From Candidatus Peregrinibacteria bacterium (GTDB taxonomy: Bacteria > Patescibacteriota > Gracilibacteria > UM-FILTER-43-11): DNA of 35,032 bases. Both the position numbers and the translations under genes were made by a program. Shown here piece after piece: positions 1-35,032 of this stretch; position 1 is the first letter of the stretch; every line of letters starts with the position of its first letter. A model generated the notes under the pieces. The model searched no databases. It worked only from the letters and a program-made list of their open reading frames with translations, and was not told where the DNA came from. The stretch lies in assembly GCA_016934215.1 (NCBI GenBank), contig JAFGTE010000008.1, forward strand, positions 1 to 35,032, given 5' to 3'.

Positions 1-40
1 ACTCATTGCTCGATAGAAAGGGAGGCGGGTGGGGCAAACG

Positions 41-1267
41 TTAGTCTGTAGCCAGAATCTTTTCCAGATCATATACCTCCGGATTTTTCACGTATTTTCT
101 GGCGGCTTCGTAGTGTTTGGGTTTGAGGTAATGCAGATTTTCGAAGGCCAGCTGATAGTCCTGAGCATTCACGTCGACTAGCCGGATTTTTACTTTTCCT
201 GTTTTCGGATCCTCGATGTCTTTCAGATACAGGGGTTGGAATTCCCCGTTAGCTTTAGCGACGACAATACAGCCAGTGTGGCCGTCATCGTATAGTTTTT
301 TCACCCCCATACCCAGCATAGTGCAGTAATTCATGTCAAAGGCGGTGGGGTGGCAGGAACGGATTTCGTAACCCAACTCCACAGGCCGGCTTTTAACCGC
401 GAGCCCGATTTCTTTCAGTTTCTTCTGAAGTAAAATGTTAAAAATATGGGCTTTCGATACGGTGCCGAGTTCCGGATGGCCATGTTCGTCGTAGGTAAAC
501 TGGATGCCACAGTTCTTGATTTCATCTTCTTCCATGTAATGGAATACCCCCTCGCTCACCATGATGGCTCCATGGTTTACGTTGATGGTTTTTCTGACCA
601 AAATGGAGCCGATCATCATATGGATGATTTTTTTGAACGTGATTTTCTTGCCACGGAACATTTCAGGAATGATCACCAGAGGATAGTGACAGGCGGTTCC
701 TATGCCGTAGGCTAAATGTCCCGCTTCACGGCCCATAATCGATACCACAAACCAGTTGCCGCTGCTGCGTGCGTCTTCGTACACTGTCTGGGCGATCATA
801 GTTCCCTCATTTTTAGCTGTTTCGTAGCCAAAGGTTGGCAGTCTGTCAGGCAGGGGCAGGTCGTTATCAATTGTTTTCGGCACGTGGATGTTCTTGATAT
901 CGACTTTGTGTTCATTCAAAAATTTAGTGATGCGGTTAGCGGTGGAAGCGGTATCGTCGCCGCCAATGGTCACCAGCAGTTTGACATTGTGCTTTTCAAA
1001 AAAGTTCGTATTAAATTCAGAATCCTTGGGCTTGTAACGGCTCATGCGAAGCACACTTCCTCCACGGTTGTAAATGTAATCCGCATATTTAAAATCGAAC
1101 TCAACGAACTCAGGATTGTCGGTGAAGATCGTCTTTGTGCCCTCGTTAAAACCGATAACGCGCCAGTCTTCTTTTAAGAAAGACTTGGCAATCGAGCTGA
1201 TGACGGAATTGATTCCGGGAGCCGGGCCCCCGCTGCATAAAATTGCGACTGTCTTTGGTTCTGCCAT
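41..1267 (-). CDS. pfp: 6-phosphofructokinase, probably pyrophosphate-dependent
   Basis: Phosphorylates fructose 6-phosphate to fructose 1,6-bisphosphate in the cytoplasm. The 408-residue product has the PfkA fold signatures: a nucleotide/PPi loop CSGGPAPGIN at residues 11-20, GGDDT at 102-106, PKTIDNDLP at 130-138 and MGREAGHLA near 178-186. In ATP-PFKs the two diagnostic sites are normally GGDGS and PGTIDND. The Asp at 105 and Lys at 131 seen here are the residues known to mark PPi-using enzymes, so PPi is the likely phosphoryl donor. It is the last gene of a minus-strand run with fba and gap. Its ATG lies 10 bases after the gap stop, without a Shine-Dalgarno sequence. The 40 bases beyond its stop, to the window edge, show no feature. 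Confidence 0.93.
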   Translation of the reverse strand: MAEPKTVAILCSGGPAPGINSVISSIAKSFLKEDWRVIGFNEGTKTIFTDNPEFVEFDFKYADYIYNRGGSVLRMSRYKPKDSEFNTNFFEKHNVKLLVTIGGDDTASTANRITKFLNEHKVDIKNIHVPKTIDNDLPLPDRLPTFGYETAKNEGTMIAQTVYEDARSSGNWFVVSIMGREAGHLAYGIGTACHYPLVIIPEMFRGKKITFKKIIHMMIGSILVRKTINVNHGAIMVSEGVFHYMEEDEIKNCGIQFTYDEHGHPELGTVSKAHIFNILLQKKLKEIGLAVKSRPVELGYEIRSCHPTAFDMNYCTMLGMGVKKLYDDGHTGCIVVAKANGEFQPLYLKDIEDPKTGKVKIRLVDVNAQDYQLAFENLHYLKPKHYEAARKYVKNPEVYDLEKILATD

Positions 1268-1277
1268 GCTAATTAAG

Positions 1278-2279
1278 TTATTTGGTCATTAATTCCATCA
1301 TATCCACCAGTCGGTTGGCATAACCCCATTCGTTATCGTACCAGGTAATGAGTTTCAGATAGTGGTCATCCACGACTTTGGTAAGCTCCGTGTCAATAAT
1401 GCAGGAATGCGGGTTCGTCTTGAAGTCGATGGAAACGAGCGGTTCATCACAGTAATCAATAATGGATTCATAATAAGGATCCCGGGCTATCTGACGAAAA
1501 AAATCATTGATCTCATTTTCGGTCACCTTTTTTTCGAGGTGCATCACAATGTCGCAGACACTGCTGGTAGCAATGGGCACGCGATAAGCCATGCCGTCCA
1601 GTTTTCCTTTTAGTTCAGGAATGATCTGGGCGGTGGCTTTCACGGCGCCGGTGGTGGTGGGAATCACTGACTGTACGGCGCTGCGGCATCTACGCAGATC
1701 ACGACCGGAATTATCCAGCAGGTTCTGAGAATGGGTAAAAGAATGAATACTCGAAACAGAAGCATTTAAAATGCCCCACTTCTCATGAATCAGTTTGATG
1801 GGCGGAGCAATACAGTTCGTGGTACAGCTGGCGTTGGAAATGACTTGGTATTCTGGTTTGAGATCTTTTTCGTTCACGCCGATTACAAAAGTGGGAGTAT
1901 CGTCTTTCATGGGGGCGGACACTAGGACTTTTCCCACACCTGCCTCCAGATGTCTGGCGGCAATATCATATTTTTTGGCTTTCCCCGTACATTCCAGAAC
2001 CAAATCTATTTTTTGTTCTTTCCACGGTATTTCGCTGGCATCTTTGATGGCATAGCAACGGACTTTTTTGCCATCCACAATAATATTTTCTTCGTCGTAA
2101 CTAATGTCATTTGTCAGATTCCCGTGAAGTGAGTCGTATTTTAAAAGATGCGCACGCATTTTGTTGTCTTCGCTGCGTGCGTTGATGGCTACGACTTCCA
2201 TTCCGTTCTTCCGGGCGAGCAGGAGGCGGTGGACAATGCGTCCGATACGGCCGTAACCGTTAAGACCAATTTTGATCAT
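1278..2279 (-). CDS. gap: glyceraldehyde-3-phosphate dehydrogenase (type I)
   Basis: Converts glyceraldehyde 3-phosphate to 1,3-bisphosphoglycerate with a nicotinamide coenzyme. At 333 residues it has the normal family length. The Rossmann start is GLNGYGRIGR (5-14). The catalytic Cys is in the block SNASCTTNC, followed by the IHSF His region, the Arg-rich S-loop RDLRRCRSAVQS and the C-terminal WYDNEWGYANR. Where NAD enzymes usually have Asn-Asp after the second Rossmann strand, this protein reads N33-A34-R35. Loss of the Asp plus a nearby Arg is a known sign of relaxed or NADP preference, so coenzyme choice is open. It sits 21 bases after fba and 10 before pfp. Upstream of the ATG is a pyrimidine-rich CCCTCC rather than a ribosome-binding site. 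Confidence 0.96.
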   Translation of the reverse strand: MIKIGLNGYGRIGRIVHRLLLARKNGMEVVAINARSEDNKMRAHLLKYDSLHGNLTNDISYDEENIIVDGKKVRCYAIKDASEIPWKEQKIDLVLECTGKAKKYDIAARHLEAGVGKVLVSAPMKDDTPTFVIGVNEKDLKPEYQVISNASCTTNCIAPPIKLIHEKWGILNASVSSIHSFTHSQNLLDNSGRDLRRCRSAVQSVIPTTTGAVKATAQIIPELKGKLDGMAYRVPIATSSVCDIVMHLEKKVTENEINDFFRQIARDPYYESIIDYCDEPLVSIDFKTNPHSCIIDTELTKVVDDHYLKLITWYDNEWGYANRLVDMMELMTK

Positions 2280-2300
2280 ATGGGTTGGAGGGTTATTTAA

Positions 2301-3236
2301 TTAAATATGATTCACATTCCCCAGAATTTCCAGCTTGTGTATCACCATCTGTCTGACAGCTTCGCGGGCCGGGCCCAGATATTTGCGGGGATCAAAGTTC
2401 TCAGGTTTTTCAGCAAAGGCTTTTCGGATGACGCCGGTCATAGCCAGACGGATATCAGAATCGATATTAACCTTACACACACCCATTTTGGCAGCCCGGC
2501 TGATCATTTCTTCCGGCACGCCTTTGGCGTTGGGCAGGTGTCCGCCGTACTGATTGCACATCTCCACAAATTCAGGAATCACGCTGGAGGCGCCGTGCAG
2601 AACAAGCGGGTAGCCGGCCAGCGCTTTGGTGATCTCTTCCAGTCTTTCAAAGTCTAGTTTGGGTTCGCCTTTGGTGAATTTGTAGGCGCCATGACTGGTT
2701 CCAATGGCAACCGCCAGGGAATCGCAACCGGTACGTTCCACAAATTCCACGGCCTGTTTGGGGTCGGTATAAATTCCCTCACCCATCTTGCCGCCTTCTC
2801 CTTCGTCAAACTGTTCACCGATTAATTGGCCAAGTTCAGCTTCCACCACCACTCCTTTGGCGTGTGCGTAATCCACTACCTCTTTGGTTTTACGGATGTT
2901 TTCTTCATAAGGATCATGAGAGGCATCGATCATAACGGAAGTATAGCCTCCATCGATGGCTGCTTTGCAAAGTTCAAAGTCCGGTCCATGGTCCAGATGC
3001 ATGGCAACAGGAATATCCGGAAATTCTTCCATAGCCGCTTCAATCAGTCTGGTCAGATAAAGCGGATTCGCGTATTCGCGGGCGCCTTTTGAAATCTGCA
3101 GGATGACAGGAGATCTTTTTTCGTTACAGGCCTGCATGATGCCCTGCACGATCTCCATGTTATTTACGTTAAAAGCTCCAATGGCATAGCCGCCTTCATA
3201 GGCTTTTTTAAACATGTCTTTAGTATCGACAAACAT
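2301..3236 (-). CDS. fba: class II fructose-bisphosphate aldolase
   Basis: Cleaves fructose 1,6-bisphosphate to dihydroxyacetone phosphate and glyceraldehyde 3-phosphate using a divalent metal. The 311-residue protein shows the class II markers: HLDHG at 80-84 (metal ligand His83), the acidic loop VEAELGQLIG, the glycine-rich loop with GTSHGAYK, the second His in LHGASS and the phosphate-binding NIDSDIR. It belongs to the shorter gatY/FbaA-like group. It is the second gene of the minus-strand glycolytic run, 33 bases downstream of lemA and upstream of gap, matching consecutive steps of lower glycolysis. The ATG is preceded by CCCTCTTTTTT and has no Shine-Dalgarno sequence. Confidence 0.96.
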   Translation of the reverse strand: MFVDTKDMFKKAYEGGYAIGAFNVNNMEIVQGIMQACNEKRSPVILQISKGAREYANPLYLTRLIEAAMEEFPDIPVAMHLDHGPDFELCKAAIDGGYTSVMIDASHDPYEENIRKTKEVVDYAHAKGVVVEAELGQLIGEQFDEGEGGKMGEGIYTDPKQAVEFVERTGCDSLAVAIGTSHGAYKFTKGEPKLDFERLEEITKALAGYPLVLHGASSVIPEFVEMCNQYGGHLPNAKGVPEEMISRAAKMGVCKVNIDSDIRLAMTGVIRKAFAEKPENFDPRKYLGPAREAVRQMVIHKLEILGNVNHI

Positions 3237-3269
3237 AAAAAAGAGGGTTAATGATTTATTGCGGTAGTT

Positions 3270-4016
3270 TTATTGTTCTGCTTTCTTTTCTTCCTCCTCT
3301 GCCGGCTTTTCTTCTTTTTTGGGTTCCTCCACCGGTGCTGTAGGTGCGGGAGCTTCTTCTATTGGGAGTGAGGGTGTTTCTTCTTCCTTTTTCTCCTCTT
3401 CTTTCTTCGGAGCTTCTTCAACAGGTGCAGCAGGGGCAGCAACAGGAACGGGCTCTTTTTTCTCAAAAGAAACCTTCACGACCTCCTTCTGCTTTTCATC
3501 TTCTACTTCAAAGAATTCCTTAACTTCAAACTTGAACATGCCGGCCACAATATTGTTGGGGAATTGCTGGAGTTTGGTGTTGTAATCGCGGACTGTGCCG
3601 TTGTAAAAACGTCTGGCGGCCTGAATTTTATCTTCGGTATCAACCAATTCGTTCTGAAGCTGCATAAAGTTCTCATTGGCTTTCAGTTCCGGATAATTTT
3701 CAGCCACGGCAAACAAAGATTTTAAAGCGCCGCTCAGCATGTCTTCGGCCTTGGCCTGCTCTTTCAGGTTTCCGGCATTGATGGCATTACTGCGGGCTTC
3801 GGTTACTTTAGTAAAAACTCCCTCTTCGTGTTCCGCGTAACCCTTTACGGTTTCAACGATGTTCGGAATTAAGTTGTATCTTCTTTTTAACTGTACATCA
3901 ATATCAGACCAGGCTTCGTCAGCGTGGTTCCGCATTTTGACCAGTTTGTTGTAAATACTTACCGTAAAAACGACAACGACGATAATGGCAACTGTTAGGA
4001 TCATAAATGGAGACAT
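3270..4016 (-). CDS. lemA: LemA family membrane protein with acidic Pro/Glu/Lys tail
   Basis: The LemA family consists of single-span membrane proteins with an alpha-helical extracytoplasmic bundle; the biochemical role is unresolved. Residues about 4-22 form the membrane span. The family block follows: YNKLVKMRNHADEAWSDIDV, then RRYNLIPNIVETVKGYAEHE and the helical repeat ending in YNTKLQQFPNNIVAGMF. From about residue 185 the protein continues with a low-complexity tail rich in Pro, Ala, Glu and Lys, which typical LemA proteins of roughly 185 residues lack. It heads the minus-strand operon with fba, gap and pfp. That association may reflect only shared expression. The upstream region carries a possible promoter that overlaps the promoter of the divergent gene at 4144. 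Confidence 0.9.
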   Translation of the reverse strand: MSPFMILTVAIIVVVVFTVSIYNKLVKMRNHADEAWSDIDVQLKRRYNLIPNIVETVKGYAEHEEGVFTKVTEARSNAINAGNLKEQAKAEDMLSGALKSLFAVAENYPELKANENFMQLQNELVDTEDKIQAARRFYNGTVRDYNTKLQQFPNNIVAGMFKFEVKEFFEVEDEKQKEVVKVSFEKKEPVPVAAPAAPVEEAPKKEEEKKEEETPSLPIEEAPAPTAPVEEPKKEEKPAEEEEKKAEQ

Positions 4017-4077
4017 GACATTTGGTTTTAGAATATAGTGCCTCTAATTTACCACGAAAAATGAGGGTAGGAAATGC

Positions 4078-4106
4078 TTGCGCACAATTTGTTCTTATTG
4101 TATTAT
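4078..4106 (+). promoter_or_regulatory. candidate sigma-70 promoter for the gene at 4144
   Basis: TTGCGC at 4078-4083, a 17-base spacer and TATTAT at 4101-4106 give a plausible promoter about 38 bases before the ATG at 4144. It is judged only from consensus match and position. Confidence 0.45.
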
Positions 4107-4128
4107 CAGCACCTTTTTTAGTTGCCAA
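4100..4128 (-). promoter_or_regulatory. candidate promoter for the lemA-fba-gap-pfp operon
   Basis: Reading the minus strand, TTGGCA (4128-4123), a 17-base spacer and TAATAC (4105-4100) form a plausible promoter. Its -10 element nearly coincides with the -10 of the divergent plus-strand promoter, so the two could not be occupied at once if both are real. Confidence 0.35.
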
Positions 4129-4143
4129 TAAATCCACGTCAAT

Positions 4144-4884
4144 ATGTCTAAGGGAAAAGCAAAAAGAATTCGTTCTTTAGAAGCAGACTATCAAAGTATG
4201 ATGTTCGACTTGAATAGAGTGGGTGGTGGAGTGCCAAATTTAAGAGATACTCTCAGGGGGCTAGTAGTTACAGTTGATAATAGTAGCCCCGAAGAAAAGC
4301 GAGCTAAGTTTTTTGAGAGCTTAATGGCTAATGCTGGCCGAATTACTGGTGCGGTGGACTCGAAAGGAAATACAGTTCCCGGTCGATTTAAGATAGCGCC
4401 TATTTCAAAAAACAAGGGGATTGAGGGTCTGTTAATGTTGTTTTTTTCAAGAGAATTTGTAGAACTGGAAAGACAAGCCGTGGCTACGAGGGCTAAAATT
4501 ATGACTTTAAAACGTGGTTTGACTATAAGACAAATCGAACCTGTTGGTGATAAAGTGCCGGTAACAGATCGGAATTTGCATCCTGTAGGAACTGAAACTA
4601 GTTGGATGGGTGTCATTGAGAGGGTTTCTATTTTGCACAGAAGGCAATGTATTCAGCTCTTTAATGGGGCAAACCAAGAGGAAGTAAATAATGGGAATTA
4701 TACTGCATGGAAGATTCAACCTGAACTATTGGAATCTATGCCTGATATAGCTGAACAATCTTTTCCTGATCCAGCTGAGATTGTGACTTATATGGGTGAG
4801 CTCGAAGTGCAGGGTGAACGCATGAAACAACTCATTGCAGTAGCACATGATGAAAAACTTAGTGTGGGTCACACTCTTCAGTAG
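4144..4884 (+). CDS. hypothetical protein, unrecognised family
   Basis: I do not recognise this 246-residue protein. It has no signal peptide and no membrane span. The first 40 residues are basic and then helical (start MSKGKAKRIRSLEADYQSMM). A middle part has predicted strands around VPGRFKIAPISKNKGIEGLL, and a further section carries the stretch ILHRRQCIQLFNGANQEE. It ends in an acidic helical segment. Arg codons include several AGA/AGG, and the gene reads as more A/T-rich than the glycolytic neighbours, which could mean a recent arrival; this was not measured. It stands alone between a divergent operon and a convergent epimerase whose stop is 8 bases away. It has its own candidate promoter. 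The start is ATG without a Shine-Dalgarno sequence. Confidence 0.75.
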   Translation: MSKGKAKRIRSLEADYQSMMFDLNRVGGGVPNLRDTLRGLVVTVDNSSPEEKRAKFFESLMANAGRITGAVDSKGNTVPGRFKIAPISKNKGIEGLLMLFFSREFVELERQAVATRAKIMTLKRGLTIRQIEPVGDKVPVTDRNLHPVGTETSWMGVIERVSILHRRQCIQLFNGANQEEVNNGNYTAWKIQPELLESMPDIAEQSFPDPAEIVTYMGELEVQGERMKQLIAVAHDEKLSVGHTLQ

Positions 4885-4892
4885 CTGATGTG

Positions 4893-5855
4893 CTATCGCA
4901 GTTTATCCGAGCTTGTTTGACGAATTCGGTCTATTTTTACGTTTTCCACTTGTTCTTTGATGCCGTCTTCCAGTTTAATTTTCGGTTCATAGCCCAGCAC
5001 TTCTTTGATTTTGCTGATGTCCGCCCATTGGCCTTTGACATAGCCTTCTTTTACCGGATTTTCGATGTACTTGGCTTGGATGCCATTTCCGAAAGCTTTT
5101 TCCAGGGCTTCAGCGATTTCATTTAATGAGGTGGCGCGGCCGGTGCCGATATTGAAAACATCAGCGCCAAATTTTTTGTTGGTTTCAATGGCTAAAGTAA
5201 TGCCTTGTACCACGTCACGCACATTGGTGAAGTCGCGGGTTTGCTCGCCATCCCCATAAATTACCGGCTGAAGGCCTCTGGCCATATCCCAGCAAAACTG
5301 GCTGATCAGATTGGCAAATTCACCCTTAGCTTCTTCATGGGGTCCGTACACACTCATAAACCGAAAGCCGATGATATCCATTTCGGGATAAACTTTGTTA
5401 TAGCAGGCACCGGCGTGTTCGTACAATTCTTTGGTAACCGCATAATGATTGAGAGGAGTGACGTGCTGGTCTTCTGTCAGAGGCAGGGGGTTATTTCCAT
5501 ACAGTGAACTGGTTGAGGCATAAATGACTTTCTTCGTCCCGTTTTTACGGGCCCATTCCAGAACGGTCAGAAAAGATTCCACCGAATTCACATAGCCTTT
5601 CACCAGGCCATTACCCATAAACATCGGAGCGCTGGAAGTACCGGCCAGATGTACTACAAAATCGACGGGTCCCGCTTTATCCAGGTCTTCTGTTTTGCAG
5701 GCATCTCCTTTAATAAACTTAATACCTTTGTCCAGATTTGCTTCGTCACCTAAAAATAAGTTATCAAGTGCGATCACTTCATATTTGTCTTTGCACAGAT
5801 TACAGAAGTTGGAACCGATAAATCCGGCGCCGCCTGTGACAAGTACTTTTTTCAT
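4893..5855 (-). CDS. NAD-dependent epimerase/dehydratase (UDP-sugar epimerase-like)
   Basis: Extended short-chain dehydrogenase, probably acting on a nucleotide sugar for cell-surface polysaccharide. The 320-residue protein begins with the NAD-binding motif VTGGAGFIGSNF (residues 6-17). It has the DNLFLG block that binds the adenosine ribose, HLAG near 68-71, the catalytic Ser region YASTSSLYG, and the catalytic Tyr-Lys pair in YAVTK. Further on are RFMSVYGP and the substrate-side NVRDVVQG and FNIGTG motifs. The pattern matches GalE/WbpP-type 4-epimerases and related dehydratases; substrate cannot be assigned from sequence alone. The last 15 or so residues form a charged extension. It is a single gene with a candidate promoter upstream, convergent with the gene at 4144. 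Confidence 0.88.
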   Translation of the reverse strand: MKKVLVTGGAGFIGSNFCNLCKDKYEVIALDNLFLGDEANLDKGIKFIKGDACKTEDLDKAGPVDFVVHLAGTSSAPMFMGNGLVKGYVNSVESFLTVLEWARKNGTKKVIYASTSSLYGNNPLPLTEDQHVTPLNHYAVTKELYEHAGACYNKVYPEMDIIGFRFMSVYGPHEEAKGEFANLISQFCWDMARGLQPVIYGDGEQTRDFTNVRDVVQGITLAIETNKKFGADVFNIGTGRATSLNEIAEALEKAFGNGIQAKYIENPVKEGYVKGQWADISKIKEVLGYEPKIKLEDGIKEQVENVKIDRIRQTSSDKLR

Positions 5856-5884
5856 TTGTTTAAATTACCTTAGTAGGTGGCGTT

Positions 5885-5914
5885 ATTTTACTACACTCCT
5901 TGTTGAATGACCAA
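5885..5914 (-). promoter_or_regulatory. candidate promoter for the epimerase gene
   Basis: On the minus strand, TTGGTC (5914-5909), an 18-base spacer and TAAAAT (5890-5885) lie about 30 bases upstream of the ATG at 5855. The match is moderate. Confidence 0.3.
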
Positions 5915-5949
5915 CGCTTGATCTGTCACCCCCCTCCCTTTCAGAGCAG

Positions 5950-5986
5950 TATACAAATTAATGTCTTTTAAATGTCTATTTGTATA
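5950..5986. repeat. inverted repeat TATACAAAT / ATTTGTATA enclosing two AATGTCT copies
   Basis: A perfect 9-base inverted repeat occupies 5950-5958 and 5978-5986. The 19-base interior contains AATGTCT twice in direct orientation. It lies between the divergent epimerase gene and the small ribbon-helix-helix gene, so it may be an operator. TGTATA recurs in the two tandem units at 6057-6124. Confidence 0.5.
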
Positions 5987-5999
5987 AGGGGTTTTTTGG

Positions 6000-6021
6000 A
6001 TATGGCTTAATTAAGCCATAT
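6000..6021. promoter_or_regulatory. perfect 22-base palindrome, possible operator
   Basis: ATATGGCTTAA is followed directly by its reverse complement TTAAGCCATAT with no spacer. A run of eight T follows at 6026-6033, so the form resembles a terminator. However, no gene reads into it on the plus strand, which favours a protein-binding site for the adjacent regulator gene at 6146. Confidence 0.5.
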
Positions 6022-6056
6022 AAAGTTTTTTTTATGAGAAAATTAACATTACAGAG

Positions 6057-6124
6057 ACATCAATATGTATACATAGTTTTTCACGTGTAGACATCAGTGT
6101 GTATAATGAGCTTTTCACGCATAT
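6057..6124 (+). repeat. two tandem 34-base direct repeats upstream of the RHH gene
   Basis: Units 6057-6090 and 6091-6124 match at about 25 of 34 positions. Both begin ACATCA and share TTTTCACG near the end. The second unit contains TATAAT at 6102-6107, a good -10 element about 39 bases before the ATG at 6146. The first contains TATACA in the corresponding place. They may be operator copies overlapping the promoter of the downstream gene. Confidence 0.5.
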
Positions 6125-6145
6125 CCTAATAACCCACGATATATT

Positions 6146-6430
6146 ATGAAAAAGTATAAACAATTTACCGTTCGCATAGAGGTCTCATTTTATGAACAGG
6201 CGAAATGGAAAGCGAGTAAGCTTGGCCTTCCGCTGGCTACTTTAGTCAAAGTTTTTTTAAAAGCAATGTGCACCCAGAGAGGAGTCGGTTTTTACATCGG
6301 TGATGGCGATCTGGCGCAGCTTTTTAACCGCTGGATGGATAAAAAGCAGTTTGAGAAAATGCGCGGTGGACGTGTGACAATAATCGGACCGAGGTTAAAA
6401 GACATTTTTGAGCTTTCGGATTTAAAATAA
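6146..6430 (+). CDS. small ribbon-helix-helix DNA-binding protein
   Basis: A 94-residue cytoplasmic protein. The first 45 residues fit a ribbon-helix-helix (MetJ/Arc) domain: a beta strand KQFTVRIEVS at 5-14, a helix through EQAKWKASKLG, and a second helix LATLVKVFLKAM after the Gly-Leu-Pro turn. This is the same arrangement as RelB/DinJ-type antitoxins and related repressors. The remaining residues are charged and contain no recognised toxin-binding motif. No toxin gene is adjacent; the next gene is ftsQ, 55 bases on. The upstream region has a palindrome, an inverted repeat and two tandem repeats, which fits a dimeric RHH protein that controls its own promoter. That regulatory role is inferred. 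The start ATG has no Shine-Dalgarno sequence. Confidence 0.75.
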   Translation: MKKYKQFTVRIEVSFYEQAKWKASKLGLPLATLVKVFLKAMCTQRGVGFYIGDGDLAQLFNRWMDKKQFEKMRGGRVTIIGPRLKDIFELSDLK

Positions 6431-6485
6431 TTTTTGCGGCAAATCGTTGGACATCAGTCATTGGTCATTGGTAAATTGATATCGC

Positions 6486-7496
6486 ATGATTTTTAGAAGA
6501 AAAAGACCAAAACGGCTCTATTACCCCACGCGATCCAGCTGGTACCGCAAGCCCCGGAAGGAACGCTTAAGTGTGCGAACTTCCCGCAAGATTTTTTCGC
6601 ATAATATCCGGACCCATGTGACTCATTTTCTTAAGAATTTTCTGCTTTATATCGTTATCGGCGTAATATTTATCGGGCTGCTCCTTTTTCTGTTTTTTTC
6701 CAGCCGTTTTACGATCAGTAAAATCGAAATTGCCAGAGCGGATCTGCATATCGATAGTTCCGTTGTCAGTAACATGCTTGCGCCTTATAAGGGCAATAGT
6801 ATTTTTACCTTTTCCAAAACGAAAGTCAGCAATCAAATTAAAGAAGCTTATCCGGAATTTGCCCGGGTCGAAATCAAAAAGTTACTGCCCAACACAATAA
6901 AAGTTGAATTGGAAACACATGAAATCGTCGCCAATATCAAAGCTTATTATGTCCTTCCTAAAGTTGAGCCTGAATTGACGGAGGAAGAAGAAAAGATGTT
7001 AGAGATTACGGAAGCTTTAAAAACAGCTTTTGATTTGGAGGCCGAAGTAAAGACTGATGAAAAAGAACAAGTGGTACCTATTGAACAAAAAGCACTGCTC
7101 AATCGAATTGGCCAGGCTATTTTTGATCGGGAAGAAGATCTTCAGCTGATGACCATCACCATTGATGGTCTCTCACAGCCTTTGGAAGATCGTGCGATTG
7201 TTATTCCGACCCCGTATATGGATATCATTTCGAATTGCATCAAATATTTTACCAATGTGATGCAGATGGAAATAAAATCGATTCATTATCTGCCTGTTGC
7301 CAGAGAAATTCATTTAACCACGGAAGGTAATTTAGTGCTCTGGCTCAGTATTGAAAAGGGGTATAAAGAGCAAATTGATAAACTTCATACTATTTATAAA
7401 GTGGCCGAACTCGATAAAGAGGATCTTGCATATATTGACCTAAGGGTCAAAGAAAAGATAATCTATTGTCCTCGCGGAGCTCAATGTGACCGATAA
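6486..7496 (+). CDS. ftsQ: cell division protein FtsQ/DivIB
   Basis: Bitopic divisome protein that links FtsB/FtsL to the septal peptidoglycan synthase. The 336-residue protein starts with a strongly basic cytoplasmic tail (residues 1-45), followed by one membrane span (about 52-71). An extracytoplasmic POTRA domain (about 75-145) begins FTISKIEIARA and includes the PNTIKVELETHEIVA strand typical of FtsQ. A Glu/Lys-rich insertion (about 160-200) separates it from the FtsQ beta domain, which ends with the family block YIDLRVKEKIIYC. It is followed by a D-Ala-D-Ala carboxypeptidase gene 5 bases later, so the two are probably co-transcribed. Its partner ftsB is not adjacent but lies at 16774. 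Confidence 0.88.
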   Translation: MIFRRKRPKRLYYPTRSSWYRKPRKERLSVRTSRKIFSHNIRTHVTHFLKNFLLYIVIGVIFIGLLLFLFFSSRFTISKIEIARADLHIDSSVVSNMLAPYKGNSIFTFSKTKVSNQIKEAYPEFARVEIKKLLPNTIKVELETHEIVANIKAYYVLPKVEPELTEEEEKMLEITEALKTAFDLEAEVKTDEKEQVVPIEQKALLNRIGQAIFDREEDLQLMTITIDGLSQPLEDRAIVIPTPYMDIISNCIKYFTNVMQMEIKSIHYLPVAREIHLTTEGNLVLWLSIEKGYKEQIDKLHTIYKVAELDKEDLAYIDLRVKEKIIYCPRGAQCDR

Positions 7497-7501
7497 CCCA
7501 T

Positions 7502-8389
7502 ATGCTGAGAAGTTTGATTGGCATCCTTATGTTTACCAGTATCACTGCCCCCGGCAGCGGGATTTTTTATGAAGAAACAACTCCCGCTGTTTTTGATGCC
7601 ACCAGCCTGTTGGAGCTAAGTCCTATCCCAGTCTTAAAACATGAGGCGCTCCAGCCTGATATTGAGGCCAAAGCGGCCCTCATTATGGATTACGACACAG
7701 GACTGCTGTTGTATGAGAAAGATATTCACAAAAGACTGCCGATGGCGAGCCTGACGAAAATCATGACAGCCATTCTGATTCTGGAGAATCATGACTTAAG
7801 TGAAATAGTCACGGTGGATTCTGATTTCAGCGGAGAGCTGGGTGTGCGCGTCTGGCTTCGGCAGTACGAAAAGATCACCGTCGGGGATCTTTTAAAGGCG
7901 CTCCTTATTCCGTCGGCCGGTGATGCCGCCGTTGCACTGGCGGATTATCATAGCGGCAGTGTGGAGGCTTTTGTAAAAGCAATGAATGAGCGAGCCGGCG
8001 AACTGAATCTGGTAGATACTCATTTTATGAATCCTATCGGACTCGATGAAGAAGGTCATTATGCTTCGGTTTTTGATTTAGCTATTCTTTGTAAATATGC
8101 TCTTCATATGCCGGCTTTCCGAAGTATCGTCCGGCTCGATGAAGCTACGATTTCATCTGTAGATGGTAAATTTCAGCACTCCTTTGAATCCACTAATTTT
8201 CTTTTGAACAGTTATCTTGATATTCTGGGGGTAAAGACAGGCACCACAGATGGGGCGGGGGCCAGTCTGATTAATTTGGCTCGTAATAACGGGGAACATG
8301 AAATCATTGCGGTACTTTTAAATAGTCCGGCCCGTTTTCAGGAGAATAAAAGTATGATCGACTGGGCGTTTCGCAGTTATGAATGGTAA
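7502..8389 (+). CDS. dacA: D-alanyl-D-alanine carboxypeptidase family protein (S11), SxN motif altered
   Basis: Penicillin-binding serine peptidase family that trims the terminal D-Ala from peptidoglycan stem peptides outside the membrane. It is 295 residues with an N-terminal hydrophobic segment (about 1-18) acting as signal or anchor. The nucleophile motif is S83-L-T-K86 in MASLTKIMTA, and the KTG motif is K245-T-G in GVKTGTTDGAG. The second motif, normally Ser-x-Asn, reads S138-A139-G140 (LLIPSAGDAA), so the conserved Asn is missing. The C-terminal domain of E. coli PBP5 is absent, as in short Patescibacteria forms. It lies 5 bases after ftsQ. Activity may be reduced or altered by the Asn to Gly change. 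Confidence 0.88.
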   Translation: MLRSLIGILMFTSITAPGSGIFYEETTPAVFDATSLLELSPIPVLKHEALQPDIEAKAALIMDYDTGLLLYEKDIHKRLPMASLTKIMTAILILENHDLSEIVTVDSDFSGELGVRVWLRQYEKITVGDLLKALLIPSAGDAAVALADYHSGSVEAFVKAMNERAGELNLVDTHFMNPIGLDEEGHYASVFDLAILCKYALHMPAFRSIVRLDEATISSVDGKFQHSFESTNFLLNSYLDILGVKTGTTDGAGASLINLARNNGEHEIIAVLLNSPARFQENKSMIDWAFRSYEW

Positions 8390-8403
8390 ACGATTAGAAC
8401 CTT

Positions 8404-8931
8404 TTAAGCGGCTGTGGCTGGCGGCTGTGGCGGCGGTTTTGCGGCGCTCGGTGCAGCAGCGCCAGCTGTGGCTGAGGGAGTGCCGCCAAGAATTTCATCA
8501 GTGACTGAAAGAACGCCATTTTTTACCGTATCCACTGCTCTGAATGATGTTCTGACTCCTTCGGCTGCTGTATTGGCGGTTTTCCTGATGGCCGTCGCGC
8601 TCATAGCGACCGGAGAAACAATAATCCTGCCCGCGTTTTTACAGGAGTCTGTTAAAATTTTAGCAGCATCACAAACGGCGTTCACAGGGTGACCAGTTAC
8701 AAGTTCTGTGCAGGCTTTTAGGGTGTTAGAGGCTATGCCTACAGGTAAGTCGATCACAGCGTCTCTTGCGTTCCGCAATTCCTGCATAACAGATGTACTA
8801 CCTTTACAGGTTTGGATGGCGGAGTTACAGGCGTTCACTATTCTATTTCTGGCTTCGGCCGTATTCGGAATTTTGTTTGCAATTTCCTGACCTGTTTCTC
8901 TTGCTGTGTTGATGGCTTTTATAACGCCCAT
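8404..8931 (-). CDS. hypothetical helical protein with Ala/Pro-rich tail
   Basis: A 175-residue protein of unknown family. Residues 1-145 look wholly alpha-helical with Ala, Thr and Asn, a heptad-like pattern and four Cys (in ACNSAIQTCK, KACTEL, AVCDAA and SCKNAG). This is followed by a Pro/Ala-rich tail to the end. No clear signal peptide is present. A moderately hydrophobic stretch around RIIVSPVAMSATAI could associate with a membrane. Its ATG overlaps the TAA of the upstream gene (TAATG), so translation is probably coupled. It is convergent with dacA, 14 bases apart. I cannot assign a function. Confidence 0.7.
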   Translation of the reverse strand: MGVIKAINTARETGQEIANKIPNTAEARNRIVNACNSAIQTCKGSTSVMQELRNARDAVIDLPVGIASNTLKACTELVTGHPVNAVCDAAKILTDSCKNAGRIIVSPVAMSATAIRKTANTAAEGVRTSFRAVDTVKNGVLSVTDEILGGTPSATAGAAAPSAAKPPPQPPATAA

Positions 8932-9221
8932 TATTTTTGTAATTTTTTATAAATATCCTGAATTTTAAGCTGATCTTTTAAACCGGCCAGTGATTCGGCA
9001 TCTGTAGCGATGGCTTTTTCGAAACTATTTAAATCAGTTTGCAGTGCTTCGGTTGCCTCTTCAACCAGCTGGTTCAGCAGAGCCATTTTGTTTACTTCAG
9101 AATCAGGTGTGTTCTGCGCTGCCACTTTTAGCATTTCAAAATAGCTTTCATAAAGTTCCATGGTTGACTTATACAACCTTTCCATCTCTGCCAATGTTTG
9201 TACTGCTGGGGCCAAGTTCAT
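8931..9221 (-). CDS. hypothetical small coiled-coil protein
   Basis: A 96-residue acidic, all-helical protein. The whole length has coiled-coil-like spacing of Leu, Met and Ala (for example ALLNQLVEEATEALQTDLNS). No motif, signal peptide or membrane span is visible. It is the first gene of a two-gene operon with the helical protein at 8404, joined by the TAATG overlap, so the two products may form a helical complex. It is divergent from the LysM/M23 peptidase gene with about 78 bases between the starts. Function unknown. Confidence 0.68.
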   Translation of the reverse strand: MNLAPAVQTLAEMERLYKSTMELYESYFEMLKVAAQNTPDSEVNKMALLNQLVEEATEALQTDLNSFEKAIATDAESLAGLKDQLKIQDIYKKLQK

Positions 9222-9299
9222 CTTTATATTCTACCATATTCTGCTTTTTGGGTCAATTATAGTTCCTTGCAAGAGTACTCAAAAAGTGGCAAAATCCCT

Positions 9300-10511
9300 A
9301 TGATTTCATCCCCTAGCGGGAAACGCAGGTTTATTCTTTGTCCTTCTCTCATAAATAGGAATAAAGTAAATATTGAGGCCCAACACGCTCGACATGCCAA
9401 GTTAGAAACTCAAAATACTGTCCATCATTCCGTCCCCATAACGCCAGTACGGAAATCGTTTTTTTCCTGGCTGATCGAGAAGTTGCAGAAGCTTATTGGT
9501 GTTGGTTCGGAAAACTCCGGAATTTCCCGGTTAATCCGCAAAATGGTCGCTATCAGCGTGGTCTTTTTTGTACTTAGTTCCTTCGGTCCCATGTATAACC
9601 TGACGGAAGGAAATTACGGTTATTTTGAAGAATACAGTTTTATTGATTTTGCCAGTGAGGCCACGGACAGTATTTTGAAGGATATTATGACCGAAGATGG
9701 CTTTATTCTGAAACCCGCTCTTAATTCCACGGAAGGTGATCGCAGCACGGCGAATGAAATTTTTGCCTACGAAGTGGAGCCGGGCGATACGATTTCTTCT
9801 TTGGCCCAACGTTTCGGTATCAAAAAAGAAACAATTGCCATGGAGAATGATTTATGGAATACCAATCAACTAAAAACAGGTATGGTTCTTAAAATTCTGC
9901 CTGTGGATGGTGTTTCCCATGTGGTTAAGAAAGGGGATACTGTTGATAAGATTGCCAAAAAATACGAGGTCGAAGCAGCAGACATCATTCGTCAAAATCA
10001 ATTAGAAGAAGGGGAAACGCTTTTGGCGGATTCGGCACTGATCATTCCTGGCGGCAAAAAAAGTATCACCGTTCCCGCTATTTATAACAACAGTGCTCCT
10101 GCTACTGCTATTGCTTACAGTTATTCCGGTGGCGGTACCGGCCGTTTGATTTGGCCAACGTTGGGCGCCGCTAAAATAACTCAGGGTTTTCATAGCGGCC
10201 ATTATGCGATCGATATCGGTAACCGTGCCAAAGGACCTATTTTTGCCGCGGCAGCAGGCCGTGTAGTCAAGGCGTCTTATGGCTGGGGTGGCGGTTACGG
10301 CAATCATGTCATTATTGATCATGGTAATGGTATGCAGACACTATATGCCCATAATGAAAAACTGTACGTAACAGAAGGACAATATGTGGACCAGGGGCAA
10401 ACCATTGCCTGGATGGGACGTTCCGGCCGTGTGTATGGACCTACAGGAATTCATCTTCATTTTGAAGTACGTATTAATGGCGTCAAATACAATCCGATGA
10501 ACTTTTTCTAA
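9300..10511 (+). CDS. membrane-anchored LysM/M23 peptidoglycan endopeptidase
   Basis: Probable peptidoglycan hydrolase acting outside the membrane. From the ATG at 9300 the protein has 403 residues: a basic N-terminal region, one membrane span at about 82-99, LysM repeats at about 157-201 (start YEVEPGDTISSL) and 207-250 (start HVVKKGDTVDKI), then an M23 domain from about 284. Zinc-site residues are visible as H301 and D305 in GHYAIDIG and the His pair H385/H387 in IHLHFE; a further His is in YGNHVIIDHGNG. All key residues are present, so it should be active rather than an EnvC/NlpD-like activator. A longer frame open from 9198 would overlap the divergent gene, so I prefer 9300. It is followed by yidD. 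Confidence 0.88.
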   Translation: MISSPSGKRRFILCPSLINRNKVNIEAQHARHAKLETQNTVHHSVPITPVRKSFFSWLIEKLQKLIGVGSENSGISRLIRKMVAISVVFFVLSSFGPMYNLTEGNYGYFEEYSFIDFASEATDSILKDIMTEDGFILKPALNSTEGDRSTANEIFAYEVEPGDTISSLAQRFGIKKETIAMENDLWNTNQLKTGMVLKILPVDGVSHVVKKGDTVDKIAKKYEVEAADIIRQNQLEEGETLLADSALIIPGGKKSITVPAIYNNSAPATAIAYSYSGGGTGRLIWPTLGAAKITQGFHSGHYAIDIGNRAKGPIFAAAAGRVVKASYGWGGGYGNHVIIDHGNGMQTLYAHNEKLYVTEGQYVDQGQTIAWMGRSGRVYGPTGIHLHFEVRINGVKYNPMNFF

Positions 10512-10527
10512 TTCAAGATTCATAATT

Positions 10528-10806
10528 TTGCATAAGGAATTAAAAAAAATTCTGAAATTCATCTGGCACCTTCCGCGAAATCTTTTGGTAGGTCTGCTTT
10601 GGCTGTATCAAAAATTACTGTCGCCCGATCATAGCTTCTGGGCAAAGGTGATTCATATCAATGGTTATTGCAAGTACTATCCAACTTGCAGTGAATACAC
10701 TAAAAAAGCCCTTAAAAAGTATGGATTTTTTAGGGGTACAGTTAAAGGAATTGGCCGGGTACTGCGCTGTAATCCCTGGTCGGAAGGGGGAATTGACCGG
10801 CCCTGA
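10528..10806 (+). CDS. yidD: membrane protein insertion efficiency factor YidD
   Basis: Small membrane-associated protein of the YidD (UPF0161) family, which assists YidC in inserting inner-membrane proteins. The 92 residues match the family: an amphipathic N-terminus LVGLLWLYQKLLSPD, the Cys block CKYYPTCSEYTKKALKKYG and the closing RCNPWSEGGIDRP. The start appears to be TTG, since there is no ATG in frame before the conserved core. It ends with TGA, the only TGA stop of an intact gene in the window. Family members end at the same place, which supports TGA being a true stop here. It lies 16 bases after the M23 gene and one base from a convergent gene; rpmH, rnpA and yidC are not nearby. Confidence 0.9.
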   Translation: MHKELKKILKFIWHLPRNLLVGLLWLYQKLLSPDHSFWAKVIHINGYCKYYPTCSEYTKKALKKYGFFRGTVKGIGRVLRCNPWSEGGIDRP

Positions 10807-10807
10807 T

Positions 10808-11626
10808 TTATGCGGCAAAAGGAATTTCCCCGCGTTTTAGCGCTGCAATATCGAGTTGTGTTTCTATGTCTTTCTCCGTCAGGGTGACACCGCTCTTTTC
10901 TGCTTCTGTTAAGTAGGTAAGGGCGGCCATTCCATCATTGGCCTCAAGGCATTTCCTGTATCCTGTCTGCATAGATTCCGGAAAATAATCCAGTAGTTGA
11001 AAATTTCCAAGATAGGATTCCCCCCGAAATCCATTTGCTTTGCATCGGTTGATTGTTACTGACCATTGTTGTGCATTTTGTAGTTTGCCCTGTTCAATCA
11101 GACCTGTTAGTGAATTTTCTATAAAATTATCGAAATTGACAATAGGAATGCCTCCAGGATTGGTGCCCAGAGTATTGAGTAAAATCGGAATAAGAGCAGG
11201 CCGCTGCCTGAAAATTACCTCCCATGCATCTTCAGCCCAGTTATATATTTCCTCATGATGTTCCTGGGGAATATTTTCTCTGTTTTTATTAAAGTAAGCT
11301 GCTAATTCTTCGAGTTCATCTGCGTTGGGCTTTGCAGCGAAATTAGCCAGCAAGTCCTGCAGGGCCCGTTTTTTTTCTGGCAGGTCTTTGGGCGTTTTTG
11401 CATCCAGAGTTGCTTTAAAATCAATTCGGGCTTTTTCCATAGCGTCTTGCAGGCCCTGTGAGACTTCTCCCCTGCTTCCCTCTCTTTTTTCAGCTTCGAT
11501 TAGTCTGGCGTAAAGACCGGCCATATCATCGCTCATATTCGGGAACCGGCCTTGGATGTGTTTTAGCACTGCTTGTTTGGCAGCTTCTTCTTCGCTCCTT
11601 GGAACGGGTTGATTTGATGTAGTCAT
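10808..11626 (-). CDS. hypothetical cytoplasmic helical protein
   Basis: A 272-residue protein I do not recognise. It begins MTTSNQPVPRSEEEAAKQAV and is strongly helical and charged, with no signal peptide or membrane span. A middle stretch HEEIYNWAEDAWEVIFRQRP is aromatic, and a later part has the stretch GESYLGNFQLLDYFPESMQT. A TTG start 30 bases upstream (11656) is possible. The ATG at 11626, preceded by an A-rich stretch, fits the other starts in the window better. It follows the DHH phosphoesterase gene on the same strand and is probably co-transcribed with it. Confidence 0.7.
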   Translation of the reverse strand: MTTSNQPVPRSEEEAAKQAVLKHIQGRFPNMSDDMAGLYARLIEAEKREGSRGEVSQGLQDAMEKARIDFKATLDAKTPKDLPEKKRALQDLLANFAAKPNADELEELAAYFNKNRENIPQEHHEEIYNWAEDAWEVIFRQRPALIPILLNTLGTNPGGIPIVNFDNFIENSLTGLIEQGKLQNAQQWSVTINRCKANGFRGESYLGNFQLLDYFPESMQTGYRKCLEANDGMAALTYLTEAEKSGVTLTEKDIETQLDIAALKRGEIPFAA

Positions 11627-11661
11627 TTTTATTTTTTTAGTCTTCGCATCCAACAAGAATG

Positions 11662-13251
11662 CTAAGAAGTTGGCTGAACATTATCGGTTGGGTTATTTGG
11701 GTTTTTGTTTTCTTCAGGTGGGGATGGTGGTGCCTGAAGTGGTGGGGCGGGGGTTGTTGAGGCTGGTGGAATTTCTTTGGGGGCTTCCGGTTTCACTGCA
11801 GTTGCTGCGACTGGTTCAGCAGTGGTTTTAGGTTTTGGCTTCCGTGATCTTTTTCGTTTTGGTTTTGATCCGGGTTGGGGGGCGGCTGGTGGTTCGTTGG
11901 CGGGTGTTTCTGGTTTAGGGGCTGGGGCCGGCCGGGCTTTAAAATCCAAATATTGTACTGTTGTCGGTGCTTTTGCGGAGTCTTCAGCTTCTTTTTTAGG
12001 TGTTGCTTCGGGTGCCTGTTCGGGCTGCGTTTTTGCCAATTCTTTTTCCCTTTGTTTTTCAGCGATTTCTTTAGCGTCGTCGGGGTGGATGTTCAGTCTT
12101 TTTCCCTGATATTCCCTGACTTTAATCAGTGTATCGTTAATCAGCTGTTCCAGATTATCGTTGTCGCGGCGTTTAAAGCCGGCAGCGCGTACGTGACCGC
12201 CACCTCCCATTTCCTGGCAGATTTTTCCAACATCCACACTATTTGTGGTAGAACGCATGCTGACCGACACATAGCCTTCATCGTTATATTTAAAAAGCAT
12301 GATCAGTTCCGCGCCGGGGGCGTTAGAAAGAAGGTCATCGATAATGCTTTCACTTTCTGCGGAAGCGGCTCCGGATTCTTCAAGGTCATGTTTGGTGATG
12401 GTAGACCATACCAACTTATATATAGGGTCTGTTTCCACTTTTGAAAGCACACTTCCCCACAGTTTTAAGGTGCTGAGTTTTTTAGTCTTATAAATGTTTT
12501 TAATGATTTCCTGTTGCCTGGCTCCCATGTCCAGCAGTCTGGCGGCTGTTTCCATCGATTGGGGCGATGTATTGGCATGCTGAAAGCTGCCGGTGTCGGT
12601 AATAAGTCCGGCCAAAAGTAACGTGGCGGTATCTGCGTCCAGGAATTTTTTATTATATTTCTTCTCCATTGCTTCCAGCAGACCCAATACCACCTCAGTG
12701 GTACTCGCGGCCACAACGTCGACCAGATTGATTTTGCCGAAATCTGTGTTACTGGCATGATGATCGATGTTGATGACCGGCACTTTGAAGAAAAGTTCAG
12801 AATTTTGGTCGTAAATGGGCCCCAAGTGTTCCAGATTGCCGGTGTCAAAAGTAATGATCAGATCAAAGCTTCCGGCTTCATGATCAAAACTGACATCTTC
12901 GGGCTTAAAACGTCCTTCAGAGGGGGTCACCACAATGTTCACACTCTTGTGGTCTTCTGCCAGTTTATATTTAATTTTATTAAGAGGAGTGTGGCTGAGG
13001 TCGAGCGTAATGACAAAATTTCTGGAAGCGATAGAATGTTGCACTATATTTATAGAGGGCAAAAAACTCAGATTTTCCGGTGCCGGATCGTTAGTGGCGG
13101 CCACGACTTCTTTGCCCAGGCTCTGCAGGGTAAGATACATCGCGATCATAGCACCCAGTCCGTCACAATCTGCTTTTGCATGAGTGAGAAGTAAAATGCT
13201 TTGACTCTTATCGATGAGGTTCAGGGTTTGATCTTTGAGAGTGGGATCCAT
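11662..13251 (-). CDS. DHH/DHHA1 phosphoesterase (NrnA-like) with long Pro/Lys tail
   Basis: Mn-dependent phosphodiesterase of the DHH family, which degrades oligoribonucleotides or cyclic dinucleotides. Of 529 residues, the first 395 form the enzyme: metal-site motifs H24/D28/D30 in THAKADCDG, D136 in FDTG, D163-H-H in NIDHHASN and D219 in ITDTGSF, followed by a DHHA1 domain with GGGGHVRAAG at 349-358. Between the first two motifs there is an extra segment of about 50 residues compared with NrnA. Residues about 398-529 are a low-complexity tail rich in Pro, Ala, Lys and Glu, including the basic run KPKRKRSRKPKPK, which might bind nucleic acid. Substrate is not decided by sequence. It is upstream of the helical hypothetical gene. 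Confidence 0.88.
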   Translation of the reverse strand: MDPTLKDQTLNLIDKSQSILLLTHAKADCDGLGAMIAMYLTLQSLGKEVVAATNDPAPENLSFLPSINIVQHSIASRNFVITLDLSHTPLNKIKYKLAEDHKSVNIVVTPSEGRFKPEDVSFDHEAGSFDLIITFDTGNLEHLGPIYDQNSELFFKVPVINIDHHASNTDFGKINLVDVVAASTTEVVLGLLEAMEKKYNKKFLDADTATLLLAGLITDTGSFQHANTSPQSMETAARLLDMGARQQEIIKNIYKTKKLSTLKLWGSVLSKVETDPIYKLVWSTITKHDLEESGAASAESESIIDDLLSNAPGAELIMLFKYNDEGYVSVSMRSTTNSVDVGKICQEMGGGGHVRAAGFKRRDNDNLEQLINDTLIKVREYQGKRLNIHPDDAKEIAEKQREKELAKTQPEQAPEATPKKEAEDSAKAPTTVQYLDFKARPAPAPKPETPANEPPAAPQPGSKPKRKRSRKPKPKTTAEPVAATAVKPEAPKEIPPASTTPAPPLQAPPSPPEENKNPNNPTDNVQPTS

Positions 13252-13361
13252 AATAGGAGTTGAGAGGTAGTTTACTTTATACTAGATAATTTTTTTGTAA
13301 AGTTTATCTCTGTTAATGTTTTATTATAAAATATAATATATAAAAAGTCAAGTATACTTCT

Positions 13362-13390
13362 TTGACTCAGTCTTCTTTTTATATAATAAT
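13362..13390 (+). promoter_or_regulatory. candidate promoter for the surface protein gene at 13433
   Basis: TTGACT at 13362-13367 is followed at 16-17 bases by TAATAAT (13384-13390). The whole region 13252-13432 is very A/T-rich, so chance matches are likely. It separates two divergent genes and must hold both promoters. Confidence 0.35.
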
Positions 13391-13432
13391 CACCCTCCTT
13401 AAGGTTTATTTACAGCTGTAATCGCACCTATT

Positions 13433-14248
13433 ATGTCATTCATAAAAAAGATTAGCCTGTCTTTATTTGTTGCACTCCTCACTATTATTTATGTTCCATT
13501 TGGAACTTTAGCGGCTGAAACGGGGGCCATTGCCATCAGCGTTCAGGATGAAAACGGTGATAGTTTTATTGGTAACTGGTATTTGCATCGCGGTACGACC
13601 ATCCATGGGTTTCTGGTGCGGAACGGAAGCGGCAGTGAAAGCTTTCAGGTCGATACGGGCTCCTATTTTCTTGAAGTAAGAGCGGTTCCTGTTAATCATC
13701 CTTATTACCTGATTCATTCAGATAATCCTCAATACCTGGACAGTGGTGATACAGTTACTTTTAATGTCCAGTATTTTGAAACCGAAGAAGAAAAGCTTAT
13801 TGCCGAAGGACATCCGCCAACACCACAGGTTATTTCAGCAAACGATTCTGAGCCAACGGAGCCTGATGTTTATGATGTTCATGGCTGTAATTCCACTCAG
13901 CAATATGTATGGTGTGAACGCAGTGAATCCTGTGTCCGTTACTGGACTCCTTCCTGCCAAACTGAAGACACTGAAGAAGAAGTCGTTGAAGAGGAAAATA
14001 CAACCCCAACCGTTTCTGTGATTGATCCTCTGTCTTACCGTGAAGTACCGGATTTTAATATGGCTCCCACAGCTGTTAACTCGAATGTGCCAACCTTTGA
14101 AACGCCCCCGACCACTTTTAATCCTGAAGTTCCGGAAGAAACATCGTTGATATTACCTCTCAGTCTGGCTCAGACAGGCCCTTCAGCCATGCTTGCGCTG
14201 ATTCCTTCTATGCTGATTGGGCTGGCTGTCATTCGCAGGAAACATTAA
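13433..14248 (+). CDS. secreted surface protein with LAQTG sortase-like anchor
   Basis: A 271-residue exported protein. A signal peptide (about 1-27, ending TLAAE) precedes a beta-rich domain, GAIAISVQDENGDSF onwards, that resembles transthyretin/SpaA-type or carboxypeptidase-regulatory beta sandwiches. A short Cys cluster with four Cys (around GCNSTQQYVWCERSESC) and an acidic Thr/Pro-rich stalk follow. The C-terminus has LAQTG, a hydrophobic span and the basic end RRKH. That order is the classical sortase sorting signal with Ala in place of Pro. No sortase gene is in the window, so covalent anchoring is inferred. The next gene starts 10 bases later and is probably co-expressed. Confidence 0.78.
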   Translation: MSFIKKISLSLFVALLTIIYVPFGTLAAETGAIAISVQDENGDSFIGNWYLHRGTTIHGFLVRNGSGSESFQVDTGSYFLEVRAVPVNHPYYLIHSDNPQYLDSGDTVTFNVQYFETEEEKLIAEGHPPTPQVISANDSEPTEPDVYDVHGCNSTQQYVWCERSESCVRYWTPSCQTEDTEEEVVEEENTTPTVSVIDPLSYREVPDFNMAPTAVNSNVPTFETPPTTFNPEVPEETSLILPLSLAQTGPSAMLALIPSMLIGLAVIRRKH

Positions 14249-14257
14249 TGTTGGTTT

Positions 14258-15451
14258 ATGGGTGAGAATAAACATGAGCGCGGAACATCCCAGTCGTCAG
14301 AAACTTTAGAATCAAATCAGCCTGTTCACCAAGGTAAAGCCCCTGAACGTGTTTTTGACTCAAGAAGCAGGGTCAAGACTGTATTATTAGCTGGTGGTCT
14401 TTCTGTTGCTGCTTTTTATCTGACTCATAACCGATTCAATGTGCAGGATAGCCCAAATGAAGCAGTATCTACATGGCTTCAGCCCGACCCTGTTAAACCG
14501 GAACAAGTCGAAAAATTTGACCTGCGGACCTATCAGCCTCCAAAAGCCGGCCGTATTTGGAAGACACATTTTAGTGAATCATCTGATAAATCTATCGTTT
14601 ATATTCCGGATATTCATAAACTAAAGAACAATTCTGAGGATTGGCCGGTTCAGGAGCAGATTTTTGTCATAATAGAAGATGCAATTCAAAAATACGGGAA
14701 GGTTCCGGTGGTGATAGAAAACTGGACTGACTATTTTGATGAACCTGAGGACAATTTTCGACGTAATATCAAAGAGGAAAGACTGACTACAATCGCTTCT
14801 GAGCCCGATATCGGGAAGCGTAAGAAAATGATTCTTGAGCATATTCAGCAAGGAAGAGGGTCTGCCGGTTCATCGCTTGCCGCTGTGTATCAAGATGAAA
14901 TTGAACCTGTAGCTAATCAAACTGAGGTGGAATTTCAGCAGGATTTTCATAAGCGGATGTTGAATCAATTCCTTATAAACGTTCGGAACCAAAATGAACC
15001 GTGCAGTGCAATCGGTGTCCCTGAAGCAAGAATGGGCATCGATTCCGCGCTTGATCAAGAGGCTACTGAAGCAATGCCCCCTGAACTCATTGCCTGTCAG
15101 TGTACGTATCTTGTGATTCTCCTGAATTCAGTCAGGGATTTATCTCTCAGTCGTCGTAAAAGATCCGCTGTATCTGAGATAAGGCGAGGTGTGGCACACA
15201 AGAGCCCCTTTGTTTTTGTCATCGCTGGTACGGCTCATGTTACTGCGGCAATGAAAGAGATGGAGGAAAGAAATGTTAGTTATGTGGTTGTGGCTCCGCA
15301 TTCAAATGATATGAATTATGCTCAAAAAGATGAGATGCCGGATATAAGTTATTGTGAACAATGGGCGACAGATCACAAAGAGGAATTTGAAAAAGACAGA
15401 CAAGCGCTCAGAGAGGCGATTGCAAGGAGGGCTAGTGAATTCGGATACTAG
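14258..15451 (+). CDS. membrane-anchored protein, possible ChaN/TraB/TIKI-like fold
   Basis: A 397-residue protein, not confidently assigned. A polar N-terminus is followed by one hydrophobic segment (LLAGGLSVAAFYL, about 43-55). Two blocks suggest the ChaN/EreA/TraB (TIKI) superfamily: an early strand and His in SIVYIPDIHKLKNN followed by a helix and VPVVIENWTDYF, and a late FVFVIAGTAHVTAAMKEM followed by SYVVVAPHS. In that superfamily a His after the first strand, a Glu after the second and a late GxxH pair form the active site. The resemblance is by pattern only. It follows the LAQTG protein by 10 bases, and its stop overlaps that of convergent murC in a shared CTAG. Confidence 0.6.
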   Translation: MGENKHERGTSQSSETLESNQPVHQGKAPERVFDSRSRVKTVLLAGGLSVAAFYLTHNRFNVQDSPNEAVSTWLQPDPVKPEQVEKFDLRTYQPPKAGRIWKTHFSESSDKSIVYIPDIHKLKNNSEDWPVQEQIFVIIEDAIQKYGKVPVVIENWTDYFDEPEDNFRRNIKEERLTTIASEPDIGKRKKMILEHIQQGRGSAGSSLAAVYQDEIEPVANQTEVEFQQDFHKRMLNQFLINVRNQNEPCSAIGVPEARMGIDSALDQEATEAMPPELIACQCTYLVILLNSVRDLSLSRRKRSAVSEIRRGVAHKSPFVFVIAGTAHVTAAMKEMEERNVSYVVVAPHSNDMNYAQKDEMPDISYCEQWATDHKEEFEKDRQALREAIARRASEFGY

Positions 15452-16764
15452 GAAAACCGAAACCTCTCGCCAATCTGATAAACATCTCCTGCGCCCATGG
15501 TCACAATCAGATCGCCGGATTGCGCTTCTTTTTTGAGCATTTCCCCGGTGGTGCCAAAGTCTTTTCCCCAGCGGCAGTCAGGGTGGTTTTTGCCGATACT
15601 TTCCACCAGTTTTTCCGCGGATATTTTCGTTTTATCTTCGTCTGTGTCGCGGGCCTCGAAGATATTGGGAATAATCACTAAATCAGCATCGGTAAATGCC
15701 TGGGTAAAGTGTCCCAAAAGTTCATGGGTACGGGAATACTGATGGGGCTGGAAGACGCAGATCAGCCGTCGTCCGTTGTATTTTTCTTTGAGAGCCTTTA
15801 GCGTTGCTTTTATTTCTGTCGGATGATGACCGTAATCATCAATAATAAGCACTCCGTCTTTTTCTCCTTTTACTTCCATACGGCGGGCGGTGCCGGTGAA
15901 ATTTTCGATTCCCCGGCGTGCCAGATTCATGTTTTCAGTTACCTGTTCGGCCGCTTTTAAAGCATGGCTGGCGTTGAGCTGATTGAATTTGCCGGGGATT
16001 TTTAAATTTAATTTTTCGCTTTTTGTTGCGCTGACAGCCATCTTTTTACCGGCGCAGGACTGGCTGACCGCTACGCAGTTCGGATCATCCGCATTAAAAA
16101 CCAGAAAGCCTTTTTTTGGGATTTTCTCCACCAGTTCCCGGTAGGCTGATACGTAATCTTTTTCGTTTTTGTAGTAGTCAATGTGCTCCAGTTCACAGTT
16201 TAAAAGTACCACCCCAAAAGGCTTAAAATTCAGGAAAGAACGGCGATATTCACAGCCCTCGGCTACCAGTAACTGGCTATGACCCATGCGGATGTTCCGG
16301 TTATCGAAAGCGGGTACCCGGCTTCCCACCACCACGGTCGGATCTTCTTTGGCGGAAATCAGGGCTTGGCCCAGCATGGCGGTGGTGGTGGTTTTTCCGT
16401 GTGTGCCTGCCACCACAATCGTCTTTTTATGTTCCGAAAGCTGGCCCAGAGCTTTAAAATAACTCAGTGTCGGCATCTGTTTTTTCTGCGCTTCCAGATA
16501 TTCGGGATTCGTATCTTTATTAATGGCTTCAGAATAAATCACGAGTTCAGCCAGCGGACTCAGATTTTCTTTTTTATGTCCGATACTGATTATGGCTCCC
16601 TCTTTTTTCAGGTTCTCAGTGGTGGGATTTTCGGCTATGTCAGAGCCACTCACTTTGAGTCCGTGAGCCATAGCCAGATAAGCCAACGCACTGATTCCGC
16701 TCCCTCCGATGCCGATGAAATGGATGTGTCTAAAATTGTCTAGCATTTCAAGTTCAGGTAACAT
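15448..16764 (-). CDS. murC: UDP-N-acetylmuramate--L-alanine ligase
   Basis: Adds L-Ala to UDP-MurNAc, the first amino-acid step of the peptidoglycan peptide, using ATP. It shows HFIGIGGSGISALA for UDP binding, the P-loop VVAGTHGKTTTTAML, the central block AEGCEYRRSFLNFKP (many MurC proteins have AEADESDASF there) and the C-terminal DDYGHHPTEI. An in-frame ATG at 16782 would overlap the divergent ftsB-like gene; ATGs at 16764 and 16743 are both possible. I list 16764; 16743 fits the usual family N-terminus slightly better. Its 3' end overlaps the convergent gene by four bases. murD is about 17 kb away. Confidence 0.93.
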   Translation of the reverse strand: MLPELEMLDNFRHIHFIGIGGSGISALAYLAMAHGLKVSGSDIAENPTTENLKKEGAIISIGHKKENLSPLAELVIYSEAINKDTNPEYLEAQKKQMPTLSYFKALGQLSEHKKTIVVAGTHGKTTTTAMLGQALISAKEDPTVVVGSRVPAFDNRNIRMGHSQLLVAEGCEYRRSFLNFKPFGVVLLNCELEHIDYYKNEKDYVSAYRELVEKIPKKGFLVFNADDPNCVAVSQSCAGKKMAVSATKSEKLNLKIPGKFNQLNASHALKAAEQVTENMNLARRGIENFTGTARRMEVKGEKDGVLIIDDYGHHPTEIKATLKALKEKYNGRRLICVFQPHQYSRTHELLGHFTQAFTDADLVIIPNIFEARDTDEDKTKISAEKLVESIGKNHPDCRWGKDFGTTGEMLKKEAQSGDLIVTMGAGDVYQIGERFRFS

Positions 16765-16773
16765 GTTAGCACT

Positions 16774-17259
16774 ATGATGCAACGAAAGTCATTCACATTT
16801 CAGGTGCTTATCATGGGAGGATTTTTCTTCTTTTTCTATATGTTTTTTTCACTGGCCACCTCTATTTATCGTGATTATAAATTAGAAACTGAAATCGAAG
16901 TTTTTAAAGGTGAAATTGAAGATCTGGCGGAACGGACTAATCAAAAACCATCTGACCTTAAATATCTTCAGTCAGAGGAATATAAAGACCGATATGCCAA
17001 GGAAAATCTGGGACTTTTAAATCCCGGAGAAAAGGTCATCATCCTTCCTGATCCGGATCAGGTAGTGGAGCAGGGGCCGGTTGAACTCATGACGGATATT
17101 CTTTCACCCGATTCGGTTTTAAATAAGCCGAATAATCAGCAATGGTGGGAATACTTTTTTGGCAATACTTTATCCGTTAATTCCGGTTCAGGGAATATCC
17201 CCAATCGTTTTTTTGAGATCGAAGAAACAGTCCCTGCGGGTTCCCCGGCAGAAATTTAG
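16774..17259 (+). CDS. ftsB: septum formation initiator (FtsB/DivIC family)
   Basis: Bitopic division protein that pairs with FtsL and FtsQ at the septum. The 161 residues comprise a short basic start, a membrane span (about 10-30, rich in Phe), a coiled coil (about 32-58, DYKLETEIEVFKGEIEDLAE), the family block YAKENLGLLNPGEKVIILP, and a polar C-terminal extension of about 60 residues that short FtsB proteins lack. The start may be at either of two adjacent ATGs (16774 or 16777). It is divergent from murC with only about 10 bases between starts, so promoters must lie inside coding sequence. Its TAG stop directly abuts the 3' end of the convergent tRNA gene. Confidence 0.85.
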   Translation: MMQRKSFTFQVLIMGGFFFFFYMFFSLATSIYRDYKLETEIEVFKGEIEDLAERTNQKPSDLKYLQSEEYKDRYAKENLGLLNPGEKVIILPDPDQVVEQGPVELMTDILSPDSVLNKPNNQQWWEYFFGNTLSVNSGSGNIPNRFFEIEETVPAGSPAEI

Positions 17260-17334
<75 letters not shown>

Positions 17335-17368
17335 CGAGGCATTATACGGATTTGTTGTTTTAAATCAA

Positions 17369-17640
17369 CTAAATAATGCCTTTTCTTTTTAGTTCATCAC
17401 GACCCTTTCCGCTTTTCAGCTCCCTTTCTCTACACATAGCTTCTGAGCGAGCAGGATGCGGTTCATAGTGTATGAGATGCCAATTTTTTTCTCTGGATGT
17501 CCAAAAAGAAGCACCTTTCCTGTGGGATATGTTTTTTTGTACTTTGCAGCGATTTACATCTATGGTTAACGGGCGGTATCAAATTGGTATAAAGTTGGTA
17601 CATCAGTTTTTACTTTGGAATTTAATATATCCAGACCAGC
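17369..17640 (-). pseudogene. decayed GIY-YIG nuclease
   Basis: Translating the minus strand, the frame ending in the TAG at 17371-17369 gives the C-terminal half of a UPF0213/GIY-YIG endonuclease. It reads DVNRCKVQKN, then KGASFWTSREKNW, the block HLIHYEPHPARSEAMCRERE and LKSGKGRDELKRKGII. These correspond to the family pattern DLxxRLxxHN, GA/STK, LIYYE, AxxREK and LKxGxGxxxLK. Upstream the frame is broken by two TGA codons (17581-17579 and 17605-17603) and the GIY-YIG core is not cleanly readable, although WSGYIKFQSKN hints at it. There is no start codon. No functional product is expected. Confidence 0.75.
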
Positions 17641-17651
17641 GGTTTGTGATA

Positions 17652-17679
17652 TTGACAAATGATAATATAAGTATATAAT
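17652..17679 (+). promoter_or_regulatory. consensus sigma-70 promoter for the HAD gene
   Basis: TTGACA (17652-17657), a 16-base spacer and TATAAT (17674-17679) match both consensus hexamers exactly. Initiation near 17686 would leave a leader of about 25 bases before the ATG at 17710. Confidence 0.75.
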
Positions 17680-17709
17680 ATTCTTCCTTGTTTTATTAAT
17701 TTATCTTTA

Positions 17710-18903
17710 ATGTCAGAACCTCGTTTCTACAGTCACAACAGCGTTTATCGTCAGGAAGGTGAAGATTACCCGACTTATTCCCTGGATGAAATTCAGGCCC
17801 GTTATCTGCCTGATATTAAGAAAGATGGAATAGTAGCTTCCGACATGGATGGTTCGATGTTCTACAATGATCTGGGGATTCACGTTTTTTTGGAGCAATT
17901 ATCTCAGCCTCAGGGGTGGGTGAAAGATCCGGGTGAGTTTGCCAGACTTCTCACGCCTGATAGTTATCAAGTGATTTTGAAAATGGCTCTTGCCGGTCAG
18001 GTGAAAGATATTTCCAGAGAACAAGCCGAAATTTATGTAAAATTGAGGGATGATTGTATTGATCTTTATAAGGCTATTTATGCGGTAAAAAGAAAACGCC
18101 TTACCATTGAGAACCCCTTAGTCAATGAATTTGCCCGTAAGATGCTTGAGCTGGATCGAATGGGCATGGAAATGGAACAGGTTTTTATGATCGGGAATGA
18201 TGGCCAGATCCTTAGTCGCACCCGTTTTTTCGTAGAGCATAATCCCTGGATGGTAACACAAATCACTACTGCTGCTATGCGCTCCCATGAAAATGGAGGT
18301 CGTTATGTAGATCTAAAAGTATATCCAAAAAATGACGCAGTTGCTGAACAACGAATAAGCGAACATGATTTGGAACCCCTAAGATACGACAAACAAATTG
18401 TAGTTGTTGAAGGAACCCGACACATTATTCAGAATCTTTTTGATCATGGTAATGGAGTGCCGGTTCGTATTGTCACTACAAATCTGAAAGATATTGCGGA
18501 AGCTGCTATAGAAGCCTCCCCCTATTATAAGGGCCTTCTTGATCAGGATTGTGATGGAAAAAGTCCGATTCTTGCTTCTAAACTGGTGCGCAATGATTAT
18601 GGAAAAATGGGGCAGAATTTTTGGAAGCTGCCGATCCTTGGTGGTGTCAAGGGGGTCATGCTACGAGATTTAGAAGAAAAAATGAAACGTAAAGTAAGAG
18701 TGGCTATTGCTGATTCACCCACTAATGATGGAGCTATGGTGACCCTTACTCTTCGCAATGGTGGCGTGGCATTTTTTGTAAGAAAATATCAGGAAGCTTT
18801 TGAAGAGACCCGAAACAGATTTAAAGTTCTTATCGATGGCCCTGAAGGTGTCCGCAGGTCAACAGGGGATAAGGATGTAGGCGATCGAATTTTTTACGTC
18901 TAA
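17710..18903 (+). CDS. HAD-superfamily hydrolase, substrate unknown
   Basis: A 397-residue cytoplasmic protein with haloacid-dehalogenase motifs. Motif I is D45-M-D47-G in VASDMDGSMF, where Asp45 would form the aspartyl-phosphate and Asp47 act as acid/base. Motif II is the Thr pair in VRIVTTNLKD. Motif III is probably the Lys in ILASKLVRND or GVKGVML, and motif IV is IADSPTNDGAM. Between motifs I and II there are about 200 residues, a large cap. The general scheme resembles phosphoserine-phosphatase-like enzymes, but the protein is longer and the substrate cannot be named. It is a single gene with its own consensus promoter. A weak hairpin terminator may follow its stop. Confidence 0.8.
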   Translation: MSEPRFYSHNSVYRQEGEDYPTYSLDEIQARYLPDIKKDGIVASDMDGSMFYNDLGIHVFLEQLSQPQGWVKDPGEFARLLTPDSYQVILKMALAGQVKDISREQAEIYVKLRDDCIDLYKAIYAVKRKRLTIENPLVNEFARKMLELDRMGMEMEQVFMIGNDGQILSRTRFFVEHNPWMVTQITTAAMRSHENGGRYVDLKVYPKNDAVAEQRISEHDLEPLRYDKQIVVVEGTRHIIQNLFDHGNGVPVRIVTTNLKDIAEAAIEASPYYKGLLDQDCDGKSPILASKLVRNDYGKMGQNFWKLPILGGVKGVMLRDLEEKMKRKVRVAIADSPTNDGAMVTLTLRNGGVAFFVRKYQEAFEETRNRFKVLIDGPEGVRRSTGDKDVGDRIFYV

Positions 18904-18965
18904 GATGACTATAATGGACAGGATGTTTAGGTGCTAATTTGAACCCGACAACTTGACACATTAAG

Positions 18966-18994
18966 CCCTTTATTTAGACAAAGGGTCATTTTTG
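18966..18994 (+). terminator. weak candidate terminator after the HAD gene
   Basis: CCCTTT (18966-18971) and AAAGGG (18980-18985) form a 6-base stem with an 8-base loop, followed by TCATTTTTG. The stem is short and the U-run interrupted. It could instead be part of the control region of the S-layer gene, since the loop contains one of the repeated TAGACA motifs. Confidence 0.35.
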
Positions 18995-19043
18995 ACATAT
19001 TTGTCTTTTTTCGCAAGCAAAAATATGAAACAAATGTCTAAAT
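18972..19043. repeat. inverted repeat ATTTAGACA / TGTCTAAAT upstream of the S-layer gene
   Basis: A perfect 9-base inverted repeat occupies 18972-18980 and 19035-19043. AGACAAA (18976-18982) and TTTGTCT (19000-19006) form a second, overlapping pair. TTGACA occurs at 18953 and 18992, but without a convincing -10 element at standard spacing. This may be the promoter and operator area of the S-layer gene. Confidence 0.4.
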
Positions 19044-19080
19044 AAACAGTTATATATGGCGAACATAAGGGAATTCTGAT

Positions 19081-19314
19081 AACCTGTCGGAGAATAGTTA
19101 AAAATCCGGGAAAGGCTTAGTATAAGCCCCGCAGGCATGGAAAGTAGACATGACTTCATCTTAAAAAAGGTGGCGTCGTGCCTGCGCGTCATGCTGTGCA
19201 AGAGGCGCTGATCCTTAACAACATAGGAGGTAGACACGGGATCTAATGTCTATCTAAACTAATCGAGATCCCGCTTTGCGGGATTACAATTTCGGCCATT
19301 ATATTTATTGGCCG
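19081..19314 (+). ncRNA. structured leader RNA of the S-layer gene, or free-standing small RNA
   Basis: This gene-free segment holds several perfect complementary blocks. Hairpin GGCTTA-gta-TAAGCC occupies 19114-19128. Stem CGCAGGCA/TGCCTGCG joins 19130-19137 to 19179-19186; its loop contains CATGAC (19149-19154), which pairs with GTCATG (19188-19193) beyond the stem and gives a possible H-type pseudoknot. TAGACA/TGTCTA (19231-19236 with 19247-19252) encloses CGGGATCT (19237-19244), complementary to AGATCCCG (19266-19273), a second pseudoknot geometry. That last strand can alternatively form ATCCCGC-ttt-GCGGGAT (19268-19284). CGGCCA/TGGCCG closes a hairpin at 19293-19314. I could not match it to tmRNA, RNase P, SRP, 6S or a known riboswitch. 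The remaining 19315-19457 shows no gene. Confidence 0.4.
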
Positions 19315-19457
19315 CATAGGGCGGCGCAGTCTCGGCGCGCTCTATACCTATTTTTATATTGCGAAGAAATTCAGGCTCTTTTGTTTAAGGCAATCGAACG
19401 CCATTTATTAGTAATTAAACTTCGCGACCTTTTTATTAACTAATACCCATACAAATT

Positions 19458-22400
19458 ATGGATATTGCTCTTAAGTTGAAACGAGCTGTGGCTACGTTGG
19501 CAGCTGGCGCACTTTTTGTGTCTTCTGCTGGTGTTGCTATCGCTCAGACGTTCAACGACGTACCTACCGATGCTTGGTATTACGATTACGTTGAACAACT
19601 AGTCGACGATGGAGTGATTGATGTTGCGGACAATTATCGTCCTGCTGACGCACTCAATCGTGCCGAACTAGTAAAGATTGCTATCACGGCAATCGACGGG
19701 CTGGCTGGCTATGAAGCTCCTGCCACCCCAACTTTTGACGACGTCCCTGCTGACGCATGGTTCTTCGACTATGTCGAAGCTGCTGTCCAGCTCGGAATCG
19801 TCAACGGTTATACCGATGCCAGCGGTAACCTTACCGGTTACTTTGGTCCTGGCGACACGGTAAACCGTGCTGCCGCTACCAAGATCCTGGTCAACGCTTT
19901 CAGCGTTCCAACTGATCTTGATCCAGGCAGTGTATTCCCAGATGTAAAATCCGGCGACTGGTTCCATGACTATGTTATTACCGCTTACAACCAGAGTGTT
20001 TTAGACGGTTATGACAATGGTTACTTCGGACCAGCTGACGCTGTGACTCGTGCTCAGGTTGCAAAGCTTGTCGTTAACTCTCAGAACCCTGTAGAAAGGG
20101 CTGTTTCCGGTGAGGGTGAGGGCGAAGGCGAAGGCGTAGGTGAATCAGAAGGAGATATTGAAGTATCTCTGAACGATGACACAGCCGCTTCTTCTACTCT
20201 TCCTCTTAGTGCTAACGGTGTAGCGCTTGCTTCCTTCGACGTTACTGCTGATCAGGATGACGTTTATGTTTCTCAGCTGGTTGTCACCCGTGGTGGTGTC
20301 GGTCAGGCTGATGACTGGGCAAACCTTTATCTTTACGACGGTGCACAACGTTTAACCACGGGTCGAACCGTTAACAACGACACCAACACCGCTACCTTCC
20401 CTCTTAAATTAACAGTTGAGGCTGGTACGACTACCACCCTTACTTTAGTTGGTGATGTTTCCGCTACCGCTCTTGGTTCTAACCAGCACTATTTCTATAT
20501 TGCTTCTGCCGCTAACGTGACGAGTAACGCTCAGTCTGTCAGCGGTGACTTCCCGGTTGCCGGTAACACCTTCACCATGGGTAGCGTTTCTGTTAACACC
20601 GTTACGACGGCTCCCGGAACCGCTCCTTCTAAGGTCACTATTGGTGCAGCTGATGCTGAAATTGCCAGTGTTAAATTAACCGCTGGCGCTCAAAACGACA
20701 TTGCTCTTCATCAGCTCGCTCTGACCAACGGAGGAAGCCTTTCTTCTGAAAAACTCGTTAACCTCCGCCTGCTCCGCGGTACCGACGAAGTCGCTACGGC
20801 TGACGGTTTTGTAGGTGACGTTGTTACTTTCGTCCTCGACACTCCTTATGTCATCGACGAAGGTCAGACAAAAACTTTCTACGTTAACGCTGATATCGAC
20901 GGTGGTCGTTCTTCCGACACTATTATCCTTTATCTCGATGAAGACACCGATGTGATTGCTGTTGACCAGCAATATGGTTTCGGTGCTGCTGTTACTAATA
21001 ACTTCACTCAGGCTTTGGCTAACATAGTCGCGCTTGAGGGCGGTGATGTAACGGTTGTTGATAACGGTCCTGCCGCTTCTCAGATCGCGCAGAACGCTAC
21101 CAACATCGAGCTTCTGAACTTCTCTATGACGGCTGCCCGTGACCTCACGGTCCGCGACACCTTCATTCAGATCGATATTCAGGATCAGGCTAGTGGCACA
21201 GGACCTGATGTAACTACTATCGGTACTGATACTGCTGCTATCACTGGTGCTGCTATCAATACAGCAGGCAACTTCTGTGTTGTTGATGACACAGGTTTCG
21301 TTGTTGGTGATATGCTCCAGATTGCAACTGCTGCCGGTACAGAGTACGCTATTATTTCAGCTATTGATTTAAATAACTCTGGTGCTGGTGCTCCTTGTGC
21401 TGCCGGTACTGATGATGAGATCACTACGAACTCTACCACCGGTTCCACCATTGCTAACGGTGCCGCTATTAACGAAGTCAACCCATACGACTACGTTAAG
21501 AACGTCAAGTTGGTTGATCTTGATTCAGGAAGCACCTTGGCTGGTCCTATGACCGATGCCAACGCTGGCGCAACTCTCGTTGAGGGTGGTGCAGGTGTTC
21601 CTGATTCTTATAACAAGGTTCACAGCGAAGATTACGAACTCACCGGTAGTGATACCAGTCATCTTTCTGTACAGGCTGACCTTGACCAGAACATGGCTTC
21701 CGGTTACCAGGTGCGTGCTCAGGTACGCTACTCTGATGGCGTAAGCGCTTCTTCTTACATCAAAGATCTGGCTGCTAATGAGTTCGTGACCACTTCTAAT
21801 GTTATCGGTGCTGGTGCTACGGCACTTGCCGGTGACTTTATGATCACTGCCAGTAACAGCCTGGCTGTTTCTAAGGCCGCTACGCCAACTTCACAAAGTT
21901 ATGTGAAGGGTGACACCAACGTTCCAACGATCGGTATAGCTCTGGCTGCCGGTGATGCCGGTGATATTCTTCTAAAACGCCTGAGTGTACGTATTTACGC
22001 TGACGACGATGGTGTTATGGATGATATTGGTGCTACGACTCCTTCTGGTGATATTGCCGCTGACACTCTTGTTTCCAGTATTACCCTTTATGACGGCAAC
22101 GATGTTGTCGCAGGTCCAGAAAGTCTGAACCTGGTTGATACCGGCGCAGCCGGATTTGTTGCTGAAACCGGTGATTACTACCGTGCTCAGTTCGATGATC
22201 TTGACATCATGATCGATGCCGGTGCTACCAAGACTCTGACGGCTAAAGTCAACCTTCTGAACACGGCTACCGCTCAGATGTATCTGGCACTTGATGTCAA
22301 TCCATCTGCTGATATCATCGCTGAAGATGATGATGCTAATACCATTGTCGCTTCCGGTGGTCAGCTCAATTACGCTTCTGCGCCAAATCCACTTATCACC

Positions 22401-23720
22401 ATCCTGACTTCCGGTGGTCTGCAGGCTTACGCAGAAGGTAACCCTGATGCTGATATTCTTGTTGCCGGTGCCAGTGAACAGCTCGTCGCTAAGTATCGTT
22501 TCCGTGCTAACGACGAAGACTTCCAGGTCAAAAAGCTGACCATTGCTAATGATAATGCAGCTACCAATGCTGTGTTCGGCAATGACCTTGATACAGGTCC
22601 CGCTGTTGCCAGCATTACCCTTAAATATCCTGATGTGAACGGTGTGACTCAGACCAAGACCAATCCTCTGTCTGGTGGCACGGCTAAGTTTGCCGGTATG
22701 GATTTCTATGTTCCTGCCGGTGAAGACGCCTTCCTGGAGGTTTACGCTAACGTAAACACGGCTGCTGCAGTCGGTGAGGCATTGTCCGGTCAGTCTTTCA
22801 GACTGGGTATCCAGAATATCAACAATGACATCACTACGTTCGAGGCTATCGGTCAGTCATCTTCTACCAACCTGAATTTTGGTGATACCGGCGGAGCTCT
22901 CGGTGAAACAACCAAAATTTCCAACTACACTGATATCAGTACCTTTGTTGTCCGTAAGACGGTACCTACGTTTGCTAACGTAAGCGCTTCTGAAAGTCTG
23001 GCAAACGGTATCAAGACCCTGATGAGCTTCAGCGTCACTGCTGACAGCGCTGGTCCGGTCAGTTTTGGTCGTATTGTTCTCAATGTCGATCAGGCTGATA
23101 GCGACGATGCCAGTCTCAATACTGCTAATTATCAGCTGTATCGGGGTTCCAGTCTGTTAAGTACTGTCAACATCTATGATTCTGTCGGAGATCTTTCTGC
23201 TGCCAGTCTTGGTGGTGCTGCTGCTGACCAGAATGAGGACGTTATTGTTTCCTTCAATTCAGAAGAATCAGTCAATGCAGGCTCAAGTCAGACGTACAGT
23301 CTGAAAGCGCTTGTCAGTGGTGCTGATTCTGATGACAGTGTTACAACGACAATTGTTACGGGTGATGAAGCTACTCCGGTTGCTGGTATTCTTGGAACAG
23401 CCGTTTGCGGTAATGCTAACGACAAACCATGTTCTACCGGTAACGCTAATACAGGTCAGATCTATGAAACAGCAGCCAACGAAGCTCTGTTCACGGCAAG
23501 CGCTACTGAATTCTCTGATACGAATACCGCTAACCGTAACATTATCTGGTCTGATAAGTCCGCTAAGAACCACGCTTACCCAGCTATTACAGCCGGCACG
23601 GTTACCGCTCCGGTTTCCGCTTCTGACTGGAACGCCAGTAACGAAGGTCCTTACGACTGGACAAACGGATATCTCTTAGATATCACCGAACTTGAACCTC
23701 ATACCCTTTCAAAGAACTAA
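19458..23720 (+). CDS. giant S-layer protein with three N-terminal SLH domains
   Basis: A 1420-residue secreted surface protein, presumably the main S-layer subunit. A signal peptide (1-30, ending VAIAQ) is followed by three SLH domains at about 31-90, 91-152 and 157-212 (starts TFNDVPTDAWYYDYV, TFDDVPADAWFFDYV and VFPDVKSGDWFHDYV), which should bind a wall-linked polymer. A Gly/Glu linker, GEGEGEGEGVGESEG, comes next, then about 1,150 residues of Thr/Ala/Asp/Gly-rich beta-sandwich repeats. One segment near 575-675 carries a Cys pair (NFCVVDD and GAPCAAG), and another Cys pair is near 1315-1325. The C-terminus has WSDKSAKNHA and a DWTNGYLLD block that I recall from other Patescibacteria surface proteins. 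Codons look strongly biased, as expected for high expression. The ATG lacks a Shine-Dalgarno sequence; a 554-base leader precedes it and a strong terminator follows. Confidence 0.92.
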   Translation: MDIALKLKRAVATLAAGALFVSSAGVAIAQTFNDVPTDAWYYDYVEQLVDDGVIDVADNYRPADALNRAELVKIAITAIDGLAGYEAPATPTFDDVPADAWFFDYVEAAVQLGIVNGYTDASGNLTGYFGPGDTVNRAAATKILVNAFSVPTDLDPGSVFPDVKSGDWFHDYVITAYNQSVLDGYDNGYFGPADAVTRAQVAKLVVNSQNPVERAVSGEGEGEGEGVGESEGDIEVSLNDDTAASSTLPLSANGVALASFDVTADQDDVYVSQLVVTRGGVGQADDWANLYLYDGAQRLTTGRTVNNDTNTATFPLKLTVEAGTTTTLTLVGDVSATALGSNQHYFYIASAANVTSNAQSVSGDFPVAGNTFTMGSVSVNTVTTAPGTAPSKVTIGAADAEIASVKLTAGAQNDIALHQLALTNGGSLSSEKLVNLRLLRGTDEVATADGFVGDVVTFVLDTPYVIDEGQTKTFYVNADIDGGRSSDTIILYLDEDTDVIAVDQQYGFGAAVTNNFTQALANIVALEGGDVTVVDNGPAASQIAQNATNIELLNFSMTAARDLTVRDTFIQIDIQDQASGTGPDVTTIGTDTAAITGAAINTAGNFCVVDDTGFVVGDMLQIATAAGTEYAIISAIDLNNSGAGAPCAAGTDDEITTNSTTGSTIANGAAINEVNPYDYVKNVKLVDLDSGSTLAGPMTDANAGATLVEGGAGVPDSYNKVHSEDYELTGSDTSHLSVQADLDQNMASGYQVRAQVRYSDGVSASSYIKDLAANEFVTTSNVIGAGATALAGDFMITASNSLAVSKAATPTSQSYVKGDTNVPTIGIALAAGDAGDILLKRLSVRIYADDDGVMDDIGATTPSGDIAADTLVSSITLYDGNDVVAGPESLNLVDTGAAGFVAETGDYYRAQFDDLDIMIDAGATKTLTAKVNLLNTATAQMYLALDVNPSADIIAEDDDANTIVASGGQLNYASAPNPLITILTSGGLQAYAEGNPDADILVAGASEQLVAKYRFRANDEDFQVKKLTIANDNAATNAVFGNDLDTGPAVASITLKYPDVNGVTQTKTNPLSGGTAKFAGMDFYVPAGEDAFLEVYANVNTAAAVGEALSGQSFRLGIQNINNDITTFEAIGQSSSTNLNFGDTGGALGETTKISNYTDISTFVVRKTVPTFANVSASESLANGIKTLMSFSVTADSAGPVSFGRIVLNVDQADSDDASLNTANYQLYRGSSLLSTVNIYDSVGDLSAASLGGAAADQNEDVIVSFNSEESVNAGSSQTYSLKALVSGADSDDSVTTTIVTGDEATPVAGILGTAVCGNANDKPCSTGNANTGQIYETAANEALFTASATEFSDTNTANRNIIWSDKSAKNHAYPAITAGTVTAPVSASDWNASNEGPYDWTNGYLLDITELEPHTLSKN

Positions 23721-23767
23721 TCACTAGCTTTTTGGAAGACTTGAATTTAGTTCAAGACCCCAACGAA

Positions 23768-23790
23768 CCCCCGCCCGGCGGGGGTTTTTT
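23768..23790 (+). terminator. strong intrinsic terminator of the S-layer gene
   Basis: CCCCCGC (23768-23774), a 3-base loop and GCGGGGG (23778-23784) form a perfect 7-bp G/C-rich stem, followed at once by six T (23785-23790). It lies 47 bases after the S-layer stop and is the clearest terminator in the window. Confidence 0.93.
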
Positions 23791-23861
23791 GGTGCGTGGG
23801 TTTTTTCAATGATTTCTGTTAGAATAAGGGTGTTATTTAAAGTTAATAAATTTCAGTCATT

Positions 23862-25040
23862 ATGAAAAAAACGATACTTTTTCTCCTTTTGTTCACCTTA
23901 TTAGTGCCGGGAGTGCAGGCGGCCACACTTGTGTCTGATTATGAAACGGTGGCTGATAAGTATGAATTACAGGAGTTTGCCCCGATTCTTATCACGTCAA
24001 CCAGTGACGGTGATATCACGGCGGAGCACGGAATACGCATTATGCTGGCGCCGGATGAAAAAATCCTCTGGGATGACACTCAGCCCGCTATTACAGGAAC
24101 GGCCAAAAATAATGGCAAGGTGGATTTAAATGTCCGGGTGGAATTTTCGGATGACTACAAATCCGTTTTTATACCGGTCAAAGAAGATTTTGAAGCCACG
24201 GAATGGCTGAATTTGGTTAAGCTTTATGTGCGGGCTTACGATGAACGATTTGACCCTGAAAAGCTCGGAATGGATCTGAACGGCGATATGGCGGCTGACG
24301 TTTTGGATATCAATCAATATTCCGTTGGCAGAGATGTCAGGACAGATGGCGTTAAGCCTTATCCGGTCCGGAATCTGACCCATGAAATAAATGATGACGG
24401 CAGTGTCACGTTTAACTGGGATAAACCGGTTGATTATGATTACGAAAAAACTGTTATCGATCGCGACCGCATTAAAAACGGTTTTTCTCAGCTGGCAACA
24501 GTATATAAGGATTACGCGACCACTTTTACCGATGACGACCTTGATGGTGTGACATCAGCTACTTATTTTATTATAGCCAAAGATCAGGCTGGGAACGGAA
24601 GCAAGCCGGTGGAAGTATTCATTGATTTTACCGTGCCGACTGAAGAGCCTGCAGAAGAACCGGCAGAACCGGAAGAACCTGCTGAAGAACCTACTGAACC
24701 GGTCGACGTGTCTGAAGATGAAGTCGCGGAAATGACCCGCCTTCTGAACTATTACAAGGTCCGTTATCAGATCAAATGCATGCCGTCGGGGGTGGCGGTG
24801 CCCGAAAACAACAGTGCCTGTCTGTGGGCCCGTATCGACCTTATATACGCTTCCGATGTCAGCGGCACTCCCAGACTGCCCGGGCTCACTTTAACCGACC
24901 GCGACCTGGAGTTAATGGCCTCAAGGCGTCAATGGCCGGAAATGCGTTATGAAGATAACTGTATCTCAGCAGCTGAACCGGCCAATTACTGTCCTGCCCT
25001 CGGTAAAGCTTTAGACCGCATCAGTTATTTTCTTGATTAG
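23862..25040 (+). CDS. secreted protein with Ig-like, EF-hand-like and FN3-like modules
   Basis: A 392-residue exported protein. It has a signal peptide (1-20, ending GVQAA) and a beta-sandwich module (about 40-130, containing LAPDEKILWDD and a VFIPVKEDFE block) that resembles modules of Patescibacteria surface proteins. A single dockerin/EF-hand-like loop follows, D138-L-N-G-D-M-A-A-D-V-L-D149, likely binding calcium. An FN3-like domain lies at about 168-257, then a Glu/Pro repeat linker at 260-282 built from EEPAEEP units. The C-terminal domain has Cys in KCMPSG, SACLWAR, DNCISAA and NYCPALG, probably two disulfides. It has no anchor. It lies between the S-layer terminator and a lipoprotein gene 41 bases downstream. 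A surface structural role is inferred. Confidence 0.75.
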   Translation: MKKTILFLLLFTLLVPGVQAATLVSDYETVADKYELQEFAPILITSTSDGDITAEHGIRIMLAPDEKILWDDTQPAITGTAKNNGKVDLNVRVEFSDDYKSVFIPVKEDFEATEWLNLVKLYVRAYDERFDPEKLGMDLNGDMAADVLDINQYSVGRDVRTDGVKPYPVRNLTHEINDDGSVTFNWDKPVDYDYEKTVIDRDRIKNGFSQLATVYKDYATTFTDDDLDGVTSATYFIIAKDQAGNGSKPVEVFIDFTVPTEEPAEEPAEPEEPAEEPTEPVDVSEDEVAEMTRLLNYYKVRYQIKCMPSGVAVPENNSACLWARIDLIYASDVSGTPRLPGLTLTDRDLELMASRRQWPEMRYEDNCISAAEPANYCPALGKALDRISYFLD

Positions 25041-25081
25041 GTTCGGAGAATTGCTAAAATAATGCTCTAAGAATTAAAAAT

Positions 25082-25624
25082 ATGAGGCTCGCAAAGCTAT
25101 TCATCATAGGATTTTCAGCACTTCTTTTAATGGGTTGTAATTCTTATAAAGTAGAAGTCAATCTTGAAAAAACTAAAATGCAGGAAATCGAGAACCGAAT
25201 CAAGGATCTTAAAGTGGCCATCGGGGAGTTTGCTCCCGAAGAAAATGGCGCAGAAATTCCCTGGGTGGAAATCATCGATCTTTCCAGAGCTTATGAACAA
25301 CTGGGCGAGCTCGGTAAAGCGATTGATGTGTATGAAGACGTAGTAACCGATGGCTATAAGACAAAAGCTATTCTGAATAACCTCGGTAAGCTCTACGAAA
25401 AAACCGAGCAATACGATAAGGCCATCGAAATGTACCAGCGTATCAATGACGAATATTTTGATCACGATTACCTTTACGATATTACCTGGGCTTATATTCA
25501 TGCGGGCGATCGTAAAAATGCTGAAAAATATTTCAATGCCTGGCAGCTGGAATTCAGCAAGACCGACAAGCAGACCCAGCAGGCCATCAAAAAACTGCGG
25601 GAAGCTGAAAAAACAGCTAAGTAA
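25082..25624 (+). CDS. TPR-containing lipoprotein
   Basis: A 180-residue protein with a lipoprotein signal peptide: basic start, hydrophobic core and lipobox LLMGC, so Cys19 is the likely lipidated residue. A short coiled coil (KTKMQEIENRIKDLKVAIGE) is followed by two or three tetratricopeptide repeats, clearest in AYEQLGELGKAIDVYEDVV, LGKLYEKTEQYDKAIEMYQRI and AYIHAGDRKNAEKYFNAW. TPR domains bind partner proteins, so it is probably an envelope scaffold on the outer face of the membrane. It follows the FN3-type gene by 41 bases and overlaps the convergent regulator gene by 8 bases. Confidence 0.85.
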   Translation: MRLAKLFIIGFSALLLMGCNSYKVEVNLEKTKMQEIENRIKDLKVAIGEFAPEENGAEIPWVEIIDLSRAYEQLGELGKAIDVYEDVVTDGYKTKAILNNLGKLYEKTEQYDKAIEMYQRINDEYFDHDYLYDITWAYIHAGDRKNAEKYFNAWQLEFSKTDKQTQQAIKKLREAEKTAK

Positions 25625-26639
25625 CAATAGCTCGTTTTACCATAAAATTCACAGCTCCATTCATATTAATAGGAATGATCTGAATATTAGGGTGTTTATT
25701 CCTGAATACTCTGAAAATCTCATCGCAGAACGCTTGTCCCACGGTTGGTACCTTATCAAAGTCCAGTGTGATGATGTTGAATTTTTCCAGTCCTGTCATT
25801 ACTCTCCTTGCCTGAGAGCGTGAAATATGGATAGTTCCCATGGTGTACAGTCTGATTTGTATTTCGGTTTTATCAAATGTTAGCGCTTCGGGGTCGGTCT
25901 GATATTTTCTGAAAACATCGTTCAGGTGCTTTTTGGATTTCATTGAAATGATAAAAGTCACTTTGGTGCCTTTACTTTTGGATTTGATTTCTTCGACAAA
26001 AATATCCTGCGCCCTATTCTCGATAGTCAGACTGTAACCGAAGCTTTCCAGAATAAAAATATCGGCTGTTTTTGAGGTAAAAAAGATACCTTCCCCCGAA
26101 TGAGACTGCGGCTGGGTGGTTGTTTTTCCTTTCAGCAGGTCCTGAATAGCTTCCAACTCTGAATTGAGTTTCCTTTTTTGCATCACGTTCCTGAATACGC
26201 CGATTCCAAAGTCATTTACGTGGAAGATCAGGTCGCCGTTCCGTTCGCCGATGTCTACTTCGATGTTGGCCGATTTTGAGTGTTCGATTGCGTTATTCAG
26301 CATTTCAGAAAAGGTGTACTGATATATGCTTTTCAGATCATCGCTGGTCCGGTGTAGGACACTGCTTTCTTCTTCCAGATCGGCGAGCACTTTATGTTCT
26401 TCAAGTCCTTTGTTTCGCAGACGTTTTTTAACGGTATTGCTGATAAGGTCGATATACCCGGGCAGGATGTAAATAGCAGAGCGGGTGGAGCCGATTTTCA
26501 GAAGTTTTTTTTCATCTGTTAATTTCCTGATGATCATGTGGGCATATTGTCTGGATACTTTGTATTTTTCAGCGATTTCCGCCGTCGTGATGCGTTTCTT
26601 TAAGGTTGCCAGTCTGATAATTTCATTTGCCAGATTCAT
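25617..26639 (-). CDS. HTH - GHKL ATPase - STAS-like (DUF4325-type) regulator
   Basis: A single-chain regulator of about 340 residues. An N-terminal winged helix-turn-helix (1-60, ITTAEIAEKYKVSRQYAHMI) is followed by a GHKL ATPase: N-box E112-M-L-N-N-A in SEMLNNAIEHS, G1 box D143-F-G-I-G147, G2 GEGIF at 182-186, and GTKVTF as the last box. The C-terminal domain (about 260-340) fits the STAS-like DUF4325 family. ATPase plus STAS-like pairs recall anti-sigma/anti-anti-sigma modules, but here they are fused to DNA binding with no phosphorylatable His segment. A TTG start at 26660 is possible; I chose the ATG at 26639. Four direct repeats lie immediately upstream, so autoregulation is likely. It is divergent from tig. 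Confidence 0.82.
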   Translation of the reverse strand: MNLANEIIRLATLKKRITTAEIAEKYKVSRQYAHMIIRKLTDEKKLLKIGSTRSAIYILPGYIDLISNTVKKRLRNKGLEEHKVLADLEEESSVLHRTSDDLKSIYQYTFSEMLNNAIEHSKSANIEVDIGERNGDLIFHVNDFGIGVFRNVMQKRKLNSELEAIQDLLKGKTTTQPQSHSGEGIFFTSKTADIFILESFGYSLTIENRAQDIFVEEIKSKSKGTKVTFIISMKSKKHLNDVFRKYQTDPEALTFDKTEIQIRLYTMGTIHISRSQARRVMTGLEKFNIITLDFDKVPTVGQAFCDEIFRVFRNKHPNIQIIPINMNGAVNFMVKRAIVT

Positions 26640-26651
26640 TGTTTTTAAATT

Positions 26652-26707
26652 TATTGTCAAGTTAATTGTAAAGTATTTCTTTTTAATTGTAAAGTAAATT
26701 GTAAAGT
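26652..26707. repeat. four direct repeats of AATTGTAAAGT (iteron-like operators)
   Basis: Exact copies occur at 26664-26674, 26685-26695 and 26697-26707. A degenerate copy, TATTGTCAAGT, is at 26652-26662. Start-to-start distances are 12, 21 and 12 bases, so all copies fall on similar faces of the helix. On the minus strand each copy reads ACTTTACAATT, which itself resembles a -35 box. The array sits between the HTH-ATPase gene and trigger factor and is probably its operator. Confidence 0.7.
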
Positions 26708-26770
26708 GGTTTGTAATTTTGTCACTTTTGGGGTACTCTGACTAGGCTTATTTTCTATTTTACTGAAATC

Positions 26771-28063
26771 ATGAACGCTGTTGTTAAACAACTCCCAAAA
26801 TCTCAGGTTGAAATCACTATTACTGTGCCTTACGCAGATTATGCCAAGGCTGAAAAAAAAGCGATTGAACTTCTCGGAAAAGAAATAAAAGTCGATGGCT
26901 TTCGCGAAGGTCAGATTCCTGAAAATATTATTCGTGAAAAAGCAGGTCCTGCTGCCATTCAGTCGGCTACTCTGGAGCAAATCATTCCCATCAGTTACAG
27001 CGCTGCTGTGAAGGAAAACAATGTTCAGGTCATTTCCCAGCCCAAAGTGGACATCAAAAGTCCTGTAACAAAAGAAGGGGATGATTTAATGTATGTGGCT
27101 ATCGTTGCCGTCATGCCGGAAGTAAAACTCGGTAATTATAAAAAGATTAAAGTAAAGAAGGAGAAAGTGAATGTCACTGATAAAGAAGTCAACGAAACAC
27201 TGGAAATGATCATTAATCGTTTTGCTGAGTGGAAAGACGCGGGGCGTCCGTCCAAAGAAGGTGACCGGATAGAGATTGATTTTGAAGGATTTGATCAGGA
27301 GGGAAAATCGGTTCCTAAGACGGCCAGCAAAAATCACCCCATTGTCCTTGGCGCTAAAACCATGGTACCGGGCTTTGAAGAAGCCCTTAGGGGTGTGAAA
27401 ACCGGTGATACAAAGGAATTTACGATTGATTTCCCTCAGGCGTATCACGCCAAAGAAATGCAGGGTAAAAAAGTCACTTTTAAGGCTAAAGTAAATAGGG
27501 TGGAAGAAAAGCTCAGTCAGGAACTTGATGAGCCTCTGATTGAGAAGGCCACTGGTCAAAAACAATCAGTTGAAGCATTTAAACAAAAAGTAGCTCAGGA
27601 TTTAGAACGCGAAATGGAGCAGCGGGTTCAGGCGGATGTTGATAATAAAGTCGTTCAGGAAATCATCAAAATCACGAAAGCGGAGCTTCCGGATGCTCTG
27701 ATTGATGAGGAGATTAATCTTCTCAAAGAGGAACGCAAGTATGCCGTCACCCGGCAGGGTCTTACCTGGGAACAGTATCTTCAGCATATTAAAAAAACCG
27801 ATGAGGATTTTGCAAAAGATCACCGTAAACCGGCCGAAGAAAGACTATTAGCCCGTCTGGGAGTAAATAAAATCATTCAGGAGGAAAAAATAGATGTTCC
27901 TGATGCAGACGTTGAAAAGCGGATTCAGGAAATTGCAGGCATGTATCCTGAAGAACAAAGGGGCAAAGTACTGGAACATTACAAAAAAGGTTCAGAAGCT
28001 TATCGCGGACTTAAAAATAACATGTCTGCAGACAAACTGATCAATATGTTTGTTGCGGAATAG
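26771..28063 (+). CDS. tig: trigger factor
   Basis: Ribosome-bound chaperone and peptidyl-prolyl isomerase for nascent chains. The 430-residue protein has the three usual parts. The N-terminal ribosome-binding domain carries the signature GFREGQIPENII (about 57-68; GFRxGxxP in the family). The FKBP-type PPIase domain (about 155-245) includes GDRIEIDFEGFDQEG, PGFEEALRG and FPQAYHAKEMQGK. The C-terminal helical chaperone domain ends at NMSADKLINMFVAE. Its ATG is preceded by CTGAAATC with no Shine-Dalgarno sequence. It is convergent with rel; the two stop codons abut (TAG then TTA). It is not next to clpP/clpX, its common neighbours in other bacteria. Confidence 0.95.
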   Translation: MNAVVKQLPKSQVEITITVPYADYAKAEKKAIELLGKEIKVDGFREGQIPENIIREKAGPAAIQSATLEQIIPISYSAAVKENNVQVISQPKVDIKSPVTKEGDDLMYVAIVAVMPEVKLGNYKKIKVKKEKVNVTDKEVNETLEMIINRFAEWKDAGRPSKEGDRIEIDFEGFDQEGKSVPKTASKNHPIVLGAKTMVPGFEEALRGVKTGDTKEFTIDFPQAYHAKEMQGKKVTFKAKVNRVEEKLSQELDEPLIEKATGQKQSVEAFKQKVAQDLEREMEQRVQADVDNKVVQEIIKITKAELPDALIDEEINLLKEERKYAVTRQGLTWEQYLQHIKKTDEDFAKDHRKPAEERLLARLGVNKIIQEEKIDVPDADVEKRIQEIAGMYPEEQRGKVLEHYKKGSEAYRGLKNNMSADKLINMFVAE

Positions 28064-30217
28064 TTATTTTCGGATTTCTTTGACTTTGTAAATATCGTCA
28101 ATACTTTCCAGTTCATTAATCAGTTTGTCCAGGGTGTCTACGCTATCAACCATAGTGTCTATCGTCAGTGTTTCTCCAATGTTCAGACTGGTAATAGCTA
28201 ATTGGTTTTTGGTAAATACTTCCGCAATGTCCCTTAGTAAGCCAATGCGTGAATGTTTTTCAATATTGAGCCTTACGTCGTAGGTGGGTTTGGCTTTTAC
28301 CCCCCAGGATGCTTTAACGAGCCGGGCTTTTTCGTGGCCTACCAGCACTTTACAATTGGCCTTGTGAATTGTGACCCCCCGCCCCCGGGTGATATAACCA
28401 ATAATTTCATCTTCTACAGTAGGGTTGCAGCATGTGGCCAATTGCGTCTTGTAGCCTTTCTGGCCCGTGATCAGTACTTCACTCTTTTTTTCAAGCTTCA
28501 CTGTATCAGCCAGTACTTTATTACTAACTTTCGATGCGACTTCATGCCCCGCTAAAGCGTCTTTAGGTAAAATCTTTTTTATTATGCTGATGGCTTCCAC
28601 AGATCCATTACCTACCTTTTCCAGGATTTCTTCGCGGTCTTTTATAGTCAGTTTTTTGTCTGAAACATGTTTTAATAGTCCCAAATCTCCTCCCAGGGGA
28701 GCGTGGCCCAAACGTTTTAAGTGTTTGTTGAGCAGTTCTTTACCGATTTTCACCAGATTTTCCCTTTCCTGGGCATTGAACCACTGTTTGATACTTGTTT
28801 TGGCGTGCGCAGTCGTTACAAAAGAAAGCCAGTAACGGTTTGGTGCCGGCGTATTGCCGGTAATGATTTCCACGACCTGATTATTCTGCAATTTATAATC
28901 CAGAGGCACGATTTTGCCGTCAACTTTAGCCCCTCTGCATTTATTTCCTATATCCGTATGAATGGCATAGGCAAAATCAACGGGGGTTGCATCGCGGGGT
29001 AAATCTTTTACATCTCCTTTAGGAGTCACCACAAAAATGCGGTCGTGAAACATGTCCATGTTCAGGTTTTCGATGAACTCCGTGTTACTTTTCAGACTTT
29101 CGTGCAAAGCAACCAGGTTTTGTACCCAGCTTAATTTATCTTCCGGTACCGCGATTGAGTAACCTTTCTTTTCCTTGTATTCCCAGTGGGCGGCGATACC
29201 ATATTTAGCCACATGGTCCATTTCATGGGTGCGGATTTGAATTTCTACAGGTTGGTCGTTGAGATCAGGAACCAGCCCCATAATCGTGGTGTGCAGACTC
29301 TGATAGTCATTACTCTTTTTGTTGGCAATGTAATCTTTGAAACGTCTGGTTAAGGGGGTCCAGTTTTTATGAATAATTCCTAAGGCCTGGTAGCATTCGG
29401 CTTCTGAGTTTACGATAATGCGTAAAGCAAAAATGTCATAAATTTCTGAAATATAGTTTTTATTTTTTCTCTTCAGCTTCCGGTAAATGCTGTAATAATG
29501 TTTTACCCTTCCCTCAATTTCTGCGTTCAGATTGTTTTTTCTCAGTACTTTTTTTAAAATAGCGGTTCCTTTCTTGATGATATTTTTCCGGAGGCCGGTC
29601 GCCTCTTTCATTTCTTTGTGAATACGTTGGTAATCTTCGGAGTGGATATATTTGAAACACAGATCGTCTAATTCGTTTTTAATGTGATAGATACCCAGAC
29701 GCCCTGCAATCGGAGAATAAATTGACATGGTTTCCTCGGCAATGCGTTTTCGTTTTTCCGGCTGGATATATTCCAGCGTACGCATGTTGTGAAGGCGGTC
29801 ACATAATTTTATTAAGATGACACGAATATCCTTAGCCATGGCTAAGAACATTTTGCGCAAATTTTCCACCTGCCTTTCCCGGCCCTGATAATAAATTTTT
29901 CCCAGTTTTTCCAGTCCCTTTAGCAAAGGCGTGATGCGTTCGTCAAAATGTTCCCGGATGTCATCGGCGGTAGTGTGAGTGTCTTCCAATACATCATGCA
30001 GAAGAGCGGCAATAATAGAGTCTTCGTCAGGTCGGAGCTCAAGCAGAATGTTGGCTGTTTCAAGGGGGTGCTGAATGTAAGGATCTCCGCTATAACGCGT
30101 TGTGCCTTCATGAGCTTTTTTAGCAAATTCGTAGGCCTTTAAAATCCGTTCCTCGTTTACTTGGGGAAGATATTTTTTAGCGCCTTTAATAATGTCATTG
30201 ATCGTGGTTTTTTTCAG
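28064..30217 (-). CDS. rel: bifunctional (p)ppGpp synthetase/hydrolase Rel, start codon non-canonical
   Basis: Stringent-response enzyme that makes and degrades (p)ppGpp. In frame, the HD hydrolase begins near KAYEFAKKAHEGTTRYSG, with His in YIQHPLETA, the HD pair in ALLHDVLEDT and the Asp in CDRLHNMRTL. The synthetase follows (YDIFALRII, RRFKDYIANKKSNDYQSLHT, EIQIRTHEMDHVAKYGIAAHW), then TGS (IFVVTPKGDVKDLP), a Cys-rich zinc-finger block (QLATCCNP) and a C-terminal ACT domain. The open frame runs up to a TAA at 30277-30275 and contains no ATG, GTG or TTG before the TTG at 29989, which lies inside the HD domain (just after HDV). The true start must be upstream. I list CTG at 30217, giving 717 residues; ATA at 30247, ATT at 30274 and ACG at 30205 are alternatives. 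Confidence 0.88.
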   Translation of the reverse strand: MKKTTINDIIKGAKKYLPQVNEERILKAYEFAKKAHEGTTRYSGDPYIQHPLETANILLELRPDEDSIIAALLHDVLEDTHTTADDIREHFDERITPLLKGLEKLGKIYYQGRERQVENLRKMFLAMAKDIRVILIKLCDRLHNMRTLEYIQPEKRKRIAEETMSIYSPIAGRLGIYHIKNELDDLCFKYIHSEDYQRIHKEMKEATGLRKNIIKKGTAILKKVLRKNNLNAEIEGRVKHYYSIYRKLKRKNKNYISEIYDIFALRIIVNSEAECYQALGIIHKNWTPLTRRFKDYIANKKSNDYQSLHTTIMGLVPDLNDQPVEIQIRTHEMDHVAKYGIAAHWEYKEKKGYSIAVPEDKLSWVQNLVALHESLKSNTEFIENLNMDMFHDRIFVVTPKGDVKDLPRDATPVDFAYAIHTDIGNKCRGAKVDGKIVPLDYKLQNNQVVEIITGNTPAPNRYWLSFVTTAHAKTSIKQWFNAQERENLVKIGKELLNKHLKRLGHAPLGGDLGLLKHVSDKKLTIKDREEILEKVGNGSVEAISIIKKILPKDALAGHEVASKVSNKVLADTVKLEKKSEVLITGQKGYKTQLATCCNPTVEDEIIGYITRGRGVTIHKANCKVLVGHEKARLVKASWGVKAKPTYDVRLNIEKHSRIGLLRDIAEVFTKNQLAITSLNIGETLTIDTMVDSVDTLDKLINELESIDDIYKVKEIRK

Positions 30218-30309
30218 GGAAAATTCGTTAAGGAGTGCCTTATATATTACTAAATAACTGGTTTTTTGGCAAATTTATGCGTAGAATAAAGACAAATAAA
30301 ATTTGATTA

Positions 30310-31818
30310 ATGAACAAAGTTATCCTTACGATTCTGGATGGGTTTGGCGAAGGTCCTGATGGTCCCGGAAATGCTATTACAACAGCCAATACGCCTAATT
30401 TTGACCGCTTACGCGGAGAATATCCTTTTGGTATTTTACAGGCCAGCGGCGAAGCGGTTGGCCTCACCGAGGGCGGTATGGGCGGATCGGAAGTGGGTCA
30501 TTTTACGATGGGAGCAGGGCGCATCGTCCCTCAGTTTCTGCTGGCCATCAACCGCGATATCAAAAGCGGTCAGTTTTTTGAAAATGAAGCACTGAAGGGG
30601 GCATTTGATTATGCCAAAACCAAAAAGAAAACACTGCATCTGATGGGCATGATCTCCGATAAAGGAGTGCATTCTCATATCAATCATCTTTTTGCTTTAC
30701 TGGAATGGGCCAAAAAAGAAGGGCTTAGCAATGTTTACGTGCATTGCATTGGGGATGGTCGGGATGTAGAGGAACGAAGTATTAAAACTTATCTTCAGCA
30801 ATTACAAAATAAAATGGCTGAATTGGGTGTGGGGAAAATTGCTACGATCATCGGTCGTTATTATTCTATGGATCGTGATAAAAACTGGGATCGCACGGAG
30901 GTGGGATACAGGCTCCTGACCCAAGGTGAAGGAAATAAATTCGATGATCCGATGACCGCCATCGATCACTTTTATAAAGAGGACCCTAAGTTAACTGATT
31001 ATTATTTACCGGCTATTCTGATCAATAAAGAAGGGCTGATCAAAGAAGGGGATGCTGTTATCTTTTTTAACTATCGCACCGACCGCACTCGCCAGCTCAC
31101 GGCCGCTTTTGTGCACCCCACGTTCGTGGGCTTCAAGAAACTGATCGGTAAAGTATGGTTTGTCTGCATGGGGCCTTACTCTGATTATGCGCCGGTTGCT
31201 TACAGTGTACCGGAAATTAAGAACAATCTCGCTAACTGGCTGGCTGATCATGGCATCAAACAGCTCCGGGTCGCAGAGACCGAAAAATACGCACATGTCA
31301 CCTTCTTTTTCAATTCTCAGATGGAACATGAAGCAAAGAACGAAGACCGTATTCTCATTGATTCACCCAAAGTGCCCAGTTATGCTGAAAAACCCGAAAT
31401 GTCAGCGCCAAAAATTACTCATACCATTTTAAATGCCCTGGAGTCCGGTGAACACGAGGTAATTATTATGAATTTTGCGAACTGTGATTTAGTCGGACAT
31501 TCCGGTGATCTGAAGGCGACCATTAAAGCCGTTGAAGTGCTTGATGGCTGTGTCGGTCAGATTCATCAAAAGGCCATGGAAACTGGTTATACGTTTATGC
31601 TTACAGGGGATCACGGCAATGCGGATGACATGCTTTATCCTGATGGCAGTCAAAAACCGGCGCATTCCATGAATCCGGTCATTCTGCTGATTGCCGATCC
31701 TGAAAAAAAGATCAAAAAAGTGCGCGACGGAGGGCTGGCTGATGTGGCTCCGACGTTGCTAAAAATTCTCGGCTTATCGCAGCCTGAGGAAATGACGGGT
31801 CAAAGTCTCATTGATTAA
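30310..31818 (+). CDS. gpmI: 2,3-bisphosphoglycerate-independent phosphoglycerate mutase
   Basis: Interconverts 3- and 2-phosphoglycerate using two Mn ions and a phosphoserine intermediate. The 502-residue protein has the alkaline-phosphatase-fold metal site: D10-G in TILDGFGEG, and the catalytic Ser in MGGSEVGHFTMGAGR (usually MGNSEVGH). HCIGDGRDVEERS and GRYYSMDRDKNWDRTE follow. The C-terminal metal block includes NCDLVGHSGDL, TGDHGNADDM and PAHSMNPV. With pfp, fba and gap it gives much of the glycolytic route, although it lies apart from them. It is divergent from rel, and its TAA overlaps the stop of the small membrane protein gene in a shared TTAA. Confidence 0.95.
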   Translation: MNKVILTILDGFGEGPDGPGNAITTANTPNFDRLRGEYPFGILQASGEAVGLTEGGMGGSEVGHFTMGAGRIVPQFLLAINRDIKSGQFFENEALKGAFDYAKTKKKTLHLMGMISDKGVHSHINHLFALLEWAKKEGLSNVYVHCIGDGRDVEERSIKTYLQQLQNKMAELGVGKIATIIGRYYSMDRDKNWDRTEVGYRLLTQGEGNKFDDPMTAIDHFYKEDPKLTDYYLPAILINKEGLIKEGDAVIFFNYRTDRTRQLTAAFVHPTFVGFKKLIGKVWFVCMGPYSDYAPVAYSVPEIKNNLANWLADHGIKQLRVAETEKYAHVTFFFNSQMEHEAKNEDRILIDSPKVPSYAEKPEMSAPKITHTILNALESGEHEVIIMNFANCDLVGHSGDLKATIKAVEVLDGCVGQIHQKAMETGYTFMLTGDHGNADDMLYPDGSQKPAHSMNPVILLIADPEKKIKKVRDGGLADVAPTLLKILGLSQPEEMTGQSLID

Positions 31819-32075
31819 TCTTCGCTTTTTCTTCTGCTCTTTCGGGCGACTTCTTTGCTTTTTTCAATAATCATCATGGCAATTTTAATCGGTTGCCACA
31901 GATAATGATTGATTAAATCCATTGTGTCTTTCGCCTTAGAAGTCACTTTGTTCACGTTTGAAAGGATTCTGATCAGGTGATACAGGGCGATGATAAGAAA
32001 AAGTGCCAACAGGCCGATGGCAATCGAGAGAATGAGATACAGGATGTCCAATGGTGTAGAATAGATTTCGAGCAT
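31815..32075 (-). CDS. small single-span membrane protein
   Basis: An 86-residue protein with one long hydrophobic segment (about 9-36, ILYLILSIAIGLLALFLIIA), followed by an amphipathic helix and a basic, Lys/Arg-rich C-terminus (EKSKEVARKSRRKSED). The pattern resembles DUF948-type small membrane proteins, but the match is only by shape. It sits between gpmI and murJ on the opposite strand. It overlaps the gpmI stop by four bases and begins about 34 bases from the murJ start, so its promoter shares that gap. Function unknown. Confidence 0.72.
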   Translation of the reverse strand: MLEIYSTPLDILYLILSIAIGLLALFLIIALYHLIRILSNVNKVTSKAKDTMDLINHYLWQPIKIAMMIIEKSKEVARKSRRKSED

Positions 32076-32109
32076 GGCGTGAAATTATTTTTGTTTTTTA
32101 TATTATAAC

Positions 32110-33642
32110 ATGCGTTTTCGGATACCGGCAACATTAATCTTGGCTGTATCGGCGCTTCTGAGCCGTTTGCTCGGGCTTGTGCGCGATCACTTGCTGGCCC
32201 GTACTTTCGGGGCGAGCAGTGGTGAAGGTATCTATAATCTCGATGCTTATTATGCTGCTTTCCGCATTCCCGACCTGCTTTACAACCTGCTTATCTTTGG
32301 GGCGATCTCGGCAGCTATCATCCCCATTTTCACGCAATACAAAAAATCGGGTGAGCTCAGAAAAGGCTGGGAGTTTGCCAGCAATATGTTGCATATTCTC
32401 TTAATTTTTATTTTGCTGGTGTCGGCTGTGGTTTATTTATTCGCCCCTCAGTTCGCTCATCTGGTCGCCGGCGGTTTTGAAGGTGAGGCTTTCAGCCTGA
32501 CGGTCCGGTTAATGCGCATTATGCTGCTTTCGCCGATTATTTTTACTTTTTCCGCCATCTTCATCAGTCTGCAAGACAGCTTCAAAGTTTTTTTCTGGAG
32601 GAGTGCCGCGCCGCTTTTTTATAATCTGGGAATTATTTTCGGTATTCTTTATTTTGCTCAGGATTTTGGTGTGGTGGGAGTAACCTGGGGCGTCATTATT
32701 GGGGCGCTATTACAGCTTTTAGTCCAAATGCCCGCCCTTCGCACCATCGGTTACCGGCATGTGTGGCAGGCTGATTTTCATCGCGCAGATGTGCGCAAAG
32801 CGATCCGCCTTATTATTCCCCGCGTAGCTGGACTTTCACTCACACAAATCACTTTGGTATTCAATACTCTGATCGCCAGCTTTCTGATGACCGGTTCCAT
32901 CACTATCTTCTATTTTGCCGATAACTTGCAGGCGGTGCCTTTGGGAATCATCGGCATCTCCTTTGCTATCACTTCTTTTGCCACACTTTCTGAACTGGCG
33001 ATGGAAAAATCTTCTGATGCTTTTGTGTCCGAAATCAAACGCGTGGGTCAGCAGGTACTGTTTTTGATCGTTCCCGCCACATTGGGAATGCTGTTTTTGC
33101 GGGACCGCATCATTGATGTCATCTTGGTGGCCGGTAAGTTCACTGCAGGGGATGCGGCTATTCTGCAGGCCGTACTGGCTTTTTTGCTTATCTCACTTTT
33201 CGCGCAGTCGCTCATCCCTTTGTTCAGCCGTGGGTTTTACGCTTATCACAACACAAAAACACCTGTCATCACAGCCATTGTGGGTGCAGTAGTCAGTGTG
33301 GGCGGCAGTTATCTGCTCGCTATCCAGATAGGCATGGGGGTATTAGGAATTGGTGTGGCTTATTCGGCGGGGAATATCTTTAATTTTGCTCTGTTGTATC
33401 GTTTTATGGTCAAAAAGTGCGGTACAGACATCTTTGACTGGCTGAACGTTCTCAAAATGCTGGTGGCTGGGGCGGTTATGTACGGCGCTCTTTATCTGAC
33501 GAGTGCTTATGTCAGTTACGGTGAAAGACTGATCGACCGAATGGGCGCTCTGGCACTCCTTACGCTGGTCGGTATGCTCAGCTATTTTCTGGCGGCGCGT
33601 TTACTGAAAATCTCTGAATTCAAAATGATTACACGACGCTAA
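32110..33642 (+). CDS. murJ: lipid II flippase MurJ (MviN family)
   Basis: Polytopic membrane transporter of the MOP superfamily that moves lipid II across the membrane for peptidoglycan assembly. The 510-residue protein has about 13-14 hydrophobic segments. Its start shows the family pattern: SALLSRLLGLVRDHLLARTFG followed by DAYYAAFRIPDLLYNLLIFGAISAAIIPIFT. The Arg residues of the SRxLGxxRD motif and the RxPD motif, essential in characterised MurJ proteins, are present. The late stretch PLFSRGFYAYHNTKTPVI also matches. The ATG at 32110 is preceded by A/T-rich sequence. It is convergent with murD; their stops share CTAA. Confidence 0.94.
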   Translation: MRFRIPATLILAVSALLSRLLGLVRDHLLARTFGASSGEGIYNLDAYYAAFRIPDLLYNLLIFGAISAAIIPIFTQYKKSGELRKGWEFASNMLHILLIFILLVSAVVYLFAPQFAHLVAGGFEGEAFSLTVRLMRIMLLSPIIFTFSAIFISLQDSFKVFFWRSAAPLFYNLGIIFGILYFAQDFGVVGVTWGVIIGALLQLLVQMPALRTIGYRHVWQADFHRADVRKAIRLIIPRVAGLSLTQITLVFNTLIASFLMTGSITIFYFADNLQAVPLGIIGISFAITSFATLSELAMEKSSDAFVSEIKRVGQQVLFLIVPATLGMLFLRDRIIDVILVAGKFTAGDAAILQAVLAFLLISLFAQSLIPLFSRGFYAYHNTKTPVITAIVGAVVSVGGSYLLAIQIGMGVLGIGVAYSAGNIFNFALLYRFMVKKCGTDIFDWLNVLKMLVAGAVMYGALYLTSAYVSYGERLIDRMGALALLTLVGMLSYFLAARLLKISEFKMITRR

Positions 33643-34979
33643 TCCAGATTTTTTACGATTTCTTTAAACTGTTTTCCTCTGTCTTTGGCATTTTTAAACA
33701 TATCAAAGCTGGCGCAGGCGGGGGACAGCACAATGTTATCGCCGGGCTGGGCCATTTCCAAAGCGCGTATCACGATGGCCGGAAAGTCGTCTGATTCATC
33801 CAGCATCATGATGGGGTAATACTCATCTTCTGCTTTAATAGCTTCCTGAATACGCGGACCTTCTTTTCCATACAGGTAGGGGCGGACCCGATGTTCAATA
33901 ATGTCATGGGCAAGGAATGAAAAATCGGCGTTTTTTGAACTCCCTCCCAAAAGCAGGATCAACTTTCCTTCCGGAAATTCATTGATGGCTACTTTGGTGG
34001 ATTCCGGAGTGGTACACGCGGAGTCATTGTAAAACTTCACGCCTTCCACTTCCTTCACAAATTCCAGACGATGTTCAGCTCCTACAAATTTAGCCAGCTG
34101 TTCTTTGATCAGCGTGGGAGTGACCCGGTGAATAAGACTTACTGCGATGGCACATAAAATATTGTCCGGATGAGTTTTAATGGTAATATCTTTTTTGCTA
34201 AGAATGGTGGCCTCCTTATCTTCAAATTTAGCCACGAGCTTATCTCCCTTCCAGGTAGCCCAATCGTTGCCCTCATCTGTTCCCAACCAGAATATTTTGC
34301 CGGGTGTTTTTTTGCCGAGTCTTGAACTGTTTTCATCGTTTCTGTTCAGTATGCACCAGTCCAGGTAACTCTGGTGGGCGATCAGATTACTCTTGGCGTT
34401 TGCATATTCCTCCAGATTCTCATGCCAGTCCAAATGGTTTGGGGTGATGTTCAGGACAGCTGCAATGTGAGGAGACATTTTGATATCTGCGAACTGAAAG
34501 CTGGAAACTTCCATCAAAATGAGTTCATTTGGTCGTTTGATGGCTTCCTGCAGAACAGGAGTGCGATCGTTGCCGCCGACAATAATTTTCCCTTTGTAGT
34601 GAGCGGTCAGTATTTTATCAAGCATGGCGACGGTGGTTGTTTTTCCGTTGCTGCCGGTGATGGCGGTCATTCGGTTCGCCGCCTGTTCCAGCGTGAGTTC
34701 AGTCATTGAAGTGACCGTGCATCCGGCTTTTCTGGCCTCCAGAATGCCTGGCAGGCGATAGTGCACGCCGGGGCTTCGGATGATGGTCCGGAACGCTTTC
34801 AGGTCTTTAAACGCTTTTGATCCGAGCTGCGATTTTGCGTTTTTGGGAATTTCGACCGATTCGTTTTCATCACAAATGGTGATGTCAGAAATTTTTTGGG
34901 TCTTCAAAAAATCGAGAGCATACTGACCTTCGACTCCAAAGCCCAAAATGGCGACCGGTGGCTTGATGACTGTTTTCAT
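33639..34979 (-). CDS. murD: UDP-N-acetylmuramoylalanine--D-glutamate ligase
   Basis: Adds D-Glu to UDP-MurNAc-L-Ala in the cytoplasm with ATP. The 446-residue protein has a Rossmann-like start VAILGFGVEGQYALDFL, the P-loop ITGSNGKTTTVAML (about 112-125), MEVSSFQFAD, NITPNHLDWH, the C-terminal FYNDSACTTPESTKVAI and LLLGGSSKNADFSFL. These are the Mur ligase landmarks in the order expected for MurD. The ATG at 34979 has CCTC directly upstream and no Shine-Dalgarno sequence. It lies far from murC and next to convergent murJ. The last 53 bases of the window beyond its start show no feature other than A/T-rich sequence that may hold its promoter. Confidence 0.94.
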   Translation of the reverse strand: MKTVIKPPVAILGFGVEGQYALDFLKTQKISDITICDENESVEIPKNAKSQLGSKAFKDLKAFRTIIRSPGVHYRLPGILEARKAGCTVTSMTELTLEQAANRMTAITGSNGKTTTVAMLDKILTAHYKGKIIVGGNDRTPVLQEAIKRPNELILMEVSSFQFADIKMSPHIAAVLNITPNHLDWHENLEEYANAKSNLIAHQSYLDWCILNRNDENSSRLGKKTPGKIFWLGTDEGNDWATWKGDKLVAKFEDKEATILSKKDITIKTHPDNILCAIAVSLIHRVTPTLIKEQLAKFVGAEHRLEFVKEVEGVKFYNDSACTTPESTKVAINEFPEGKLILLLGGSSKNADFSFLAHDIIEHRVRPYLYGKEGPRIQEAIKAEDEYYPIMMLDESDDFPAIVIRALEMAQPGDNIVLSPACASFDMFKNAKDRGKQFKEIVKNLD

Positions 34980-35032
34980 GAGGAAATTATAACTGAAAAG
35001 TTTTGTGATTACGACACATAATAGGATTAAAT

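Follow-up and report, generated by a model that had tools for sequence, protein, structure and literature searches.

The stretch of Candidatus Peregrinibacteria DNA analyzed here (35,032 nucleotides, hereafter the window) encodes an S-layer protein of 1420 amino acids with three SLH-domain stretches (19458-23720, plus strand; Pfam SLH, 1.9e-27), and the preceding open reading frame ends at position 18903. We asked what is carried by the gap of 554 nt that lies ahead of this gene (18904-19457), whose length an earlier note on the sequence had given correctly. The start codon of the gene lies within a small hairpin, CCATA-CAAAT-TATGG (19447-19461), and lacks an apparent Shine-Dalgarno sequence; several relatives have a comparable CCATa...tATGG arrangement. 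On the 3' side of the gene, a GC-rich hairpin followed by a T-run, which a simple terminator scan did not call, suggests that the S-layer gene is a single-gene unit. A leader-trailer helix like that of pre-rRNA was dropped as a candidate, because the 3' flank contains no convincing complement.

The earlier note had read positions 19081-19314 as two nested pseudoknots, and the complements that it listed are all present. They comprise an 8-bp stem, CGCAGGCA (19130-19137) with TGCCTGCG (19179-19186), whose 41-nt loop can pair through CATGAC (19149-19154) with GTCATG (19188-19193), and a second stem, TAGACA with TGTCTA, which is extendable to AGGTAGACA (19228-19236) and TGTCTATCT (19247-19255) and whose loop can pair through CGGGATCT (19237-19244) with AGATCCCG (19266-19273). 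In 2000 dinucleotide shuffles of 19081-19314, the 8+6 pseudoknot pattern arose in 2.0%, the 6+8 pattern in 1.25%, and both in 0.35%. These frequencies and the minimum folding energy (z = -5.0 against 2000 dinucleotide shuffles) imply that the region is more structured than expected by chance. The minimum-energy fold leaves the 8-bp stem unused, and a fold with a nested hairpin, P1, has an energy of -44.3 kcal/mol versus -37.2 kcal/mol when the 8-bp stem is forced, with no bonus counted for a pseudoknot.

From 5' to 3' on the plus strand, the leader contains P1, a boxA-like element, P2, a lineage-specific hairpin, P3, P4, P5, and the start codon. Hairpin P1 (19134-19195) in the minimum-energy fold has an outer helix, GGCATGG with TCATGCT (19134-19140/19189-19195), and an inner helix, GTAGACATGAC with GTCGTGCCTGC (19144-19154/19175-19185). 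It is followed by the boxA-like element TGATCCTTAACA (19209-19220) and, just 3' of this, by hairpin P2 (19228-19255), which is formed by the extended arms of the second stem with pair probabilities of 0.86-1.0 and displays the loop CGGGATCTAA (19237-19246). The lineage-specific hairpin (19266-19284) pairs ATCCCGC (19268-19274) with GCGGGAT (19278-19284), and its 5' arm coincides with the partner strand of the second pseudoknot. Farther downstream are P3, CGGCCATTA with TATTGGCCG (19293-19314); the imperfect P4, ATAGGGC... with ...GCTCTATA (19316-19346), which recurs in individual folds; and P5 (19361-19425), in which GCGAAG (19361-19366) and CTTCGC (19420-19425) enclose an inner hairpin. No part of the leader matched an Rfam family at the gathering score, and a permissive scan returned weak matches only (E of at least 0.22), in agreement with the earlier statement that the arrangement fits no RNA class that could be named. 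Two other candidates in the leader were dropped: a T-box-like string, AAGGTGGCGTC, which is not kept in relatives, and a mini-ORF in P2, ATG-TCT-ATC-TAA, whose stop codon is not kept in relatives and which is therefore read as an arm of the P2 hairpin.

A possible extended -10 element of the S-layer promoter (TGA TAACCT, 19077-19085, plus strand) is weak and tentative, with no clear -35 element, and is kept in the alignment with G001, G002, and G010. Neither these three genomes nor the window genome yielded a TTGACA-type promoter. Such a promoter, TTGACA-17-TAnnnT, is present 144-386 nt 5' of boxA in 8 of the 12 leaders assembled for the family (see below). Because these eight relatives have a promoter upstream of boxA, a transcription start downstream of position 19314, which the earlier note had raised as an objection to its own proposal, looks unlikely. 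Upstream of the leader, a block running from ACAAATGTCTAAATA to CAGTTATATA (19027-19058) is kept in many family members, even where a clear promoter sits further downstream, and the promoter region also contains a 12-bp perfect inverted repeat, TTTATTTAGACA (18969-18980) and TGTCTAAATAAA (19035-19046).

Nucleotide searches recovered the leader from two genomes of the same genus, at 75-77% identity over long stretches, and matched it partly in three further genera. Protein searches contributed orthologues from the remaining family members, and 12 leaders were assembled from the 18 family genomes; G003, G009, G014, G015, G016, and G017 were left out, as no leader could be assigned to them. Folded individually, the leaders show the same plain architecture, P1-boxA-P2-P3-P5, in all 12 genomes, and every one is more stable than its shuffles, both from P1 through P2 (z of -2.4 to -6.8) and from boxA to the ATG (z of -3.1 to -7.2). 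The helices P1, P2, P3, and P5 contain double-sided changes, which affect most pairs of P3 and replace GCGAAG/CTTCGC of P5 by GCAAAG/CTTTGC in 3 of 11 genomes. Standard pairs amount to 52 of 55 in outer P1, 72 of 77 in inner P1, 84 of 88 in P3, and 66 of 66 in P5 (11 genomes each, G005 omitted), and to 48 of 50 in P2 (five pairs in ten genomes, G012 and G007 omitted), where the strands were aligned and picked by hand, which favors pairing; sliding the 3' arm as a control lowered pairing to roughly 20-50%. RNAalifold returned no structure from a gappy alignment of another group, family f5. The idea of a structured S-layer leader is borne out by conservation and covariation among relatives. The P2 motif is present in six family genomes, with no other match among 353 genomes of the class, and its loop, CGGGATCTAA, is nearly invariant across six genomes from four genera, even though much else varies among them. 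In the relatives, a search for a conserved pairing partner of this loop found none, and the loop may contact a protein or take part in tertiary structure.

The blocks that would form the two pseudoknots are not conserved in the same relatives. Only the window genome has all 8 bp between the P2 loop and 19266-19273; five relatives whose loop is nearly identical reach no more than 4-6 Watson-Crick pairs, which is at chance level. The stem formed by CGCAGGCA and TGCCTGCG is kept only within the genus, where G001 has a single A-C mismatch, and breaks down with two mismatches in the next genus (G010); P1 is kept in all 11 aligned genomes. Within the genus, TGYCTGC is able to pair with GCAGRCA or GTAGACA, so that an alternative pairing is possible at the level of the genus, not as a feature of the family. 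The hairpin proposed to compete for the last strand is present, but a switch between states found no support.

The most informative element of the leader is the boxA between P1 and P2, which the earlier note had missed. It is present in 12 of 12 family leaders, in versions that include CGCTCTTTAACA and TGTTCATTAACA. The gammaproteobacterial consensus, GYTCTTTAANA (PMC5725501), is matched exactly in G002, G011, and G012, and the window's copy, which lies 249 nt from the ATG, differs from it at two positions. The 16S rRNA leaders of the family likewise carry boxA, shortly 3' of a promoter-like sequence (TGTTCTTTAAAA in G010, TGTTCATTAACA in G011, and TGCTCTTTGAAA in G012); the rRNA boxA of the window genome itself was not seen because its 16S gene is missing from the assembly. 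Many family 16S genes (L073, L074, L075, L076, and others) match their model in two parts, with a break at model position 873/874, as if they contained an insertion or intron. Elsewhere in the window genome, a second intergenic boxA-like site, TTTGCTCATTAACAATC (L234; G000:C2:12176-12187, minus strand), sits 151 nt before a lipoprotein-like ORF of 453 amino acids, and the boxA pattern has 16 matches genome-wide versus 4 for the reversed pattern.

The association of boxA with S-layer genes extends to the class. Orthologues of the SLH N-terminus were detected in 117 of 353 class genomes (E of 1e-30 or lower), and a strict boxA pattern occurs within 1 kb upstream of 26 of 77 class orthologues, compared to a mean of 0.9 and a maximum of 3 in shuffled sequences and 1 on the reverse strand. 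The strict pattern is missed by about two thirds of the class orthologues; a matrix trained on the strict sites scores many of these above background, in a test that is partly circular. In a separate collection, the strict boxA was found upstream of 6 of 6 SLH genes from close relatives, at about 243-268 nt, and of 0 of 36 other SLH genes, which are mostly from Firmicutes, although one (L205) is labeled Peribacteria and an f5-like boxA would escape the strict pattern. The boxA sequences of family f5 have shifted, in the rRNA and in many S-layer leaders alike, to TC(A/C)TTCACA (Fisher p = 1.6e-4, from counts tallied by eye); for example, GTGAATGACGACGCTCCTTCACA in S-layer leader L147 resembles the f5 rRNA boxA with its flank, GTGAATGACTGTTGCTCATTCACA in G206. 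This parallel drift suggests that one shared protein binds both.

The candidate binding protein NusB is encoded by 16 of the 18 family genomes, including that of the window (search scope, family f1). By contrast to this persistence of NusB, termination factor Rho exceeded the curated cut-off in 0 of 18 family genomes and in 0 of 245 class genomes that are at least 90% complete, in a search in which 8 of 14 controls passed the cut-off. The only match near the cut-off among the 245 (507 bits, G297:C96:11727-12857) could be real or contamination. Weaker matches to the Rho profile, mostly of 30-55 bits in ORFs of about 460-560 amino acids, are presumably ATP-synthase subunits. In G191, G062, G163, and other class genomes, matches to the Rho profile run across numerous in-frame TGA codons, as would be expected if some members of the class have recoded TGA. 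A literature search on Rho in Patescibacteria returned nothing specific.

Judging from these sequence comparisons, the gap probably serves as the untranslated 5' leader of the S-layer mRNA and consists of a conserved chain of hairpins built around a boxA that would recruit NusB and S10 to RNA polymerase. It appears to be a real, new, and conserved leader RNA with boxA as its key part and with a function that we infer from comparison alone. By analogy with rRNA, NusB and ribosomal protein S10 (NusE) would bind the nascent boxA, stay on the elongating polymerase with NusG and NusA, and modify it, here in the service of a heavily expressed coat gene. Because Rho is missing, the classical use of boxA in blocking Rho is unlikely, and any benefit of the element would have to be Rho-independent. 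Such a benefit might consist of fewer pauses and faster elongation across the structured untranslated leader and the 4.3-kb gene, or the complex might act as a chaperone that folds the leader into a stable 5' structure and so shields an mRNA of very high abundance, or both. Nus factors have been proposed to promote co-transcriptional RNA folding through their tethering of boxA to the polymerase (PMC4807359). For a long leader that is not translated, such assisted folding, or suppression of pausing, is the likely gain. Whether an entire class of Patescibacteria that lack Rho employs the boxA-NusB/S10 elongation complex of rRNA as a dedicated and purely Rho-independent device for S-layer expression seems to us evenly balanced.

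Long leaders stabilize some S-layer mRNAs of other bacteria, and the conserved hairpins, at least five within about 330 nt, would also suit a 5' UTR that is mainly structural and mRNA-stabilizing, in which the boxA-like sequence is the site of another factor or an unpaired linker. We regard this explanation as unlikely, since boxA keeps its sequence throughout the class even where the hairpins have changed theirs, and since it agrees with the rRNA boxA found in these genomes, whose drift in f5 it parallels. A repressive role, in which NusB/S10 would block S-layer translation and couple production of the coat to the supply of ribosomes, has a precedent in E. coli, where boxA represses the translation of suhB (PMC5725501). 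We consider such a role improbable, because the suhB effect combines a steric block near the start codon with Rho, whereas this boxA is distant from the ATG and belongs to a lineage without Rho. Finally, the earlier note's model, in which two nested pseudoknots make up a new class of RNA and the last strand acts as a switch, although its complements are present, coincide rarely in shuffles, and retain alternative pairing within the genus, is very improbable given that the second pseudoknot is not conserved, the first stem is lost outside the genus, and the nested P1 is more stable and covaries.

A boxA that recruits NusB/S10 to the S-layer transcript would bear on the debate over whether boxA and NusB act mainly by blocking Rho or as an RNA-folding chaperone, which has been argued largely from E. 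coli. The persistence of boxA and NusB without Rho, and the presence of boxA on a coat-protein gene as well, imply that the two roles are separated in nature, so that these bacteria could show what boxA does where Rho is absent. The leader further suggests a way in which uncultured bacteria with reduced genomes could produce a single protein in very large amounts by means of the rRNA machinery, and it points to a boxA regulon to be sought across the Patescibacteria.

A literature search returned no report of boxA on S-layer genes or in leaders of this kind, and none of the papers covered brings S-layer, boxA, and antitermination together. The elements of the leader have counterparts in three known systems. 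With the stabilizing S-layer leaders of other bacteria it shares the form of a long, structured, untranslated leader. It resembles the boxB-boxA-boxC leader of rRNA antitermination, which acts through NusB, NusE (S10), NusA, and NusG, in its boxA sequence, which is also that of the family's 16S leaders, in the covarying hairpin P1 at the position of boxB, and in the strong promoter predicted upstream in most relatives, for which this genus has only a weak candidate; it differs in preceding a protein-coding gene, in the conserved hairpins that follow boxA, in belonging to a class without Rho, and in that no boxC was noticed by eye. It resembles the boxA of suhB and other mRNAs, which is known from experiment (PMC5725501), in that boxA lies on a messenger RNA. 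However, the sites in that set were chosen for lying no more than 50 bp from the start codon, and repression of suhB involves Rho and a boxA close to the ribosome-binding site, an arrangement that this locus does not have; the S-layer boxA is located 249 nt from the start, inside a long folded leader, in bacteria without Rho.
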